NCBI RefSeq assembly: GCF_024749285.1
Contig: NZ_CP087196.1
Coordinates: 4,526,001 to 4,590,000, forward strand
Origin: Pseudomonas sp. B21-015
GTDB taxonomy: Bacteria; Pseudomonadota; Gammaproteobacteria; Pseudomonadales; Pseudomonadaceae
DNA length: 64,000 nt
Reading direction: 5' to 3'
Both the position numbers and the translations under genes were made by a program. The notes under the pieces were generated by a model that was not told the DNA's origin, did no database searches, and saw only the letters and a program-made list of their open reading frames with translations. Below are positions 1 through 64,000 of the stretch, one piece after another. Positions within the stretch are counted from its first letter, which is position 1. Each line of letters opens with the position of its first letter.

Positions 1-127
1 GGAGAATCAACAGCACCCAGAGGATTTTCATCCCGGTGTCGGCGCCACTTTTAAGCACGTTGATGATGGCCCAGATGTCCAGGGCAAGAATAATCAGGCC
101 GATCAGACTGTTGAACGTGGAACCCAT
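1..127 (-). CDS. PLDc_N-type small membrane protein (C-terminus beyond left edge)
   Basis: The minus-strand reading frame begins at ATG (125-127) and is open to the window edge, giving 42 residues: MGSTFNSLIGLIILALDI, then WAIINVLKSG and a second hydrophobic stretch starting at KILWVLLIL. Two short hydrophobic helices separated by a small polar turn are typical of the roughly 60-residue PLDc_N (phospholipase D N-terminal-like) membrane proteins of Pseudomonas. The end is missing, so the usual Pro-rich tail cannot be checked. Exact function of this family is unknown; it is an inner-membrane protein by composition. Confidence 0.7.
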   Translation of the reverse strand, partial: MGSTFNSLIGLIILALDIWAIINVLKSGADTGMKILWVLLIL

Positions 128-210
128 GGTGACGCTCCCAAAAAGTGATAGGCACTCTTAGGATAGTCGGGCCTGACGAGGGTTCCGTTTTATTACCGCC
201 GTAGACGGCT

Positions 211-741
211 TCAGACGTGGATGGCCAGTTTCAGGGCTTCCAGGGATGGCGCGGCAGCGATGCCGACTTCGGCGCACAATTCGAGTACCCGTGGCACGTC
301 ATTACCGTAGACCAGCACCACTTGCAGTTCATCGTCGAGCAACTGGCTGAAGTTCATCAACACGTAGCCACCGTTTTCCTTGTTCATGCTGCTCATCTGC
401 ACTTGAATGCGGTTGAGCGCCGTCAGGGCTTCGGTTTTGGCCAGTTGCTTGGGTTTGATGTTGAATTCAACGCCGGGGCCAAACGAGGCGACGATCTGCG
501 CGAACAGGTCCATGTAGGTGTCAGCCTGGAACAGCACGGTTTCCGGCAAGCTGCCGACGACTACCCACTCACCCAACGGGATCGGGAAGGTGTCGTCGTA
601 GTTGATGTCCGGATTGGCCGTCAGAAAAGCCTCGGGGTCGGCGTAGGCCTGAGCCGCTTCGTCAGCGACTTTCAGGATTTCGTCCTCGCCCATGCACCCG
701 GAGCTGATTTTGCTGATGAGTTCGACGAGTGCGGCTTTCAT
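211..741 (-). CDS. Uncharacterised acidic cytoplasmic protein
   Basis: A 176-residue protein starting MKAALVELISKISSG. The frame stays open further upstream to 867, but that extension runs into a REP-like repeat and has no coding character, so the ATG at 741 is preferred. It has no signal peptide or membrane segment. The composition is acidic in the first third (DEILKVADEAAQAYADPEAF) and the C-terminal half has alternating beta-type hydrophobics such as DELQVVLVYGNDVPRVLELC. I do not recognise the family. It lies 240 bases from the ankyrin gene on the same strand, separated by a repeat pair, so they are probably separate transcription units. Confidence 0.75.
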   Translation of the reverse strand: MKAALVELISKISSGCMGEDEILKVADEAAQAYADPEAFLTANPDINYDDTFPIPLGEWVVVGSLPETVLFQADTYMDLFAQIVASFGPGVEFNIKPKQLAKTEALTALNRIQVQMSSMNKENGGYVLMNFSQLLDDELQVVLVYGNDVPRVLELCAEVGIAAAPSLEALKLAIHV

Positions 742-820
742 GGGGCGGATCCTGTAGCGAGGGAATTTTGAGGGCGCGAAGGATAGCGCATTAAAAACGG
801 ATTGCGGGGCCTGGCATGAA

Positions 821-957
821 CCTGTGGCGAGGGAGCTTGCGCCCGCTGGGCTGCGAAGCAGCCCCAAAATCAGCCATCGCGGTCATTCAGATAGACCGCA
901 TTCGCCGGGTTTACGACTGCTTCGCAGCCCAGCGGGAGCAAGCTCCCTCGCCACAAA
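821..957. repeat. REP-type inverted repeat pair (CCTGTGGCGAGGGAGC family)
   Basis: The left arm begins cctgtggcgagggagcttgc and the right arm ends gcaagctccctcgccaca. An inner inverted pair (ctgggctgcgaagcagcccc / gcttcgcagcccag) also folds. The same design recurs at 42773-42890. It is intergenic and not coding. Confidence 0.85.
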
Positions 958-979
958 AGCCCCGCGACACTAGAGAGTG

Positions 980-1498
980 TCAGGCCAGGAGTTTTTGCAG
1001 CTGCGCCGTGGTATCCGCCGCGCCCATGGTCTTGGCCGCATCCAGTGCGGATACACCGTTGGCATCCTTGGCTTTCGGATCGGCGCCTTTGCTGATCAGG
1101 TAGTCGATGATTTCGACACGGTTGAACATCGCCGCCATCATCAGTGCCGTGCGACCGTCGAAGGACGAACCTTCCACCTCCGCGCGCCCCTCAACCAACG
1201 CCTTGACCACCGCCAGATCACCCTTGAACGCCGCACCGGCAATCGGGCTCTGGCCGTTGTCGTTGCGGATTTCCGGGTCGGCCTTGTGCTCGAGCAGGAC
1301 TTTTACCGTGTCGACATGGCCGTGGTAGGCGGCGAGCATCAGCAAGGTGTCGCCCTTGTGGTTGCGCAGGTTCGGCGGCAGGCCCTTGGTCAGCAGCGCA
1401 GCCATCATGGCCGCATCGCCCTCGCGCGCTTTGTTGAACACCTGTTCGGCAAATTCAGCAGCCTCTTCGGGGGTCATCTGGCGGCTTTTGTCTGACAT
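980..1498 (-). CDS. Ankyrin-repeat protein
   Basis: A 172-residue protein starting MSDKSRQMTPEEAAEF. The ATG at 1498 has a GGAG 8-9 bases upstream; the GTG four codons earlier is inside that site. After an N-terminal helix (about residues 8-30) there are about four ankyrin repeats, seen as the periodic motifs GDTLLMLAAYHGHVDTVKVL, GQSPIAGAAFKGDLAVVKAL, GRTALMMAAMFNRVEIIDYL and GVSALDAAKTMGA. There is no signal peptide, so it is likely cytoplasmic. Ankyrin repeats mediate protein-protein contacts; the partner is unknown. Single-gene unit between REP sequences and the acyl-CoA synthetase. Confidence 0.88.
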   Translation of the reverse strand: MSDKSRQMTPEEAAEFAEQVFNKAREGDAAMMAALLTKGLPPNLRNHKGDTLLMLAAYHGHVDTVKVLLEHKADPEIRNDNGQSPIAGAAFKGDLAVVKALVEGRAEVEGSSFDGRTALMMAAMFNRVEIIDYLISKGADPKAKDANGVSALDAAKTMGAADTTAQLQKLLA

Positions 1499-1610
1499 TG
1501 GGGACTCCACATTCGGTCAATCGGAAAGCCGATAGTTTCCCGAGCGCTCCGGAACCTGTCACTTCTTTTTTCTCATGGATGGCCATAGCCATATTCAATA
1601 CGGGCCACAC

Positions 1611-3449
1611 TCAATAGCGGTACTTGCCGCCGTAGATATCCGCCAGCACCTGCTCGGTGACTTGCACGTAAGTCTGGGTACCCGGCAACCAGGCGTAGAT
1701 CGGGTCATCGCCGGTTTTGTTCGGGTCGAAGGCTTCGTCCTTGAGCCGGGTCTTCTGGTATTTGAACGTCCCGGTGGTCTCCATTTTCACTTTCACTCGC
1801 AGGAACAGTGGCACCGCATAAGCAGGCATTTGCTGCCTGGCGAAAGCCAGCAACTCACTGAAATCCAGGGTCGCCAGCGATTCAGCCGGCGTGATCGCCA
1901 CCATCCCGGCACGCCCGTTGGTGTTGTGGATTTCCACGCCATAGGCCACGGCTTCGGCGATCTGCGGGTGTTGCAGGAGGATGTTTTCAACCTCGGTGGT
2001 CGAGACGTTTTCACCCTTCCAGCGGTAGGTGTCGCCCAAGCGATCCACAAACTGCGCATGGCCGAAACCAATGTTGCGCAGCAGGTCACCGGTATTGAAG
2101 TAACGGTCGCCCGTCTTGAACACGTCGTGGAGCACGACTTTGGCGGTCTTCTGCGGATCGGTGTAGCCGTCCAGCGGCGCCTTGTCGTCGATCCTCGCCA
2201 GCAGCAGACCTTGCTCGCCCTTGGCCACTTTGTGCATGAATCCCTGGGCATCACGTGTAGGTGCGCCGCTGTCGTGGTCGTACGCCACCAGTTCCCAGGC
2301 CATCAGGGAAAACCCGATGGTGTTGTCGAAATTGAGGATGTTGGTAAAACCGATGTTGCCGTCGCTGGCGGCGTACAACTCGCAGATATGGTTCACGGCA
2401 AACCGGGTCTTGAACTCGCTCCACGCACCAGGGCGCAGCCCATTGCCGATCATCTTCGTCACGCCGTGCCGACTGTCGTCGATGCTTGGCGGTTGATCCA
2501 CCAGGTAACGACACAATTCGCCGACGTAACCGAGGGTGGTCGCTCGGTATTTGCGCACGTCGCTCCAAAACTGGCTGGCGCTGAACTTGCGGCGGATGGC
2601 AAACCCCGACGCCCCGCTGATCGCCGAACCCCAGCACACGCAGAGCCCGGTGGCGTGGTACAGCGGCAAGGTGCAATAGACGATGTCCTGCGGCTGCATG
2701 TCCAGGGCGATCAACCCGAAACTGGCGGAACTGCGCATCCAGCGGCCGTGCTTGAACACCCCGGCCTTGGGCAACCCGGTGGTGCCCGAGGTGTAGATAT
2801 AGAAACAAGGGTCGTCGAGAAAAACCTGCCGGCTGCTGTCGGGGTTGCTGCTGGACGCGTCGCAGCTGGCCATCATCAGGTTGATGAAACCATCGGGCGT
2901 TTTGCCCGGATCGCTGAAGGTGTCTTGATCGGCGACAAACCAGGTGCGCGCCGCTTCGATGGCCACCCGTTCACGGACTGCGTTGAAGGCTGGAACCAGC
3001 TCTTCTCCGACGACGATCGCCACGGGCGCCACCAGGTTCAGACTGTGAGCGAGGGTGTCGCGGGTCTGTGAGGTATTGAGCAAGGCGCTGATCGCGCCGA
3101 CCTTGGCCACCGCCAATATCGTCACCAGCAGCTCTACGCGATTCTCGATGAAGATCGCCACCACATCGCCCTTACCGATGCCTTGGGCGATCAGGTGATG
3201 GGCGATGCGATTGGCCCATTGATTGACCTGTGTATAAGTGAGCGCCACCTCGCCCTGCAACAAGGCCGGGCCATCGGGATTGCGCAACGTCGCCTGTTCG
3301 AAGCTCCAACCGAGGCCACACGGTTGGGTCGGGTCCTTGACGTTGGCGGCTTTCATGCCCCTCACCACGCGAGGAATGGCTTTGGCAATGGAAGGCAGCT
3401 TGCGCAGCATCATGCCCCAGGTAATCGTGTCGTTCAGCGTGCGGCTCAT
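1611..3449 (-). CDS. Long-chain acyl-CoA synthetase (FATP-like, AMP-forming)
   Basis: A 612-residue ANL-superfamily enzyme expected to activate long or very long fatty acids with ATP and CoA. The P-loop-like A3 motif is IYTSGTTGLPKAG (about residue 215). The A5 region reads ELYAASDGNIGF and the A7 region YFNTGDLL, followed by DRLGDTYRWKGENVSTTEVE (A8 hinge). The C-terminal TGTFKYQKTRLKDEAFDP is characteristic of the SLC27/FATP branch rather than classical FadD, as is the DPIYAWLPG tail. The start at ATG 3449 (MSRTLNDTITWG) follows a GGGAGC. It stands alone with no obvious operon partner. Length is normal for the family. Confidence 0.9.
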   Translation of the reverse strand: MSRTLNDTITWGMMLRKLPSIAKAIPRVVRGMKAANVKDPTQPCGLGWSFEQATLRNPDGPALLQGEVALTYTQVNQWANRIAHHLIAQGIGKGDVVAIFIENRVELLVTILAVAKVGAISALLNTSQTRDTLAHSLNLVAPVAIVVGEELVPAFNAVRERVAIEAARTWFVADQDTFSDPGKTPDGFINLMMASCDASSSNPDSSRQVFLDDPCFYIYTSGTTGLPKAGVFKHGRWMRSSASFGLIALDMQPQDIVYCTLPLYHATGLCVCWGSAISGASGFAIRRKFSASQFWSDVRKYRATTLGYVGELCRYLVDQPPSIDDSRHGVTKMIGNGLRPGAWSEFKTRFAVNHICELYAASDGNIGFTNILNFDNTIGFSLMAWELVAYDHDSGAPTRDAQGFMHKVAKGEQGLLLARIDDKAPLDGYTDPQKTAKVVLHDVFKTGDRYFNTGDLLRNIGFGHAQFVDRLGDTYRWKGENVSTTEVENILLQHPQIAEAVAYGVEIHNTNGRAGMVAITPAESLATLDFSELLAFARQQMPAYAVPLFLRVKVKMETTGTFKYQKTRLKDEAFDPNKTGDDPIYAWLPGTQTYVQVTEQVLADIYGGKYRY

Positions 3450-3803
3450 GGTTGCTCCCGTTCGATCTTCTTATTGTCGGGTGGCGTTGATTGAGGCCGA
3501 AAATACGTCAGCGCTTCTTGAGCTGTACACGCGGTTTTTGCAATGTTTTGTATCCGCACGCGAAGCGTTCGGTCGAACATTCGAAATGCGGAACCCTGGC
3601 GTTGTGATTGGTTCCATCCGGTCGACGGCGACCACGCAAAATGCAGGATGCACGATGGCCATTCATGCAAATTGCACGAACACCAAAAATACCAAAAAAC
3701 ATAAGCTATTGATTTGTATAGTGTTTTAAAAAATCAGGCGCTGGCACAATCACTGCAACTACCTCTCCATGTTGCCCTTCAAGCACTCACGGAGCCGATA
3801 GAC
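3450..3803. other. Intergenic region without recognisable gene
   Basis: 354 bases between the divergent acyl-CoA synthetase and DUF3509 genes. It is more AT-rich near 3660-3730. Short overlapping open frames here look like chance translations. Promoters for both flanking genes must lie here, but no clear -35/-10 pair stands out. Confidence 0.5.
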
Positions 3804-4082
3804 ATGAGCCTGATCCAGGAAAAATTTTCGTCGCTGTTCTCCAACTTCGAAGTGACCACCCAGCCACGGCCTGACGGCGGCATTCTGCTGACCCTGCGCG
3901 GTCAGGAAGGTAAAGTCTTCAAACGTTCGATTTCCTACCAACAAATGCATGCCGGCGATCAGCTGTCGTGGGTGATCAGCGCGATTCGCCGTGACATCGC
4001 CGAACAGGCCAGCGAACTGCCGCAGATCTCCATGCTGCAAAGCCAGCAACGGTTCGCCCTGCCGACCTATCACTCGGCGTAA
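3804..4082 (+). CDS. DUF3509 domain-containing protein
   Basis: A 92-residue protein, MSLIQEKFSSLFSNF to LPTYHSA. The frame is open upstream to 3714, but the family begins at MSLIQ and the upstream codons lie in an AT-rich leader. The pattern of a short N-terminal helix, a beta hairpin (GGILLTLRGQEGKVFKRSI) and a helix with WVISAIRRDIAEQ matches the small DUF3509 family, which is almost confined to Pseudomonas. Function is unknown; no signal peptide. It is monocistronic, closed by a strong terminator at 4097-4136. Confidence 0.85.
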   Translation: MSLIQEKFSSLFSNFEVTTQPRPDGGILLTLRGQEGKVFKRSISYQQMHAGDQLSWVISAIRRDIAEQASELPQISMLQSQQRFALPTYHSA

Positions 4083-4096
4083 ACATGCTTTAAACA

Positions 4097-4136
4097 AACA
4101 GGCCGTGAAAGCTTTCGCTTCACGGCCTGTTGTGTT
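4097..4136 (+). terminator. Rho-independent terminator after DUF3509 gene
   Basis: Arms acaggccgtgaa / ttcacggcctgt around a 9-base loop, followed by the T-rich tail tgtgttt. Confidence 0.85.
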
Positions 4137-4155
4137 TCTGGAGTTGCGCAATCCA

Positions 4156-4183
4156 TGTGGGAGCGAGCAGGCTCGCTCCCACA
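4156..4183. repeat. REP hairpin (GTGGGAGCGAGC type)
   Basis: A single short palindrome tgtgggagcgagc-ag-gctcgctcccaca between convergent genes. It is the same family as the repeats at 29161 and 33186. Confidence 0.85.
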
Positions 4184-4201
4184 GGTTATGTGCATTGATC
4201 C

Positions 4202-4885
4202 TTAAAAAGTGGAAGGATTTATCCGCGCAAAACTGTCGACGGTCACATGCCCCGCCAACTCCCCGCCCTCACGGGCCAGGCCACAAGTGGCCATGCCGGC
4301 CGCACGCGCCGCGTCCAGTTCCTGAACGATGTCGGACAGAAACAGAATCTGCGAAGCCTCGATGCCAATCGCCTGGGTGATGCGCTCGTAGGACTGCGCT
4401 TCGCGCTTGGGCCCCGAGGTGGTGTCGAAATAGCCGCTGAACAACGGCGACAAGTCACCCGCCTGCGAGCAGCCGAAGATCAGTTTTTGCGCCTGGATCG
4501 AGCCCGAAGAATAAACAAACAGCTGATAACCTTCCTGATGCCAGCGCTTGAGCGCTTCAACGGCGTCCGGATAAACGTGGCCCTTCAACTGCCCGGCTTG
4601 ATAACCCTGCTCCCAGACCATGCCCTGCAACGCTTTGAGCGGCGTGGCTTTGCGGTCTTCGGCGATCCAGCCCAGCAAAATGTCGATGACCCGTTCAACA
4701 TCGGCGCCCGGCTCATTATTGTCCCGGCGCACGGCCACCAGTTGCTCGGCCACATCGGCGCGCCCGGCGTTCTGGCGAACGAAGTCCGGCAGGTGTTTGG
4801 CTGCATACGGAAACAACACGTCGAACACAAAACTCACCGCGCTGGTGGTGCCTTCGATGTCGGTGAGAATCGCTTTGATCGGCAT
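4202..4885 (-). CDS. mtnC: Acireductone synthase (enolase-phosphatase E1)
   Basis: A 227-residue HAD hydrolase of the methionine salvage pathway. It enolises and dephosphorylates 2,3-diketo-5-methylthiopentyl-1-phosphate to acireductone. HAD motif I is [10 protein letters not shown] (nucleophile D in TDIEGTT, typical of MtnC). Motif II is [11 protein letters not shown], with a conserved lysine in KREAQSY, and the acidic motif is [14 protein letters not shown]. The start MPIKAILTD at 4885 is chosen over a start five codons upstream because the latter overlaps mtnD. Only four bases separate it from mtnD, so it is translated as the last gene of the mtnB-mtnD-mtnC unit. Confidence 0.96.
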
Positions 4886-4889
4886 CGGT

Positions 4890-5435
4890 TCAGTCCTCAA
4901 GACGCGGGAAGTGGCTGGCGATGTTGTCGCCGGTGAAATTGGCCACCCAGCCTTCGGGGTTGTTGAACAGGCGGATCGCGACGAAATGCGGGTTTTCGCC
5001 CATGTCGAACCAGTGCGGCGTGCCGGCTGGCACGGAGATCAGGTCATTTTTCTCGCAGAGCACGGCGTAGACGTAATCGCCGATGTGCAGGGTGAACAAG
5101 CCACGGCCGGCGACGAAAAATCGCACTTCGTCTTCGCCGTGACGGTGTTCATCGAGGAACTTGGCACGCAACTCGTCTTTTTGCGGGTGATCGCTGTTCA
5201 GGCTGACCACGTCGACGGTGATGTAACCGCGCTCGGTCATCAGCTGGTCGATTTGCTCCTGATACGCGGCGATCACTTCTTCCTGGCTGGCGCCGGGCTG
5301 GATTTTCGCCGCAGCTTGCCAACGGTCGAAGCGCACGCCCTGTTCGGCCAGGGTCGAGGCGATGTCTTCGAGGTGGGTCAACACCTTGTTCGGAATTTCA
5401 GGGCTTGAGACGTGATAAACGGACAGGCTGCTCAT
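4890..5435 (-). CDS. mtnD: Acireductone dioxygenase (ARD)
   Basis: A 181-residue cupin enzyme that oxidises acireductone to the keto-acid precursor of methionine and formate (Fe form) or to an off-pathway product with CO (Ni form). The metal ligands are visible as H97, H99 and E103 in [14 protein letters not shown] and H141 in [11 protein letters not shown]. Length is typical. Start MSSLSVYHV follows an AAGGAG-like site. It lies 20 bases after mtnB and 4 bases before mtnC, consistent with co-translation in methionine salvage. Confidence 0.97.
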
Positions 5436-5455
5436 CTGGGCAACTCCTTAACGGT

Positions 5456-6082
5456 TCATGCTTTATGGTTCGAGAGCGAGCGCGTCTTCAACTCGCACTC
5501 GAACAAAAATTCAAAGGCCTCGATCTGCCGCAAAGCATCGCTCATCCGTGCGCCCCAGGTGTAGAGGCCATGGCCGCGAATCAGGTAGCCGACGCAATCA
5601 GGATGAGCATCGAGCCAAGGCTGCACCTTGGCGGCCAGCCGCGCAATGTCCTGATCGTTGTCGAAAATCGGCACGCGCACACGGGACTCGTGGGTCGAGA
5701 CACCGCTGAAGGCCTTTTGCAGTTCGTAGTCTTCGAACTCGATGAACGCTTCCGGCGTCAGGCGCGACAGCACCGTGGCGTTCACCGAATGGGTGTGCAG
5801 TACCGCACCGATCTCAGCGCGCCAGCTATAGAGCTGAGTGTGCAGCAGGGTTTCGGCGGACGGCTTTTTGCCGGGCTCCAGACTATTGCCCGACATATCA
5901 GTGGCCAGCACATCATCCGGGCCCAGTTGGCCCTTGTGCTTGCCGGACACGGTCAGCAAGGCTTCGGTTGGCGACAGGCGGGTCGAGTAATTGCTGCTGG
6001 TGGCCGGCGACCAGCCGCGGCCATACAGAAAACGCCCGGCGTCGATGATTTCCTGGGCGAGGTGTTCACGGGTGAGGCTCAT
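5456..6082 (-). CDS. mtnB: Methylthioribulose-1-phosphate dehydratase
   Basis: A 208-residue class II aldolase-fold enzyme that dehydrates 5-methylthioribulose-1-phosphate in methionine salvage. Zinc-binding H96 and H98 are in AVLHTHSVNAT, with the third histidine in LIRGHGLYTWG. The SSNYSTRL loop near residue 30 and the catalytic glutamate region GVSTHESRVRVP agree with MtnB. The ATG overlaps the stop of the upstream MFS gene by four bases, so the two are translationally coupled. mtnA and mtnK are not in the window. Confidence 0.95.
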   Translation of the reverse strand: MSLTREHLAQEIIDAGRFLYGRGWSPATSSNYSTRLSPTEALLTVSGKHKGQLGPDDVLATDMSGNSLEPGKKPSAETLLHTQLYSWRAEIGAVLHTHSVNATVLSRLTPEAFIEFEDYELQKAFSGVSTHESRVRVPIFDNDQDIARLAAKVQPWLDAHPDCVGYLIRGHGLYTWGARMSDALRQIEAFEFLFECELKTRSLSNHKA

Positions 6083-7224
6083 GGCCTGTCCTCTTGCATA
6101 CGTGTGGCAATGATAATGGCAGCGGCGAAGGCTGCGAGACTGGCAATACTAAAGGTCAATGTGGCACCGAGGGCATTCCAGCTGTAACCGGAGTACAACG
6201 CGCCCAACGCGCCGCCGGTGCCGGCCAGCGCGGCATACAACGCCTGGCCCTGCCCTTGCTGGCGTGCGCCGAAGCTACGTTGCACGAACTGGATGGCAGC
6301 CGCGTGAAAGCTGCCGAAGGTGGCGGCGTGCAGCACCTGGGCGAACAGCAGCACCCAGAGGAACTCGGCAAACGAACCGAGCAACAGCCAACGCAGGGCC
6401 GCCAGCAGGAAACTCGCCAGCAGCACCCGGCGCACCGAAAAACGCGTGAGGATCTTGCTCATGGCCAGAAACATCAAGACTTCGGCGACCACGCCGACCG
6501 CCCAGAGCATGCCGATCAGCCCGCGACTGTAACCGAGCCGCTCAAGGTGCAGGGTCAGAAAGGTGTAATACGGCCCGTGACTCATCTGCATCAGCGCCAC
6601 GCAACCGTAGAATGCCAACACACCGGGGTTGCGCAATTGCTCGATAAACCCCTCCCCCGTCAGGCGATTGCCTTGGGCCGGTTGCGCATTGGGCACCCAC
6701 AAACTGCTGACCACGATCCCGGCCATGATCAGCACCAACGCCACCGGATAGATGTCCAGGCTGAGCCATTCGAACAACCGGCCCAGCGCAACCACGGTGA
6801 TGATGAAACCGATGGACCCCCATAGGCGGATCTGACTGTAGCGCGACGTCTGCCCCTGCAAATGCGCCAGGGTGATGACTTCGAACTGCGGCAATACCGC
6901 GTGCCAGAAGAACGCGTGCAAGGCCATGACCATCGCCAGCCACGCATAGCTTTTGCTGACGAAAATCAGCGAGAACGTCAGCAAGGTGCAGACCGCGCCG
7001 AAACGCACGATGGCCAGCCGTCGGCCGGTGTAATCACCGAGCCAGCCCCAGATATTCGGCGCCACGCAGCGCATCAGCATCGGGATCGCCACCAGTTCGC
7101 CGATGCGCGCGCTGGAAAAACCCAGGTGATCGAAGTACAGCGCCAGAAACGGCGCCGTCGAACCGAGCAAGGCGAAATAGAATAGATAGAAACTGGAGAG
7201 CCGCCAGTACGGGAGCGCCGCCAC
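6079..7224 (-). CDS. MFS transporter (HcaT/NHS-like), in the mtn operon
   Basis: A 381-residue protein with about twelve hydrophobic segments and the MFS loop GDYTGRRLAIVRFG between helices 2 and 3. The sequence type (SSFYLFYFALLGSTAPFLAL at the N-terminus, SRYSQIRLWGSIGFI in helix 5) resembles the phenylpropionate permease HcaT / nucleoside-proton symporter branch. It lies 34 bases after aroC and its stop overlaps the mtnB start by four bases. The linkage suggests a role in moving a methylthioribose-type or related compound, but that is inference from position only. Confidence 0.88.
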   Translation of the reverse strand: MAALPYWRLSSFYLFYFALLGSTAPFLALYFDHLGFSSARIGELVAIPMLMRCVAPNIWGWLGDYTGRRLAIVRFGAVCTLLTFSLIFVSKSYAWLAMVMALHAFFWHAVLPQFEVITLAHLQGQTSRYSQIRLWGSIGFIITVVALGRLFEWLSLDIYPVALVLIMAGIVVSSLWVPNAQPAQGNRLTGEGFIEQLRNPGVLAFYGCVALMQMSHGPYYTFLTLHLERLGYSRGLIGMLWAVGVVAEVLMFLAMSKILTRFSVRRVLLASFLLAALRWLLLGSFAEFLWVLLFAQVLHAATFGSFHAAAIQFVQRSFGARQQGQGQALYAALAGTGGALGALYSGYSWNALGATLTFSIASLAAFAAAIIIATRMQEDRP

Positions 7225-7258
7225 AGCCGTCAGACCGTAGCGACGTTAAGGTCAGCCA

Positions 7259-8350
7259 TTAAAGCTGACCCAGCACCGGAGTGCTCACGCGAACATCGGC
7301 GTTCTGCCCACGGTGACGCAGCAGATGATCCATCAGCACGATGGCCATCATCGCTTCGGCGATCGGCGTGGCACGGATGCCGACGCACGGGTCGTGACGG
7401 CCCTTGGTGACGACCTCCACCGGGTTGCCATGGATGTCGATGGAACGGCCCGGCGTGGTGATGCTCGACGTTGGCTTCAGCGCCAGGTGCGCGACGATCG
7501 GCTGACCGGACGAGATGCCGCCCAGAATGCCGCCGGCGTTGTTGCTGAGGAAACCTTCCGGAGTCATTTCATCGCGGTGCTCGGTGCCGCGCTGGGCGAT
7601 GCTGGCAAAACCGGCGCCGATCTCCACGCCTTTGACCGCGTTGATGCTCATCAGCGCGTGGGCCAGCTCGGCGTCGAGGCGGTCGAAGATCGGCTCGCCG
7701 AGGCCCGGCATCACGCCTTCGGCGACCACGGTGATCTTCGCGCCGACCGAATCCTGGTCACGGCGCAACTGGTCCATATAGGCTTCCAGCTCCGGCACTT
7801 TGTCCGGGTCGGGGCTGAAGAAGGCGTTTTCTTCCACCGAATCCCAGGTCTTGAACGGGATTTCGATCGGGCCGAGCTGGCTCATGTAGCCACGAATGAC
7901 GATGCCCTGGGTGGCCAGGTACTTTTTCGCAATCGCCCCGGCCGCCACGCGCATGGCCGTTTCCCGGGCCGAGCTGCGACCGCCGCCGCGGTAATCGCGT
8001 TCGCCATATTTGTGGTGGTAGGTGTAGTCGGCGTGGGCCGGGCGGAACAGATCCTTAATCGCCGAGTAGTCCTTGGACTTCTGGTCGGTGTTGCGGATCA
8101 ACAGGCCGATGGCGCAACCGGTGGTGCGGCCTTCGAACACGCCGCTGAGGATTTCGACTTCGTCGGCTTCCTGGCGCTGGGTGGTGTGGCGGCTGGTGCC
8201 GGGCTTGCGGCGGTCCAGGTCGCGCTGCAGGTCCTCAAGGGAAATCTCCAGGCCCGGCGGGCAGCCATCGACAATGGCGACCAACGCCGGACCATGGCTT
8301 TCGCCCGCGGTGGTGACAGTGAACAGCTTGCCGTAGGTATTGCCGGACAT
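7259..8350 (-). CDS. aroC: Chorismate synthase
   Basis: A 363-residue FMN-dependent enzyme that converts 5-enolpyruvylshikimate-3-phosphate to chorismate, the last shared step of aromatic biosynthesis. Signature motifs are [18 protein letters not shown] near residue 17, [18 protein letters not shown] around residue 125, and the C-terminal [18 protein letters not shown]. Length equals the usual bacterial size. It is the first gene of the apparent minus-strand unit aroC-MFS-mtnBDC, with short gaps throughout. Confidence 0.98.
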
Positions 8351-8480
8351 GCGGGACGCTCCGTGAAATCGAAACTAAAATACGTAATGCGCGCCAGTAT
8401 ACGCAGGCTACCCGACTAGTTCATCCTCGAACCTTATGGGTGCCTGCGAGTCCAACCGGCACCTTGTGAATGATGGCGTG

Positions 8481-9434
8481 ATGATGCTGCGAGTTCTAGC
8501 CTTGAGCCTTACCCTGTTTACCGGCTTTGTACAGGCCACTGTCCTGCAACGCCCGATCAGCCTGGACACGGGCAGCGGCGAGCTTTTCGGCTCGCTGTTG
8601 CTGCCCAAGTCCGACACGCCTGTGCCGGTTGTCCTGATCATTTCCGGCTCCGGCCCTACGGATCGTGACGGAAACAACCCCGACGGCGGGCGCAACGACA
8701 GCCTCAAACGGCTGGCCTGGGTGCTGGCCAAACACAACATCGCCAGCGTGCGCTACGACAAGCGCGGCGTGGCGGCGAGCCTTGCGGCCACACCGGATGA
8801 GCGCAATCTGTCGGTGGAAGCCTATGTAGCCGATGCCGTGGCCTGGGGGCAGAAGCTCAAGGCCGATCCGCGCCTGGGCAAACTGATTTTGCTGGGTCAC
8901 AGCGAAGGTGCGTTGATCGCCAGCCTGGCGGCGCCCAGTGTCGATGCCGCGGCGGTGATTTCCATGTCCGGCAGCGCCCGCCCGATCGATCAAGTGCTGC
9001 GCCAGCAGTTGAGCAATCGCCTGCCGCCGCCATTGATGCTGCGCAGCAATGAACTGCTCGACAGCCTCAAGGCCGGTCACACCGACGACAACGTGCCGCC
9101 GCAATTGCAGGTGATTTTCCGCCCCAGCGTGCAGCCGTACCTGATTTCGCTGTTTCGCCAGGACCCGGCGGCGGCCTTCGCCAAACTGAAAATGCCGGCA
9201 CTGATCATCCAGGGCAGCAACGACATCCAGGTCGGCGTGGGTGACGCCAAGGCACTCAAGGCGGCCAAACCGGACGCCGAACTGGCGCTGATCGAAGGCA
9301 TGAACCACGTGCTGCGCATCGTGCCCAACGATGTGAAGCGGCAATTGGCCTCCTATAAAGATCCGCAATTGCCGCTGGCGGCCGAGCTGGGCACGCGAAT
9401 CCTCGGGTTTATTGACGGACTTCGCTCCAGCTAA
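8481..9434 (+). CDS. Exported alpha/beta hydrolase
   Basis: A 317-residue protein from ATG 8481. The frame is open to 8436, but the preceding codons lack hydrophobic signal character. Residues 1-19 (MMLRVLALSLTLFTGFVQA) form a Sec signal peptide, so the mature enzyme is periplasmic or secreted. The oxyanion-hole region is IISGSGPTDRDGNN, the nucleophile elbow is LLGHSEGAL, the acid is in IIQGSNDIQV and the base in EGMNHVLRI. This complete catalytic triad of the serine hydrolase family resembles the peptidase S9/S15-like esterases. Substrate is not predictable. Confidence 0.85.
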   Translation: MMLRVLALSLTLFTGFVQATVLQRPISLDTGSGELFGSLLLPKSDTPVPVVLIISGSGPTDRDGNNPDGGRNDSLKRLAWVLAKHNIASVRYDKRGVAASLAATPDERNLSVEAYVADAVAWGQKLKADPRLGKLILLGHSEGALIASLAAPSVDAAAVISMSGSARPIDQVLRQQLSNRLPPPLMLRSNELLDSLKAGHTDDNVPPQLQVIFRPSVQPYLISLFRQDPAAAFAKLKMPALIIQGSNDIQVGVGDAKALKAAKPDAELALIEGMNHVLRIVPNDVKRQLASYKDPQLPLAAELGTRILGFIDGLRSS

Positions 9435-9564
9435 GCGCTGTTAGGGGCGTGAAAACTAGTTGAGAACGCCCCCTAGCCCTCCAGTCCTGAAAAAAACGGC
9501 CGATAAGCCTTTGTCGCCAGCGTTATGACTGGCGGCAACAGAGCTTGGACAGGATCTCGCCGTT

Positions 9565-10356
9565 ATGACTGATACCCCGGCTTCACCCGACACCACCGCT
9601 GAAAAAGACGCACCGCCAGCGGTCGAGCTGCCGTGGGCGGACGTCCACGTCGAGCACCACAAAATGCTCCGCCTGGCGCCGCTGCAAACCGACCGCAACA
9701 CCGGTGGCCGGCCATTGCGCTTTGTCGAATTCGGTTACGCCGAACGCAATAGCAAGGAACACAGCCTGATGCGCATGACCATCAAGCTGCCGGGCCAGCG
9801 GGTGCGCAAAGAACAGAACCATCTGGACGTGTGGGTCAATCACACGACCAAACGCGTGCATTTCGAGCCGGAAAGCGGCTTGCAGATCGAGCCGATGAAC
9901 CGTGGCATCGGGCGCTATATGGCCTCTCAGGGCGTCACGTGGGCGAAGAAGAGATGGCCCGCCTACACCATCGACGGCACCGACCTGAACAACAAGGATG
10001 CGCTGAACGAAGACACCCGTCTGCGACGCGATCACTTTCTGCGGGTGCACGGTTTTGACGTGGTCTACGCCGATGCCCAGCATTTGAAGGGCAGCGTCAA
10101 AGAGGTGCAGGTCGGTGACTTGCTCGGCGACTGGAACAGCGAAAAGCTGCAACAGGTGGAAATCCTCGAAGCCGCGCAGATGCTCCAGCAAGCCGAGCAG
10201 AACCTGGCGGAACAGGAAGTCAAACTCAAGAAGCACGAAGAAAAGGTCAGCAAGTACAAACGCGAAGACGCCGGGCTGCGTTTTACCATTACGTGTCTGG
10301 TGGCGTTTGCGGTGTTTCAGGCGGGGTTGTTGATCTGGATTGCCACGCACCGTTGA
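9565..10356 (+). CDS. Uncharacterised protein with coiled coil and C-terminal membrane anchor
   Basis: A 263-residue protein with no signal peptide. An acidic Pro-rich N-terminus (TPASPDTTAEKDAPP) leads into a globular, mainly beta-type domain (about residues 25-180). This is followed by a predicted coiled coil (QQAEQNLAEQEVKLKKHEEK, about residues 200-235) and one C-terminal transmembrane helix (FTITCLVAFAVFQAGLLIWI). This is a tail-anchored topology with the bulk in the cytoplasm. I do not recognise a named family. It stands alone between the hydrolase gene and a REP pair. Confidence 0.8.
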   Translation: MTDTPASPDTTAEKDAPPAVELPWADVHVEHHKMLRLAPLQTDRNTGGRPLRFVEFGYAERNSKEHSLMRMTIKLPGQRVRKEQNHLDVWVNHTTKRVHFEPESGLQIEPMNRGIGRYMASQGVTWAKKRWPAYTIDGTDLNNKDALNEDTRLRRDHFLRVHGFDVVYADAQHLKGSVKEVQVGDLLGDWNSEKLQQVEILEAAQMLQQAEQNLAEQEVKLKKHEEKVSKYKREDAGLRFTITCLVAFAVFQAGLLIWIATHR

Positions 10357-10380
10357 AGGTTATAGACCGAGGCGCGGCCA

Positions 10381-10470
10381 TCGCGGGCAAGCCACGCTCC
10401 CACAGGTTTTGTGTTGTATCCAAATGATGTGGCACACACAAAACCTGTGGGAGCGTGGCTTGCCCGCGAA
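10381..10470. repeat. REP inverted repeat pair (GGGCAAGCCACGCTCCCACAGG type)
   Basis: Left arm tcgcgggcaagccacgctcc and right arm ggagcgtggcttgcccgcga, with the pairing continuing into acaggttttgtgt/acacaaaacctgt. Located between convergent genes. The same family is at 23955 and 37446. Confidence 0.9.
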
Positions 10471-10482
10471 GGCTTTCTACAG

Positions 10483-11391
10483 TCAGACGCGGGAAGCGAA
10501 CAGCGCCTGATGATCGCGGCACTGCTCCGCTGTCAGCATGAACACACCATGCCCGCCGCGCTCGAACTCCAGCCAGGCGAAGTCGACTTCCGGGTACAGC
10601 GCCTCGACGTGAACCTGGCTGTTACCCACCTCGACGATCAGCAACCCCTTCTCGGTCAGATGATCCGCCGCTTCGGCAAGCATGCGGCGCACCAGATTCA
10701 AACCATCGTCGCCGCAGGCCAGGCCCAGCTCGGGTTCGTGCTGATACTCATCCGGCATGTCAGCGAAATCCTCCGCATCGACGTAAGGCGGATTCGACAC
10801 GATCAGGTCGAAACGCTGACCCGGCAAACCATCGAAACCATCGCCCTGAACGGTGAACACCCGCTCGTCGACACCGTGGCGCTCGATGTTCTGGTTCGCC
10901 ACTTCCAGCGCTTCGAACGACAGGTCGGCCAGTACCACTTCGGCGCTCTGGAACTCGTAGGCACAGGCGATGCCGATGCAACCGGAACCGGTGCACAAGT
11001 CGAGAATGCGCGCAGGTTCGGCGCCCAGCCACGGCTCGAAACGTTTTTCGATCAGCTCGCCAATCGGTGAACGCGGGATCAGTACACGTTCGTCGACAAT
11101 GAACGACAGGCCACAGAACCAGGCTTCGCCCAGCAGGTAAGCGGTAGGAATGCGTTCTTCGATACGGCGCTTGAGCAAGCGTTGCAGATGGACCAGCTCG
11201 TCGTCTTCCAGACGGCAGTCCAGATAGCTGTCGGCGATTTCCCACGGCAGGTGCAGCGCACCCAACACCAGTTGACGGGCTTCGTCCCAGGCGTTGTCGG
11301 TCCCATGGCCGAAAAACAGATCCTCCCCATGGAAGCGGCTGACGGCCCAACGGATATGGTCACGCAGGGTACGAAGTCGGGAAGTGATCAC
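10483..11391 (-). CDS. prmB: Ribosomal protein L3 glutamine N5-methyltransferase
   Basis: A 302-residue SAM-dependent methyltransferase modifying the conserved glutamine of ribosomal protein uL3. The SAM-binding motif I is [14 protein letters not shown] and the catalytic motif is [11 protein letters not shown], shared with PrmC and HemK. The N-terminal helical substrate domain (about residues 1-110) precedes the Rossmann domain. GTG 11391 is the best start: it has TGGAG at 8-base spacing, and the 24-codon upstream extension ([13 protein letters not shown]...) is not conserved in kind. Next gene upstream is divergent. Confidence 0.95.
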
Positions 11392-11629
11392 GGGGTAAAC
11401 TCCAGAAAAAACGACTGACGATTCTAACAGCCAAAAGGCGCCGCGACGACGCAGGAAAAACACCGGATCAGATGTAGGATTCTTCTATTTTCTCAGCAGG
11501 CTATTGAACAGAACGAGTATCTTGACAAGGCTGCAAGCCAACAACGGCGGTGCCTACGATGGTAGCGATTCACAGAAGCGCTCAGCCAGAGGACAATGTC
11601 GCAAAAGCCCCACTCGAAGGAGCCCCAGA

Positions 11630-12220
11630 ATGTCCGTTCCAAAAACGATGTTTCAACTCAGCGGCCGCGGTTATGCAGCGGCCAATCTGGGTCATGCGAC
11701 CCTTGTCATCATCGATGCCCAGAAAGAGTACCTCAGTGGCCCGCTGGCCCTGAGCGGCATGGATGCTGCCGTCGCGAACATCAAACACCTGCTGGCCGCT
11801 GCCCGTGCAGCCGGTCGCCCGATCGTGCACGTGCGTCACCTCGGCACTGTCGGTGGGCTGTTCGATCCACAAGGCGAACGCGGTGAGTTCATCCCGGGCC
11901 TGGAGCCGCAGGGCGACGAAACCATCATCGGCAAATTGCTGCCGAGTGCGTTTCATGGCACCGAACTGTACGATCGCTTGCAACAACTGGGCTCGCTCGA
12001 CCTGATCGTCTGCGGCTTCATGAGTCACTCCAGCGTCAGCACCACCGTGCGCGCGGCGAAGAACCTGGGCTTTCGCTGCACCCTGGTGGAAGATGCCTGC
12101 GCAACGCGGGACTTGCCCTGCAAGGGCGGTATCCTCAGCGCCGAACAGGTTCAGCAGACCGAAATGGCGATCATGGCGGACAACTTCGCCACCCTCGCCC
12201 TGACCCGCGAACTGATCTGA
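11630..12220 (+). CDS. Isochorismatase-fold hydrolase with serine at the usual cysteine position
   Basis: A 196-residue protein starting MSVPKTMFQLSGRGY, with AAGGAG eight bases ahead. The upstream frame to 11504 has no coding character. The fold is that of cysteine hydrolases such as nicotinamidase: the aspartate is in LVIIDAQKEYL (about residue 30) and the lysine in GKLLPSAFHGTEL. In the third catalytic motif, where active relatives read M-T-H-M-C-V, this protein reads FMSHSSVSTTVRAA, so the nucleophile position is Ser. A later ACATRD motif has a Cys but lies outside the usual site. It may be non-hydrolytic, as EntB is at this position, or use serine. Confidence 0.88.
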   Translation: MSVPKTMFQLSGRGYAAANLGHATLVIIDAQKEYLSGPLALSGMDAAVANIKHLLAAARAAGRPIVHVRHLGTVGGLFDPQGERGEFIPGLEPQGDETIIGKLLPSAFHGTELYDRLQQLGSLDLIVCGFMSHSSVSTTVRAAKNLGFRCTLVEDACATRDLPCKGGILSAEQVQQTEMAIMADNFATLALTRELI

Positions 12221-12351
12221 TCGACCTTCGATGAGCGGTCCACGCCGCCGCTCATCCGCAAAAGCCTCTCATTTTCCGTAATTGCCCTAGCCTCAGGAAC
12301 ATCCCGGTCAACTCCCGGTCGAAGGGCCGATACCCATTGAGGAAGGTCGGA

Positions 12352-12672
12352 ATGAAGTTATCCGATGGTTTTGATGCACGCCGCTTGCGACCCAAGGGCC
12401 AACGCAACTGGCGGTTTCGCTTCGGCGCAGCGTTCGCTGCCCTGCTGGCGACGTGCGGCGTGTTGCTGGCGATGGCCGGCGCGGCCAGCCTGCTGGGGCG
12501 GCCACCAGCATTGGGCGAATTGAATGCCAGCCCGCTGGGCTCGGCGATCATTCTGGCCGTGGGCCTGTTCGTGCTGTACATCGGCGTCTGGCTGTGGCGC
12601 CGCTGCCGTCGCCGCTCGCGCCAGTCGCAAGAGCTGAACATGGCGCCGCACCTGATGAAAAAACATGACTGA
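12352..12672 (+). CDS. Small two-helix membrane protein
   Basis: A 106-residue protein from ATG 12352, preceded by GAGGAAGG. A basic N-terminus (DGFDARRLRPKGQRNWRFRF) leads to a first membrane helix (GAAFAALLATCGVLLAMAGA). After a short loop comes a second helix (SAIILAVGLFVLYIGVWLW) and an Arg-rich stop-transfer cluster RRCRRRSRQ. By the positive-inside rule both ends face the cytoplasm. I do not recognise the family. The gene is followed within 90 bases by the Smr gene on the same strand and may be co-transcribed with it. Confidence 0.72.
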   Translation: MKLSDGFDARRLRPKGQRNWRFRFGAAFAALLATCGVLLAMAGAASLLGRPPALGELNASPLGSAIILAVGLFVLYIGVWLWRRCRRRSRQSQELNMAPHLMKKHD

Positions 12673-12759
12673 ATCAACGGCCCGGCGTTTTGGCGGGCCC
12701 GAATTGTTATGGATAGGGTCCCGACTTGGGTAAACTGGCCGCCCTTCGCGGAGGCTGAC

Positions 12760-13317
12760 ATGCAAGACGACGATTTTTCCCTGTTCAAAAGCGCGATCCA
12801 AGGCGTCAAGCCGATCAAGCACGATCGCGCCGAAACCGGCAAACCCAAGGCCGACCGCGCGCAAATCGCCAAGCTGCGCCAGGCCGCCACCGTGCGCACC
12901 GATGCCACCACCGTTGACGGGCTGTCCGATCAGTTCGTCATTGATGTCGGCCCCGAAGATGAGCTGATGTGGGCCCGCGACGGCGTTCAGGAAAGCCAGA
13001 TCCGCAAGCTCAAGATCGGACAGATTCCGTTCGAAGGCAGCCTCGACCTGCATGGCATGAACGTGGAAAAGGCCCGTGAAACCCTGTGGGCGTTTCTGGC
13101 CGAAGCGACCAAATTCGAAATCCGCTGCGTGCGCGTCACCCACGGCAAGGCCGTGCGTCTGGACGGCAAACGGCCGATGATCAAGAGTCACGTCAACACC
13201 TGGCTTCGTCAGCATCCACAGGTGCTCGGCTTCACGTCGTGCCAACCGAAACACGGCGGCGCCGGAGCGGTTTATGTGATGCTCAAACGCACCATGATGG
13301 AAGGTCGCGACGAGTGA
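12760..13317 (+). CDS. Smr-domain endonuclease-like protein
   Basis: A 185-residue protein starting MQDDDFSLFKSAIQGV; the 17 codons upstream include the ribosome-binding region. An N-terminal charged region precedes the C-terminal Smr domain with its hallmarks: LDLHGMNVEKARETLWAFL (the LDLHG motif, about residue 95), VTHGKAV (about residue 128) and the closing GGAGAVYVMLKR. This stand-alone Smr architecture resembles the E. coli SmrB (YfcN) group, which is involved in cleavage of mRNA on collided ribosomes. Residues are intact, so it is probably active. It precedes folE by 77 bases, as is common in Pseudomonas. Confidence 0.93.
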   Translation: MQDDDFSLFKSAIQGVKPIKHDRAETGKPKADRAQIAKLRQAATVRTDATTVDGLSDQFVIDVGPEDELMWARDGVQESQIRKLKIGQIPFEGSLDLHGMNVEKARETLWAFLAEATKFEIRCVRVTHGKAVRLDGKRPMIKSHVNTWLRQHPQVLGFTSCQPKHGGAGAVYVMLKRTMMEGRDE

Positions 13318-13394
13318 TGCTGTCGCTTCACGCTTGCAGCGCCGAGTCCGCCACCGTACCCTTGCCCTTTGCGTAAAATCCCACAGGTAGTTTC

Positions 13395-13940
13395 ATGTCC
13401 CTGGAACAGAATTACACCGAGATTCTCGGCCAATTGGGCGAGGACGCCTCCCGCGAGGGCCTGCTCGACACGCCAAAACGTGCCGCCAAAGCCATGCAGT
13501 ACCTCTGCCGCGGTTATGAACAGACACTGGAAGAGGTCACCAACGGTGCCTTGTTCAGCTCCGACAACAGCGAGATGGTGCTGGTCAAGGACATCGAGCT
13601 CTACTCGTTGTGCGAGCACCATCTGCTGCCGTTCATCGGCAAGGCCCACGTTGCCTACATTCCGAGCGGCAAGGTCCTGGGGCTGTCGAAAGTCGCGCGC
13701 ATCGTCGATATGTACGCCCGCCGCCTGCAGATCCAGGAAAACCTCAGCCGCCAGATCGCCGATGCGGTCCAGCAAGTCACCGGCGCCCTGGGCGTTGCGG
13801 TGGTGATCGAGGCCAAGCACATGTGCATGATGATGCGCGGTGTGGAGAAACAGAATTCGACGATGATCACCTCGGTGATGCTCGGCGAGTTCCGCGAAAA
13901 CGCAGCCACCCGCAGTGAGTTTCTCAGCCTGATCAAGTAA
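13395..13940 (+). CDS. folE: GTP cyclohydrolase I (FolE1)
   Basis: A 181-residue enzyme opening the GTP ring to dihydroneopterin triphosphate for folate synthesis. Zinc ligands lie in [20 protein letters not shown] (Cys and His of CEHH) and in [14 protein letters not shown] (second Cys). The [20 protein letters not shown] segment is the conserved substrate-binding helix. Size and motifs are complete. A strong terminator follows at 13955-13982. Confidence 0.97.
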
Positions 13941-13954
13941 CGCGCAGCACGAAG

Positions 13955-13982
13955 AAAACCGGCACTCATCGCCGGTTTTTTT
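13955..13982 (+). terminator. Rho-independent terminator after folE
   Basis: Stem aaaaccggc / gccggtttt with a 7-base loop (actcatc), followed by a T run. Confidence 0.88.
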
Positions 13983-14041
13983 CGCCCGTGAAAAATCAGG
14001 TAAGCTGCGCGCCTTCTGTTTGCCCCTGAGAGGCTTATACC

Positions 14042-14413
14042 GTGTTCGTAAAAGCGCTTCGTGTCGGCCTCGGCCAATTGATCATCTTCATCGACTTCAT
14101 CACTCGTCCAGGCAAGAAGCAGCGCCCCGCCGCCGCTCAGGCTCAGGTCGAAACGGCCGCCAAGGACCTGACCCTGTATCAGTTCCACGCCTGCCCGTTC
14201 TGCGTGAAAACCCGCCGCACCCTGCGTCGCCTGAACGTTCCAGTGGCCTTGCGCGATGCCAAGAACAACGAACAGGATCGCCAGGCCCTGCTGGAGCAAG
14301 GTGGCAAGATCAAGGTGCCGTGCCTGCGCATCGAAGAGAATGGCCAGACTACCTGGATGTATGAGTCCAAGGTGATCATTGATTACCTGGATAAGCGGTT
14401 TGCTGCGGCCTGA
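14042..14413 (+). CDS. Glutaredoxin-like (GST N-terminal fold) protein
   Basis: A 123-residue protein beginning at GTG 14042 (MFVKALRVGLGQLIIFIDFI). Residues 6-22 are hydrophobic and may anchor the protein in the inner membrane. The thioredoxin-fold domain begins at DLTLYQFHACPFCVKTRRTL; CPFC is the redox motif. It is followed by the cis-proline region KIKVPCLRIEENG and the glutathione-contact region TWMYESKVIIDYLDKRF. It probably reduces glutathione mixed disulfides. Monocistronic, with terminator and REP sequences downstream. Confidence 0.88.
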   Translation: MFVKALRVGLGQLIIFIDFITRPGKKQRPAAAQAQVETAAKDLTLYQFHACPFCVKTRRTLRRLNVPVALRDAKNNEQDRQALLEQGGKIKVPCLRIEENGQTTWMYESKVIIDYLDKRFAAA

Positions 14414-14441
14414 TGGTTTTTGTGGTGCTTCGACCGGCGCC

Positions 14442-14530
14442 ATCGCGGGCAAGCCCGCTCCCACAGGGATTTGTAGAGTAAATGGGATCTGTGTTTAAAA
14501 CAGATCCACTGGTGGGAGCGAGGCCGCGAT
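14442..14530. repeat. REP-type inverted repeat
   Basis: Left arm catcgcgggcaagcccgctc followed by ccacagggat; right arm tggtgggagcgaggccgcgatg. An inner pair (aatgggatctgtgttt / aaaacagatccact) extends the stem. Confidence 0.8.
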
Positions 14531-14564
14531 GAGGCCAGACCAACCACCACAAACTTCAGACAAA

Positions 14565-14594
14565 AATAAACCGGCCCATAGGCCGGTTTATTTG
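14565..14594. terminator. Bidirectional hairpin terminator
   Basis: aaataaaccggcc / ggccggtttattt around cata. A on one side and T on the other mean it can serve the glutaredoxin gene (+) and the aminotransferase remnant (-). Confidence 0.8.
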
Positions 14595-14608
14595 TTTACG
14601 CCCTCCCC

Positions 14609-14741
14609 TCAAGCCGCTTCTGCCGCCTGTGCCTGACGCACCACCGCCGCCAAGCGCTTGAGCCCTTCGTCCAGATGCGCCGGGTCGATGTGGCTGAAGT
14701 TCAGCCGCAGATGACCGGGGTTATTGTCCGGCTCAGGGAAA
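14609..14741 (-). pseudogene. C-terminal remnant of a PLP-dependent aminotransferase
   Basis: The last ~44 residues of the minus-strand frame read FFPEPDNNPGHLRLNFSHID followed by PAHLDEGLKRLAAVVRQ. This is the C-terminus of fold-type I aminotransferases of the LysN/MocR-associated group (F-N-LRLNFSH...LDEGL-RLA pattern). Directly upstream, at about 14742, the homology stops at a REP inverted repeat; the rest of the gene is absent from the window. The natural terminator is still present at 14565-14594. It is a deletion remnant rather than a small gene: there is no start or ribosome site. Confidence 0.75.
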
Positions 14742-14744
14742 AAT

Positions 14745-14805
14745 GGGGCAAGCCTCGCTCCTACAGTCGTACACACACCCTGCAGGAGCGAGGCTTGCCC
14801 GCGAA
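14745..14805. repeat. REP inverted repeat abutting the aminotransferase remnant
   Basis: Arms gggcaagcctcgctcctaca and tgcaggagcgaggcttgccc, separated by about 13 bases. The left arm begins where the aminotransferase homology ends. Confidence 0.85.
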
Positions 14806-14877
14806 GGCGTCCTTCCTGGCGATATATCCCTATTGCCAAACTTTTCGTCCACAAAATCAAAAACATTATTTGCATTA

Positions 14878-14889
14878 TTTGTATACAAA
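14878..14889. promoter_or_regulatory. Purine-island operator 1 (TTTGTATACAAA)
   Basis: A perfect 12-base palindrome in an AT-rich stretch 129 bases upstream of the NCS2 permease start. It shares the TTGTATACAA core with sites at 17731 and 17927, upstream of uraH and puuE. The form TTGTATACAA is typical of operators of the GntR/FadR type; the regulator itself is not in the window. Confidence 0.65.
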
Positions 14890-15017
14890 AGCATAATTCG
14901 CTTCGTGCGAGTTCCTGACCAGCAGGTCAACAAATTCGCAAGTACCTCAAAGGGTCGCTGCCACCCTCATGGGTCCGGCCCTGGAAATAACAATAAAACT
15001 CTTGAGGAGTACTCGCT

Positions 15018-16367
15018 GTGGAAAGCCGCAAATCCGAAGCCTCGACGCTGGAACTCTCGCCGCCATTACGCAATGGCTGGCTGGAGCGCATCTTCAAACT
15101 CAGCTTGCACGGCACCACGGTGAAGACCGAGCTGATCGCCGGCCTGACAACCTTCATCACCATGGCTTACATCATCTTCGTCAACCCCAACATCATGGCC
15201 GACGCCGGGATCGATCACGGTGCCGCGTTCGTCGCCACCTGCATCGCCGCCGCGCTGGGTTGCCTGCTGATGGGGCTGTACGCCAACTGGCCGGTCGGCC
15301 TGGCACCGGGCATGGGCCTGAACGCGTTCTTCACCTACACCGTGGTCGGCACCATGGGCTACAACTGGGAAACCGCACTCGGCGCGGTGTTCGTTTCCGG
15401 TGTGTTGTTCATGTTCCTGACCTTCTCCCGGATCCGTGAATGGTTGCTCAACAGCATTCCAGTGAGTTTGCGCTTTGCCATGGGCGCCGGTGTGGGCCTG
15501 TTTCTGGGGCTGATCGGCCTGAAAACCGCGGGCATCGTCGTCGATAGCCCGGCCACTCTGATCAAACTCGGCTCCCTGCGCGAACCTGGCCCACTACTGG
15601 CTGCCATCTGCTTCCTGATGATTGCCGTGCTCAGCTACCACAAAGTGTTCGGCGCGATTCTCATCAGCATCATCACCGTGACTCTGGCCGGTTGGGGCCT
15701 GGGCCTGGTGCACTACGAGGGCATCATGTCTGCCCCGCCGAGCCTGGCGCCGACCTGGATGGCCATGAACGTCGCCGGCGTGTTCAACGTCAGCATGATC
15801 AGCGTGGTGCTGGCCTTCCTCTTCGTGCACATGTTCGACACTGCCGGCACCTTGATGGGCGTTGCCCAGCGCGCCAATCTGGTGAACGCTGACGGCCGGA
15901 TCGAAAACCTGTCCCGCGCCATGAAAGCCGACAGCGCCTCTAGCGTCTTCGGCGCCATGGTCGGCGTTCCGCCAGTTACCAGCTACGTGGAAAGTGCCGC
16001 TGGCGTAGCCGCTGGTGGCCGGACTGGTCTTACCGCCGTGGCCGTAGGTGTGCTATTTATTGCCGCCATGTTTTTCGCACCGCTGGCTGGCATGATCCCC
16101 GCTTATGCAACGGCCGGTGCGCTGATTTATGTGGCAATGCTGATGATGGGCGGCATGGCGCACATCGAATGGGACGAAGCGACCGACAGCATTCCGGCGA
16201 TCGTCACCGCGATCATGATGCCGCTGACCTTCTCGGTCGCCGACGGTATCGCGCTGGGCTTCATCACTTACGTGGTACTGAAAGCCTGTACCGGTAAGCA
16301 CAAGGAAATTTCCGTCAGCCTGTGGGTGCTATGCGCGATCTTCATCGCCAAGTTCATCTTCTTGTAA
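15018..16367 (+). CDS. NCS2-family purine permease (AzgA/GhxP-like)
   Basis: A 449-residue inner-membrane nucleobase permease with about 12-14 hydrophobic segments, starting at GTG 15018 after a TTGAGGAG site. Features include TELIAGLTTFITMAYIIFVN (TM1), PVGLAPGMGLNAFFTYTVVG, the substrate-region FVHMFDTAGTLMGVAQRANL and VGVPPVTSYVESAAGVAAGG. These are diagnostic of the AzgA-like branch (adenine, guanine, hypoxanthine) rather than the UraA/xanthine branch. A purine operator lies upstream and the urate-degradation genes follow, fitting a role in purine uptake. Confidence 0.93.
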   Translation: MESRKSEASTLELSPPLRNGWLERIFKLSLHGTTVKTELIAGLTTFITMAYIIFVNPNIMADAGIDHGAAFVATCIAAALGCLLMGLYANWPVGLAPGMGLNAFFTYTVVGTMGYNWETALGAVFVSGVLFMFLTFSRIREWLLNSIPVSLRFAMGAGVGLFLGLIGLKTAGIVVDSPATLIKLGSLREPGPLLAAICFLMIAVLSYHKVFGAILISIITVTLAGWGLGLVHYEGIMSAPPSLAPTWMAMNVAGVFNVSMISVVLAFLFVHMFDTAGTLMGVAQRANLVNADGRIENLSRAMKADSASSVFGAMVGVPPVTSYVESAAGVAAGGRTGLTAVAVGVLFIAAMFFAPLAGMIPAYATAGALIYVAMLMMGGMAHIEWDEATDSIPAIVTAIMMPLTFSVADGIALGFITYVVLKACTGKHKEISVSLWVLCAIFIAKFIFL

Positions 16368-16393
16368 GCGTCACGCGGTACCCGTTTCAAACC

Positions 16394-16420
16394 AGCCTCA
16401 CCCCGTCGGGTGGGGCTTTT
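16394..16420 (+). terminator. Terminator after the NCS2 permease
   Basis: agcctcacccc-gtc-gggtggggcttttgc: a GC-rich stem with a short T tail, 15 bases before the ribosome site of the next gene. Confidence 0.7.
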
Positions 16421-16438
16421 GCACATAGGGAGGAAGTG

Positions 16439-17065
16439 ATGAGTCTGGAAACCTGGCTGCTGTTCAGCGGCGCTGCGCTGGTGGTGATCCTGATCCCGGG
16501 GCCGCTGTCTTTGCTGATGATCAGCAACAGCCTGAATTACGGTTTACGCCGCTCTTACCCGGCGTTTCTGGGCGGCGTGATTGCGTCGCTCTGCCTGCTC
16601 AGTGCTTCGGCGCTTGGCTTGGGCGCATTGTTGCTGGCGTCGGAACAGCTGTTCAGCGCCCTGAAAATCGTTGGCGCGCTGTACCTGTTCTACCTCGCCT
16701 GGCAGAGCTGGCAGCAATCGCGTCAGCCATCCCAAGGCGCTGAAGTGCCTCAGGCTGTGCCGGTGCCACGCTTTCGTGCGCTGTTTGGGCGCGCGTTCAT
16801 GCTCGGCGCCAGTAACCCGAAAGACATTTTGTTCTTTGCCGCGTTCCTGCCGCAGTTTCTGAGCGCCGAGCAACCGTTCCTGCCGCAGTTGCTGGTGATG
16901 ATTGCCACCTGGACGGTGCTGGATCTGCTGTGCAAGCTGGCTTATGGCCTCGGTGCCCATGGCGCGGCGCGGTATCTGCGCAGTGGCAAGGGGCAGAGCT
17001 GGTTTAACCGGGTCAGTGCGGGGTTGTTCAGTGGCGCCGGTGCGGCGTCGTTATTGAGCCGCTAA
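16439..17065 (+). CDS. LysE/RhtB-family amino-acid exporter
   Basis: A 208-residue protein from ATG 16439, with GGGAGGAAG just upstream. About six hydrophobic segments are present, including the family N-terminus ALVVILIPGPLSLLMISNSL (the P-G-P motif) and GRAFMLGASNPKDILFFAAF (the NPK motif). Proteins of this family export amino acids or small homoserine-like compounds across the inner membrane. The substrate is unknown and the link to the surrounding purine genes is only positional. Confidence 0.9.
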   Translation: MSLETWLLFSGAALVVILIPGPLSLLMISNSLNYGLRRSYPAFLGGVIASLCLLSASALGLGALLLASEQLFSALKIVGALYLFYLAWQSWQQSRQPSQGAEVPQAVPVPRFRALFGRAFMLGASNPKDILFFAAFLPQFLSAEQPFLPQLLVMIATWTVLDLLCKLAYGLGAHGAARYLRSGKGQSWFNRVSAGLFSGAGAASLLSR

Positions 17066-17069
17066 AAGC

Positions 17070-17142
17070 AAAAGCTTCGCGAGCAAGCCCGCACACACAT
17101 TGGAATGCGTACTCCTGTGGGAGCGGGCTTGCTCACGAAGGC
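17070..17142. repeat. REP inverted repeat
   Basis: Arms agcttcgcgagcaagcccgc and gagcgggcttgctcacgaag between convergent genes. Confidence 0.85.
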
Positions 17143-17171
17143 GTCATTCGCAACACCACATTATCTACAGG

Positions 17172-17200
17172 CAAAAAAAAGCCCGCAGTGTGAGCGGGCA
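17172..17200 (-). terminator. Terminator of uraH
   Basis: Read on the minus strand: gcccgctcacactgcgggc followed by eight T residues. Confidence 0.88.
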
Positions 17201-17246
17201 AAAGACCAAAGAAGCTATATGCGCAGGATTCTTGGGGGGGAAAGTC

Positions 17247-17600
17247 CTAGCTTCCTCTATAGGTCGAATAGCTGTAAGGCGAAATAAGCAACGGCACATG
17301 GTAGTGATCCTGTTCGGCAGAGATACCGAACCGCAGCACCACCACATCCAGGAACGCAGGCTCTGGAAGCTGAACACCACGGGCGCGGTAGTAATCGCCC
17401 GCGTGAAACTGAAGCTGATAGACCCCGGACCGATAGTCATCGCCTTGCAGCAGCGGCGCATCGACACGACCGTCGCTGTTGGTAATCGCAGTGGCGACCC
17501 ATTCCAGCTGCGAACCTTCAACGCGGTACAACTCGACCTTGATCGAGCTGCCCGGGCAACCGTGTGCAGCGTCCAAAACGTGTGTAGTCAAACGTCCCAT
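17247..17600 (-). CDS. uraH: 5-Hydroxyisourate hydrolase
   Basis: A 117-residue transthyretin-like enzyme hydrolysing 5-hydroxyisourate to OHCU, the second step of urate degradation. Catalytic His is in MGRLTTHVLDAAHGCPG (H7), Arg in SDGRVDAPLL and His in EQDHYHVPLLISPY. The C-terminus YSTYRGS is the family signature that distinguishes HIU hydrolase from transthyretin. It is transcribed away from puuE, and the 434-base divergent region contains one operator copy near each start. There is no signal peptide; cytoplasmic. Confidence 0.97.
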   Translation of the reverse strand: MGRLTTHVLDAAHGCPGSSIKVELYRVEGSQLEWVATAITNSDGRVDAPLLQGDDYRSGVYQLQFHAGDYYRARGVQLPEPAFLDVVVLRFGISAEQDHYHVPLLISPYSYSTYRGS

Positions 17601-17730
17601 TGATTCTGCGCGCCTGCCTGCGTGGAGCAGTCAGACCTCGCGCCTCCCGAAGTCAGTTGAAAAGGAGGCCGCACCGTTTCGGAGCACGAAAAGTTGCGGC
17701 GAGCGACTGATTAAGACACTTTTCAAAAAA

Positions 17731-17742
17731 ATTGTACACAAT
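17731..17742. promoter_or_regulatory. Purine-island operator 2 (ATTGTACACAAT)
   Basis: Arms ATTGT/ACAAT are perfect, with centre AC instead of AT, 131 bases upstream of the uraH start. It has the same arms as the palindrome at 17927. Confidence 0.65.
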
Positions 17743-17926
17743 AAAAACGACATTTTTACTACCATCGCCGTCATTCAGGGTTTGACGGCGAATCTTGCAC
17801 CGAACCATAAGATCAGCGGACCTTCCATCCATTAGCTGACCAGTCAGGCAGGTTTCTTGCAGTACCCTCCAAAGAGGACAGTCAGTGAAAAAGGCAAAAA
17901 ATCAGGCTTACAAAGTGAATATAAAG

Positions 17927-17936
17927 TTGTATACAA
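17927..17936. promoter_or_regulatory. Purine-island operator 3 (TTGTATACAA)
   Basis: A perfect 10-base palindrome 98 bases upstream of the puuE start, in an AT-rich run. With the site at 17731 it brackets the divergent uraH/puuE region. Confidence 0.65.
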
Positions 17937-18034
17937 TCAACCCATCGCTGTGACGCCAGCCTGTCATCCCACTGCCTGGTCGCCACACAACCCTGACCTT
18001 GAACAAGTCGACACGAACAAGAAGGAAGACTGCA

Positions 18035-18961
18035 GTGAGCGCTGACTACCCACGCGACCTGATCGGTTACGGCAGTAACCCTCCTCACCCACACTGGCCG
18101 GGCAATGCCCGCATCGCCTTGTCCTTCGTGCTCAACTACGAGGAAGGTGGCGAGCGCAATATCCTTCACGGCGATAAAGAGTCCGAAGCCTTCCTTTCGG
18201 AAATGGTCTCGGCGCAGCCGCTGCAAGGCGAGCGCAACATGAGCATGGAATCCCTTTACGAGTATGGCAGCCGTGCCGGCGTCTGGCGGATTCTGAAACT
18301 GTTCAAGGAATTCGACATCCCGCTGACCATCTTCGCCGTGGCCATGGCCGCCCAGCGCCACCCGGACGTGATCCGCGCGATGGTCGAGGCCGGCCACGAA
18401 ATCTGCAGCCACGGCTATCGCTGGATCGACTACCAGTACATGGACGAAGCGCAGGAACGCGAGCACATGCTCGAAGCGATCCGCATCCTCACCGAAATCA
18501 CCGGCGAGCGCCCGTTGGGCTGGTACACCGGCCGCACCGGCCCGAACACCCGTCGGCTGGTGATGGAAGAAGGCGGTTTCCTCTACGACTGCGACACCTA
18601 CGACGACGACCTGCCCTACTGGGAACCGAACAACCCGACCGGCAAGCCGCACCTGGTGATTCCGTACACCCTGGACACCAACGACATGCGTTTCACCCAG
18701 GTCCAGGGCTTCAACAAGGGCGACGACTTTTTCGAATACCTCAAAGACGCCTTCGACGTGCTGTATGCCGAAGGCAGCGATGCGCCGAAGATGCTGTCGA
18801 TCGGCCTGCACTGCCGGCTGATTGGCCGCCCGGCGCGCCTGGCCTCGCTCAAACGCTTTATCGAATACGCTAAAAGTCATGAACAGGTGTGGTTCAGCCG
18901 TCGCGTCGACATCGCTCGCCACTGGCACGAAACCCACCCGTATCAAGGGGCTGCGACATGA
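18035..18961 (+). CDS. puuE: Allantoinase PuuE (polysaccharide-deacetylase fold)
   Basis: A 308-residue enzyme hydrolysing allantoin to allantoate. It belongs to the metal-poor NodB-like family and not to the amidohydrolase AllB family. The GTG at 18035 is the likely start (AGGAAG ahead); an upstream TTG is in frame but has no ribosome site. Family marks are YPRDLIGYGSNPPHPHWPG at the N-terminus, AGHEICSHGYRWIDYQYM around residue 130 (metal/active-site histidine) and the GWYTGRTGPNTRRLV loop. The stop overlaps uraD by four bases (ATGA), so they are coupled. Confidence 0.96.
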   Translation: MSADYPRDLIGYGSNPPHPHWPGNARIALSFVLNYEEGGERNILHGDKESEAFLSEMVSAQPLQGERNMSMESLYEYGSRAGVWRILKLFKEFDIPLTIFAVAMAAQRHPDVIRAMVEAGHEICSHGYRWIDYQYMDEAQEREHMLEAIRILTEITGERPLGWYTGRTGPNTRRLVMEEGGFLYDCDTYDDDLPYWEPNNPTGKPHLVIPYTLDTNDMRFTQVQGFNKGDDFFEYLKDAFDVLYAEGSDAPKMLSIGLHCRLIGRPARLASLKRFIEYAKSHEQVWFSRRVDIARHWHETHPYQGAAT

Positions 18962-19473
18962 GCCACTTCCAAACCCTGAAGCCATCGACTTTGAGCCGCG
19001 ACGCGTTTGTCGCCGCCTTCGCCGACATCTACGAACACTCGCCATGGGTGGCCGAAAAGGCCTTCGACCTGGGCGTGGACGCTTCGATCGACGACATCGA
19101 AACCCTGCACCAGCGCATGAGCGACATTTTGTTGAGCGCTGATCACACAAGCCAACTGGCCCTGATCAACGCTCACCCGGACCTCGCCGGCAAAGCGGCC
19201 GTCCAGGGCCAACTGACCGAAGCCAGCACCCATGAACAGGCTGGCGCCGGTATTCACCAATGCTCGAGCGATGAGTTTCAACGCTTCACCGAGCTGAACG
19301 ACGCCTACAAAGCCAAGTTCAAGTTTCCCTTCATCATGGCGGTAAAAGGCAGCAACCGGCATCAGATCCTCGCGGCGTTCGAAACGCGCATTCACAACTC
19401 GGTCGACACCGAATTCAAATGCGCGCTGGCGGAGATCAACAAGATCGCGTTGTTCCGATTACTGACCCTATAA
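18958..19473 (+). CDS. uraD: OHCU decarboxylase
   Basis: A 171-residue helical enzyme that stereospecifically decarboxylates OHCU to S-allantoin, the third step after urate. The catalytic His is H73 in LINAHPDLAGKAA, and the substrate-binding segment is ELNDAYKAKFKFPFIMAVKG. The length is standard for the stand-alone bacterial enzyme. Its position between puuE and alc gives a compact puuE-uraD-alc operon, with a 90-base gap before alc. Confidence 0.96.
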   Translation: MSHFQTLKPSTLSRDAFVAAFADIYEHSPWVAEKAFDLGVDASIDDIETLHQRMSDILLSADHTSQLALINAHPDLAGKAAVQGQLTEASTHEQAGAGIHQCSSDEFQRFTELNDAYKAKFKFPFIMAVKGSNRHQILAAFETRIHNSVDTEFKCALAEINKIALFRLLTL

Positions 19474-19563
19474 GCGAGCTTGGCCCGAGTGCTCTTAAAC
19501 GCGAAAAGTACCCAGGGCCCTGCAAGCATCCCAAGCCAACTTATTTAAAGGCAGACAAGAAGA

Positions 19564-20559
19564 ATGAAAGCTTACGCCGTACCTTTCGAGAAGTTCGTCA
19601 ACCTGGCCGACGCCCGCCTGGGCACCAAAATCATCTCGGTCACCGATGACTGGTTCGCAGATGCCAACCGTCTGTTCCAACCGACCCCGGCCGTGTGGAA
19701 GGAGGGCGTGTTCGATGACAACGGCAAGTGGATGGACGGCTGGGAGTCGCGCCGCAAGCGCTTCGAAGGCTACGACAGCGCGGTGATCCGCCTGGGCGTA
19801 CCGGGCTCGATCAAAGGCGTGGACATCGACACTTCATTCTTCACCGGCAACTTCCCGCCGTCGGCTTCCCTGGAAGCCTGCTTCCTGACCTCCGGCGAGC
19901 CGGACGAAAACACCCAGTGGACTGAAGTGCTGTCGGCCGTCGAGCTGCAAGGCAACAGCCACCACTACCACGAAATCACCAACGACCAGGCCTTCAGCCA
20001 CCTGCGCTTCAACATCTACCCGGATGGCGGCGTGGCCCGTCTGCGTGTGTACGGCATTCCGTTCCGCGACTGGTCAGCTGTGGGCGACAACGAACAGGTC
20101 GACCTGGCCGCAGCTCTGAACGGTGGCCGTGCGCTGGCCTGCTCCGACGAACACTTCGGCCGCATGAGCAACATCCTCAACCCGGGCCGTGGCATCAACA
20201 TGGGCGATGGCTGGGAAACCGCCCGTCGTCGCACGCCGGGCAATGACTGGGTGATCGTCGCACTGGGTCATGCCGGCGAGGTCGAGAAAGTCATCGTCGA
20301 CACCCTGCACTTCAAGGGCAACTACCCGGACACGTGCTCGATCCAGGGTGCATTCGTGAAAGGCGGCACCGACAGCCAGATCGAAACCCAATCGCTGTTC
20401 TGGCGCGAATTGCTGCCGAGCCAGAAGCTGGAAATGCACGCCGAACACACCTTCGCCGAGCAGATCAAGGCACTGGGCCCGATCACCCACATCCGCCTGA
20501 ATGTGTTCCCGGATGGTGGTGTGAGCCGCCTGCGCGTTTTGGGCAAGGTCGCGAAGTAA
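19564..20559 (+). CDS. alc: Allantoicase
   Basis: A 331-residue enzyme hydrolysing allantoate to ureidoglycolate and urea. It consists of two tandem allantoicase (jelly-roll) repeats, visible as repeated motifs: [20 protein letters not shown] with [13 protein letters not shown] in the first half, and [20 protein letters not shown] with [13 protein letters not shown] in the second. Start ATG 19564 follows AGACAAGAAG. The urea released implies a urease or urea-handling system elsewhere in the genome. Confidence 0.97.
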
Positions 20560-20567
20560 GATTGCGA

Positions 20568-20673
20568 TGATCGTTCCCACGCTCTGCGTGGGAATGCATA
20601 CCGTGACGCTCCGCGTCACAGTGGACGCGGAGCGTCCATGGCGGCGTTCCCACGCAGAGCGTGGGAACGATCA
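20568..20673. repeat. Long intergenic inverted repeat (CGTTCCCACGCTCTGCGTGGGA family)
   Basis: Outer arms tgatcgttcccacgctctgc / gcagagcgtgggaacgatca, with nested gtgacgctccgcgtcac and gacgcggagcgtc palindromes. It sits between alc and allA on the same strand and may attenuate or protect the message. Confidence 0.88.
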
Positions 20674-20698
20674 AATTCAAAAGATTAAGAAGACCAGC

Positions 20699-21202
20699 AT
20701 GCGCACATTGACGATTGAACCGCTGACCAAAGAAGCCTTCGCCCCTTTCGGTGACGTGATCGAAACCGACGGTAGCGATCACTTCATGATCAACAACGGT
20801 TCGACCATGCGCTTTCACAAACTGGCTGTGGTCGAAACCGCCACGCCAGAGGACAAGGCGATCATCAGCATCTTCCGCGCCGACGCGCAGGACATGCCGC
20901 TGACCGTCCGCATGCTGGAGCGTCATCCGCTGGGCAGCCAGGCTTTCATTCCGCTGCTCGGCAACCCCTTTCTGATCGTGGTCGCGCCACTTGGCGATGA
21001 ACCTGTATCAGGCTTGGTCCGCGCCTTCGTCACCAACGGCAGGCAGGGCATTAATTACCATCGCGGCGTCTGGCACCACCCGGTGCTGACGATCGAAAAG
21101 CGGGATGACTTCCTGGTGGTTGATCGCAGTGGCACAGGCAACAACTGCGATGAGCATTTTTTCAAAGAGGATGAGTGTTTGATCCTCGCCCCCCACCAAT
21201 AA
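20699..21202 (+). CDS. allA: Ureidoglycolate lyase
   Basis: A 167-residue cupin-type enzyme splitting ureidoglycolate into glyoxylate and urea, the last step of the pathway here. Start MRTLTIEPLTKEAFAPFGDV fits the family; the frame is open through the upstream repeat, but that extension is discounted. Motifs include HPLGSQAFIPLLGNPFLIVV and the active-site segment NYHRGVWHHPVLTI. It is followed by puuD after 52 bases, likely in the same transcript. Confidence 0.95.
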   Translation: MRTLTIEPLTKEAFAPFGDVIETDGSDHFMINNGSTMRFHKLAVVETATPEDKAIISIFRADAQDMPLTVRMLERHPLGSQAFIPLLGNPFLIVVAPLGDEPVSGLVRAFVTNGRQGINYHRGVWHHPVLTIEKRDDFLVVDRSGTGNNCDEHFFKEDECLILAPHQ

Positions 21203-21254
21203 GAGAAGAGTCCGATCACTTGACAACAAAAGTGACGGGCGAGAGGTAAAGACT

Positions 21255-22556
21255 GTGGAAGCACATCTGTTGGAATGGCTGAACCTGAGCGTGCGCTGGG
21301 TTCACATGATCACTGGCGTGGCCTGGATCGGTGCATCGTTCTATTTCGTCTGGCTGGAAAACAACCTCAACCGGGTCAACCCGAAAAACGGGCTGGCGGG
21401 CGATTTGTGGGCGATCCACGGCGGCGGCATCTACCACCTGGAAAAATACAAACTGGCTCCACCGACCATGCCGGACAACCTGCACTGGTTCAAATGGGAA
21501 GCCTATTTCACCTGGCTGTCGGGGATCGCGCTGCTGTGCGTGGTGTTCTACTCCAACCCGACGCTGTACCTGCTGGCACCGGGCAGCACCCTGAGCGGCC
21601 CTGAAGGCGTAGCCATCGGCCTCGGCTCGCTGTTCATCGGCTGGTTCATCTACTCCTTCCTCTGCGACTCGGCCCTGGGCAAACGCCCTGCCCTGCTGGG
21701 CTTCATCCTGTTCGTGCTGATCATCGGCGCCGCTTACGGCTTCAGCAAAGTGTTCAGCGGTCGGGGTGCGTACCTGCATGTCGGCGCCATCATCGGCACC
21801 ATCATGGTCGGCAACGTGTTCCGCATCATCATGCCGGCCCAACGCGCATTGGTGGCGGCGATTGCCGAGAACCGCACGCCCGACCCGGCGCTGCCGGCCA
21901 AAGGCTTGCTGCGTTCGCGGCACAACAACTACTTCACCTTGCCGGTGCTGTTCATCATGATCAGCAACCACTTCCCGAGCACCTACGGCAGCCAATACAA
22001 CTGGCTGATCCTGGCCGGGATCGCGGTGCTGGCGGTGTTGGTGCGTCACTACTTCAACACCCGTCATGACAGCCACAAGTTTGCCTGGACCCTGCCCGTC
22101 GCGGCAGTTGGCATGATTTGCCTGGCGTACGTCACGGGGCCGGCGCCGATGTCCAGCGCGCCTGAAGTGGCCAAGGCACCTGGGACTATCGAGTACCAGC
22201 CGCTGCCAGAAACCGCCCTTGGCGGTGGTGCCAAACCTGAAGCTGCAAAACCCGCTGCACCTGCCGCTGCACCGGCCCAAGCCTCGAATCAGGGCCCGAC
22301 GTTCGACAAGGTTCACAGCGTCATTCAGGAGCGTTGCGCGGTCTGTCACTCGGCCAAACCCACCAGCCCGCTGTTCAGTGCGGCACCCGCCGGCGTGATG
22401 TTCGACACGCCAGAACAGATCCGCCAAAACGCCGCTCGCATTCAGGCTCAAGCCGTCACCAGCCAGATCATGCCACTGGGCAACATCACCCAGATGACCC
22501 AGCAGGAACGTGACCTGATCGGTGCGTGGATTGTTCAGGGCGCTGCGACCCATTAA
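21255..22556 (+). CDS. puuD: Membrane urate oxidase PuuD with cytochrome c domain
   Basis: A 433-residue protein that replaces soluble uricase. An N-terminal integral-membrane domain of about eight helices (residues 10-300, e.g. VRWVHMITGVAWIGASFYFV and LSGIALLCVVFY) carries out urate hydroxylation. A Pro/Ala-rich linker (about residues 325-345) leads to a C-terminal periplasmic cytochrome c domain with C361-A-V-C-H365 and an IMPLGN methionine-ligand region. Electrons are thought to pass from urate to the respiratory chain. Start is GTG 21255 after GAGAGG. It supplies the substrate for UraH. Confidence 0.95.
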   Translation: MEAHLLEWLNLSVRWVHMITGVAWIGASFYFVWLENNLNRVNPKNGLAGDLWAIHGGGIYHLEKYKLAPPTMPDNLHWFKWEAYFTWLSGIALLCVVFYSNPTLYLLAPGSTLSGPEGVAIGLGSLFIGWFIYSFLCDSALGKRPALLGFILFVLIIGAAYGFSKVFSGRGAYLHVGAIIGTIMVGNVFRIIMPAQRALVAAIAENRTPDPALPAKGLLRSRHNNYFTLPVLFIMISNHFPSTYGSQYNWLILAGIAVLAVLVRHYFNTRHDSHKFAWTLPVAAVGMICLAYVTGPAPMSSAPEVAKAPGTIEYQPLPETALGGGAKPEAAKPAAPAAAPAQASNQGPTFDKVHSVIQERCAVCHSAKPTSPLFSAAPAGVMFDTPEQIRQNAARIQAQAVTSQIMPLGNITQMTQQERDLIGAWIVQGAATH

Positions 22557-22560
22557 GTAG

Positions 22561-22633
22561 CAAAAGCTTCGCGGGCACGCCTCCTCCTACAGGATTTGCA
22601 TTGACCTTGCAGGGGCGAGGCTTGCCCGCGAGT
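22561..22633. repeat. REP-like inverted repeat
   Basis: Arms gcttcgcgggcacgcctcctcctaca and tgcaggggcgaggcttgcccgcga, imperfect. A further short inverted stretch (gtgacgaggggttcgccctc...gggcaagccccc) follows to about 22700. Confidence 0.75.
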
Positions 22634-22736
22634 GGCCGCATTGATCTGAACCTGTGACGAGGGGTTCGCCCTCACATCAGGGCAAGCCCCCTTATCACAG
22701 TGCACCTCAAACAATAAAAACAAGAGGGAGCAACAG

Positions 22737-23018
22737 ATGATTAATCCCCAGACAAGCCTGTCGCTTGGCAGCGTCGGCCTGACTGCCTACAACCGTGCCC
22801 CAAACCTGTCGCCAGTGCTCTGTTGCGGGGCACTTGAGCCGTGGCACGGGAGTCGGCATTCTCCGCGGCCGTCCGAATCCGGTCTAAAAAAAAGCGCAGA
22901 TTTAATTCCTGACCAGAAAGCCAACTTACCCCGGCTCTGGACCGCACCAAGGCAACCCGAATTGACACTCAATCGACTGTTTTCGAACAGCCGAACGGGC
23001 GTTTTTTGGCTTTTTTAA
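22737..23018 (+). CDS. Possible leader ORF before the Tsx-like gene
   Basis: A 93-codon frame, MINPQTSLSLGSVGLTAYNR onward, with a good ribosome site (GAGGGAG) seven bases before the ATG. The first ~20 codons look translated, but the remainder (many Arg/Ser/Pro, ending SRTGVFWLF) has no coding character. It runs through a ctgttttcgaacag hairpin and T-rich stretch near 22977-23018 that resembles a terminator. It could be a leader peptide, the start of a deleted gene (a purine permease is often found at this place), or nothing. The 600-base gap 22557-23156 holds only this and the repeat. Confidence 0.3.
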   Translation: MINPQTSLSLGSVGLTAYNRAPNLSPVLCCGALEPWHGSRHSPRPSESGLKKSADLIPDQKANLPRLWTAPRQPELTLNRLFSNSRTGVFWLF

Positions 23019-23156
23019 AGCCTTGGCTCAGCTCTTGCTAACAGCACCAAAGCTGACCGACTGGATGACTTTTTACCGCAGCAAGAAAAGGCGCCACACC
23101 AGAGCGCCGACCTTAGAAAAACAACGTGGAACCACCTACTTTTTGGGAGCAACCGA

Positions 23157-23942
23157 ATGAAACGTACGTGCACCAGCCTGATGCTCGCGGGATCCTTGCT
23201 GGCCGGGGGCCAGGCAATGGCCGGCGACTTGCTGCAATGGCAGAACAACAGCCTGACCTACCTCTACGGCAAGGACTTCCAGGTCAACCCGCGCATTCAG
23301 CAAACCGTCACCTTCGAGCACGCCGATGCCTGGAAATACGGGGACAACTTCGTGTTCGTCGACAAGATTTTCTACAACGGCAAGGACGACAGCGGCGTTG
23401 GCTCGAACACCTATTACGGCGAAATCAGCCCGCGCTTGTCGTTTGGCAAGATCTTCGACCAGAAGCTGGAATTCGGTCCGGTCAAGGACGTACTGCTGGC
23501 GATGACGTACGAGTTCGGTGAAGGTGATACCGAGTCCTACCTGATCGGTCCGGGTTTTGACCTGGCAATTCCCGGGTTCGACTACTTCCAGCTGAACTTC
23601 TACCAGCGCCACACCGAAGGCAGCCGCCCGGGTGACAACGTCTGGCAGATCACCCCGGTCTGGGCCTACACCATTCCTGTCGGCGATTCGAACATCCTGA
23701 TCGATGGTTTCATGGACTGGGTGGTCGACAACGACCAGAACAGCAAAGGCACCTACCACGCCAACCTGCACTTCAACCCACAGATCAAATACGACTTGGG
23801 CAAAGCCTTGAACATTGGCGAGAAGCAGTTGTATGTGGGTGTCGAGTACGACTACTGGTCCGACAAGTACGGGATCAAGGACAGCCAGGCCTTCAAGACC
23901 GATCAAAGCAATACGAGCTTGCTGGTGAAGTTCCACTTCTGA
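23157..23942 (+). CDS. Tsx/OmpK-family outer-membrane channel
   Basis: A 261-residue protein with signal peptide MKRTCTSLMLAGSLLAGGQAMA. The mature part is rich in alternating beta strands and ends in aromatic F (SLLVKFHF), the outer-membrane assembly signal. GDLLQWQNNSLTYLYGKDF and the repeated FVFVDKIFYNGKDDSG / YEFGEGDTESYLIGPGFDL pattern correspond to the nucleoside-specific channel (Tsx) and OmpK family. In this neighbourhood it most likely lets purines or nucleosides cross the outer membrane. Start has GGGAGC upstream. Confidence 0.9.
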   Translation: MKRTCTSLMLAGSLLAGGQAMAGDLLQWQNNSLTYLYGKDFQVNPRIQQTVTFEHADAWKYGDNFVFVDKIFYNGKDDSGVGSNTYYGEISPRLSFGKIFDQKLEFGPVKDVLLAMTYEFGEGDTESYLIGPGFDLAIPGFDYFQLNFYQRHTEGSRPGDNVWQITPVWAYTIPVGDSNILIDGFMDWVVDNDQNSKGTYHANLHFNPQIKYDLGKALNIGEKQLYVGVEYDYWSDKYGIKDSQAFKTDQSNTSLLVKFHF

Positions 23943-23954
23943 TCGCAAAAAGCA

Positions 23955-24043
23955 TCGCGGGCAAGCCACGCTCCCACAGGTTCTGTGTCGTTCACATCAT
24001 CGGCGAACGACACAAAACCTGTGGGAGCGTGGCTTGCCCGCGA
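23955..24043. repeat. REP inverted repeat pair
   Basis: Arms tcgcgggcaagccacgctcc and ggagcgtggcttgcccgcga, with extended pairing through acaggttctgtgtcgttc / gaacgacacaaaacctgt. Located between convergent genes. Confidence 0.9.
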
Positions 24044-24061
24044 ACAGCCACACCGCCAATC

Positions 24062-25234
24062 TCAAGCCGGCACCGCAGGCTCCATCAACCCCAGAAACCG
24101 GCACAACTCATCCCGCTTGGCCAAGGCATCGCGCCGCCCCAGATCGATCAACTCGCTGCAATACCCCGCCTCGAACAACAGATAACTCAGCACCCCCGCC
24201 CCGCTGGTCTTGGTCGCCCCCGGCCCGCGTAAAAACAGACGCAAGGCCGCCGGTAATTCCTGCCGATGCCGCGCCGCAATTTCATCGATCGGCTGACTCG
24301 GCGAAATCACCAGCACCTCCACCGGCGCCGCCCCCAATGCACGACTCGACATGCCGTCGGGCAGCAGATGGCTGAACTGATTCAGACGCTGCAACAACTC
24401 GATGTCACTTTCCAGGCTGTCAATGAACGTACTGTTGAGCATGTGCCCGCCAATCTGCGCCAGGGTCGGCTGCTGACCGGTGTAGGCGCGTTGCAGCGGC
24501 TGTTGCGGGTCGACGCCGCGCGGGTTGCCGCTGACGCCCACCACCAGCACGCGGCTGGCGCCCAGGTGCAGGGCCGGGCTGATCGGCGCCGACTGGCGCA
24601 CTGCGCCATCGCCGAAATACTCTTCGCCGATTTTCACCGGTGCGAACAGCAACGGAATCGCCGAACTGGCGAGCAGATGGTCGACGCTCAATTGAGTCGG
24701 TACGCCGATTCGCCGATGGCGCAACCAGGACTCGATGGTGCCGCCGCCCTGATAAAACGTGACAGCCTGACCGGACTCATAACCGAACGCCGTGACCGCC
24801 ACCGCCTTCAATTGTTTTTGCGCGATCGCTTCGGCAATCCCGGGCATGTGCAGTTTGTGATTGAGCAAACGGCGCAGCGGCGAACTGTTGAGCAGGGCCA
24901 CTGGCACCGGCGAACCAATGCCCATCAGGTTGTGACTGACAAAACGGGTGGCCTGATGAATCACCCCCGGCCAATCGCTGCGTAATACCAGATGGCTGCG
25001 AAAACCTTGCCAGAAGGCCGTCAGACGCTCGATCGCGCCACGAAAGTCCATTGCTCCACTGGCCAGGCTGACCGCGTTGATCGCACCGGCCGAGGTGCCG
25101 ACGATCACCGGAAACGGATTCGCCGCCCCCATCGGCAGCAGCTCGGCAATCGCCGCGAGCACGCCCACCTGATAGGCCGCCCGAGCCCCACCGCCGGAAA
25201 GAATCAACCCTGTAACCGGTTCAGCAGAACTCAT
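24062..25234 (-). CDS. Patatin-like phospholipase
   Basis: A 390-residue cytoplasmic hydrolase without signal peptide. The oxyanion loop is LILSGGGARAAYQVGVLAAI (residues 10-29) and the nucleophile elbow is VIVGTSAGAINAVSL. The catalytic Asp is in EYFGDGAVRQSAPI, so the Ser-Asp dyad is complete. It likely releases fatty acids from membrane lipids or acts on thioesters. It is adjacent to and in the same direction as the LpxL-type acyltransferase (35-base gap), pointing to a lipid-remodelling pair, although the acyltransferase is upstream. Confidence 0.92.
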   Translation of the reverse strand: MSSAEPVTGLILSGGGARAAYQVGVLAAIAELLPMGAANPFPVIVGTSAGAINAVSLASGAMDFRGAIERLTAFWQGFRSHLVLRSDWPGVIHQATRFVSHNLMGIGSPVPVALLNSSPLRRLLNHKLHMPGIAEAIAQKQLKAVAVTAFGYESGQAVTFYQGGGTIESWLRHRRIGVPTQLSVDHLLASSAIPLLFAPVKIGEEYFGDGAVRQSAPISPALHLGASRVLVVGVSGNPRGVDPQQPLQRAYTGQQPTLAQIGGHMLNSTFIDSLESDIELLQRLNQFSHLLPDGMSSRALGAAPVEVLVISPSQPIDEIAARHRQELPAALRLFLRGPGATKTSGAGVLSYLLFEAGYCSELIDLGRRDALAKRDELCRFLGLMEPAVPA

Positions 25235-25269
25235 TGCAACACTCCATGGTGCTTAAAGGGGTCGGTGAC

Positions 25270-26202
25270 TCAACCGCGTTTGACGTACAGCTTCGGCTCG
25301 CCCGGTGGACGGCTCTTGAAGCGGCGATGCGCCCAGAGGTATTGCTCCGGACATTCGCGCAAGGCACTTTCGACCCACTGGTTGATCCGAATGCAGTCAG
25401 CCTCTTCCGTCTCGCCGGGAAAGCCTTCGAGCGGCGCGTGAATCACCAACCGATAACCGCTGCCGTCAGCCAGGCGCTCCTGGGTGAACGGCACCACCAG
25501 CGCCTTGCCCAGCCGTGCGAATTTACTGGTGGCGGTGACAGTCGCCGCCTGAATCCCGAACAGTGGCACGAAGATACTTTGCTTGGCGCCGTAGTCCTGA
25601 TCCGGTGCGTACCAGATCGCTCTCCCTGCCCGCAGCAGTTTGAGCATGCCACGCACGTCGTCGCGCTCCACCGCCAGCGAGTCGAGGTTGTGCCGCTCGC
25701 GGCCACGACGCTGGATGTAGTCGAACAGCGGATTCTTGTGTTCGCGGTACATGCCATCGATGGTGTGCTGCTGACCGAGCAGCGCCGCACCGATTTCCAG
25801 CGTGGTGAAATGCACGGCCATCAGAATCACGCCCTTGCCCTCCGTCTGGGCCTGCTTCAAATGCTCCAGGCCTTCGACATGAGCCAGTTTCGCCAGACGC
25901 TTGCGCGACCACCACCAACTCATGGCCATCTCGAAGAAGGCGATCCCGGTGGACGCGAAGTTTTGCTTGAGCAGGCGCTTGCGCTCGGCAGCGGATTTTT
26001 CAGGGAAACACAGCTCAAGATTGCGCTTGGCAATGCGCCGTCGGTCGCCGGCCACCCGATACATCAATGCACCCAGGGCGCGACCGATCGACAGCAACGC
26101 CGGATACGGCAATTGCACAATCAGCCACAACAGCCCCAGGCCACACCACAGCGGCCAGAAACGCGGAGAAAGAAATGCTGTTCGAAAACGCGGGCGATCC
26201 AT
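25270..26202 (-). CDS. lpxL: Lipid A lauroyl/myristoyl acyltransferase (LpxL/HtrB family)
   Basis: A 310-residue inner-membrane acyltransferase transferring a secondary acyl chain to lipid A. The start MDRPRFRTAFLSPRFWPLW at 26202 is preferred; the longer frame to 26550 crosses minC antisense. One N-terminal membrane helix (CGLGLLWLIVQLPYPALLSI) is followed by the catalytic HX4E motif in LMAVHFTTLEIGAALLG, the YREHKNPLFDYIQRRGRER block, and APDQDYGAKQSIFVPLFG. The C-terminus has YLWAHRRFKSRPPGEP. LpxL and its close paralogues cannot be told apart from sequence alone. Confidence 0.9.
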   Translation of the reverse strand: MDRPRFRTAFLSPRFWPLWCGLGLLWLIVQLPYPALLSIGRALGALMYRVAGDRRRIAKRNLELCFPEKSAAERKRLLKQNFASTGIAFFEMAMSWWWSRKRLAKLAHVEGLEHLKQAQTEGKGVILMAVHFTTLEIGAALLGQQHTIDGMYREHKNPLFDYIQRRGRERHNLDSLAVERDDVRGMLKLLRAGRAIWYAPDQDYGAKQSIFVPLFGIQAATVTATSKFARLGKALVVPFTQERLADGSGYRLVIHAPLEGFPGETEEADCIRINQWVESALRECPEQYLWAHRRFKSRPPGEPKLYVKRG

Positions 26203-26320
26203 TAAAGGTTCCGTCAAGACAGTGGCCGCGCATTCTACATCGTTCGACCCGGCTTGCGGCCCGCGGGCGTTCTCGTTATAAGTCTCGGCACTTTTAGTGA
26301 CAAGCCGTTGTATGCCGACC

Positions 26321-27058
26321 ATGAGCCAAACCGAACCGCTAGACCAAGATCCCGTGTTCCAGTTGAAGGGCAGCATGCTCGCCATTACGGTGCTGGAACT
26401 GGCCCGTAACGACCTTGAGAGCCTTGATCGGCAACTGGCCGCCAAAGTCGCCCAGGCGCCCAACTTCTTCAGCAACGCGCCGCTGGTACTGGCCCTGGAC
26501 AAACTCCCGGCCAGCGAAGGCTCGGTCGACCTGCCGGGATTGATGCGCATCTGCCGTCAGCACGGCCTGCGCACCCTGGCGATCCGCGCCAGCCGCATCG
26601 AAGACATCGCAGCGGCCATCGCCGTCGATCTGCCGGTGCTGCCGCCGTCCGGTGCCCGTGAGCGCCCGCTCGACCCGCTCGAAGGCGTCGTTGCGAAAAA
26701 ACCGGAAAAACCACCGGAACCGACCATCAAACCGACGAAAATCATTACCTCGCCAGTACGCGGTGGCCAGCAGATTTATGCCCAGGGCAGCGATCTGGTG
26801 GTGATTTCGTCGGTCAGCCCGGGGGCGGAACTTCTCGCCGATGGGAATATCCATGTATACGGCGCGATGCGCGGTCGTGTCTTGGCCGGCGTCAAAGGCG
26901 ACACGAAAGCCAGGATTTTCTGTCAGCAAATGACCGCTGAACTGGTCTCCATCGCCGGCCACTACAAGGTTTCCGAAGATCTGCGTCGCGATCCATTGTG
27001 GGGCGCGGGCGTACAAGTCAGCCTGTCGGGCGACGTGTTGAACATCATTCGGCTTTAA
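26321..27058 (+). CDS. minC: Septum-site inhibitor MinC
   Basis: A 245-residue inhibitor of FtsZ assembly. The N-terminal domain (residues 1-105: [20 protein letters not shown]) antagonises FtsZ. A Pro/Lys-rich linker ([16 protein letters not shown]) joins it to the C-terminal beta-helix domain ([20 protein letters not shown], then [10 protein letters not shown]), which dimerises and binds MinD. Start [11 protein letters not shown] is chosen; an in-frame ATG three codons upstream is possible, and neither has a strong ribosome site. First gene of minCDE, with a 201-base gap before minD. Confidence 0.96.
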
Positions 27059-27259
27059 CGGATACTGCCGCATTTTCCAAGCATCTCTAAAACGTAGCGA
27101 AAACGGCTCAAACGAAGTAGGAAAAAGGCCAAAAGCAGTGTTTACCGGGGGTAAGCACCGCTCAGAACCGGATTCCAGCCAAGGCTGTCCGACTGCAGTA
27201 GTTTTTCAAGAGATGTTTTTCAGGGGCTAAACGTCCTTTTTCCTTAGGGGTAAAACACC

Positions 27260-28072
27260 TTGGCCAAGATTCTCGTGGTTACATCCGGCAAGGGTGGTGT
27301 GGGTAAGACCACCACCAGCGCCGCTATCGGTACCGGCCTCGCTCTGCGTGGTCACAAAACAGTAATCGTCGACTTCGACGTCGGTTTGCGTAACCTCGAC
27401 CTGATCATGGGTTGCGAGCGCCGCGTGGTATATGACTTCGTCAACGTGGTGAACGGCGAAGCCAACCTGCAACAGGCCCTGATCAAAGACAAACGCCTGG
27501 AAAACCTCTACGTCCTGGCCGCCAGCCAGACGCGCGACAAAGACGCGCTGACCGTCGAAGGCGTGGAAAAAGTCCTGATGCAGCTCAAGGAAGACTTCGA
27601 TTTCGTGGTCTGCGACTCCCCGGCCGGTATCGAGAAAGGTGCCCACCTGGCCATGTACTTCGCCGACGAAGCGATTGTCGTGACCAACCCGGAAGTTTCC
27701 TCCGTACGTGACTCGGACCGCATGCTGGGCCTGCTGGCCAGCAAGTCCCGTCGTGCCGAAAGAGGCGAAGACCCGATCAAGGAACACCTGCTGATCACCC
27801 GCTACCATCCAGAACGTGTCAGCAAGGGCGAAATGCTCGGTGTCGAAGACGTCAAGGATATTCTCTCGGTGACATTGCTCGGCGTGATCCCTGAATCCCA
27901 GGCGGTGCTCAAGGCATCCAACCAGGGTATTCCGGTGATTCTCGACGACCAGAGCGACGCTGGTCAGGCCTACAGCGATACCGTTGACCGCCTGCTGGGC
28001 GAAAATCGCGAACACCGGTTCCTTGATGTCGAGAAGAAGGGATTCTTCGAGCGACTTTTTGGAGGTAGGTAA
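27260..28072 (+). CDS. minD: Septum-site ATPase MinD
   Basis: A 270-residue ParA-like ATPase that carries MinC to the membrane at the cell poles. Deviant Walker A is [19 protein letters not shown], the A' region is [19 protein letters not shown], and Walker B is [11 protein letters not shown]. The C-terminal membrane-targeting amphipathic helix is [13 protein letters not shown]. Translation starts at TTG 27260 preceded by AGGGG; no ATG fits. Its stop overlaps the minE start by one base. Confidence 0.98.
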
Positions 28073-28326
28073 TGAACCTTTTTGACTTCTTTCGTGCCAG
28101 TAAAAAGGTCAGCACCGCGTCGGTAGCGAAAGAGCGTCTACAGATCATCGTGGCGCATGAACGCGGCCAGCGCAGTACGCCGGACTACTTGCCAGCCCTG
28201 CAGAAGGAACTGGTGGAAGTGATCCGCAAGTACGTCAATATCGGGTCCGATGACGTGCACGTCGCTCTGGAAAACCAGGGCAGCTGCTCGATCCTGGAAC
28301 TCAATATCACCCTGCCAGATCGCTGA
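28072..28326 (+). CDS. minE: MinE topological specificity factor
   Basis: An 84-residue activator of MinD ATPase. Membrane-binding N-terminus [20 protein letters not shown] is followed by the MinD-contact helix [17 protein letters not shown] and the C-terminal beta dimerisation domain ([14 protein letters not shown]). It shares one base with the minD stop and has GGAGG within minD as ribosome site. The operon is closed by the large inverted repeat at 28345-28481. Confidence 0.98.
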
Positions 28327-28344
28327 GTCGATCCGGCGGGAGCC

Positions 28345-28481
28345 ACGGCGGCTCAGAACCTTTGAGCCTGTGTAGGAGCTGCCGCAGGCTGCGATCTTTT
28401 GATCTTGTTTTAAAAGCAAAATCAAAAGATCGCAGCCTGCGGCAGCCCCTACACGGGACAATGGAGGTTCTGAGCCGCCGT
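28345..28481. repeat. Nested inverted repeats after minE (GTAGGAGCTGCCG family)
   Basis: Inner arms tgtaggagctgccgcaggct / agcctgcggcagcccctaca, with continued pairing gcgatcttttgat/atcaaaagatcgc. Outer arms cggcggctcagaacct / aggttctgagccgccg. The complete fold spans about 137 bases and probably terminates or stabilises the minCDE message. Same family at 30633 and, halved, at 42672. Confidence 0.88.
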
Positions 28482-28506
28482 TGGCGTTTGTTACGAGGCT
28501 GTTTTA

Positions 28507-29142
28507 ATGCCGTTGTCCAACATCCGTATCATCCATCAGGACGCCGCCGTACTGGTGGTGGACAAGCCGACCCTGCTGCTCTCTGTCCCTGGCCGGGCCG
28601 ATGACAACAAGGACTGCCTGATTACCCGCCTGCAAGAAAACGGCTACCCGGAAGCGCGAATAGTTCATCGGCTGGACTGGGAAACCTCCGGCATCATTCT
28701 GTTGGCCCGTGATCCGGACACTCATCGTGAGCTGTCTCGGCAATTTCACGACCGAGAAACCGAAAAAGCCTACACCGCCCTGTGCTGGGGACAACCGGAA
28801 CTGGACAGTGGCAGCATCGACCTGCCCCTGCGCTACGACCCGCCGACCAAGCCACGTCATGTGGTGGACCACGAATTCGGCAAGCATGCCCTGACCTTCT
28901 GGCGCGTGCTGGAGCGTTGCGGCGACTGGTGCCGCGTCGAGCTGACGCCGATCACCGGCCGCTCCCACCAGTTGCGCGTGCACATGCTCTCCATCGGCCA
29001 TCCGCTGTTGGGTGACGGGCTCTACGCCCATCCGCAAGCCCTGGCCGCCTGGCCACGCCTGTGTCTGCACGCGAGCATGCTCAGTTTCACTCATCCGCAA
29101 AGCGGCGAACGCTTGCGTTTCGAGTGCCCGGCACCGTTCTAG
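28507..29142 (+). CDS. rluA: RluA-type pseudouridine synthase
   Basis: A 211-residue enzyme isomerising uridine in 23S rRNA and possibly tRNA (RluA acts on position 746 and tRNA position 32). The catalytic Asp is in RIVHRLDWETSGIILLARD (HRLD motif), followed by the conserved EKAYTALCWG and TPITGRSHQLRVHMLSIGHP blocks. The size and lack of an S4 domain fit RluA rather than RluC/D. It is monocistronic, with repeats on both sides. Confidence 0.9.
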   Translation: MPLSNIRIIHQDAAVLVVDKPTLLLSVPGRADDNKDCLITRLQENGYPEARIVHRLDWETSGIILLARDPDTHRELSRQFHDRETEKAYTALCWGQPELDSGSIDLPLRYDPPTKPRHVVDHEFGKHALTFWRVLERCGDWCRVELTPITGRSHQLRVHMLSIGHPLLGDGLYAHPQALAAWPRLCLHASMLSFTHPQSGERLRFECPAPF

Positions 29143-29160
29143 AGCAACAACCGAAAAAAT

Positions 29161-29249
29161 GTGGGAGCGAGCCTGCTCGCGATGGCGCAGGGACAGGCAA
29201 CATGGATGTCACTGAAACGCCGCCTTCGCGAGCAGGCTCGCTCCCACAA
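29161..29249. repeat. REP inverted repeat pair (GTGGGAGCGAGCCTGCTCGCG)
   Basis: Arms gtgggagcgagcctgctcgcg and cgcgagcaggctcgctcccac with a ~45-base spacer. Confidence 0.9.
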
Positions 29250-29329
29250 GGGACCTTCCACAGCAGCAGCCCGCCGCCAATTCTGCGGCCAATACGTTAG
29301 ACTTGCGCCACTGCTGTCTGGAGCTGCTT

Positions 29330-30619
29330 ATGCGCGAAGAGTTGAACCAAGGCCTGATCGATTTCCTCAAGGCCTCCCCTACCCCGTTCCATGCCACCGC
29401 CAGCCTTGTTCAGCGTCTGGAAGCCGCCGGCTTTGTGCGCCTCGACGAGCGCGAGCCGTGGAACACCGAAGCCAACGGTCGTTACTACGTCACCCGTAAC
29501 GACTCTTCGATCGTCGCGTTCAAAATGGGCCGTCATTCGCCCCTGCATGGCGGCATCCGCCTGGTCGGCGCGCACACCGACAGCCCGTGCCTGCGGGTCA
29601 AACCCCAGCCGGAGCTGCAACGCCAAGGCTTCTGGCAACTGGGTGTCGAAGTCTATGGCGGTGCACTGCTGGCGCCTTGGTTCGACCGCGATCTGTCCCT
29701 GGCCGGCCGCGTGACCTTCCGCCGTGATGGCAAGGTCGAGAGCCAATTGATCGATTTCAAGGCACCGATCGCGATCATTCCGAACCTGGCCATTCACCTT
29801 AACCGTGAAGCCAACATGGGCTGGGCGATCAATGCCCAGACCGAACTGCCGCCGATTCTCGCGCAATTTGCCGGTGACGAACGCGTGGACTTCCGCGCCG
29901 TGCTCACCGATCAACTGGCCCGCGAACATGGCCTGAACGCCGACGTGGTGCTCGATTACGAGCTGAGTTTCTACGATACCCAAAGCGCTGCTGTCATCGG
30001 CCTGCATGGCGATTTCATCGCTGGCGCACGCCTGGACAACCTGCTGTCGTGCTACGCCGGCCTGCAAGCGTTGCTGACGGCCGAAACCGACGAAACCTGT
30101 GTGCTGGTCTGCAACGATCACGAAGAAGTCGGTTCCTGCTCGGCCTGTGGCGCCGACGGTCCGATGCTTGAGCAGACCCTGCGCCGTCTGTTGCCCGAAG
30201 GGGATGAATTCGTACGGACCATTCAGAAATCCCTGCTGGTCTCGGCCGACAACGCCCACGGCGTGCACCCGAACTACGCCGACAAGCACGACGCCAACCA
30301 TGGCCCGAAACTCAACGCCGGCCCGGTGATCAAGGTCAACAGCAACCAGCGCTACGCCACCAACAGCGAAACCGCCGGGTTCTTCCGCCATTTGTGCATG
30401 GCCGAAGAAGTACCGGTGCAGAGCTTCGTGGTGCGCAGCGACATGGGTTGTGGCTCGACCATCGGCCCGATCACCGCCAGCCATCTGGGCGTACGCACCG
30501 TGGACATCGGCCTGCCGACGTTCGCCATGCACTCGATCCGTGAGCTGTGCGGCAGCCATGACCTGGCGCATCTGGTCAAAGTGCTGAGCGCGTTTTACGC
30601 CTGCCACGAATTGCCGTAA
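29330..30619 (+). CDS. apeB: M18 family aspartyl aminopeptidase
   Basis: A 429-residue di-zinc aminopeptidase of the M18 family, cleaving N-terminal residues (often Asp or Glu) from peptides. Zinc-site motifs are [37 protein letters not shown] (Asp/Glu pair) and the C-terminal [18 protein letters not shown]. The start [20 protein letters not shown] at 29330 is family-typical. The nine-codon upstream extension (MRHCCLELL) is discounted. Confidence 0.96.
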
Positions 30620-30632
30620 GAACGCAGTCCCC

Positions 30633-30737
30633 CGTAGGAGCTGCCGAAGGCTGCGATCTTTTGATGTTGATCTTTTGGCGTATTCAAATGTGCTGAAAAT
30701 CAAGATCAAAAGATCGCAGCCTTCGGCAGCTCCTACG
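30633..30737. repeat. Inverted repeat pair (GTAGGAGCTGCCGAAGGCTG family)
   Basis: Arms cgtaggagctgccgaaggct and agccttcggcagctcctacg, extended by gcgatcttttgat / atcaaaagatcgc. It follows the apeB stop by 13 bases. Confidence 0.9.
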
Positions 30738-30806
30738 CCACACATCACCAACGCCCGCCCGAAAGCCGCCTAGACTTGCAGTACACCCTCCGACAAGGCT
30801 GGCACC

Positions 30807-30983
30807 ATGATCTCGATGTCTGCGTTTCACGCCATGCTGATCCCGATTCTGTCCGGGATGATCATGCTGGCCATCGGCTTCAACTTTCGCGACAAGAACG
30901 CCGGTGTGTTCGCGATGTGGGTCGGCATGCTGATGATCCTCGCCACCGTGATCTACAAGATCCTCGCCAAACTCAACGAGTAA
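30807..30983 (+). CDS. Small two-helix membrane protein (58 residues)
   Basis: Read directly: MISMSAFHAMLIPILSGMIM, then LAIGFNFRDKNAGVFAMWVG and MLMILATVIYKILAKLNE. It consists of two hydrophobic helices around a short charged turn (FRDKNAG). Codon use is typical of the genome, and a weak GGC-rich site precedes the ATG. Small proteins of this form occur in many Pseudomonas next to apeB, but I know of no assigned function. Confidence 0.7.
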   Translation: MISMSAFHAMLIPILSGMIMLAIGFNFRDKNAGVFAMWVGMLMILATVIYKILAKLNE

Positions 30984-31012
30984 AATCCTCGCGCCTACGC
31001 AAGATCAAACAA

Positions 31013-31726
31013 TCAGACCACATCCACCCCGACATGAATCGCATCATGACGCCAAAACTCCAGGTCACAATCGATCAAGCGTCCATGCTGATCATAATTG
31101 ACCCGGACAATCCGCAACCCGGGGCTCCCCACCGACACCCGTAAAGCCGCCGCCGCATCCACCGACAACGCCGTCGGCACAATCTCGAAACGCACACGCC
31201 CATAGTGCAAATCATAGTGCCGTGCATACAGCTCGGTGATCGACTGATTCAGATCGAAGTCCAGAATCCCCGGAAAAAACTGCGGGTTCAGGTAATGCTC
31301 CACATACAGCACCAATCGCCCGTCAATCCGTCGCGAGCGGCAGATCTGGATCACACTCGACAGCGCCGGCAACTGCAACCACGCACACACCGCCGCCGAC
31401 GCCGGCTGCAACCGCGCTGAAATCACCTCGGTGGACGGCACTCGCCCCTGGGCACTGACCATCGCGTGAAAGTGGCTGCGCTGCATCAGGTTATAAGCCA
31501 GCCGCGGGGGCGACACGAACCAGCCGCGCCGCTCCTCGCGATAAATCTGGCCCTGGGCCTCCAACTGCAATAAGGCCTCACGCACGGTGATCCGCGTGGT
31601 ACCGAACAACTCACTGAGCTTGCGCTCGGCCGGCAACTTGCTCCCGGGCGCCAACAGACCGTGGTCGAGCTGTTCTTGCAGAACCTGCCCGATCGCTGTC
31701 ACCGCTTTGGTTGTCTCGATGCGCAT
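31013..31726 (-). CDS. GntR-family repressor with UTRA domain (PhnF/PhnR-like)
   Basis: A 237-residue regulator. The N-terminal winged helix is KLPAERKLSELFGTTRITVREAL (about residues 31-53), with the wing at EERRGWFVSPPRLAYN. The C-terminal UTRA ligand-binding domain has ICRSRRIDGRLVLYVEHYLN and SPGLRIVRVNYDQHGRLIDC. Start MRIETTKAVTAIG at ATG 31726; a TTG directly before is less likely. It is divergent from the ABC transporter cluster, and two CTAGACCA elements lie between them, so it probably represses the cluster and itself until a ligand (phosphonate or phosphate ester) is bound. Confidence 0.9.
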   Translation of the reverse strand: MRIETTKAVTAIGQVLQEQLDHGLLAPGSKLPAERKLSELFGTTRITVREALLQLEAQGQIYREERRGWFVSPPRLAYNLMQRSHFHAMVSAQGRVPSTEVISARLQPASAAVCAWLQLPALSSVIQICRSRRIDGRLVLYVEHYLNPQFFPGILDFDLNQSITELYARHYDLHYGRVRFEIVPTALSVDAAAALRVSVGSPGLRIVRVNYDQHGRLIDCDLEFWRHDAIHVGVDVV

Positions 31727-31739
31727 CAACGTTACCTAT

Positions 31740-31753
31740 CTGGACTAGACCAG
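31740..31753. promoter_or_regulatory. Candidate UTRA-regulator operator, proximal to the regulator
   Basis: CTGGACTAGACCAG is a near-palindrome (CTGG/CCAG ends, CTAG centre) 14 bases before the regulator start. The unit CTAGACCA.CAC recurs at 32025 next to the transporter. Confidence 0.6.
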
Positions 31754-32019
31754 CACTGTTTCAGGGCAGAACCGCGATTGAATCCGGGCTCCATCAACTG
31801 CCTGCAAGCCTAGGCACTGCACATGACTGGCAGATGACAAAGCCGCCGAACGGTTGTGCCAGACACCTGCAATTTTATGGCCAAGTCCCTTTCATATCAG
31901 CCCTTTAGCCATGGTCTACGCTTATCTCGCACCCCACGTATCCGAGCGCAGAAAATTCAGGCCGACCGGTCGTCGACATCAAAATGTCATCCAGGACGCC
32001 TAAATTGGCTCAGGTATTG

Positions 32020-32036
32020 CTGACCTAGACCAACAC
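32020..32036. promoter_or_regulatory. Candidate UTRA-regulator operator, proximal to the transporter
   Basis: CTGACCTAGACCAACAC shares CTAGACCA.CAC with the site at 31740 and lies about 45 bases before the substrate-binding protein start. The other ~270 bases of the intergenic region hold no gene. Confidence 0.55.
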
Positions 32037-32077
32037 AACCGCAATCGCAGCGTTGAAAACGCCCAAAGGAGCTTCGG

Positions 32078-33145
32078 ATGAAACAGTTTTTCCTGGCATC
32101 ACTGTTAGGCTCGACCATTGCCCTGTGCACTGCCGCCATGGCGGCGGATACCGATCTGAAAACACTCGAAGCCGCTGCGAAAGCGGAAGGCGCCGTCAAC
32201 AGCGTCGGCATGCCCGATGACTGGGCCAACTGGAAAGGCACCTGGGAAGACCTGGCCAAGAAATACGGCCTGAAACACATCGACACCGACATGAGCTCGG
32301 CCCAGGAAATCGCCAAGTTCGCCGCCGAAAAAGACAACGCCACTGCCGACATCGGTGACGTCGGTGCCGCCTTCGGCCCGATCGCGGTCAAGCAAGGCGT
32401 GGTGCAACCTTACAAACCCACCACCTGGGCACAGGTTCCGGATTGGGCCAAGGACAAGGACGGTAACTGGGCGCTGGCCTACACCGGCACCATCGCGTTC
32501 ATCGTCAACAAAAAACTGCTGCACGGTTCCGCGGCGCCGACCAAATGGGCCGACCTCAAGACCGGCAAATACAAAGTCTCCATCGGTGACGTGAGCACCG
32601 CCGCACAAGCGGCCAACGGTGTACTGGCCGCCGCCCTCGCCAATGGCGGTGACGAGAAAAACATTCAGCCAGCCCTGTTGCTGTTCGCTGACATCGCCAA
32701 GCAAGGCCGCCTGTCCATGGCCAACCCGACGATCGCCACCATGGAAAAAGGTGAAATCGAAGTCGGCGTGGTCTGGGACTTCAACGGCTTGAGCTACAAG
32801 GCCAAGATGGCGAATCCGGATGACTACACCGTGCTGATTCCATCCGATGGCTCGGTGATTTCCGGTTACACCACCATCATCAACAAATACGCCAAGCACC
32901 CGAACGCCGCCAAGCTGGCCCGCGAATACATCTTCAGCGACGCCGGCCAGATCAACCTGGCAAAAGGCAACGCCCGTCCGATTCGCGCCGAGCACTTGAC
33001 ACTGCCGGAAGAGGTCAAGGCCAAGCTGCTGCCTAACGAGCAGTACAAAAAGGTTACGCCGATCAAAGACGCCGACGCGTGGGAAAAGACCTCCAAGGCG
33101 CTGCCGCAGAAGTGGCAAGAAGAAGTCATCATCAATATGCCGTAA
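32078..33145 (+). CDS. ABC transporter periplasmic binding protein (AfuA/PhnS-like)
   Basis: A 355-residue solute-binding protein with signal peptide MKQFFLASLLGSTIALCTAAMAA. The mature sequence is of the SBP-6 (iron/AEP-type) class: EGAVNSVGMPDDWANWKGTW, AEKDNATADIGDVGAAFGPI, AYTGTIAFIVNKKLLHG and VGVVWDFNGLSYKAKM. The class covers ferric iron, 2-aminoethylphosphonate and other anionic ligands. The tyrosine pair used to hold iron is not evident, so an organophosphorus ligand is favoured by the neighbouring phosphatases. AAAGGAG precedes the start. Confidence 0.9.
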   Translation: MKQFFLASLLGSTIALCTAAMAADTDLKTLEAAAKAEGAVNSVGMPDDWANWKGTWEDLAKKYGLKHIDTDMSSAQEIAKFAAEKDNATADIGDVGAAFGPIAVKQGVVQPYKPTTWAQVPDWAKDKDGNWALAYTGTIAFIVNKKLLHGSAAPTKWADLKTGKYKVSIGDVSTAAQAANGVLAAALANGGDEKNIQPALLLFADIAKQGRLSMANPTIATMEKGEIEVGVVWDFNGLSYKAKMANPDDYTVLIPSDGSVISGYTTIINKYAKHPNAAKLAREYIFSDAGQINLAKGNARPIRAEHLTLPEEVKAKLLPNEQYKKVTPIKDADAWEKTSKALPQKWQEEVIINMP

Positions 33146-33185
33146 TGCAGTAGATCCCCAGCTGGGGATCTGATGGTGATCCAAA

Positions 33186-33276
33186 TGTGGGAGCGAGCCT
33201 GCTCGCGACGAGGGACTGTCAGCCAACATCAATGTTGAATGTCAGACCGCTATCGCGAGCAAGCTCGCTCCCACAG
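33186..33276. repeat. REP inverted repeat inside the transporter cluster
   Basis: Arms gtgggagcgagcctgctcgcga and tcgcgagcaagctcgctcccac. It lies between the binding-protein and hydrolase genes and could set unequal transcript levels. Confidence 0.88.
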
Positions 33277-33326
33277 GGGATTGGTTGCGTACTTGAATCA
33301 TCTGTTTTTGCGGAGTTCCAGCCCCT

Positions 33327-34133
33327 ATGAAGCACAACGTCATCCTTGTCGTGCTCGACGGCCTCAATTACGAAGTCGCGCGTCACGCCATGGGGCATCT
33401 GCAGGCTTACGTTGGCGCAGGACGCGCAGCGCTCTACAAACTGGAGTGCGAATTGCCGGCCCTGTCCCGCCCGCTTTACGAATGCATCCTGACCGGCGTA
33501 ACGCCGATCGACAGCGGCATCGTTCACAACAACGTCTCGCGCCTGTCCAGCCAGCGCAGCATTTATCACTACGCCACCGACGCCGGCCTGAAAACCGCCG
33601 CCGCGGCCTATCACTGGGTCAGCGAGTTGTATAACCGTTCGCCGTTCGTGGCCGCCCGGGATCGTCACACCGACGACCCGAAACTGCCGATCCAGTACGG
33701 TCACTTCTACTGGAGCGACCACTACCCGGACTCGCACCTGTTCGCCGACGCGGAAAACCTGCGCCTGCGCCACACGCCGAACTTTCTATTGGTCCACCCC
33801 ATGAATATCGACGACGCCGGGCACAAGCACGGCCTCGACACCCCGCAATACCGCAACAGTGCCCGCTCGGCCGACATCATCCTCGCCGACTACCTGCAAG
33901 GCTGGCTCGACGCCGGTTATCAAGTGCTGGTGACCGCCGACCACGGCATGAACAACGACCGCTCGCACAACGGCCTGCTATCCGAAGAACGCGAAGTGCC
34001 GCTGTTCGTCCTCGGCGACGCCTTCAGTTTCAACGCCAGCGCCGCACCGAAACAAACCGAACTGTGCGGCACCGTCTGCGAACTGCTGGGCGTGCCCCAC
34101 GACAAACCTGTGTGCCGGGAGCTGCTCAAGTGA
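33327..34133 (+). CDS. Alkaline-phosphatase-superfamily phosphodiesterase/pyrophosphatase-like hydrolase
   Basis: A 268-residue cytoplasmic protein (no signal peptide) of the nucleotide pyrophosphatase/phosphodiesterase type. Expected metal ligands and nucleophile are visible: D11 in VVLDGLN, S47 in LPALSRPLYECILTG (nucleophile, usually Thr), D162 and H166 in NIDDAGHKHG, D205-H206 in TADHGMNNDRSHNG and H214. It is shorter than most NPP enzymes and than phosphonoacetate hydrolase. Its position between transporter genes suggests it hydrolyses the imported compound. Its stop overlaps the next start. Confidence 0.82.
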   Translation: MKHNVILVVLDGLNYEVARHAMGHLQAYVGAGRAALYKLECELPALSRPLYECILTGVTPIDSGIVHNNVSRLSSQRSIYHYATDAGLKTAAAAYHWVSELYNRSPFVAARDRHTDDPKLPIQYGHFYWSDHYPDSHLFADAENLRLRHTPNFLLVHPMNIDDAGHKHGLDTPQYRNSARSADIILADYLQGWLDAGYQVLVTADHGMNNDRSHNGLLSEEREVPLFVLGDAFSFNASAAPKQTELCGTVCELLGVPHDKPVCRELLK

Positions 34134-34975
34134 ACGCCATGACCCGTGGTAAATGGCTGGCCGCTCTGTGCCTGGTGCCCTTCACGCTGTTCTTTATCGT
34201 GTTCGAGATCGCCCCGCTGCTCTGGGTGATGATCAACAGCCTGCAATCGGAAGAGTTCGGCTGGGGCCTGGCCAACTTCAGCAAAATCTTCAACTCGAAG
34301 TTCTATTTGCAGGCGATCCAGTACAGCCTCGAAATCAGTTTCTGGTCCAGCGTGTTCGGCATCATCATCGCCGTACTCGGCGCCTACTCCCTGCGCCGGG
34401 TCGACTCGAAACTGCGCAACTTCGTCAACGCCTTCGCCAACATGACCAGCAACTTCGCCGGCGTGCCCCTGGCCTTCGCATTCATCATTTTGCTGGGGTT
34501 CAACGGCAGTATCACCATCATGCTCAAACAGGCCGGGATCATTCAGGATTTCAACCTGTATTCGAAAACCGGGCTGATCATTCTCTACACCTACTTCCAG
34601 ATCCCCCTGGGCGTGCTGTTGCTCTACCCGGCGTTCGATGCCCTGCGCGAAGACTGGCGTGAGTCCGCCGCCTTGCTGGGCGCCAACGGCTGGCAGTTCT
34701 GGCGGCACATCGGTTTGCCGGTGCTGACCCCGGCGCTGCTGGGCACGTTCGTGATTCTGCTGGCCAACGCCCTCGGCGCGTATGCCACGGTCTACGCCCT
34801 GACCACCGGCAACTTCAACGTGCTACCGATCCGCATTGCGGCGATGGTCTCCGGCGACATTTCCCTCGACCCGAACCTGGCCAGTGCCTTGGCCGTGGTG
34901 CTGGTGGCGTTGATGACCCTGGTGACCATCGTGCATCAGTTGCTGTTGAAGAGGAGCTACCATGTCTCGCGCTGA
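34130..34975 (+). CDS. ABC transporter permease 1
   Basis: A 281-residue inner-membrane permease with about six hydrophobic segments. The GTG at 34130 overlaps the previous stop and has GGGAG at 8-base spacing; ATG 34139 is the alternative. The EAA loop that contacts the ATPase reads ALREDWRESAALLGANGWQF. FIVFEIAPLLWVMINSLQSE at the N-terminus is typical of the type 2 binding-protein-dependent permeases (PotB/ThiP-like). It forms a heterodimer with the following gene, with which it overlaps by 14 bases. Confidence 0.92.
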   Translation: MNAMTRGKWLAALCLVPFTLFFIVFEIAPLLWVMINSLQSEEFGWGLANFSKIFNSKFYLQAIQYSLEISFWSSVFGIIIAVLGAYSLRRVDSKLRNFVNAFANMTSNFAGVPLAFAFIILLGFNGSITIMLKQAGIIQDFNLYSKTGLIILYTYFQIPLGVLLLYPAFDALREDWRESAALLGANGWQFWRHIGLPVLTPALLGTFVILLANALGAYATVYALTTGNFNVLPIRIAAMVSGDISLDPNLASALAVVLVALMTLVTIVHQLLLKRSYHVSR

Positions 34976-35762
34976 ACTGGGCCCCGTCGGTGTCTACCAC
35001 CGGGTCGTGGTGTATTTGCTGTTTGCCATTCTGCTGTTACCGCTGCTCGGCACCTTGATCTACTCGATCGCCAGCAGTTGGTCAGCGACGATTATGCCCA
35101 GCGGCTTTACCTTCAAGTGGTACATCCAGCTGTGGAGCGATCCGCGCTTTCTCGATGCGTTCGGCCAGTCGTTGCTGGTCTGCATCGGTTCGCTGATTCT
35201 GTCGGTGGTGCTGATCCTGCCGCTGCTGTTCGTGGTGCATTACCACTTCCCGAAACTCGACGCGCTGATGAACATCCTGATCCTGCTGCCCTTCGCGGTG
35301 CCACCGGTGGTGTCGTCGGTGGGGCTGTTGCAGCTCTATGGCTCGGGGCCGTTCGCGATGGTCGGTACGCCGTGGATTCTGATCGGTTGCTACTTCACCG
35401 TGGCGCTGCCGTTCATGTACCGGGCGATCACCAACAACCTGCAAGCGATCAACCTGCGCGACCTGATGGACGCCGCGCAACTGCTCGGCGCCAGCACCTG
35501 GCAAGCGGCATTCCTGGTGGTGCTGCCGAACCTGCGCAAGGGTTTGATGGTGGCGTTGTTGCTGTCGTTCTCGTTCCTGTTCGGTGAATTCGTGTTCGCC
35601 AACATCCTCGTCGGCACCCGCTACGAAACCCTGCAGGTCTACCTCAACAACATGCGCAACAGCAGCGGCCACTTCACCAGCGCGCTGGTGATTTCCTATT
35701 TCTTCTTTGTGCTGGTTCTGACCTGGGCGGCCAATATCTTGAACAAGGACAAAAGCGAATGA
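34962..35762 (+). CDS. ABC transporter permease 2
   Basis: A 266-residue permease with about six membrane segments, PotC-like. The EAA loop is DLMDAAQLLGASTWQAAFLV. VVVYLLFAILLLPLLGTLIY is the first helix, and NILILLPFAVPPVVSSVGLL the third or fourth. Start MSRAELGPVGVYHR lies inside the preceding gene with GAAGAGGAG ahead, and its stop overlaps the ATPase start by four bases, indicating coupled translation. Confidence 0.92.
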   Translation: MSRAELGPVGVYHRVVVYLLFAILLLPLLGTLIYSIASSWSATIMPSGFTFKWYIQLWSDPRFLDAFGQSLLVCIGSLILSVVLILPLLFVVHYHFPKLDALMNILILLPFAVPPVVSSVGLLQLYGSGPFAMVGTPWILIGCYFTVALPFMYRAITNNLQAINLRDLMDAAQLLGASTWQAAFLVVLPNLRKGLMVALLLSFSFLFGEFVFANILVGTRYETLQVYLNNMRNSSGHFTSALVISYFFFVLVLTWAANILNKDKSE

Positions 35763-36748
35763 GCTATGTCAGCGTCCAACACCTGCAGAAAAACTACGCA
35801 GGCACTACCGTATTCAGCGACATCAACTGCGAAATCAAGAAGGGCGAATTCGTCACCCTGCTCGGCCCGTCCGGTTGTGGCAAATCCACCCTGCTGCGCT
35901 GCATCGCCGGGCTGACCTCGGTGGATGGCGGCAAGATTCTGCTTGAAGACCAGGACCTCGTGCCGCTGAGCCCGCAAAAACGCGGGATCGGCATGGTGTT
36001 CCAGAGTTATGCGCTGTTCCCGAACATGACCGTGGAGCAGAACGTCGCCTTCGGCTTGCGCATGCAGAAGGTCAACGCCGACGACGGCCACAAGCGCGTC
36101 GCCGAAGTGCTGAAACTGGTGGAGCTGAACGACTTCGCCGCCCGTTATCCGCATCAACTGTCCGGTGGCCAGTGCCAGCGGGTCGCCCTGGCCCGTTCAC
36201 TGGTAACCCGGCCTCGCCTGCTGTTGCTGGATGAGCCGTTGTCGGCGCTGGATGCACGGATTCGCAAGCACTTGCGCGAACAGATCCGTCAGATCCAGCG
36301 CGAACTTGGCCTGACCACGATCTTCGTCACTCACGATCAGGAAGAAGCCCTGACCATGTCTGACCGAATCTTCCTGATGAATCAGGGAAAGATCGTACAA
36401 AGCGGCGACGCCGAAACCCTTTACACGGCGCCAGTCGATGTTTTTGCCGCAGGCTTCATCGGCAACTACAACCTGCTGGATGCCGACAGCGCGACAAAAC
36501 TGCTGCAGCGGCCGATCACCCACCGCATCGCGATTCGCCCGGAAGCCATCGAGCTGAGCTTGAACGGCGAACTCGACGCGCAAGTGCGCAGCCACAGCCT
36601 GTTGGGCAACGTGATTCGCTACCGGGTAGAAGCCCGGGGCGTGGAATTGGTGGTGGATGTGCTGAACCGCTCGGCGGCCGACCTGCATCCCGATGGTCAG
36701 CGCCTGGCACTTTCCATCGATCCAACGGCCCTGTGTGAGGTAGCCTGA
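35759..36748 (+). CDS. ABC transporter ATP-binding protein
   Basis: A 329-residue ATPase with Walker A LLGPSGCGKSTLLRCIAGLT, Q-loop GMVFQSYALFPNMTV, signature HQLSGGQCQRVALARSL, Walker B LLLLDEPLSALD and H-loop TIFVTHDQEEALTMSDR. The C-terminal ~90 residues (HRIAIRPEAIELSLNGELDA) form the TOBE regulatory domain of the spermidine/iron/AEP (POPT) class. The signature has C in place of the more usual Q (GGQCQR versus GGQQQR), a mild change. Confidence 0.94.
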   Translation: MSYVSVQHLQKNYAGTTVFSDINCEIKKGEFVTLLGPSGCGKSTLLRCIAGLTSVDGGKILLEDQDLVPLSPQKRGIGMVFQSYALFPNMTVEQNVAFGLRMQKVNADDGHKRVAEVLKLVELNDFAARYPHQLSGGQCQRVALARSLVTRPRLLLLDEPLSALDARIRKHLREQIRQIQRELGLTTIFVTHDQEEALTMSDRIFLMNQGKIVQSGDAETLYTAPVDVFAAGFIGNYNLLDADSATKLLQRPITHRIAIRPEAIELSLNGELDAQVRSHSLLGNVIRYRVEARGVELVVDVLNRSAADLHPDGQRLALSIDPTALCEVA

Positions 36749-36782
36749 TGACCTTGCTGATGTTGAAGAGAGAACTGCACTG

Positions 36783-37436
36783 ATGGCCCTGGCAATTTTT
36801 GATCTGGACGAAACCCTGATCCACGGCGACTGCGCCACCCTCTGGAGCGAGCAAATGGGTCGCCTGGGCTGGGTCGATCCCGAGTCGTTCATGCGTCAGA
36901 ACAACGAACTGATGGACGCTTACAGCCACGGCAAGTTGCGCATGGAGGAGTACATGACCTTCAGCCTGGAGCCGATGATCGGTCGCACACCGCAAGAGGT
37001 CGAGCACTTGGTGGCGCCCTGGGTGGAAGACTTCATCGAGCCGATCATCTTCAGCGACGCCACCAAAGCCATCGCCGCCCACCGCAAGGCCGGCGACCGG
37101 ATCCTGGTGATTTCGGCCTCGGGCACGCACCTGGTCAGGCCGATTGCCGACCGTCTGGGCATCGACGAAATTCTCGGCATCGAGCTGGAATTGGCGCACG
37201 GGGTATACAGCGGTAACACCGTTGGCACCCTGACCTACCGCGAAGGCAAGATCACCCGCTTGCTGGAGTGGCTGGATGCGCAAGAGGAGAACCTGGAAGG
37301 CGCGAGCTTCTATTCCGATTCACGCAACGATTTGCCGTTGTTGCTGAAGGTGGATTTCCCGCATGTGGTGAATCCGGATCCGGTACTGCTCGAACACGCC
37401 GAAAAAGCCGGCTGGCCAATCCATATCTGGAAGTAA
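36783..37436 (+). CDS. HAD-IB family phosphatase
   Basis: A 217-residue HAD hydrolase related to phosphoserine phosphatase and the PHOSPHO1-like enzymes. Motif I is FDLDETLIHGDC (D7 nucleophile, D9 acid), motif II ILVISASGTHLVRPIA, the conserved Lys is in REGKITRLLEW, and the acidic motif is SFYSDSRNDLPLL. The helical cap (about residues 20-90) matches subclass IB. As the last gene of the transporter cluster it probably removes phosphate from the product of the upstream hydrolase; its exact substrate is unknown. Confidence 0.88.
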   Translation: MALAIFDLDETLIHGDCATLWSEQMGRLGWVDPESFMRQNNELMDAYSHGKLRMEEYMTFSLEPMIGRTPQEVEHLVAPWVEDFIEPIIFSDATKAIAAHRKAGDRILVISASGTHLVRPIADRLGIDEILGIELELAHGVYSGNTVGTLTYREGKITRLLEWLDAQEENLEGASFYSDSRNDLPLLLKVDFPHVVNPDPVLLEHAEKAGWPIHIWK

Positions 37437-37445
37437 CCAGATCCT

Positions 37446-37536
37446 TGTGGGAGCGTGGCTTGCCCGCGATGAACGATAACGCGGTTTAACTGACACACCG
37501 CGTCGCCTAAATCGCGGGCAAGCCACGCTCCCACAG
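37446..37536. repeat. REP inverted repeat pair
   Basis: Arms tgtgggagcgtggcttgcccgcgat and atcgcgggcaagccacgctcccaca between convergent genes. Same family as at 10381 and 23955. Confidence 0.9.
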
Positions 37537-37547
37537 GTTCAGTGTTG

Positions 37548-38510
37548 TTAGTTCAAGCTTTCGTCGATCACCAACACCAGTTTGCCCGACACCTTATTGG
37601 TCGCCAGCTCAGCAAACGCCGCTTCGGCATCCTCTATCGCAAACGTCCTGGCCAGTTGCGGGCTCAACCGCCCTTCGGCAAACAGCGGCCAGACGTGCTG
37701 GCTGAGATCGCTGAACACATCGGCCTTGAACTGCTCGTCGCGATTGCGCAGGGTCGAACCCAGCAGTTGCACACGCTTGGCCAGCACCTGTGCCAGATCC
37801 AGTTGCGCCTCACGACCGCCCATCAAACCGATCAGCACCCAACGCCCATCGCGGGCCAGCAGCTTTAGGTTCAGTGCAGCATAATTACCGCCCACCGGAT
37901 CGAGGATCACGTCGAACGGGCCCAGATCATTCAAACGGTCCAGATCCTTGCTGCGCACGACGCCACCCTGGGCGCCCAACGCTTCACAGTAGGCCAGACG
38001 TTCCTCGGAGCCGACGCTGACCCAGCACGGGTTGCCAAACGCCTTGCACAGCTGAATGGCAGCTGAACCGATTCCACTTGCTCCGGCGTGCAGAAGAACT
38101 TTCTCACCCGGTTTGATTGCAGCCAATTGAAACAAATTCAGCCAAACGGTCGCATACACTTCCGGCAATGCCGCGGCCTCGGCCAGGGACAACCCCTCGG
38201 GAACCGGCAACACGTGCCGTCCGTCGACAACTACCTCTTCGGCCATCCCGCCCCCGGCCAGCAAGGCGCAAACCCGATCGCCTACCTGCCAGGACGAGCC
38301 CGGACCGACCTCGCTGATCACCCCCGAACACTCAAGACCCAGTACCTGACTGGCCCCCGGCGGTGGCGGATAAAGGCCTGCTTTCTGTAACAAATCGGCG
38401 CGATTGAGTCCTGCAGCCGCCACTCGGATACGAACTTGTCCTACATCGCATGTAGGACTCAGCTCTTCAACCCACTCCACTCGCCCCTCAACGCCTTGCA
38501 ATGCTTTCAC
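37548..38510 (-). CDS. NAD(P)H:quinone oxidoreductase, PIG3 type (MDR superfamily)
   Basis: A 320-residue zinc-free medium-chain reductase. The N-terminal GroES-like part contains AAAGLNRADLLQKAGLYPPP (typical of the PIG3/QOR group) and GLECSGVISEVGPG. The Rossmann domain has LLHAGASGIGSAAIQLCKAF and VGSEERLAYCEALGA. No catalytic-zinc Cys/His set is seen. It likely reduces quinones with NADPH. It is divergent from prc. Confidence 0.93.
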   Translation of the reverse strand: MKALQGVEGRVEWVEELSPTCDVGQVRIRVAAAGLNRADLLQKAGLYPPPPGASQVLGLECSGVISEVGPGSSWQVGDRVCALLAGGGMAEEVVVDGRHVLPVPEGLSLAEAAALPEVYATVWLNLFQLAAIKPGEKVLLHAGASGIGSAAIQLCKAFGNPCWVSVGSEERLAYCEALGAQGGVVRSKDLDRLNDLGPFDVILDPVGGNYAALNLKLLARDGRWVLIGLMGGREAQLDLAQVLAKRVQLLGSTLRNRDEQFKADVFSDLSQHVWPLFAEGRLSPQLARTFAIEDAEAAFAELATNKVSGKLVLVIDESLN

Positions 38511-38650
38511 AGTGCCTCCATAGTGAGTCTGGACTGAGCCCGTAGCTGTAGCGCCGGGCTTTCTTGCATTATGCGACCGGCCCTTGTGGGAACCGGCGAC
38601 TTCAAAGACGGCCTAATATGCGTGATCAATTGTCCCTGCGTCGAATCAGC

Positions 38651-40732
38651 ATGAAGCATTTTTTCCCCAGCACCGCCCTCGCGCTTGTCATTGGTCTCGG
38701 TCTTTTGCCGATGTCGAGCAATTCGTTCGCAGCCAACAGCTGGGACAAGCTTCAGCCCGATCGTGACGAAGTCATCGCCAGTCTGAACGTCGTCGAATTG
38801 CTCAAGCGTCACCACTACAGCAAGCCACCGCTCGACGATGCGCGCTCCGTGATCATCTACGACAGCTACCTCAAGCTGCTGGATCCATCGCGCAGCTACT
38901 TCATGGCCAGTGACATTGCCGAATTCGACAAATGGAAAACCCAGTTTGACGACTTCCTCAAGAGCGGCGACCTGAACGCCGGGTTCACCATCTACAAGCG
39001 CTATCTGGACCGCGTAAAGGCGCGTCTGGACTTTGCCCTTGCCGAGCTGAACAAGGGCGCCGACAAGATCGACTTCACCACCAAGGAAACCTTGCTGGTC
39101 GATCGCAAGGATGCTCCTTGGCTCAAGACCAGCGCCGAGCTGGACGACCTGTGGCGCAAACGCGTCAAGGACGAAGTGCTGCGGATGAAGATCTCCGGCA
39201 AAGAGCCGAAGCAGATTCAGGAAACCCTGACCAAGCGTTACAAGAATCAGCTGGCGCGTCTGGACCAGACCCGCGCGGAAGATATCTTCCAGGCGTACAT
39301 CAACACCTTCGCCATGTCCTACGACCCGCACACCAACTATCTGTCGCCGGATAACGCGGAGAACTTCGACATCAACATGAGCCTGTCCCTGGAGGGCATC
39401 GGCGCCGTGTTGCAGAGCGATAACGATCAAGTGAAAGTCGTGCGTCTGGTGCCTGCCGGCCCGGCCGACAAGACCAAGCAGGTCGCACCGGCCGACAAGA
39501 TCATCGGCGTGGCCCAGGGCAACAAAGAGATGGTCGACGTGGTCGGCTGGCGCCTGGACGAAGTGGTCAAACTGATTCGTGGTCCGAAAGGCACCGTGGT
39601 GCGCCTGGAAGTGATCCCGGCCAGCAATGCGCCGAACGACCAGACCACCAAGATCGTGCCAATCACCCGCGAAGCGGTGAAACTTGAAGACCAGGCCGTG
39701 AAGAAGTCGGTCCTCAACCTCAAGCAGGACGGCAAGGACTACAAGCTCGGCGTCATCGAGATCCCAGCCTTCTACCTGGACTTCAAGGCCTTCCGTGCCG
39801 GCGATCCGGATTACAAGAGCACCACCCGCGACGTCAAGAAACTGCTGACCGAGCTGCAGAAAGACAAGGTCGACGGCGTGGTCATCGACCTGCGCAACAA
39901 CGGCGGCGGCTCCTTGCAGGAAGCCACCGAGCTGACCAGCCTGTTCATCGACAAAGGTCCGACCGTACTGGTGCGTAACGCCGACGGCCGGGTCGATGTA
40001 CTGGAAGATGAAAACCCGGGGGCGTTCTACAAAGGCCCGATGGCGTTGCTGGTCAACCGTTTGTCCGCCTCGGCGTCGGAGATCTTCGCCGGTGCCATGC
40101 AGGACTACCATCGCGCACTGATCATCGGCGGCCAGACCTTCGGCAAAGGCACCGTGCAGACCATTCAGCCGCTGAACCATGGCGAGCTGAAACTGACCCT
40201 GGCCAAGTTCTACCGGGTTTCCGGCCAGAGCACCCAGCATCAGGGCGTGCTGCCGGACATCGATTACCCGTCGATCATCGACACCAAGGAAATCGGCGAA
40301 AGCGCCCTGCCGGAAGCCATGCCGTGGGACACCATCCGCGCGGCCATCAAGCCGGCGCTCGACCCGTTCAAACCGTACATCACGCAGCTCAAGTCCGAGC
40401 ATGACGTGCGTTCGGCCAAAGACGCGGAGTTCGTGTTCATTCGCGACAAACTGGCCTTGGCCCAGAAGCTGATGACCGAAAGAACTGTCAGCCTCAATGA
40501 AGCCGACCGTCGTGCACAACACGCCGATATCGAAGCCAAGCAACTGGCCATGGAAAACATCCGTCGCAAGGCCAAGGGTGAAGAACCGCTCAAAGAGCTG
40601 AAGAAAGAAGACGAAGATGCCATCGCGGCCGAGCCGGACAAGACCAAGCCAGAAGACGACGCCTACCTGAGCGAGACCGGGCGGATTCTGCTGGATTACT
40701 TGAAACTCAACACCGCGGTCGCCAAGCACTGA
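38651..40732 (+). CDS. prc: Tail-specific periplasmic protease Prc
   Basis: A 693-residue S41 protease that degrades proteins from their C-termini and trims penicillin-binding protein and peptidoglycan hydrolases. The start MKHFFPSTALALVIGLGLLP at 38651 gives a signal peptide ending near SFAANS; upstream in-frame ATGs have no ribosome site. The PDZ domain lies around residues 240-330 (SLEGIGAVLQSDNDQVKVVR). The Ser/Lys dyad is S474 in LSASASEIFAGAM and K499 in GQTFGKGTVQ. The DUF3340-type tail (KKEDEDAIAAEPDKTKPE) is present. Confidence 0.96.
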   Translation: MKHFFPSTALALVIGLGLLPMSSNSFAANSWDKLQPDRDEVIASLNVVELLKRHHYSKPPLDDARSVIIYDSYLKLLDPSRSYFMASDIAEFDKWKTQFDDFLKSGDLNAGFTIYKRYLDRVKARLDFALAELNKGADKIDFTTKETLLVDRKDAPWLKTSAELDDLWRKRVKDEVLRMKISGKEPKQIQETLTKRYKNQLARLDQTRAEDIFQAYINTFAMSYDPHTNYLSPDNAENFDINMSLSLEGIGAVLQSDNDQVKVVRLVPAGPADKTKQVAPADKIIGVAQGNKEMVDVVGWRLDEVVKLIRGPKGTVVRLEVIPASNAPNDQTTKIVPITREAVKLEDQAVKKSVLNLKQDGKDYKLGVIEIPAFYLDFKAFRAGDPDYKSTTRDVKKLLTELQKDKVDGVVIDLRNNGGGSLQEATELTSLFIDKGPTVLVRNADGRVDVLEDENPGAFYKGPMALLVNRLSASASEIFAGAMQDYHRALIIGGQTFGKGTVQTIQPLNHGELKLTLAKFYRVSGQSTQHQGVLPDIDYPSIIDTKEIGESALPEAMPWDTIRAAIKPALDPFKPYITQLKSEHDVRSAKDAEFVFIRDKLALAQKLMTERTVSLNEADRRAQHADIEAKQLAMENIRRKAKGEEPLKELKKEDEDAIAAEPDKTKPEDDAYLSETGRILLDYLKLNTAVAKH

Positions 40733-40813
40733 GTGGTTGCAATCCGAATGATGGCAATTTAATACTGATGCTCCCCGGAGCGTCATCAAACAGACATCAT
40801 TCTGTCGTGAAAT

Positions 40814-40850
40814 AAAGGACTGGGAGCTTTGCGCTCCCGGTCCTTTTTTT
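40814..40850 (+). terminator. Rho-independent terminator after prc
   Basis: aaaggactgggagc-tttgc-gctcccggtcc followed by seven T residues, with one G-T mismatch pair in the stem. Confidence 0.92.
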
Positions 40851-40866
40851 ATCGCCAGAGATCGCC

Positions 40867-42657
40867 ATGACCACGACCGAACAGCTGAGTGCCTTGAGCT
40901 CAATACTGACTCAAAGCGGTTTGCACAGCCTGTTCCAGCCGATCATCTCCCTCTCCGAACGACGTATCATCGGCTACGAAGCCCTCAGCCGCGGCCCCTC
41001 CAACAGTCCGCTGCACTCCCCCGTTGCCCTGTTCGCTGTTGCCCGGCAGGCCGGTCGCCTCAGCGAACTGGAGATCGCTTGTCGCCAAAGCGCTTGCCGA
41101 CGCTTCAATGAACAGCAACTGCCCGGCAAACTGTTCCTCAATGTGTCCCCGGAATCCCTGCTCGAAGCCGCCCACCAACCCGGCCGCACCCTGCAACTGC
41201 TGCAGGATTTCGGCATACCGCCAAGCCAGGTAGTGATCGAACTCACCGAACAGACCCCGACCGACGATTTCCAGTTACTGCAAACCGCCCTGCATCACTA
41301 TCGGGCGATGGGGTTTTCCATTGCGCTGGATGATCTGGGGGCCGGTTATTCGAGCTTGCGGCTCTGGTCTGAATTGCGGCCGGACTACGTCAAGATCGAT
41401 CGGCACTTTATCGACGGCATTCATCAGGACGCGCTCAAGCGTGAATTCGTCGGTTCGATCCTGCAAATCGCCAAGGCCTCCCGGGCAAAAGTGATCGCCG
41501 AAGGCATCGAATTGCCGGAGGAACTCGCCGTGCTGACCGAAATGGGCGTCGATCTCGTGCAAGGCTATCTGCTCTGCCGTCCCCAGGAGCATCCGCCCCG
41601 CGATACCCGGACCTTGATGCCCAAACCCAACAGCACCGCAGCGACACTGAACGAGGAAGTCAGTGACCTCAGCGCCCTGCTCAACGACCAACCGGCGGTC
41701 ACCAGCGACACCCCAACCGCCACCGTGCTGGAAGCCTTCCGCCGCCAAGCCAACCTGAACTCCCTGGCGGTGCTCGACGAGCAAGGCCAGCCCTGCGGCA
41801 TCGTCCACCGTCATTCCCTCTCGGACGCCCTCCTCAAGCCCTTTGCCACCGACCTGTTCGCCCGCAAACCCATCAGCCGGCTGATGAGCGACGACTTCCT
41901 CGCCGTGGAGCTGAGCCAGTCGCTGCAACAGGTCAGCCGCTTGATCACCAGCCGCGCCCGACAGCGCATCGAAGAAGACTTCATCATCACCCTCAACGGC
42001 AGCTATCTGGGCTTGGGCCGAGTGATCGACGTGCTCAAACTGATTACCGAACTGAAAATCCAGCAAGCCCGCTACGCCAACCCGCTGACCCTGCTACCGG
42101 GCAACGTACCGATCCAGCAATGCCTGACACGGCTGCTGCAACAGGAACGGGAATCGGTGATCTGCTACGTAGACATCGACAGCTTCAAACCCTTCAATGA
42201 CATCTATGGCTACGGCCGCGGGGATGAAGTCCTACTGTGTTTGGCGCAATGCCTGAACGACCGCGTCGACCCGACCCGCGACTTCGTCGGCCATATCGGC
42301 GGCGACGACTTCCTGCTGGTGCTCGGCCCGGAAGACTGGCGCAAACGCCTGAATCAACTGCTGGACGACTTCCACAGCCAATGCCGACGCTTCTACCGCA
42401 GCGAACACCTGGAAGCCGGCTGCTTCATCGCCCCCAACCGCCAGGGCGTACGCCAGGAGTTTCCGCTGTTGTCCCTGTCCATCGGCGTGGTGCATTTACA
42501 TCCACAGGCCTGCGGACAGCTTGATGCCAGCCAATTAGCCGAGATGGCGTCGCAGGCCAAACACCACGCGAAGAATGTGCCGGGGTATAGCGTGCATGTA
42601 ATTGATAGCCTGGCGGTGCCGGCAACCGAGGAAGCGTTAGTCGCCGGACATCGATGA
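40867..42657 (+). CDS. EAL-(CBS-like)-GGDEF cyclic-di-GMP protein
   Basis: A 596-residue cytoplasmic protein in an unusual order. The EAL domain comes first (residues 15-245: GYEALSRGP, VVIELTEQTP, ALDDLGAGYSSLRLW, DYVKIDRHFI, VIAEGIE), with the metal and catalytic residues present. A linker with CBS-like features follows (about residues 275-390: LNSLAVLDEQGQPCGIVHRH), then a C-terminal GGDEF domain whose active loop reads HIGGDDFLLVL, i.e. GGDDF with D in place of the catalytic E. It is probably an active phosphodiesterase. The cyclase may be weak or serve as a GTP sensor. Confidence 0.9.
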   Translation: MTTTEQLSALSSILTQSGLHSLFQPIISLSERRIIGYEALSRGPSNSPLHSPVALFAVARQAGRLSELEIACRQSACRRFNEQQLPGKLFLNVSPESLLEAAHQPGRTLQLLQDFGIPPSQVVIELTEQTPTDDFQLLQTALHHYRAMGFSIALDDLGAGYSSLRLWSELRPDYVKIDRHFIDGIHQDALKREFVGSILQIAKASRAKVIAEGIELPEELAVLTEMGVDLVQGYLLCRPQEHPPRDTRTLMPKPNSTAATLNEEVSDLSALLNDQPAVTSDTPTATVLEAFRRQANLNSLAVLDEQGQPCGIVHRHSLSDALLKPFATDLFARKPISRLMSDDFLAVELSQSLQQVSRLITSRARQRIEEDFIITLNGSYLGLGRVIDVLKLITELKIQQARYANPLTLLPGNVPIQQCLTRLLQQERESVICYVDIDSFKPFNDIYGYGRGDEVLLCLAQCLNDRVDPTRDFVGHIGGDDFLLVLGPEDWRKRLNQLLDDFHSQCRRFYRSEHLEAGCFIAPNRQGVRQEFPLLSLSIGVVHLHPQACGQLDASQLAEMASQAKHHAKNVPGYSVHVIDSLAVPATEEALVAGHR

Positions 42658-42671
42658 TTTGCCGTACATCC

Positions 42672-42709
42672 CGTAGGAGCTGCCGAAGGCTGCGATCTTT
42701 TGATCTTGC
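42672..42709. repeat. Solo half of the GTAGGAGCTGCCGAAGGCTG repeat
   Basis: ccgtaggagctgccgaaggc followed by tgcgatcttttgatcttg, identical in type to the left arm at 30633, but no right arm follows. Confidence 0.8.
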
Positions 42710-42772
42710 TCCCCCACGACCCAGTGGCAAAGGGGCCTGCCCTAATGCCAGTCGATAAGGTTGAACACCCAT

Positions 42773-42890
42773 CCTGTGGCGAGCGAGCTTGCTCGCGCTG
42801 GGCTGCGTAGCAGCCCTAAAAAATCCGGCTATACCGCAGATTTCATGAGTGCTTCGCACTCAAGCGGGAGCAAGCTCCCTCGCCACAAAA
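42773..42890. repeat. REP-type inverted repeat pair (CCTGTGGCGAGCGAGC family)
   Basis: Arms cctgtggcgagcgagcttgc / gcaagctccctcgccaca; inner ctgggctgcgtagcagccc hairpin and a gtgcttcgcac hairpin. Confidence 0.82.
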
Positions 42891-42902
42891 AGCCATTCGG
42901 CG

Positions 42903-43226
42903 CTAATCCGAAGACCGAACCCGCAACCGCCGCCCAATCACATCCAGCACATCACACCCATCACGCAATGGAATTGCACAAAGCAAGGCAAAGTCGCTGA
43001 GAATCATCGAGTCGCATTCGACTGAGCCACGCATGGACAGGTTCTCAAGCACTTGGGTAACGGCGCGGATTCGGTAGCTGGCGGCGTCGGTCAGAATGTC
43101 CAGTGGCGCGTGGGTATCGACGAACAGCGTGGGCATGTCGTTGCAGTTACTGGTGAGCGCCATGTAACGGTTTTCGGGGTGGGGAATTGGTTTTTCGTAG
43201 GGTGGATCGGGGTGAAGTGTTGGCAT
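42903..43226 (-). CDS. DUF6124/DUF3077-like small protein
   Basis: A 107-residue protein starting MPTLHPDPPYEKPIPHPENR at 43226 with GGAG at 7 bases. The region upstream in frame is not coding-like. The layout of a Pro-rich N-terminus, a TLFVDTHAPLDILTDAASYR segment and a helix (MRGSVECDSMILSDFALLCA) resembles the DUF6124 (formerly DUF3077) family, abundant in multiple copies in Pseudomonas and of unknown function. The C-terminus VIGRRLRVRSSD is divergent. Confidence 0.65.
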   Translation of the reverse strand: MPTLHPDPPYEKPIPHPENRYMALTSNCNDMPTLFVDTHAPLDILTDAASYRIRAVTQVLENLSMRGSVECDSMILSDFALLCAIPLRDGCDVLDVIGRRLRVRSSD

Positions 43227-43668
43227 TTTAAAACTCCAGGAAAAATAGGAGCTGCCATTTGCCTTCCTACAGGCATGGGTGGCAGCTATACGCGGGGTAG
43301 GAATATCGAGCCCCAGAGACACTCGACCACGCCGAAGCGTGCCCGCGCACAGCCGCCGCAACTGATTTTACGGACGCAAGTCAGCAGCCGCAAATCAGAA
43401 GTCGACACTTATGTCGTCTTTGGGAGGTTGAAGGGTTCCTACACCCTGCCACTGAATATGCAGTGACTCCCAAAGCCTATCGATTGAACTCACTACGCAC
43501 CAGTTCACGAAAACCGCCACAACTTGAAGGAAACTTCCGAAGACCTTGCCCAGAAATTTCGCTCAAAAAAGAAAACTTGGCGGAAGGCTTCGCTGAAGCC
43601 TGGCTTGATTTCTCTACCGTGGGTTAACCGGTTTCGACCTATAGCTGCCGGTAGCGACAGGCAGAAAT
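43227..43668. other. Intergenic region left of the IS element
   Basis: About 440 bases with no convincing gene. Short frames on both strands lack ribosome sites and family features. The stretch 43600-43668 (ccgtgggttaaccggtttcg) has lower coding character and leads into the IS terminal repeat. Confidence 0.4.
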
Positions 43669-45286
43669 CGGCCGATTCTGTTGAAAAAGTCGGATTTTCA
43701 TCTCGCCTGAACTCAAGCACGACCACCACCGGAGACCCTACTCACCACATTGAGTGGTTTTTCGGACCTTCGTTGGCTTTTGCTGCTCTGTTAGTGGGTT
43801 AGTTTGAGGTTTTTTGCTTGGTGCAGGCGCACCTATCCCGTGACTGGTGGCCCTTGAGATGAAAATTTGGCCAGCCGTCGCAAGTTCTGCACCGCAGCGG
43901 CCAGCGTGAATTCATCGGACGCGCCACTCATGCCACGTAGTCGCAAGCGATCCAATTTCAGGATGCGCTTGAGGTGGGCAAACAGCATTTCGACCTTTTT
44001 ACGTTCGTGGCGAGAGCGCTGATACGCCGGCGTCGCTGCGATGCGTCGAGCCACATCACGAGCGGCTTCATGGACGCTGCGGACGATCTTACGAATCGAA
44101 GTGTTCGGGCAGCACTTGGCTTTCATCGGACACGTAGCACAGTCGGTCTGTCTGGATCGGAAGATGATGGTGTTGGCTTTGGTGACGTGCGAACGCTCGT
44201 TCTTGAAGGCTCGCCATTCGCTGCGTAATACGTTGCCGGCTGGGCAGCGATATTCCTCGGCCTCTTCATTCCAGTGGAAATCGTTACTCGAAAAGCTGTC
44301 GTTCTTGCGCTCAGTTTTGTCCCACGCCGGCACATGCGGTTCGATGTCTTTTTCCTCCACCATCCAGGCCAGCATCAGCGCTGTACCGTAAGCGGTGTCG
44401 CCAATGAGGCGCTCTGGCTTGATGTCGAACTGCGCTTCAACCCGGTCGATCATGGTCTTGGTGCTCTCGACTTCTGCGGTTCGATGAGCCGGTGTGGGTT
44501 CCACATCCATGATCACGCCGTGCTCGGTATCGATCAGATAATTCGTGGAGTAAGCGTAGAAAGCTGGGCCGCCTGGAGCAGCGGTCCAGCGGGCCTGAGG
44601 ATCCGTCAGCGACAGGCGCTTCGGTAGCGTTTCGACCAAAGCCTCTTCATCGAGACCTGCAAGGTACTCACGCACGGCGCGGGTGCTCAGGGCCGGATCG
44701 CTCCAGTTGACCTGTTCATCACCCGGTACGCCGCGCTGCCGACTGGCATCCGCTTTGATGATGCTGGCGTCCACGGCAAAGCCTTCGCCTTTAACCAGGC
44801 CTGCGTCCATGCAGCGACGCAGCACTTCATTGAACAACCAGCGAAACAGATCACTGTCCCGAAAACGGCCGTGTCGGTTCTTGGAAAAGGTCGAGTGATT
44901 AGGGACTTCATCCTCAAGGCTCAACCGGCAGAACCAGCGATATGCCAGGTTCAGATGGGCCTCTTCGCACAATCGCCGCTCTGAGCGAATACCGTAGCAG
45001 TAGCCGACGATCAGCATGCGGATCATCAGTTCAGGATCAATCGACGGACGCCCAATCGGGCTATAGAAATCGGCGAGGTAATGGCGCAGGTCGCTCAGAT
45101 CGAGACATTGATCAATGCTGCGCAGAAGGTGATTGGCTGGGATGTGATCTTCAAGGTTGAACGAGTAAAACAGTCGCTCCTGCCCACTCGATAACTGTCC
45201 CATCATGCTGTGTGATCCCCCGTCGGCCAATGCAGAGATTTTGCCGGAGGCCAGCCAGGGGAGCTACTTTTTCAACAAAATAGGCC
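43669..45286 (-). mobile_element. IS1182-family insertion sequence
   Basis: About 1.6 kb bounded by imperfect inverted ends: cggccgattctgttgaaaaagt (43669-43690) at the left and, read on the opposite strand, ggcctattttgttgaaaaagt (45266-45286) at the right. It holds one transposase gene. The ends are placed by eye and no target duplication was established. Confidence 0.65.
43833..45206 (-). CDS. IS1182-family transposase (intact)
   Basis: A 457-residue DDE transposase. The start MMGQLSSGQERLFYSFNLED is preferred over an in-frame TTG 24 bases earlier. The N-terminal DUF772-type region is LRHYLADFYSPIGRPSIDPE with YCYGIRSERRLCEEAHLNLA. DDE core: GFAVDASIIKADAS, PERLIGDTAYGTALMLAWMV and, near the end, ERKKVEMLFAHLKRILKLDR. 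A Cys-rich segment (CATCPMKAKCCP) lies between the second D and the E. No frameshift was seen, so the element may be mobile. Confidence 0.92.
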   Translation of the reverse strand: MMGQLSSGQERLFYSFNLEDHIPANHLLRSIDQCLDLSDLRHYLADFYSPIGRPSIDPELMIRMLIVGYCYGIRSERRLCEEAHLNLAYRWFCRLSLEDEVPNHSTFSKNRHGRFRDSDLFRWLFNEVLRRCMDAGLVKGEGFAVDASIIKADASRQRGVPGDEQVNWSDPALSTRAVREYLAGLDEEALVETLPKRLSLTDPQARWTAAPGGPAFYAYSTNYLIDTEHGVIMDVEPTPAHRTAEVESTKTMIDRVEAQFDIKPERLIGDTAYGTALMLAWMVEEKDIEPHVPAWDKTERKNDSFSSNDFHWNEEAEEYRCPAGNVLRSEWRAFKNERSHVTKANTIIFRSRQTDCATCPMKAKCCPNTSIRKIVRSVHEAARDVARRIAATPAYQRSRHERKKVEMLFAHLKRILKLDRLRLRGMSGASDEFTLAAAVQNLRRLAKFSSQGPPVTG

Positions 45287-45426
45287 AAGAGCGGACATTG
45301 AAGTACTGGACCTATGCAAATGAATCACCAAGGTGATGCAAGCGCATAAAAATGCCGGCCGCTATCAAATATCTCCGTAGACGCACCATCAATATCGTGA
45401 TGCGTAGCGATTGGGCCATTCTTGCA

Positions 45427-46383
45427 TCACATCAATGAAAACCGCTTTCGATAATCACTTGGCCCAACTCCGAGACGCCGCATAAATGCCCTTCGGAACC
45501 CGTCCGTATTGGCATAACCGACTGTATCGGCCAAGCGCTTGAGTGAAACGTCAGAATCTTCGATCAACCGTCTGGCCGCATCGATCCGGGCCAGTTCAAC
45601 AAATTCGGCCGGGGTCGAACCGGCTTCAGCCTTGAAGGTACGGGCGAAGTTTCGCTCGCTCATACCGGCGCGGGCGGCCAGGATGGGGACGCTTAAGTCG
45701 GCCTTCAGGTGCTCCACCACATAATCCTGCACGTCTCGGATCACGCTGCGTTCGGCGGTTTGCGCTGCTAGTTGCGCGCTGAACTGCGATTGCCCGCCAG
45801 GCCGCTTGAAGAACATCACCATTTCACGGGCCACGCTGAGCGCCAATTCTCTGCCGTAATCTTCTTCGACCAGCGCCAAAGCCAGGTCCATGCCCGCCGT
45901 GACACCCGCCGAAGTGTAGATGTTGCCATCCTTGATAAAGATGCTATCCGGATCGACGTGTGTTTGCGGGTGCTCCTTAGCGAGTTTTGCGCTGGAATTC
46001 CAATGGGTGGTGACACGGCGCCCGTCGAGAAGGCCAGCGGCGGCCAGTAGAAAAGCACCGCTACAGACTGAGCCGATACGACGTACGGATTTCGCTTGCC
46101 GACGTAGCCAATCTTGCAACGCGGGGTCATGCGCGATTTCGTCGATATGTGGGCTGCCGGCCACAAGCAAGGTGTCGATCTTGCCTTTATAAGTTTCGAA
46201 GGTTTCATCAATGCCAAGCTTCAAACCACTTGAGCCTTTGATCATGCCCTTGCTGGTACCGATGACTTCGACCCGATAGGCGCGCGGATTACCCAGTTGC
46301 TTGGCTGCTTCGGCGAAGACGTCGGCGGGCCCGACGACGTCCAGCAGTTGCACACGGGGGAATGCCAGGAGGGTTATACGCAT
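45427..46383 (-). CDS. GlxA-family AraC-type regulator (DJ-1/PfpI fusion)
   Basis: A 318-residue regulator. Residues 1-190 form a class I glutamine-amidotransferase/DJ-1-like domain (LLAFPRVQLLDVVGPADVFA, then RIGSVCSGAFLLAAAGLLDG with the nucleophile-like Cys). Residues 215-318 form the AraC DNA-binding domain with two helix-turn-helix motifs (VPILAARAGMSERNFARTFK and KRLADTVGYANTDGFRRAFM). It is divergent from a SLAC1/TehA-like channel gene, with an inverted repeat in the 115-base gap, so that channel is the likely target. Confidence 0.93.
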   Translation of the reverse strand: MRITLLAFPRVQLLDVVGPADVFAEAAKQLGNPRAYRVEVIGTSKGMIKGSSGLKLGIDETFETYKGKIDTLLVAGSPHIDEIAHDPALQDWLRRQAKSVRRIGSVCSGAFLLAAAGLLDGRRVTTHWNSSAKLAKEHPQTHVDPDSIFIKDGNIYTSAGVTAGMDLALALVEEDYGRELALSVAREMVMFFKRPGGQSQFSAQLAAQTAERSVIRDVQDYVVEHLKADLSVPILAARAGMSERNFARTFKAEAGSTPAEFVELARIDAARRLIEDSDVSLKRLADTVGYANTDGFRRAFMRRLGVGPSDYRKRFSLM

Positions 46384-46404
46384 GATGTCTGTCCTCGTCG
46401 AATC

Positions 46405-46463
46405 ATTGGCTGAATACGTCGCTTTACGACTATTTCAGCCAACGGCTGTTTGGCTGAAAATAG
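46405..46463. promoter_or_regulatory. Triple TTGGCTGAAWA half-sites between GlxA-like gene and channel
   Basis: ATTGGCTGAATA (46405-46416), CTATTTCAGCCAA (46430-46442) and TTGGCTGAAAATAG (46450-46463). The last two form a near-perfect inverted repeat with a 7-base loop; the first is a direct copy of the third. A likely operator for the AraC-type regulator. Confidence 0.65.
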
Positions 46464-46498
46464 CCCCAACAGTAAATTCAGTCAAACGGGAGACTGCC

Positions 46499-47500
46499 AT
46501 GAACACTGCATATACCCCCACCGTCGATGCCGCTCAAACGGTAACCGCCAGCAAAACATCGATCAAAAACCTGCCTATCAATTTGTTCGGTTCAGTGATG
46601 GGTTTGGCCGGCCTGGGCCTGGCCTGGCGCTTGACTGGCCAGTATTACGGCGTCGGCGGCATCTTGGGTGAGGCAATTGGCGCTCTTTCCGGCCTGGTAT
46701 TCGTGCTGTTGACCCTGGGATACCTGACCAAATGGGTGAAACATCCAGCAGCGGTCAGGGCCGAGTTCAACCACCCGATCGCCAGCAACTTTTTTGGCAC
46801 CGTCACCATTGCACTGTTGTTGCTTTCGGCAGTCGCGGCACCCCACAACGAATTGCTCGGACGGGTTCTCTGGATACTGGGCAGCGCACTGACGGTGTTG
46901 CTCGCAGGCCTCGTGGTTTCCCGTCTGTTGTCGGGCAATCAAGACTCGTTGAATGCCGTACCTGCCTGGCTGATTCCAGGTGTTGCCACCCTCGATATCG
47001 CGGTAACCGGTGCGCATATGCCTATGGCCTGGGCTACTGAGTTCAACCTGTTTGCCCTCGCCGTGGGTGCAGTGCTGGCGCTAGTATTCTTCACCCGGAT
47101 CTTTTCGCGGCTGGTGCATGAGGCAGCTCCGGCCAAAGGCATGGTGCCTTCGCTGATGGTCCTGATTGCACCCTTTGAAGTAGGTTTCCTGGCCTACACC
47201 AACGTGTTCGGCGAGATCGACCGGTTTGCCAGTGTGTTGTTCTACTTCGGCCTGTTCCTGTTCGTGGTGTTGAGCTTCAAAGTGTTCCGTCGGGATGTGC
47301 CGTTTGCCCCTTCGTGGTGGGCAATCAGCTTCCCCATCGCAGCTCTGAGCAACGCGGCGTTGAAATATGCACATGCCCAGGAGAACACCATGTTGATGGT
47401 CATCGCTGCTGTGATCCTGCTGTTCCTCACTGTGGCACTGACCGTGCTGATGGTGAAAACCCTGACCAGCCTTTTCAGCGGAAAACTGTTGGCCAACTGA
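46499..47500 (+). CDS. SLAC1/TehA-like anion channel or dicarboxylate transporter
   Basis: A 333-residue membrane protein with about ten hydrophobic segments. The start MNTAYTPTVDAAQTVTASKT follows GGGAG. PINLFGSVMGLAGLGLAWRL at the first helix and HPIASNFFGTVTIALLLLSA in the third match the SLAC1/TehA (tellurite-resistance, C4-dicarboxylate) family. The gating Phe would fall in IAPFEVGFLAYTNVFGEID. It is probably regulated by the divergent GlxA-like protein. A terminator follows directly. Confidence 0.88.
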   Translation: MNTAYTPTVDAAQTVTASKTSIKNLPINLFGSVMGLAGLGLAWRLTGQYYGVGGILGEAIGALSGLVFVLLTLGYLTKWVKHPAAVRAEFNHPIASNFFGTVTIALLLLSAVAAPHNELLGRVLWILGSALTVLLAGLVVSRLLSGNQDSLNAVPAWLIPGVATLDIAVTGAHMPMAWATEFNLFALAVGAVLALVFFTRIFSRLVHEAAPAKGMVPSLMVLIAPFEVGFLAYTNVFGEIDRFASVLFYFGLFLFVVLSFKVFRRDVPFAPSWWAISFPIAALSNAALKYAHAQENTMLMVIAAVILLFLTVALTVLMVKTLTSLFSGKLLAN

Positions 47501-47517
47501 CCTTTTACCTCCCTTTG

Positions 47518-47546
47518 GCGAGCCTTAACCGGCTCGCTTTTTTTTG
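47518..47546 (+). terminator. Terminator after SLAC1-like gene
   Basis: gcgagcc-ttaacc-ggctcgc followed by eight T residues. Confidence 0.93.
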
Positions 47547-47564
47547 CCTATAAGGTTTTATCGA

Positions 47565-47891
47565 ATGACTTACAACACATCGTGGTTGCTGCTGATCGTT
47601 GCCGGATTCCTGGAGATTTTCTTTGCAGTCGGATTGAAATCTGCAAACGGTCTTGAACGGCCCTGGCTGCTCCTGGGCACGGTCGTAACGTTGGCGGGCA
47701 GTTTGTGCTTATTGACGATAGCGTTGCGGGTGCTGCCCGTAGGAACCGCCTATGCGGTGTGGACCGGCATCGGCGCTGCCGGCACAGCCATCGTTGGAAT
47801 GTACTGGTTGGGTGACGCGGTATCGTTCTGGAAACTTGTCTGGATTGGCTTGATTCTCTTGAGTGTCGCCGGACTACGCTGGGCGGCCTAA
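47565..47891 (+). CDS. gdx: SMR-family exporter, Gdx/SugE type (guanidinium)
   Basis: A 108-residue protein with four transmembrane helices. MTYNTSWLLLIVAGFLEIFF carries the essential Glu (E18), and LPVGTAYAVWTGIGAAGTAI is the highly conserved second/third-helix signature shared with SugE/Gdx guanidinium exporters. The start at ATG 47565 is chosen over an upstream in-frame codon. No guanidine riboswitch was recognised in the 18 bases between the terminator and the start. It functions as a dual-topology homodimer in known family members. Confidence 0.85.
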   Translation: MTYNTSWLLLIVAGFLEIFFAVGLKSANGLERPWLLLGTVVTLAGSLCLLTIALRVLPVGTAYAVWTGIGAAGTAIVGMYWLGDAVSFWKLVWIGLILLSVAGLRWAA

Positions 47892-48046
47892 ACAGAGCGA
47901 ATACTTAATTGAATCGATAAACAACCCTATGTTGAAGACCATTGAGAAAGAGGGATTGTTGTCGTTCGTGACAGGAAGCAATCGGCCATAAGTAGCCCTT
48001 CGTGAAAAGTAGCTCACAACTAGAATCGGAACACGATTCACCCTTG

Positions 48047-48658
48047 TTACCTGGCGCTGACGTTGTGTATTGCCCTGGCGACTAATGAAGCGAACACCAC
48101 GACGGCCAGGGCCATACCGACTTGCAAGGTCGAGTGTTGAAACAACAACACCAGGGCAATCGACACCAGCGTCATGTACCGATAGGACGAGTAACACGAC
48201 ACGGCACTGACCGACATGCCAACGGCAAACAGCATGACCAGCGCCTGGGCCAGCAGGTCGTCTGCCGGCATGACGGCTAACGCGCCAGCGCCCCAGATAC
48301 CGGCAGACAACACCAGCGTCACCCAATAGATCCGCTCCCAGCGTTGCGGCGTGCGCTCACTGTCAGGGCTGCGAAAATAGACCACAAACATTAGGATACG
48401 CAGTAACGACGAGGCGCTCAGCAGGCCAATCCAGCCGATCATCACGCTGTGATCCATGCGCTCCCAGCACAGCCCGCAGAGCATAAGCGCGGCCAGGTAA
48501 CTGCCGAACACTGCGGACACGGATTGGTGGAACAGTTGTCGCAATCGGTCACCGCGCACTTGCGCCGCGATGAAAGTCTCCTGGTCGTACCGAAATCCTG
48601 GGCCATCAATGTGAACCGCCTGATCATGATGCTGCGACAAAAAAAGCGATTGCGGCAC
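48047..48658 (-). pseudogene. N-terminal membrane domain of a sensor or diguanylate cyclase (truncated)
   Basis: A 203-residue frame from GTG 48658. A cytoplasmic N-terminus (FRYDQETFIAAQVRGDRLRQ) is followed by about six hydrophobic helices, e.g. VSAVFGSYLAALMLCGLCWE and ALAVVVFASLVARAI. This pattern is that of the MASE-like input domain preceding GGDEF or kinase modules. The frame ends at HNVSAR with no output domain, and none is found downstream. It is probably a degraded signalling gene; a short functional membrane protein cannot be excluded. Confidence 0.55.
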
Positions 48659-48723
48659 CCTGCCACCTAGACAAACAAATGAATAACACGCCTGACCTCA
48701 TGCCGATCACACGGACGACACCG

Positions 48724-48763
48724 CTGCATCACTGCATCACTGCATCACTGCATCACTGCATCA
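48724..48763. repeat. Octanucleotide tandem repeat (CTGCATCA)x5
   Basis: Five exact copies of ctgcatca followed by ctgctgcgg. The last copy provides the TGA stop codon (minus strand) of the yceI remnant. Confidence 0.92.
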
Positions 48764-49322
48764 CTGCTGCGGCGTAACCATCTTGAACCGGATATTGATG
48801 TCGTCGGAAACCATGGTATCGGCATATTCACCTTCGCCGATCTTGAAATCGCTGCGTTTGAGCGTTAACTCACCGTCGAAGATGCCGATGGTGTTCTCGG
48901 CTTTCAGCAGGACCGGAACCGCTACATCACGGGTAACGCCCCTGAGCGTCAGTTTGCCGATGATCGTGTATTTGTTGTCGCCAAGCGCCTTCACAACGGT
49001 CGATTCAAAAGTCGCCACGGGATAGGCCGCCGAATCGAACCAGGCGGGCTTTTGCAGTTCCGTGTTGGCGTCACTGCTGCCGGCATCGATACTGTCGAGC
49101 TGGATGGTGAGCGATGCCCGGGCTGCCGCAGGGTTGGTCGTGTCGAAATCCAGCTTGGCTTCGAATACGCCAATCGTGCCGTATACCCGCGAGGTGAATT
49201 GGTTTTACGTAAAGGAGATCTTGCTCGCGGCTTGGTTGACTTGTTTCCGCTTGCGCGCAGGGCAAGTAGCCAACAGTCAGCACGACGGCCAGAACAGCTA
49301 ACCGCGGGAATCGAACATTCAT
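48761..49322 (-). pseudogene. YceI-family periplasmic protein, disrupted by frameshift and stop
   Basis: The minus strand starts with a good signal peptide (MNVRFPRLAVLAVVLTVGYL then PCAQAE). The frame must then shift to read VNQAASKISFT, where a TAA (about 49209-49211) interrupts, before continuing QFTSRVYGTIGVFEAKLDFD to SLTIQLDSIDAGSSDANTEL and on to the normal C-terminus RSDFKIGEGEYADTMVSDDI and MVTPQQ. YceI proteins are lipocalin-like isoprenoid binders. The body is well preserved, so inactivation is recent or one lesion is a sequencing error. The remaining open piece is 48761-49018. Confidence 0.8.
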
Positions 49323-49490
49323 GGGATACTCCGTCAGGGGGTTCCCATTATGAGCCGAACCGCCCGCACACGTGGGCCAGCGATAGGAGGACTAAAGCAA
49401 ATAACTCGCGTTTCTTCCACTGGCTGCAGGACTTTCGACCACCTGTCGGCCACTCCGGGGCAGCGCCCGATATTGCCACCTTGGCGGGTG

Positions 49491-49815
49491 TTACTCCGGG
49501 CGTGAAGTAGGCGACACCATTCACCTGACGTCCGCCGCGTTGCAACCGGTGGCCTCGGACGATGTCGCGGCGGCGCTGACCGATATTGCGTTGAAAGCGC
49601 CGGTCAATCAGACCGTCGAAGTGGCCGGACCTGATAACCGCCCGCTCGTCGAGTTCGCCAGCGATTACCTCAAGCACACCCAGGACCCGCGCCAAACCGT
49701 CGCGGACGACACGGCTCCTTACTTTGGTGCGCCGATCAATGACCAGTCACTGACACCGGGCGCCAATCACATCATTGGCAAAACCCGGTTTCAGGACTGG
49801 CTCAAGACCCACTAG
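49491..49815 (+). pseudogene. C-terminal remnant of an NmrA-like/SDR NAD(P)-binding oxidoreductase
   Basis: The frame reads GREVGDTIHLTSAALQPVAS, then DDVAAALTDIALKAPVNQTV and EVAGPDNRPLVEFASDYLKH, ending NHIIGKTRFQDWLKTH. This is the C-terminal third of atypical SDR proteins in which the DTI-L--A--QP-ASDDVA segment follows the Rossmann domain. The N-terminal nucleotide-binding part is absent; upstream sequence belongs to the YceI promoter region. It is a remnant without its own start. Confidence 0.7.
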
Positions 49816-49854
49816 GCCACTGTTTGACCAGGAAAACTTAAACGCTGAACGGAC

Positions 49855-50502
49855 CTAACATTGGCTCGCCACCGTCCGCGAAGAAATAGCGGCGTAGTCC
49901 TGTTGTTTCACTCGCTGCGTCAACACCAGCATGCTCAGGAAACCCAATGCGATCAGCACTGGATACGCCATCAACAGTTCGAACAGGGAGTATTTCCAGG
50001 CCAACGGCCGACCGACGCCCAGCATGGCCGCATACATCCAGGACACGGCCGACAGCGAGCCGCAGAACAGCGCGAGCATCCGTGCGCTGAACCCGAGATA
50101 GAGCAAGGAGCCTGCCTTTTGCAGCGCGGGCAATACCAGGCGATGCAACAAGATGCCGTTGTAGGTCAGCAGCATGACAATGATCACCTTGGCGTGAAGT
50201 TTCGGGTTCATGAAGTAGCTCATACCTTTTTCCAGGTAATCAATACCGATGACCGCGGCGCCCGTCACCCACAAGGCTATCAAAGCAACGATCACAGACT
50301 TCTGCAGACTTTCCATATGAGCATGATCGTGCTCAGTGAATGTTTTTCGCTTTAACAAATCTTTAACCATTGCAATATCACTGGTCAATACCAAACCAAT
50401 GGCCACACAACAAGACACTAAATGAATGTAAATAACGCCCAACCGCAAAAACTCCATACATTCTTTATTTTCGAGCAGGCTCATAATTGTATTTATCGCC
50501 AC
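49855..50502 (-). CDS. Uncharacterised multi-pass membrane protein
   Basis: A 215-residue protein from GTG 50502, which has TGGAG at 8 bases. ATG 50484 lacks a ribosome site. Five to six hydrophobic helices are seen: LGVIYIHLVSCCVAIGLVLT, SVIVALIALWVTGAAVIGID, VIIVMLLTYNGILLHRLVL, MLALFCGSLSAVSWMYAAML and SLFELLMAYPVLIALGFLSM. Histidines at the ends of the first and third helices hint at haem or metal binding, resembling CopD/DUF2214-type proteins, but this is weak. The base composition at its start is more AT-rich than its surroundings, suggesting transfer. Confidence 0.65.
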   Translation of the reverse strand: MAINTIMSLLENKECMEFLRLGVIYIHLVSCCVAIGLVLTSDIAMVKDLLKRKTFTEHDHAHMESLQKSVIVALIALWVTGAAVIGIDYLEKGMSYFMNPKLHAKVIIVMLLTYNGILLHRLVLPALQKAGSLLYLGFSARMLALFCGSLSAVSWMYAAMLGVGRPLAWKYSLFELLMAYPVLIALGFLSMLVLTQRVKQQDYAAISSRTVASQC

Positions 50503-50698
50503 GGTACTTTCTCCACCTTGTTCGATAGTACAGATCGACAACTAACAGGGCATTTAACTCTTCTAACCCCTGTGCGATCTTACTTTTATAAGAGATGCCA
50601 AATCGCAGACCTGACACTGCGTAGCCCATTGATTCACTTGGCAAACCAATGATCGACTTGTTTACTGCCTCCTGAATTTCAGATAAAAAAATCCCCAT
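50465..50698 (-). CDS. Possible small protein overlapping the membrane-protein start
   Basis: A 77-codon frame, MGIFLSEIQEAVNKSIIGLP to NYEPARK, overlapping the next gene by 38 bases. Its first 60 residues have a plausible mixed composition and AT-rich codons. However, the ATG has no ribosome site and a stop precedes it by two codons. No family recognised; it could be spurious. Confidence 0.3.
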   Translation of the reverse strand: MGIFLSEIQEAVNKSIIGLPSESMGYAVSGLRFGISYKSKIAQGLEELNALLVVDLYYRTRWRKYRGDKYNYEPARK

Positions 50699-51061
50699 TT
50701 GCAGTCACTGCATATGAGGTTCGTTTTCCACTTCTTTTCTACGATTGCTGGAGCAGATCATGGTGACGCGCTGAAGTATCAGAGGGTGTTACGCCTCGAA
50801 TGTTCATTTTTTAAGCAGACTACCGACAAACGGTTACTTCAGCGCAAATGATCTAAATCGACAATGAACCGATAACTTCTCCGTAAGCCGCCGGCTAACT
50901 GGCCCGCTTTAAATTAGATAAGCCTCAGACTCTTTCATTGGATCCATTAGTTGTTGCGTTACTTACGAAAAGTGCAATAGAGACCCGCTCGCATTTACCC
51001 CCATGCACGACTGAAACAGTCATACTTTTTCACGTCAGAAACTCGGGGACCCGCCCCCCCC
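50699..51061. other. Intergenic region, AT-rich, no gene seen
   Basis: 363 bases between two minus-strand units, with lower GC than neighbours. No open frame with a ribosome site and no clear hairpin terminator. A run of C residues (gacccgccccccc) precedes the histidine kinase stop codon. Confidence 0.4.
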
Positions 51062-52405
51062 TCAACCGTCGATCGCCGACGCGAGCGGGAGCCAGACGCA
51101 CACTTCGAAACCCTCTTGCCGACCTGTTGCAGGGGAGCTCAATTTCATTCTCGCGTTAACCCCCTGCACAATCGTTTTGGCAATCGCCAGGCCCAATCCT
51201 GAACCGCTGATCTCACTGTGACCTCGTACAAAGCGCTCGGTCAGGTGCTGCAACACTGGCGCCGGCACCACCGGCCCGCCATTGACTATCCGCAGTTGGG
51301 CCTGTTCGGTGAGGCTGACTTCGATCGGTTGCGCCGTCGCGCCATACTTCAGAGCGTTCTCAATCAGGTTGCGCAACAAGATGCCAAAAGCGTCCGGGTC
51401 AATGTTCGAGTACACGCTGGCCTGGTGTGGCAGTTGCAACTTGATGCGCTGGCCGCTGCGTTGGTTCCACTCATCGACGCCATGGGCCAACAACGGAATC
51501 AGGTCCTGAGGCGTTTCGGACAGCAGCCCACCGCCCTCGGCCTTCGCCAGTTGCATGAGTTTTTCCGACAGCCGCGCCAGCTCGCGCAAGGCGTTTTCGA
51601 TCTTCGCCGCACGCACTCGCAAAGGGCCTTCAGGCGCCTCCTGGTGCAAACGCTGGATCTGCGCGAGGGTCGCCGCCAGTGGCGTACGCAACTCATGAGC
51701 GCTGTTGGCGGTAAAGCTGCGCTCGGCTTCGAGGGCCTTGCGCAAGCGCTCCAGCAAGTGATTGACCGCCTCGGCCAACGGATCGATTTCTGCGGGCAGG
51801 CGGGCCACTTTGATCGGTGACAGATCACCCACACCACGCGCCTCGACCGCACGTCGATACGCCAACACGCTACGCAGGCTGATCCGCACGAACAACCAGG
51901 TGCCCAACAGGCTGACGGGAATCAGCGCCAACAGCGGCAACAACAAGGCAAACAAGGCTTCCCGCGCGGCTTCACGGCGATGATTCAGCGGCTCGGCGAT
52001 TTCAATGAACAGCGTCCCGCGCAATGCACTGGCGCCATACAAGCGGTACTTCTCAGAGGTCGAAAAACCCTCGGTCGGCTGTCGATTGAAGATCTTCGGG
52101 TTGGCATCGTGGGACTGCATCAGGATCTTGCCACTGGCATCGCGCACCAGGTACGTCAGGTATTCCTTGTGCATTTTCAACGTCGCAACGTGCTGAGCTT
52201 CACGGGGTTCCTCCCGGTTGCTGATTTCCAGCACGGCCAACGGCAAGATGCGTTGCGCGGTCTCTTCCAGTGCGCTGTCGAATGCCTCGTCCAACTCATG
52301 TTGCACCACCAGCCAGGCGCCGACGGTTGCGCCCAGCCAGAGCAACGTCATGCCCAAGGTCAAACCCAGGCCGAGACGTTTTTGCAGGCTCACGGAAGGC
52401 TTCAT
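51062..52405 (-). CDS. Sensor histidine kinase (QseC/PmrB-like)
   Basis: A 447-residue membrane kinase. The start MKPSVSLQKRLGLGLTLGMT overlaps the restored stop of the response regulator (ATGA). TM1 is about residues 12-33, a periplasmic sensor with a double-Cache-less short domain covers residues 35-145, and TM2 is about 150-174. After the HAMP linker the H-box is SFTANSAHELRTPLAATLAQ (phosphorylated H237), the N-box ILLRNLIENALKYG and the G-box GSGLGLAIAKTIV. The downstream divergent PepSY/DUF2271 genes are probable targets of the pair. Confidence 0.92.
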   Translation of the reverse strand: MKPSVSLQKRLGLGLTLGMTLLWLGATVGAWLVVQHELDEAFDSALEETAQRILPLAVLEISNREEPREAQHVATLKMHKEYLTYLVRDASGKILMQSHDANPKIFNRQPTEGFSTSEKYRLYGASALRGTLFIEIAEPLNHRREAAREALFALLLPLLALIPVSLLGTWLFVRISLRSVLAYRRAVEARGVGDLSPIKVARLPAEIDPLAEAVNHLLERLRKALEAERSFTANSAHELRTPLAATLAQIQRLHQEAPEGPLRVRAAKIENALRELARLSEKLMQLAKAEGGGLLSETPQDLIPLLAHGVDEWNQRSGQRIKLQLPHQASVYSNIDPDAFGILLRNLIENALKYGATAQPIEVSLTEQAQLRIVNGGPVVPAPVLQHLTERFVRGHSEISGSGLGLAIAKTIVQGVNARMKLSSPATGRQEGFEVCVWLPLASAIDG

Positions 52406-53062
52406 ACGGCCATCAACCGGTAGCCCATGCCGCGCACGGTTTCGATCAGATCGCGCCCCAGTTTTTTTACGCAGCCGGCTGATATAGACCTCGATGGTAT
52501 TGCTCTCGATTTCGGCACCGAAGGCATACAGCCGTTCTTCCAGCTGCGACTTGGACAACAGTGCGCTGGGGCGCTGCACAAACGCTTCGAACAGCGCCCA
52601 CTCACGCGCCGTCAGGTCCACGGTGGTGCCGGCCCGCTGCACGGTGCGGGCGTTCATGTCGACCTGCAAATCACCGAGTCTGATCTGCGGGTTGGGGTTG
52701 CCACTGTAACGTCGGGCCACCGCGGCCACACGGGCCGAGAGCTCAAACAGGTCGAACGGTTTGACCAGGTAATCATCGGCCCCGGCATTGAGGCCGGCGA
52801 TACGGTCGGAGATCTGATCCTGAGCGGTCAGAATGATCACCGGGGTCACGTCCCCTGCCGAGCGCTGCTGACGCAAAAAATCCAGCCCGCGCCCATCCGG
52901 CAGCATCAGGTCAAGCAGGATCAGGTCGTAAGGCGTGGTGCGTACGCTGTTGCGCGCATGGTCCAGGCGCTGCACCCAATCAACGGCGTGGCCATCATCG
53001 GCGATCTGCTCGCGCACCGCCTCCCCCAACCCAGGTGCGTCCTCGACCAATAAAACCCGCAT
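52402..53062 (-). pseudogene. OmpR-family response regulator with A7 frameshift near its C-terminus
   Basis: It starts MRVLLVEDAPGLGEAVREQI at 53062. The receiver has phospho-acceptor D51 (DLILLDLMLPDGRG) and K101 (DDYLVKPFDLFELSA). The winged-helix domain is intact to EVYISRLRKK (residue 200). There a run of seven A (52462-52468) shifts the frame. Removing one A restores LGRDLIETVRGMGYRLMAV and a stop overlapping the kinase ATG. As written, the frame instead continues through the kinase without a stop, giving a 666-residue regulator-kinase fusion (51062-53062). Only the last 19 residues, including the recognition wing, are lost. Could be a sequencing error, a real mutation or slippage. Confidence 0.88.
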
Positions 53063-53194
53063 CTGGTACCCCCCGTGATGGTTGTCGTGCAACACCTTAA
53101 TTGCCTTACCTGACGTCAATCTGAAGATTCAGCTGGTTGTCAGGAATACACCTTAGGGTATGCCACAGACGCCGACCTCGGCAGGAGACAGATC

Positions 53195-53518
53195 ATGAAA
53201 ACAGGTTTTATTGCCCATGCCGCGCTGTTGAGCCTGCTGCTCAGCGGTTACGCCCTGGCCGATGACGATTGCAGCGACCCGGTGAGCGACTGGCAACCGC
53301 GCGAAACCTTGCGCCAGCAGGTCGAGCGGCAATACGGCTGGAGCGTGCAGCGCATCAAGGTCGACGACGGTTGTTATGAGCTCAAGGGCCTGGACCGCAA
53401 AGGCAATGCCATCGAAGCCAGCTACTCACCGGCCTCGCTGCGCTTGCACACACTTGAGATTCATTTCCGCGACGACGGCGATGCCAGGGATTACCTCGGC
53501 AGCCCGCTCACCGAATGA
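53195..53518 (+). CDS. Periplasmic PepSY-domain protein
   Basis: A 107-residue protein with signal peptide MKTGFIAHAALLSLLLSGYALA. The mature part has SDWQPRETLRQQVERQYGWS and VQRIKVDDGCYELKGLDRKG, the PepSY_2 pattern, with two cysteines (DDCSD and DGCYE) able to form a disulfide. AGGAG precedes the start. PepSY proteins of this size commonly sit beside QseBC-like two-component genes and respond to metals or redox. It is the first gene of the divergent unit. Confidence 0.88.
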   Translation: MKTGFIAHAALLSLLLSGYALADDDCSDPVSDWQPRETLRQQVERQYGWSVQRIKVDDGCYELKGLDRKGNAIEASYSPASLRLHTLEIHFRDDGDARDYLGSPLTE

Positions 53519-53610
53519 CGCCTCACTTGTCGATGAATTTTTCCTGCGCTTCAGGTTGCTGTCAGCCAGCAGGTCCAGTCTCTCGACCTAACGATCAAAA
53601 GGACACCCTC

Positions 53611-54081
53611 ATGAAAAAGATCATCGCAGCCACCTGCCTCGCCAGCGCCATTGCCTTGCCGGGTCTGGCCCAGGCCCGTGAAGTGACCTTGACCACTCAG
53701 CTCAAGGACTACAGCGGCAATGATGCCTACCTGGCGATCTACGTCACCGACGCCAATGGCCAATACCAGAAAACCCTGTGGGTGGCCGGCAAGAAGGCCA
53801 AGTACTACAAGCACCTGGGCGACTGGGCCCGTGGCAGCGGGATGAACCCGAGCGAGTTTGACGGGGTCAGCGGCGCCAGTGTCGGCAGCGGGCGCACGCT
53901 CAAAGTCAGCGTCGAACTGGCAGACACCCTGATTGATGCCGGGTACCAGATCCGCATCGACAGTGCTGTCGAGGACAAACGCGACGCCCGCGCCGATGTC
54001 AGCGTTCCCCTGACCTCCAAAGGCTCAGGCAAGCCGGCGACCGGCAGCGCCTACGTCGACTCCTTTACTTACGATCTGTAG
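53611..54081 (+). CDS. DUF2271 periplasmic protein with flavinylation-like motif
   Basis: A 156-residue protein starting MKKIIAATCLASAIALPGLA with a Sec signal peptide ending AQA. The mature beta-rich domain (REVTLTTQLKDYSGNDAYLA, then YQKTLWVAGKKAKYYKHLGD) is DUF2271. Residues 84-90 read D-G-V-S-G-A-S, matching the D-x-x-[ST]-G-A-[ST] consensus at which ApbE links FMN to Thr/Ser; S90 would be the acceptor. The ApbE gene lies two genes downstream. Predicted role: periplasmic flavin electron carrier for the PepSY reductase. Confidence 0.85.
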   Translation: MKKIIAATCLASAIALPGLAQAREVTLTTQLKDYSGNDAYLAIYVTDANGQYQKTLWVAGKKAKYYKHLGDWARGSGMNPSEFDGVSGASVGSGRTLKVSVELADTLIDAGYQIRIDSAVEDKRDARADVSVPLTSKGSGKPATGSAYVDSFTYDL

Positions 54082-54106
54082 CACCCGCCATCTCTGGAGG
54101 CTGAAC

Positions 54107-56287
54107 ATGCTTCGCCAGTCCCATTCCCTGCCCGGCCTGATCGCTGCCCTGTTGGTCATGCTGTTGGCAATCAGCGGCGCGATCCTCTCGGTCAACCCGG
54201 CGCTGGAACGCTTGCACAGCACGTCCACGCCTGCCGGACAACTTAACGTCGGCCAACTGGCCGGGCGCGTTGCCAGCCACTTTTCGGGCGTAGAGCAGAT
54301 CCAGCGCACAGCGTCTGGCACGGTGATCGTCTACTACAACCAGAACGGCCAGGCCGGGGCGGAAAAAGTCGACCCAATGACCGGCCAAGGCCTCGCGCCC
54401 GACGAGCCATCCGCGTTCTCACGCAGGGTGAAAGAACTGCACCGCTCGCTGTTCCTTGGCACGCCGGGCCATGGCGTGTCGGGTGTCGGCGCGCTGTTCA
54501 TGCTGATGCTGTCGGTGTCCGGCGCGCTATTGCTGGCCCGGCGCCTGGGTGGCTGGCGCAACCTGCTGCGGCCGCTGCGGGGTACTTTCAGCCAGCGTTG
54601 GCATGCTGAAGTCGGGCGACTGGCCTTGCTGGGGCTGCTGCTGTCGGCATTGAGCGGGCTCTACATGTCCGCCACCACTTTTGGCTTTATCGCCGACGGC
54701 AGTCAGAGTGAGCCCGCCTTCCCCGCCCACGTCAGTGCCGGTCCGGCCTTGCCGGTGGCAAAGCTGCAAGCCTTGCAGGCCACCGACTTGAACGACCTGC
54801 GCGAGCTGGTCTACCCGAGCCCCGGCAACCCGCGCGATGTGTTTTCTCTGCGCACGGCCCAGGGCGACGGCTACGTGGACCAGGCCAGCGGCGCCTTGTT
54901 GTCCTATCAAGCCCACGACTCGATGCACAACCTCTACGAATTGATCTATCAATTGCACACCGGCGAAGGCCTCTGGTGGCTGGGCCTGCCGCTCGGGCTC
55001 TGCGCCCTCTGCGTACCGTTAATGAGCGTGACCGGCATTGTGTTGTGGTGGCGCCGCCGCAAGGCGAGCCCGACCCTCCGCCACAACAGCCCGGCCCACA
55101 CTGCTGACTGCGTGATTCTGGTGGGCAGTGAAAACAACAGCACCTGGGGCTTTGCAAAAACCTTGCATGACGCTTTGCACCTGGCGGGACACCGGGTGCA
55201 CAGCGCGACAATGAATCAATACGCCAACAAATACAGCAACGCCCAGCGGGTGTTCATCCTCACCGCGACCCACGGTGACGGCGATGCGCCGGCCTCGGCT
55301 TCGCAGTTTCTGGCGCAACTGGCAAAAACCGGCCTCAAGCCTGGGCTGCCCTTTGCCGTACTGGGCTTTGGTGATCGGCAGTTTACGCAGTTCTGTCAGT
55401 ACGCCCATCAGGTGCAGAACGCGATGTTGCAGGCCGGTGGCTCGCCATTACTGGGGCTGGAAGCCGTCAACCGCCAGTCCTCTCAGGAGTTTGCGCGCTG
55501 GGGCCACGCCTTGGGCGAAGTGCTCCAGCATGACCTGACACTGGTCCATACCCCGCAGCAACCACAGACCCATCCATTGCAGCTGACGGAGCGCATTGTC
55601 TACGGTGAACAGGTGAACGCACCGACCCACGTCTTGCGCTTCAAGGCACCCGGCAAGCTGCCGGACTTTCTGGCCGGTGACCTGGTCGGGATTTTGCCCC
55701 CGGGCAGCCCGATCCCACGCTTCTACTCGCTGGCCAGCGGCTCCCAGGACGGCGTGTTGGAAATCTGTGTACGCAAACACAACGGTGGCGTGTGCTCGGA
55801 ATTTCTCCATGGCCTGGACATCGGCGGGCCAATCGAAGCGTTTATCCAGCCCAACCCGCACTTTCGCCCGGCGTCGGGCACGCACCCGGTGATCCTCATC
55901 GGTGCCGGCACCGGCATCGGCCCCCTGGCGGGTTTTATCCGCAACAACACCGCTCGACACCCGATGCACTTGTATTGGGGCGGGCGTAACCCGGCCTCGG
56001 ATTTCCTTTATGAACCGCAGCTCAACCAATACTTGTCGGACCGCCGCCTCACGGCATTGCGTGCAGCCTTCTCTCAGGTTCAGGACCGCAGCTACGTGCA
56101 AGACCGGCTGATCAGCGATGCCCTGGCCTTGCGCCGACTGATTGAAAAAGGCGCCCAGGTGCTGGTGTGTGGCAGTCGCGAGATGGCCAAAGGCGTGATG
56201 CAGGCCCTCGATGAAGTGTTGGCGCCTCTCAACCTGAGCGTGCTGACCCTCAAGGCACAAGGACGCTACCGTGAAGACGTCTACTGA
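54107..56287 (+). CDS. PepSY-associated membrane flavoreductase (flavodoxin plus FNR modules)
   Basis: A 726-residue inner-membrane protein. Membrane helices at about 8-28, 125-145, 170-190 and 290-312 hold the PepSY_TM domain, with conserved histidines (KELHRSLFLGTPGHGVSGVG, YELIYQLHTGEGLWWLG) that may bind haem. A cytoplasmic flavodoxin domain follows (VILVGSENNSTWGFAKTLHD, ILTATHGDGDAPASASQF), then a ferredoxin-NADP-reductase module (RFYSLASGSQDGVLEICVRK, HPVILIGAGTGIGPLAGFIR, VLVCGSREMAKGVMQALDEV, ending GRYREDVY). It likely moves electrons from NADPH across the membrane. Confidence 0.92.
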   Translation: MLRQSHSLPGLIAALLVMLLAISGAILSVNPALERLHSTSTPAGQLNVGQLAGRVASHFSGVEQIQRTASGTVIVYYNQNGQAGAEKVDPMTGQGLAPDEPSAFSRRVKELHRSLFLGTPGHGVSGVGALFMLMLSVSGALLLARRLGGWRNLLRPLRGTFSQRWHAEVGRLALLGLLLSALSGLYMSATTFGFIADGSQSEPAFPAHVSAGPALPVAKLQALQATDLNDLRELVYPSPGNPRDVFSLRTAQGDGYVDQASGALLSYQAHDSMHNLYELIYQLHTGEGLWWLGLPLGLCALCVPLMSVTGIVLWWRRRKASPTLRHNSPAHTADCVILVGSENNSTWGFAKTLHDALHLAGHRVHSATMNQYANKYSNAQRVFILTATHGDGDAPASASQFLAQLAKTGLKPGLPFAVLGFGDRQFTQFCQYAHQVQNAMLQAGGSPLLGLEAVNRQSSQEFARWGHALGEVLQHDLTLVHTPQQPQTHPLQLTERIVYGEQVNAPTHVLRFKAPGKLPDFLAGDLVGILPPGSPIPRFYSLASGSQDGVLEICVRKHNGGVCSEFLHGLDIGGPIEAFIQPNPHFRPASGTHPVILIGAGTGIGPLAGFIRNNTARHPMHLYWGGRNPASDFLYEPQLNQYLSDRRLTALRAAFSQVQDRSYVQDRLISDALALRRLIEKGAQVLVCGSREMAKGVMQALDEVLAPLNLSVLTLKAQGRYREDVY

Positions 56288-57248
56288 GCTGCAACGCTAC
56301 AGCCTGAACGGCGAGACCATGGGCACCCGCTACACCGCCCTGTTCTATGCCGCTGCCGGGATTGATACCGACGCAGTGAACCACAGCCTGGCCTGCGCCG
56401 TGGCCCGGGTGGATCAGCAAATGTCCACCTGGAAACCCGACTCTGACCTCAATCGCCTCAACGCCGCCCCAGAACAGCAATGGGTGTCAGTGCCTGAAGA
56501 ACTGGCGACGGTGCTGTCTGCGGCACTGCGCGTCAGTCAGCAATCGGGCGGTGCCTTCGACATCGCGGTCGGTGATCTGGTTGACGCCTGGGGGTTCGGC
56601 CCCGGAGAACACGCGATCACAGCGCAGGCGCTCGCCACGCCGTCGTCGCACGCACGACTGTCCGCCAGCGCCGCGCTGGTGGTTGATGCGCAACGCAATC
56701 AGGTGCGCAAACGCGCACCACTGCAGCTTGATTTAAATGGCATCGCCAAAGGGTTTGGCGTGGATGAACTGGCCCGTTGCCTGGACGGATTGGGCATCAC
56801 CCGCTACCTGGTCGGTATCGATGGCGAGATGCGCGCCCGGGGCGTCAAACCTGATGGCCAGTGCTGGGCCGTGGCCCTGGAAAAGCCCCGCCGGGGCGTG
56901 CGCGAAGTCATGGGCGTGATGGAACTGGGTGATGCCGCTATCGCGACCTCCGGGGACTATCGACACTGGGTCGACGTCGCCGGTCAGTCCTATGCCCATA
57001 CCATGAACCCGGCCACCGGCGCGCCGTTGTGCAACCCGCTTGCCGCCGTCACCGTGGTGGCGTCCTCCTGCATGCTCGCCGATGCCTGGGCCACGGCATT
57101 GATGGTGCTGGGTGAAACCGCAGGTCCACGCCTGGCCCAGGAGCGCGGGATGGACGCCTTGTTCGTGCTGCGCGACGGCCAACAGTTCAAGGAAATATCC
57201 ATTGTCGGCGGCCAATTGCAGGCGCAGATTGAAACCCGTCCGATGTGA
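56271..57248 (+). CDS. apbE: FAD:protein FMN transferase
   Basis: A 325-residue ApbE-family enzyme that transfers FMN from FAD to Thr/Ser of target proteins. Motifs are GETMGTRYTALFYA, VDQQMSTWKPDSDLNRLN, LDLNGIAKGFGVDELARCL, AIATSGDYRHWVD and the metal-site YAHTMNPATGAPL, all intact. GTG 56271 lies inside the preceding gene (17-base overlap). No signal peptide or lipobox is present, unlike most ApbE with periplasmic targets, and a stop closely upstream excludes a longer N-terminus. It probably modifies the DUF2271 protein or the reductase. Confidence 0.93.
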   Translation: MKTSTELQRYSLNGETMGTRYTALFYAAAGIDTDAVNHSLACAVARVDQQMSTWKPDSDLNRLNAAPEQQWVSVPEELATVLSAALRVSQQSGGAFDIAVGDLVDAWGFGPGEHAITAQALATPSSHARLSASAALVVDAQRNQVRKRAPLQLDLNGIAKGFGVDELARCLDGLGITRYLVGIDGEMRARGVKPDGQCWAVALEKPRRGVREVMGVMELGDAAIATSGDYRHWVDVAGQSYAHTMNPATGAPLCNPLAAVTVVASSCMLADAWATALMVLGETAGPRLAQERGMDALFVLRDGQQFKEISIVGGQLQAQIETRPM

Positions 57249-57279
57249 ACCGCCCAATGACAGTGAGTCGCGATCAACC

Positions 57280-57981
57280 ATGAAATTCATGCACAGGCAC
57301 ACCGAGGCACACCGAAGCGATCGTATCGGCTGGCTGCGCGCCGCCGTCCTTGGGGCCAATGACGGGATAGTCTCCACCGCCAGCCTGCTGATTGGCGTTG
57401 CGGCCGCCAACGCCAGCCACGCCACGTTGCTGGTCACGGGGATGGCGGGGCTGATGGCCGGCGCCATGTCCATGGCTGCAGGCGAATACATTTCCGTGCA
57501 CTCCCAGGCCGATACCGAGCGCGCCGACTTGTCCCGCGAACGGGCCGAGTTAGCCAATGATCCGAAAGCCGAACACATCGAACTCGCCAACATCTACAGG
57601 CATCGTGGTGTCTCCCCCAAGTTGGCGCATCAGGTGGCCGATCAATTGATGGCCCATGACGCACTCGGCTCTCACGCTCGGGACGAATTGGGCATCAGCG
57701 CCACGCTCACCGCCAAACCCTTGCAAGCCGCCCTGGCCTCAGCCGCCAGCTTCGTGGTGGGTGCCGCATTACCGTTGGCGGTCACGTTTGTCGCGCCGGA
57801 GCACAACGCAGTGCCGTGGATATCGGGCATGTCATTGGTGTTTCTCGGGACGCTGGGCGCCATCGCCGCCAAGGCCGGCGGGGCCAATGTCATGACCGGC
57901 GCCTGGCGGGTGACATTCTGGGGGGCACTGGCCATGGGCATTACCGCACTGGTGGGGCACTTGTTTGGCGCCGTGGTCTAG
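57280..57981 (+). CDS. VIT1/CCC1-family iron or manganese transporter
   Basis: A 233-residue membrane protein. The start MKFMHRHTEAHRSDRIGWLR follows the ApbE stop by 31 bases, so it is likely in the same operon. LRAAVLGANDGIVSTASLLI (TM1 with the family Asp) and GLMAGAMSMAAGEYISVHSQ (TM2 with M-M-E metal-path residues) are the VIT signatures. The amphipathic metal-binding region (about residues 85-140) is short. Three more hydrophobic helices follow. Its presence connects the redox module with iron or manganese homeostasis. Confidence 0.92.
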   Translation: MKFMHRHTEAHRSDRIGWLRAAVLGANDGIVSTASLLIGVAAANASHATLLVTGMAGLMAGAMSMAAGEYISVHSQADTERADLSRERAELANDPKAEHIELANIYRHRGVSPKLAHQVADQLMAHDALGSHARDELGISATLTAKPLQAALASAASFVVGAALPLAVTFVAPEHNAVPWISGMSLVFLGTLGAIAAKAGGANVMTGAWRVTFWGALAMGITALVGHLFGAVV

Positions 57982-57998
57982 TTCAGGTTCCTTCGCAC

Positions 57999-58040
57999 AA
58001 AAAACAAAGGGCACCCGTTAATGAAAACGGGCGCCCTTTG
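57999..58040 (-). terminator. Terminator of the lost RTX gene (also usable from the + side)
   Basis: Read on the minus strand: caaagggcgcccgtttt-catt-aacgggtgccctttg followed by six T residues. Confidence 0.85.
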
Positions 58041-58052
58041 TACGCTGCCAAC

Positions 58053-58326
58053 CTATGCCACGCCGACAAAATCACTCGCGGTAAGGGCCACATGCCCGAC
58101 CAGATCAATCTGGAAATCGGCGCCATTGCCGCTGTTTACATTGCCCTCCACATAGGTGTGATCGACCCCGCCGACATTGACGAAGTGGTACTTCAATTGC
58201 GCCTGGTTGCTGAACTCGGTGCCGGCGCCGTTCCACTCGCCGAGGAAGGTGAAGTCCTGATTACCCGCGGAACCTGCGCCAAAGGTCCGGGCATCGATCG
58301 AGGTCAGATCGATGTGGTCGGAGCGT
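58053..58326 (-). pseudogene. C-terminal remnant of an RTX/M10 serralysin-type secreted protein
   Basis: Minus-strand frame: SDHIDLTSIDARTFGAGSAG, NQDFTFLGEWNGAGTEFSNQ, then HTYVEGNVNSGNGADFQIDL and VGHVALTASDFVGVA with stop at 58053. This is the M10 serralysin C-terminal/type I secretion signal region (F-G--FSG-AG-L/YV-GD-N-DG-ADF-I-L---L--SDF). The N-terminal repeats are gone; the sequence joins transposase coding sequence at about 58326. Its natural terminator survives directly downstream. Confidence 0.82.
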
Positions 58327-59208
58327 CATAGACGAAGGCATCGTTATTGAAACGCCCGTCAGCCTTGGCTCCCGAGGTCATCGGCTTGGGCACATAGGCG
58401 GTGATGCCGGCATCGTGACAAGCCAGGATTTGTTCACTTTTGAAGTAACCTCGGTCAGCCACTACCGACAACGTTTCTGACGCTATCGCCTCGCGGGCCT
58501 GCTTGGCCATTGAACTGAGTTGATCGCGGTCAGAACCGACGTTGGTCACCTCATGTGCAACGATCAAATGGTGCTGAGTATCGACCGCTGTCTGCACGTT
58601 GTAGCCGACGATTCCTGTGCCGCGCGTCATCATGGAACGGGCGTCTGGATCGGTCAGTGAGACCTGTTTATCCGGCGATTCGTTGAGCTGGATTTCGATC
58701 GCTTGAAGCTCCTTCATTTGCGTCTTCAGCTTGGCGATTTTCTCTTCCAGCCGCACGGCGCGGGGCTCAAAAGCTGTGGGTTCCTGCTGATCGGCAGCAT
58801 CGAGTGCCGCCAGGTAACGATTGATGCTCGATTCAATTTCTTCCATGCGCCGTTTCAGTTTGGCACTGGTGAAATTGCGGTCGCGGTTGTTGACTGCTTT
58901 GAATTTACTGCCATCCCGGTCAGCCACATCAGCTCGACGTTGCGCTGGGCTTCTCGCTCCAAACGTCGGCTCGACTGGATGCGGTTGAGATAACCGTAGA
59001 TGTAGATCTTCAGCAGGATCGCAGGGTGGTAAGCAGGCCGGCCAGTATCGGCTGGGATGGCACCTTCAAAACCCAGATTGACCAGGTCGAGTTCGTCGAC
59101 AAAGACGTCGACTACGCGCACCGGATTGATATCGCTGACGTAGTCGTCGAGGCTCTCGGGAAGTAAGGTGCCTTGACCTCGATGTTCACCTTGGATAAAG
59201 CGCTTCAT
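58320..59208 (-). pseudogene. IS1182-type transposase remnant with internal and C-terminal deletions
   Basis: Two overlapping frames. The first, 59208 to about 58915, starts MKRFIQGEHRGQGTLLPESL and continues to AQRNVELMWLT. The second, about 58915 to 58326, reads DGSKFKAVNNRDRNFTSAKL to VVADRGYFKSEQILACHDAG and stops matching at FVYDA. In intact relatives roughly 50-60 residues separate VELMWL from the DGSKFKAVN (first catalytic D) block, so there is an internal out-of-frame deletion, and the C-terminal third with the catalytic Glu is missing. It is clearly a different element from the IS at 43669. The upstream IS end may be near 59265 (gcgtttttacacactctggg). Confidence 0.82.
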
Positions 59209-59361
59209 GGGCGATCCCTGCGATGAAATCCTCAGAAATCATAGCAAGGGTTCGCGGAGGCGTTTTTACACACTCTGGGCCGAAAGCAGCTCGCCATAGA
59301 ATTTATAATTGACCATCGTTAGGCCCCTCCACAACGTTTGCTTATCGAAGGGGACATCGAA

Positions 59362-59769
59362 TCACTGCTCAGTATCGCCACTCGCCAACTCGTTCAACTT
59401 GATCTCAGCCAGAGGATGCCCGGCCTTCAAAGCAATACGCCAAAACCGCGCCGCTTCCACCGGATCCGGCGCCTTGCTCGCCGTCCCTGCGAGGCTGATC
59501 ACGCCAACCTGATACGCCGCCTTGCCATCCCCCGCCAACGCCGCCAGGCGCAGTAACCTCACCCCTTCCTCACGAGCCCCAAGACCGACGCCACGAAAGG
59601 TCAGAATGTGGCCGTAAAAGCTCTGGGCACCAACATCCCCCAAGTTCGCCATACGCGCGAACTGGCCCTCGAGCCAACGCCAGCCTCGCGGTTGACGCAC
59701 AAACCACGACCAGTGAAACAACCGGCGGGCCAGCCAGTAGCCGGCTCGCGCCTTGATTCGTAAAAACAC
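59362..59769 (-). CDS. Sel1/TPR-like small protein
   Basis: A 135-residue protein from GTG 59769. An N-terminal basic/aromatic segment (RAGYWLARRLFHWSWFVRQP) may associate with the membrane. Then come Sel1-type repeats: NLGDVGAQSFYGHILTFRGV, EEGVRLLRLAALAGDGKAAY and EAARFWRIALKAGHPLAEIK. The gene begins directly after the stop of the 123-residue gene, with GGAAG as ribosome site, so the three genes 60479-59362 form one unit. Probable protein-protein adaptor. Confidence 0.78.
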   Translation of the reverse strand: MFLRIKARAGYWLARRLFHWSWFVRQPRGWRWLEGQFARMANLGDVGAQSFYGHILTFRGVGLGAREEGVRLLRLAALAGDGKAAYQVGVISLAGTASKAPDPVEAARFWRIALKAGHPLAEIKLNELASGDTEQ

Positions 59770-60141
59770 TCAGGCTTCCGCCGATTCCGGGTACTCGTAT
59801 TCAAACACCCGCACCACTTCCGAGGCATGCCAGGACGCGGCAGCCACGCCATCGGAGGGCCCGGAGAAGCGCCCGAGGCGCTCGACACATTCGAAGAACC
59901 CGGTGCGCGGCAAGCGGCTCGCGCCCTGGCTGATCACCAACGAGCTGCGCAGCGGCTGCTCGGCCTTGGCGTCCAGCGCGGCCAGGTGCTCAAGGGCGGC
60001 GGTCAGGGTTTGCATGGCGGGTGTGGGTAGCTGCAAACGCTCCAGCAACGCCCGATAAGTCAAAAGATGGCGCTGACGACGCGCCTGATCCAGTTCCCCC
60101 AGCAATCCGTCCCAATGTTGACGACTGATGCGTACGCTCAC
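59770..60141 (-). CDS. Uncharacterised 123-residue protein
   Basis: MSVRISRQHWDGLLGELDQA onward. A helical N-terminal half (RRQRHLLTYRALLERLQLPT, MQTLTAALEHLAALDAKAEQ) has a leucine pattern like a DNA-binding or dimerisation bundle. The C-terminal half is mixed (SSLVISQGASRLPRTGFFEC, EVVRVFEYEYPESAEA). No signal peptide. It overlaps the upstream HTH gene by four bases and abuts the Sel1-like gene. Family not recognised. Confidence 0.75.
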   Translation of the reverse strand: MSVRISRQHWDGLLGELDQARRQRHLLTYRALLERLQLPTPAMQTLTAALEHLAALDAKAEQPLRSSLVISQGASRLPRTGFFECVERLGRFSGPSDGVAAASWHASEVVRVFEYEYPESAEA

Positions 60142-60479
60142 GATTCATCCCTCCATCCTGGCACCGTCAATTCCCAGGCCAGGCTGCGGCGAATCGCAGC
60201 GTCGGGTTGACGCTCGCCACTTTCGATCAAGGCCAGATAAGACGGGCTGATGCCTACCGTGCGGGCCAGCGCCTCGATGGCGATGCCCTTCCCTTCGCGC
60301 AAACTGCGTAGTTGATCCAGACCTGGAAGAATCTGATCTGGTGCCGCCACGGGACGCGTAGTGGCGTCGTGTGGTGGTTGTTGCTTGATGCCTGCTGCTT
60401 TCAGTAGAGCCTGATACTGAGCCCATGGCAGAACCGCATATTCGGGTTCGCCTTCGCGTGTAATTATCTGAATATCCAT
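60138..60479 (-). CDS. XRE-type HTH regulator with Phd-like N-terminus
   Basis: A 113-residue protein from ATG 60479. The first ~30 residues (MDIQIITREGEPEYAVLPWA) resemble the N-terminus of antitoxin-like proteins. After a Pro/Thr-rich linker, residues 55-110 form an XRE/Cro helix-turn-helix (LDQLRSLREGKGIAIEALAR, TVGISPSYLALIESGERQPD). It heads the three-gene unit with four-base overlap. The arrangement of regulator plus small partner recalls toxin-antitoxin or autoregulated modules, without proof. Confidence 0.8.
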   Translation of the reverse strand: MDIQIITREGEPEYAVLPWAQYQALLKAAGIKQQPPHDATTRPVAAPDQILPGLDQLRSLREGKGIAIEALARTVGISPSYLALIESGERQPDAAIRRSLAWELTVPGWRDES

Positions 60480-60592
60480 GACTACCCCGTAGGACAACGA
60501 CACTTAGCGAGTCGGCACTTTTCCCTAGAAGTGTAATCCTAACAGCGGCCAAGGTCGCGCGGGGGTATGAATATGGATGATCCTGAATCGGT

Positions 60593-61048
60593 TCAGTTTT
60601 TTTTCGGGCCCTGAAGTTGCAGCTGTTCCGGGGTATCGGGCAGGCGTTCGACCACTGCGAGCTTTTCCGGCAACTGACGTTTGCGCCAGGCGCGGAAGGC
60701 GTTGAGCTCGTCATCGAGGACTTTCATCAGCCAGGCCAGCACGGCAATGTCGTCGAGCATGCCGAATACCGGGATGAAATCCGGGATCGCATCCACCGGG
60801 CTCAGGAAATACATCAGGCCCGCCACCACCGAAACCAGTGCTTTCGGGCTGATGGCCCGGTACTCGCCACGCCAGTAGGCCAGGCAGAGTGCCTGCAACA
60901 GGCGCAGATCGTCTTTGAGCTTGCCCAGGCGATTGCCTTGGCTGGCCCCTTTGCTGGCAACTGCGAACAGCAGGGTCGGCAAACGACCACGGGCGAGCAG
61001 GCGTCCGGCCAGAGGCAGGAAACGAGCGAAATTCCAGGGCGTTTTCAT
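60593..61048 (-). CDS. YkvA (DUF1232) family membrane protein
   Basis: A 151-residue protein from ATG 61048 (MKTPWNFARFLPLAGRLLAR) after GGGAGG. DUF1232 signature: GLMYFLSPVDAIPDFIPVFG, then MLDDIAVLAWLMKVLDDELN, the conserved Y-xx-SPIDLIPD-type motif. One or two hydrophobic helices are present. Function unknown; widespread in Pseudomonas. An earlier in-frame start at 61111 lies in the promoter-like region and is rejected. Confidence 0.88.
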   Translation of the reverse strand: MKTPWNFARFLPLAGRLLARGRLPTLLFAVASKGASQGNRLGKLKDDLRLLQALCLAYWRGEYRAISPKALVSVVAGLMYFLSPVDAIPDFIPVFGMLDDIAVLAWLMKVLDDELNAFRAWRKRQLPEKLAVVERLPDTPEQLQLQGPKKN

Positions 61049-61192
61049 CTTTTCCTCCCACTGAAATGTTATCCACACAAATTGTGGATAACCTTGTGAA
61101 CAGAGCTGCATTTCACCGCTGGAAGCCCCGTTTCATAAGGGCCTGACTCAGATCGGGCGTTTTTTACTCACATAAAAAAACCCAAGAATTCA

Positions 61193-61331
61193 TTGACTTG
61201 GCACCTCGGGCCGTCTAGCTCTGACGTCCTCACGGACTATGACTTCAGCGTGCTGCATCCGTTCGCTTTGTTTACCTCCACTGAACGCCAGATGCAACAA
61301 CGCCCCGCATAAGCGAGGCGTTGTTTTTAGA
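61193..61331 (+). ncRNA. Candidate small RNA with own promoter and terminator
   Basis: TTGACT at 61193 and TAGCTC at 61216 (17-base spacing) form a loose sigma70-like promoter. About 100 bases later an intrinsic terminator (caacgccccgc-ataa-gcgaggcgttg then ttttta) ends at about 61331. Both neighbours are on the minus strand, and no open frame with a ribosome site lies between. The hairpin could equally serve the FKBP gene from the other side. No match to a named RNA is claimed. Confidence 0.35.
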
Positions 61332-61342
61332 GCAGACGCGAA

Positions 61343-62056
61343 TTACTTGGCGGCGTCTTGTTTGGCTGGATCCTTGATGGCCAGCAGCTCCAGGTCGAAT
61401 ACCAGCACCGAGTTGGCTGGAATCGCCGGGCTTGGGCTTTGGGCGCCGTAAGCCAGGTCGCTAGGGATGTACAGTTTGTACTTCTCGCCAACGTGCATCA
61501 GTTGCAGGCCTTCGACCCAACCCGGAATCACACCGCTGACCGGCAGATCGATCGGGCTGCCGCGCTCGACGGAGCTGTCGAAAACAGTGCCGTTGGTCAG
61601 TTTACCGGTGTAGTGAACAGTCACTACGTCGGTCGGCTTGGGCTGTGCGCCATCGGCCTTCTTGACCACTTCATATTGCAGGCCGGAAGCCGTGGTGATG
61701 ACACCGGCTTTCTTGCCGTTCTCTTCGAGGAATTTCTTGCCGGCAGCTGCCGACTCTTCGCTCATCTTGGCCAGACGCTCTTCAGCACGCTTCTGCAGTG
61801 CTGCGAAGGCTTCAACCAGTTCCTCATCCTTCAGCTTTTGTTCTTTCTTGCCGACGGCATCTTCGATGCCTTGGGCTACAGCTTTGGAATCCAGATCATC
61901 CATGCCTTCCTGAGCCAGGCTCTTGCCCATGTTCAGGCCAATGCCGTAGGAAGCTTTTTGCGCCGGGGTTTTCAGCTCTACGCTGGTCTGCGAATCACAA
62001 CCCGCAAGTACCAGGCCAACCAGGGCCACCGCCGCCGCCAACCGATGCTGTTTCAT
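61343..62056 (-). CDS. FKBP-type peptidyl-prolyl isomerase lipoprotein (FkpA/Mip-like)
   Basis: A 237-residue protein. The signal peptide ends in a lipobox, VGLVLAGCDSQ (C20 lipidated), so it is anchored in the outer or inner membrane facing the periplasm. The N-terminal dimerisation domain (TPAQKASYGIGLNMGKSLAQ, then a long helix EELVEAFAALQKRAEERLAK) precedes the FKBP domain: VVTVHYTGKLTNGTVFDSSV, GVIPGWVEGLQLMHVGEKYK, IPSDLAYGAQSPSPAIPANS, VFDLELLAI. It assists folding of envelope proteins. Confidence 0.95.
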   Translation of the reverse strand: MKQHRLAAAVALVGLVLAGCDSQTSVELKTPAQKASYGIGLNMGKSLAQEGMDDLDSKAVAQGIEDAVGKKEQKLKDEELVEAFAALQKRAEERLAKMSEESAAAGKKFLEENGKKAGVITTASGLQYEVVKKADGAQPKPTDVVTVHYTGKLTNGTVFDSSVERGSPIDLPVSGVIPGWVEGLQLMHVGEKYKLYIPSDLAYGAQSPSPAIPANSVLVFDLELLAIKDPAKQDAAK

Positions 62057-62316
62057 GCTATTTCCTTGTTCATGCGCCTAAAGGGCAATCGAGTAAAGCC
62101 GCGAGCTTATCAGGCCGCCACGACCAATGGCTACCGGCATGAGAGCAGCAAACATCCGATAAGTTCAGGTGCCTAAACGCATTTGGGCAATAGAAGAATG
62201 AAGCTTCTGTCATCTTGCGCCCACAGCCCCGGATACCGGTTCCCACAGCCTCTGGAGTAATGGCCTCTTGCCGCACCTCGTCAGCTGAGGCATAAGAGAG
62301 CTACAAATTGACAAGG

Positions 62317-64000
62317 ATGTTTCTCTTGCGCCTCATATTCCGCTTGCTGATTCTGATCGCCGTATTGCTGGGCCTGGGCCTCGCCGTGGTGCTGTACTAC
62401 GTCGCCAACCCGAAATTGCCAGCCTGGTCCCCCGCGCAACAGGTGCATTACCTGGAGCAATGGAGCGCTGCCGACCGCCAGGCTTACTACTTCACGCCTC
62501 AGGGCACTCAGGTCAAAGGCTTGCGCTATGACTGGTTCAACGCCCTCGAACTGCCCTTTTCGCAAAGCCGGTTCGCCGCTCCCGAATACCTCGCGCGCTT
62601 TGGTTTTCTGATCGACCCAAGCCTGAAAGCCACGCCGAACAATCCCGCAAACCTGCCCGTGGGTTTTACCCGTCATCAAAACCCCGGCAGCCAGGACGAG
62701 TTTCTGGACATCACCTGCGCCGCCTGCCACACCGGCGAATTACGCTTCAATGGCCAGGCCGTGCGCATTGACGGCGGTTCGGCCCAGCATGTGTTGCCCT
62801 CCAGCGTCCCGACCCTGCGCGGCGGCAGCTTCGGCCAGGCACTGGTGGCCAGCCTCGCCTCGACTTACTACAACCCGTGGAAATTCGAACGTTTCGCGCG
62901 CAATGTTTTGGGTCAGGACTACGACGCGCGTCATCAACAGCTACGCCAGGACTTCAAAGTCTCCCTCGATACCTTCTTGAAAGTGGCCTGGAACGACACC
63001 CATCGCGGCCTTTACCCCACCGAAGAAGGCCCTGGCCGCACCGACGCCTTCGGGCGCATTGCCAACGCCAGCTTCGGCGACGCCATTTCGCCCGCCAACT
63101 ACCGCGTGGCCAACGCGCCGGTGGACTACCCGCAACTGTGGGACATGTGGACCTTCGACTGGGTGCAGTGGAACGGTTCGGCGCAGCAACCGATGGCCCG
63201 CAATATCGGCGAGGCCCTGGGTGTGGGCGCCACGCTGAACTTCTTCAACAGCAGCGGGCAGCCCCTCAAGGGCGATGACCGCTACCCGTCCAGCGTCCGG
63301 GTGCGCGACCTGTACCGGATCGAGCAAACCCTGCAACGACTCAAACCGCCCGCCTGGCCGGAAACCCTGCTGGGCACCATCGACAAGCCCCTGGCCGCAA
63401 AAGGCCGCGCCCTGTTCACTGAAAACTGCGCCGGATGCCACGTGCCCCGCGTCACCCAAATCGATGGCAGACCGGTGCAACATCTGAAATTGCTGCCCGT
63501 GGAGGTGATGGGCACAGACCCCGGTGCCGCCAACAATATTGCCGACCATCGCTTCGATCTGACGGCTTTGCAATGGGATCCGGCAGAGCTTGCGCAACTG
63601 GACGTACAACTGCATCCCAAACCCACGGAACCCTTGGATTTGAGCCAGTTGTCAGTGGCCAAGGGGCTCGCTTATGTCACTGCTTTCGTGAGCAACCAGG
63701 CCTATCGCGAAGCCAATGTGACACCGGCGGAGCGCCCGAACCTGGACGGTTTCGGCCTGCCTATCGGCGTTCAGGAGTTGCGCAGCTACAAAGCCCGACC
63801 ACTGGCGGGCGTCTGGGCCACACCGCCGTTTCTGCACAACGGTTCGGTGCCGAGCATTTATCAACTGCTTTCGCCCCAGGATGAACGCCCGACCACGTTC
63901 TACAAGGGCACCTTCGAATACGATCCGAAACACTTGGGCTATCGCACCGAAGCCTTCAACAACGGATTTGTGTTCGACACGCGTATCACCGGCAATCACA
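62317..64000 (+). CDS. Di-haem c-type cytochrome, peroxidase/RoxA-like (runs off right edge)
   Basis: ATG 62317 (AAGG upstream), open for 561 codons to the window end. The N-terminal membrane anchor is MFLLRLIFRLLILIAVLLGL; the rest is periplasmic. Haem-binding CxxCH motifs are C134-A-A-C-H (DITCAACHTGEL) and C371-A-G-C-H (NCAGCHVPRV). VWATPPFLHNGSVPSIYQLL near residue 507 is the hallmark of the MauG/cytochrome-c-peroxidase superfamily. The large size and the WFNALE motif near residue 73 recall the di-haem oxygenases (RoxA, and the P. aeruginosa oleate diol synthase pair). Substrate is not predictable. Confidence 0.88.
   Translation, partial: MFLLRLIFRLLILIAVLLGLGLAVVLYYVANPKLPAWSPAQQVHYLEQWSAADRQAYYFTPQGTQVKGLRYDWFNALELPFSQSRFAAPEYLARFGFLIDPSLKATPNNPANLPVGFTRHQNPGSQDEFLDITCAACHTGELRFNGQAVRIDGGSAQHVLPSSVPTLRGGSFGQALVASLASTYYNPWKFERFARNVLGQDYDARHQQLRQDFKVSLDTFLKVAWNDTHRGLYPTEEGPGRTDAFGRIANASFGDAISPANYRVANAPVDYPQLWDMWTFDWVQWNGSAQQPMARNIGEALGVGATLNFFNSSGQPLKGDDRYPSSVRVRDLYRIEQTLQRLKPPAWPETLLGTIDKPLAAKGRALFTENCAGCHVPRVTQIDGRPVQHLKLLPVEVMGTDPGAANNIADHRFDLTALQWDPAELAQLDVQLHPKPTEPLDLSQLSVAKGLAYVTAFVSNQAYREANVTPAERPNLDGFGLPIGVQELRSYKARPLAGVWATPPFLHNGSVPSIYQLLSPQDERPTTFYKGTFEYDPKHLGYRTEAFNNGFVFDTRITGNH

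What the first reader, a model, noticed from the sequence alone, without database searches (positions are those of the whole stretch)
53195..57981. Candidate flavinylated periplasmic electron-transfer and metal module (PepSY, DUF2271, PepSY-flavoreductase, ApbE, VIT)
Five same-strand genes, tightly spaced, combine an exported PepSY protein, an exported DUF2271 protein, a membrane PepSY protein carrying flavodoxin and NADPH-reductase domains, an FMN transferase and a VIT-type Fe/Mn transporter, all divergent from a two-component system. The combination suggests transfer of electrons from NADPH to a periplasmic flavoprotein, perhaps for metal reduction before or after transport. I do not know an experimentally described system with this exact set.
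Basis: partly seen in the sequence, partly recalled or inferred. Interest (0 to 1): 0.75.

Follow-up and report, generated by a model that had tools for sequence, protein, structure and literature searches.

The report
Signal-controlled periplasmic flavin electron-transfer cassette
A Pseudomonas gene cluster that probably carries electrons from inside the cell to a flavin-bearing protein beyond the inner membrane is of a known kind, but it belongs to a distinct, partly plasmid-borne branch that usually comes with its own sensor-regulator pair and a shared DNA switch, most likely for handling metals such as iron.

Summary
As a family set they are not new: Méheust et al. 2021 (PMC8238504) catalogued PepSY-like clusters with DUF2271 (2833), a NAD-binding domain (1077) or VIT1 (167), and showed that a DUF2271 protein is flavinylated.

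What I did not find in print (ten searches) is the branch. Its DUF2271 parts from the ordinary kind on a 100/100 branch. In Pseudomonas, Rhodobacterales, Marinobacter and on plasmids it usually stands divergent from one two-component system and has a direct repeat, TTCAG-N6-GTCAG. In the window the repeat precedes the regulator, PepSY_2 and DUF2271: 3 of 19 copies in the 6.59-Mb genome lie within 456 bp. In 40 fresh loci it was found in 38, in ordinary DUF2271 loci in 3 of 54.

Best reading: the two-component system switches on an NADPH-to-periplasm electron chain that reduces a metal, probably iron, alongside metal export. Signal, acceptor and direction are unproven. Against: several Burkholderiales keep the cluster without regulator or repeat, and this strain's regulator gene runs, shifted, into the kinase.

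The parts
53195..53518 (+). Small exported PepSY_2 protein, 107 aa, two conserved Cys (C26, C60); possible kinase modulator or metal binder
   Evidence: conservation; model pLDDT 80.7
53611..54081 (+). DUF2271 protein, 156 aa, Sec-type leader by eye, predicted covalent-FMN carrier; motif SGAS at residues 87-90 (53869-53880)
   Evidence: G88, A89, S90 invariant in 14 of 14 rows
54107..56287 (+). PepSY_TM membrane part fused to flavodoxin and FAD/NAD(P) reductase domains, 726 aa
   Evidence: H6, H112, H166, H284 invariant in 16 of 16 rows; FoxB 7abw match
56271..57248 (+). ApbE flavin transferase without leader peptide, 325 aa, GTG start inside the end of the reductase gene
57280..57981 (+). VIT1-family Fe/Mn transporter, 233 aa, only copy in the genome
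51062..53119 (-). Two-component system: response regulator (towards 53.1 kb) and kinase (about 51065-52405) read as one ORF because of a frame shift near the end of the regulator
53110..53125 (-). Predicted regulator box TTCAG-N6-GTCAG towards the regulator gene; -10-like TAAGGT at 53099-53094
   Evidence: hexamer read
53128..53143 (+). Predicted regulator box before PepSY_2; -10-like TAGGGT at 53154-53159
   Evidence: hexamer read
53550..53565 (+). Predicted regulator box before DUF2271; -10-like CAGTCT at 53576-53581
   Evidence: hexamer read

Best explanation
The cluster is an inducible branch of the PepSY-like flavinylated electron-transfer systems. The response regulator of the divergent two-component system binds TTCAG-N6-GTCAG boxes and activates its own gene, PepSY_2, and the DUF2271-reductase-ApbE-VIT genes (inferred from conservation). 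NADPH reduces the FAD and FMN domains of the fused reductase; electrons cross the membrane through two hemes held by four His and reduce FMN that ApbE has bound to the SGAS motif of the exported DUF2271 (inferred from homologues; flavinylation was shown for another DUF2271). DUF2271 passes the electrons to a periplasmic acceptor, most likely Fe(III) or another oxidised metal, in a response to metal in the envelope, while VIT and, in some relatives, a P1B ATPase move metal out of the cytosol. My separate estimates: electron route 0.85; control by this two-component system in relatives with an intact one 0.8; metal as acceptor 0.55; excess rather than uptake 0.5.
For: Electron route: domains, four invariant His, FoxB match E 3.7e-7, diflavin-reductase folds, SGAS motif. 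Control: box in 48 of 48 Pseudomonas loci with the two-component system, window included; 38 of 40 fresh loci against 3 of 54 ordinary ones; 106 of 109 loci with the two-component system and 11 of 30 without; boxes on two of three plasmid or megaplasmid loci examined. Metal: VIT in 35 of 56 Pseudomonas loci counted, 4 of 13, 16 of 40 fresh, 0 of 54 ordinary, in several arrangements; P1B ATPase with TPCP in 11 of 40 fresh loci, 10 of these with VIT; Ferric_reduct proteins in some relatives. Excess rather than starvation: no Fur box above shuffles, export-type transporter families.
Against: No experiment on this branch was found. VIT is missing from many loci, so metal transport is not obligatory. 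15 of 32 named non-Pseudomonas loci counted have neither two-component system nor box, and C. metallidurans CH34 has the system but no box. The kinase lacks a conserved ExxE. A leaderless ApbE with an exported substrate does not fit simple periplasmic flavinylation. In the window strain the regulator frame is shifted.
Confidence: 0.5

Rival explanations
1. Assimilatory ferric reductase: the chain reduces Fe(III) or ferrisiderophores so that Fe2+ can enter, with VIT as importer, as proposed in PMC8238504.
For: FoxB-type PepSY_TM proteins are ferrisiderophore reductases (PMC13038864, passages); ordinary DUF2271/PepSY clusters are Fur targets and the Caulobacter one supports growth with EDTA (PMC8238504; PMC12004947).
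Against: Those are of the ordinary type. Here no Fur box above shuffles, an own two-component system, and transporter families listed as efflux. I did not test for TonB receptors beside the cassette.
Confidence: 0.25
2. Periplasmic repair or oxidative-stress reductase: electrons feed repair of oxidised envelope proteins, in the manner of MsrPQ with its own two-component regulation (recalled).
For: Ferric_reduct-type (MsrQ-like) proteins stand in some relatives; an own two-component system.
Against: No MsrP-like gene was seen among the products annotated on the two plasmid islands read; the ORFs of the other loci were not searched for it. VIT and P1B ATPases point to metals.
Confidence: 0.12
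3. PepSY_2 belongs to the electron-transfer or metal side of the cassette and is not a modulator of the kinase.
For: 14 of 32 named non-Pseudomonas loci counted keep PepSY_2 before DUF2271 without this two-component system, in some with overlapping stop and start codons (L265, L269, L281); 11 of 48 Pseudomonas loci keep the two-component system without PepSY_2.
Against: PepSY_2 is with the two-component system in 97 of 109 loci and in 15 of 30 without (loci related). DbfQ is a small PepSY protein that acts on the neighbouring kinase, and PA2658 is predicted to bind BqsS (PMC12714742, passages).
Confidence: 0.45
4. The repeat is a site for another factor and the linkage to the two-component system is incidental.
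For: Seven of 9 Pseudomonas loci without the two-component system still have TTCAG-N6-TTCAG, and no kinase orthologue at 1e-60 was found in 11 of 11 such genomes.
Against: Presence of the box follows the two-component system across families, one copy points at the regulator gene itself, and the 11-bp direct repeat suits OmpR-type regulators (recalled).
Confidence: 0.12

Closest known systems
PepSY-like flavinylation gene clusters (Méheust et al. 2021, PMC8238504; passages)
   Same: PepSY_TM protein with DUF2271 and ApbE; NAD-binding and VIT1 variants counted there
   Different: This branch has its own DUF2271 clade, usually a divergent two-component system with a shared box, and PepSY_2; the passages read do not mention these, and the supplementary table was not readable
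FoxB and other PepSY_TM ferrisiderophore reductases (7abw; PMC11334425, PMC13038864; passages)
   Same: Four-His PepSY_TM part, sequence match
   Different: Fused here to a diflavin NADPH-type reductase and paired with DUF2271
DbfQRS module of Vibrio cholerae; PA2658/BqsRS (PMC12714742, passages)
   Same: Small exported PepSY protein beside an OmpR-type two-component system
   Different: Here the PepSY gene is joined to an electron-transfer cassette and can occur without the two-component system; no binding test
Fur-controlled Caulobacter cluster CCNA_03155-03159 (PMC12004947, passages)
   Same: DUF2271, PepSY membrane protein, flavin-dependent reductase
   Different: DUF4198 and Fur control there; two-component system and box here
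VIT/CCC1 transporters and MbfA (6iu3; PMC7762939, passages)
   Same: VIT1 domain; E 6.1e-18 to EgVIT1
   Different: Substrate and direction untested here

Membership tests
PepSY-like flavinylation system | PepSY_TM protein encoded in a flavinylation-associated gene cluster (ApbE, FMN-binding domain, DUF2271 or DUF3570) | tested here: met
PepSY-like flavinylation system | [S/T]GA[S/T] motif in the DUF2271 substrate | tested here: met
   SGAS in the window, [S/T]GAS in 14 of 14 rows
PepSY-like flavinylation system | Covalent FMN on DUF2271 | not testable with these tools
   Needs expression and mass spectrometry
PepSY_TM di-heme reductase (FoxB-like) | Four conserved heme-ligand His in the membrane part | tested here: met
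   H6, H112, H166, H284 invariant in 16 of 16; FoxB profile match, whose printed alignments cover H6, H112 and H284 but not H166
PepSY_TM di-heme reductase (FoxB-like) | Bound heme and metal reduction | not testable with these tools
   Needs biochemistry
DbfQRS-like module | Small PepSY protein within four genes of a kinase or regulator | tested here: met
DbfQRS-like module | PepSY protein and two-component system depend on each other across genomes (my criterion) | tested here: inconclusive
   97 of 109 with, 15 of 30 without the two-component system
DbfQRS-like module | Binding of the PepSY protein to the kinase sensor domain | not tested
   Single-chain prediction only was offered
BqsS/PmrB-type iron-sensing kinase | ExxE motif in the periplasmic domain | tested here: not met
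   No ExxE among columns conserved at 90% or more in 59 kinases; the window itself has EPRE, not kept in relatives
Fur regulon | Fur box in the control region | tested here: not met
   Best 9 of 19 in both gaps; 289 and 262 of 300 shuffles do as well
VIT transporter | VIT1 domain and homology to EgVIT1 | tested here: met
VIT transporter | Fe2+/Mn2+ movement out of the cytosol | not testable with these tools
   Needs transport or metal-content assays

The most novel reading that the evidence does not exclude
A horizontally moving regulon in which a DbfQRS-like two-component system senses metal or redox stress in the envelope and, through one conserved box, switches on a complete NADPH-to-periplasm flavin wire together with metal exporters, so that metal pumped out is kept reduced or recycled; the carrier is flavinylated in the cytosol by a leaderless ApbE before export, a step that the passages I read do not describe for exported substrates.
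Probability: 0.2. Interest if true: 0.75.

Novelty: new variant of a known kind. Interest (0 to 1): 0.5.

Why it matters
PepSY/DUF2271 systems are common, but what most of them reduce, and when, is unknown. A branch with a dedicated sensor, a defined box and linked metal transporters gives a handle: reporter strains with the box would reveal the signal, and with it the likely acceptor. Its place on plasmids predicted to be conjugative, in marine and enteric bacteria, suggests an accessory trait under selection. The leaderless ApbE with an exported substrate makes a second question testable: where flavinylation takes place.

Tried and rejected
Rejected: Fur control (no box above shuffles); a conserved ExxE iron-sensing motif in the kinase; a known RNA element in 50500-58700 (no Rfam match at gathering score). 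Little gained: the fold search with the PepSY_2 model (no match at E 0.001, best 0.065; the PepSY-type structures YpmB and YpeB only among weak matches); the fold search with the reductase model (mean pLDDT 74.2, pTM 0.46), whose 50 rows shown are diflavin reductases, with no FoxB among them; the promoter scan (1 found, 1.1 expected). A strict tie between PepSY_2 and the two-component system was dropped. A TTAAG-N6-ATMAG variant before PepSY_2 in Lysobacter/Thermomonas loci was seen after the fact and is not counted as support.

Papers. Passages only: PMC8238504 (also outline and abstract), PMC11334425, PMC12004947, PMC12714742, PMC12666569, PMC13038864, PMC12052999, PMC7762939, PMC4932525, PMC10719396, PMC4176598, PMC12817903. 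PMC3751524 and PMC7190382: listing only. The ten searches listed no paper that I recognised as describing a two-component system controlling a DUF2271 cassette; most subscription journals are not held and supplementary files could not be opened.
Full report
OBSERVATION. The reductase joins a PepSY_TM membrane part to flavodoxin and CysJ/P450-reductase-like domains. The host is a Pseudomonas: the nearest named DUF2271 genes, up to 100% identical, are in P. mucoides, P. brassicacearum and others. VIT occurs once in the genome. ApbE occurs twice; the second has a lipoprotein-like start.

LINKAGE. DUF2271 of this type is in 57 of 398 Pseudomonas genomes, window included. I fetched the 56 others, plus one Pseudomonas locus (L092) whose DUF2271 is of the ordinary type. 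In the 56, DUF2271, reductase and ApbE are together in 56, the two-component system in 47, PepSY_2 in 36 (tblastn). VIT is in 35 of 56 loci counted, window included. A phylum-wide sample had DUF2271 matches in 70 of 398 genomes. I fetched the 67 places over the Pfam cut-off other than the window's own. Thirteen (L142-L154) are of the window's type: two-component system in 11, PepSY_2 in 10, reductase in 12, ApbE in 11, VIT in 4. The other 54 are the ordinary type: regulator and kinase of this kind above 200 bits in 0, VIT in 0.

TWO CLADES. In a tree of 73 DUF2271 rows, the 52 of the window's type and 21 ordinary ones are divided by one branch with 100/100 support. The 21 are those of 49 ordinary loci that a motif rule picked; the bootstrap had not fully settled; two rows of the window's type (L218, L219) have long branches.

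THE BOX. Aligning the stretch between regulator and next gene showed a conserved direct repeat, TTCAG-N6-GTCAG. The window has three exact copies: 53110-53125 (minus), 53128-53143 and 53550-53565, each followed after 10 nt by a -10-like hexamer (read). The genome has 19 exact copies; the pattern read backwards has 7. I did not examine the 16 other copies. With any base before the second TCAG, 48 of 48 Pseudomonas loci with the two-component system (window included) have a box; of the 9 without it, 7 have TTCAG-N6-TTCAG and 2 none. The 13 other loci of the phylum sample have a box each, two of them without the two-component system.

TEST ON FRESH LOCI. I then searched 292 genomes of the order of G682; 46 had a match at 1e-15, at 53 places. 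I take the order to be Rhodobacterales, because DUF2271 of L182 is identical over 87% of its length to a Roseovarius indicus plasmid gene. Seven of the 46 genomes were in the earlier set. Of the 46 places in the others, 41 were fetched, in 40 regions, and 5 left out. In the 40: box within -3000 to +300 of DUF2271 in 38, two-component system in 34, PepSY_2 in 36, reductase in 40, ApbE in 38, VIT in 16; some loci are cut by contig ends. There were 95 boxes in 130.5 kb near DUF2271 and 9 in 404.8 kb elsewhere. Ordinary loci had a box in 3 of 54, in a wider window (6.5 kb) set at fixed locus coordinates, which misplaces L094. Over four sets (139 loci counted; 9 dropped for short upstream sequence; the Pseudomonas loci of the named set, L220-L256, and five more Pseudomonadaceae left out by me as likely duplicates or same genus), the box is in 106 of 109 loci with the two-component system and 11 of 30 without. 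Related loci are not independent, so the Fisher p of 5e-13 overstates the case.

RESULTS AGAINST A SIMPLE STORY. Of 32 named non-Pseudomonas loci counted, 15 lack this two-component system and the box; 14 of them keep PepSY_2. Most are Burkholderiales such as Janthinobacterium, Massilia, Rugamonas and Rhodoferax; L277 is a Thermomonas MAG, and L259 has a different two-component system nearby. Eleven Pseudomonas loci keep the two-component system without PepSY_2. So PepSY_2 is not simply the partner of the kinase. In 11 of 11 genomes without the local two-component system no kinase orthologue reached 1e-60, while the own genome rang; the related repeat there must be read by something else or be a relic. 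Three Lysobacter/Thermomonas loci have the two-component system but not the exact box. C. metallidurans CH34 has cassette and two-component system, but no box even with a relaxed pattern.

EXTRA GENES IN RELATIVES. Examples read: Ferric_reduct proteins with or without FAD/NAD domains (L149, L150, L182), cytochrome b561 (L146, L195), a second PepSY_2 (L147, L182). A P1B ATPase with TPCP is in 11 of 40 fresh loci (10 with VIT), 1 of 13 phylum-sample loci (with VIT) and 1 of 57 Pseudomonas loci; in L182 and L143 it stands between ApbE and VIT and matches the NCBIfam heavy-metal P-type subfamily. That TPC marks P1B-5 is recalled; the P1B-5 enzyme Nia carries Ni2+ and Fe2+ (PMC4932525, passages). 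PMC7762939 (passages) lists P1B ATPases and the VIT-like MbfA as iron efflux proteins. This points to export, against the import suggested for VIT1 in PMC8238504.

MOBILITY. DUF2271 of this type matches 96 plasmid records, 71 predicted conjugative; 38 are Pseudosulfitobacter plasmids, many of nearly the same size. A Roseovarius plasmid carries kinase, regulator, PepSY, ferredoxin reductase, PepSY, DUF2271, PepSY reductase, ApbE, P-type ATPase and VIT in a row. A Citrobacter and a Marinobacter plasmid carry islands with the same gene order, with a ferric reductase-like gene and VIT but no annotated ApbE. The Citrobacter and Roseovarius islands have boxes before the regulator and before the first gene on the other side.

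MECHANISM. By homology only: NADPH to FAD to FMN in the fused reductase; two hemes held by four His; SGAS in the exported DUF2271, the motif shown to be flavinylated in another DUF2271 (PMC8238504). Inferred: acceptor, signal and purpose. A puzzle: the cassette ApbE has no leader by a hydropathy scan in 56 of 57 Pseudomonas loci, 45 of 45 window-type loci elsewhere that could be scored and 26 of 26 named ones; but 17 of 18 scorable ordinary loci look the same, so this does not mark the branch. The ApbE review (PMC12052999, passages) describes secreted ApbEs for secreted targets and cytosolic ones for cytosolic targets. Either DUF2271 is flavinylated before export or the second, lipoprotein-like ApbE does it.

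PRIOR KNOWLEDGE. PMC8238504 reports 3220 PepSY-like clusters, 2833 with DUF2271, 1077 PepSY genes with a NAD-binding domain, 167 clusters with VIT1 (passages): the gene set is known. A small PepSY protein beside a two-component system is known as a pattern (DbfQRS, PMC12714742, passages). I did not find the two joined through a conserved box in my ten searches.

VERDICT. A real, conserved system; a new variant of a known kind. Its interest lies in the sensor and box, which make signal and function testable, and not in the gene set.

Noticed in passing
window 51062-53119, minus: Regulator and kinase run together in one ORF by a frame shift near the end of the regulator; intact separate genes exist in relatives.
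   Followed up: partly
window 48761-49322, minus: A YceI-like gene also looks split: an 85-aa ORF matches only the second half of the YceI profile and a leader-bearing ORF precedes it in another frame. With the regulator and the transposase this hints at base errors in the assembly.
   Followed up: no
window 58304-59208, minus: Transposase domains DDE_Tnp_1 and DUF772 in two overlapping ORFs just downstream of VIT, like a broken insertion sequence.
   Followed up: no
window 58004-58041: Strong 16-pair terminator-like stem right after VIT, scored for the minus strand.
   Followed up: no
L060, L061, L086, L088-L091, L144, L148: Loci without the two-component system keep a TTCAG-N6-TTCAG repeat near DUF2271, although no kinase orthologue was found in those genomes.
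   Followed up: partly
L276, L278, L280 upstream of PepSY_2: Repeat of the same spacing with TTAAG half-sites (TTAAG-N6-ATMAG), as if regulator and site had changed together.
   Followed up: no
L093-L141 (ordinary DUF2271 loci): ApbE beside ordinary DUF2271 also lacks an evident leader in 17 of 18 loci that could be scored.
   Followed up: no
L304, L306: Islands of the same gene order, with DUF6448 and AraC-family genes beside the kinase, on a Citrobacter and a Marinobacter plasmid.
   Followed up: no
L192: A window-type locus with two P-type ATPases, one CopA-like, and a di-heme peroxidase-type gene near DUF2271.
   Followed up: no
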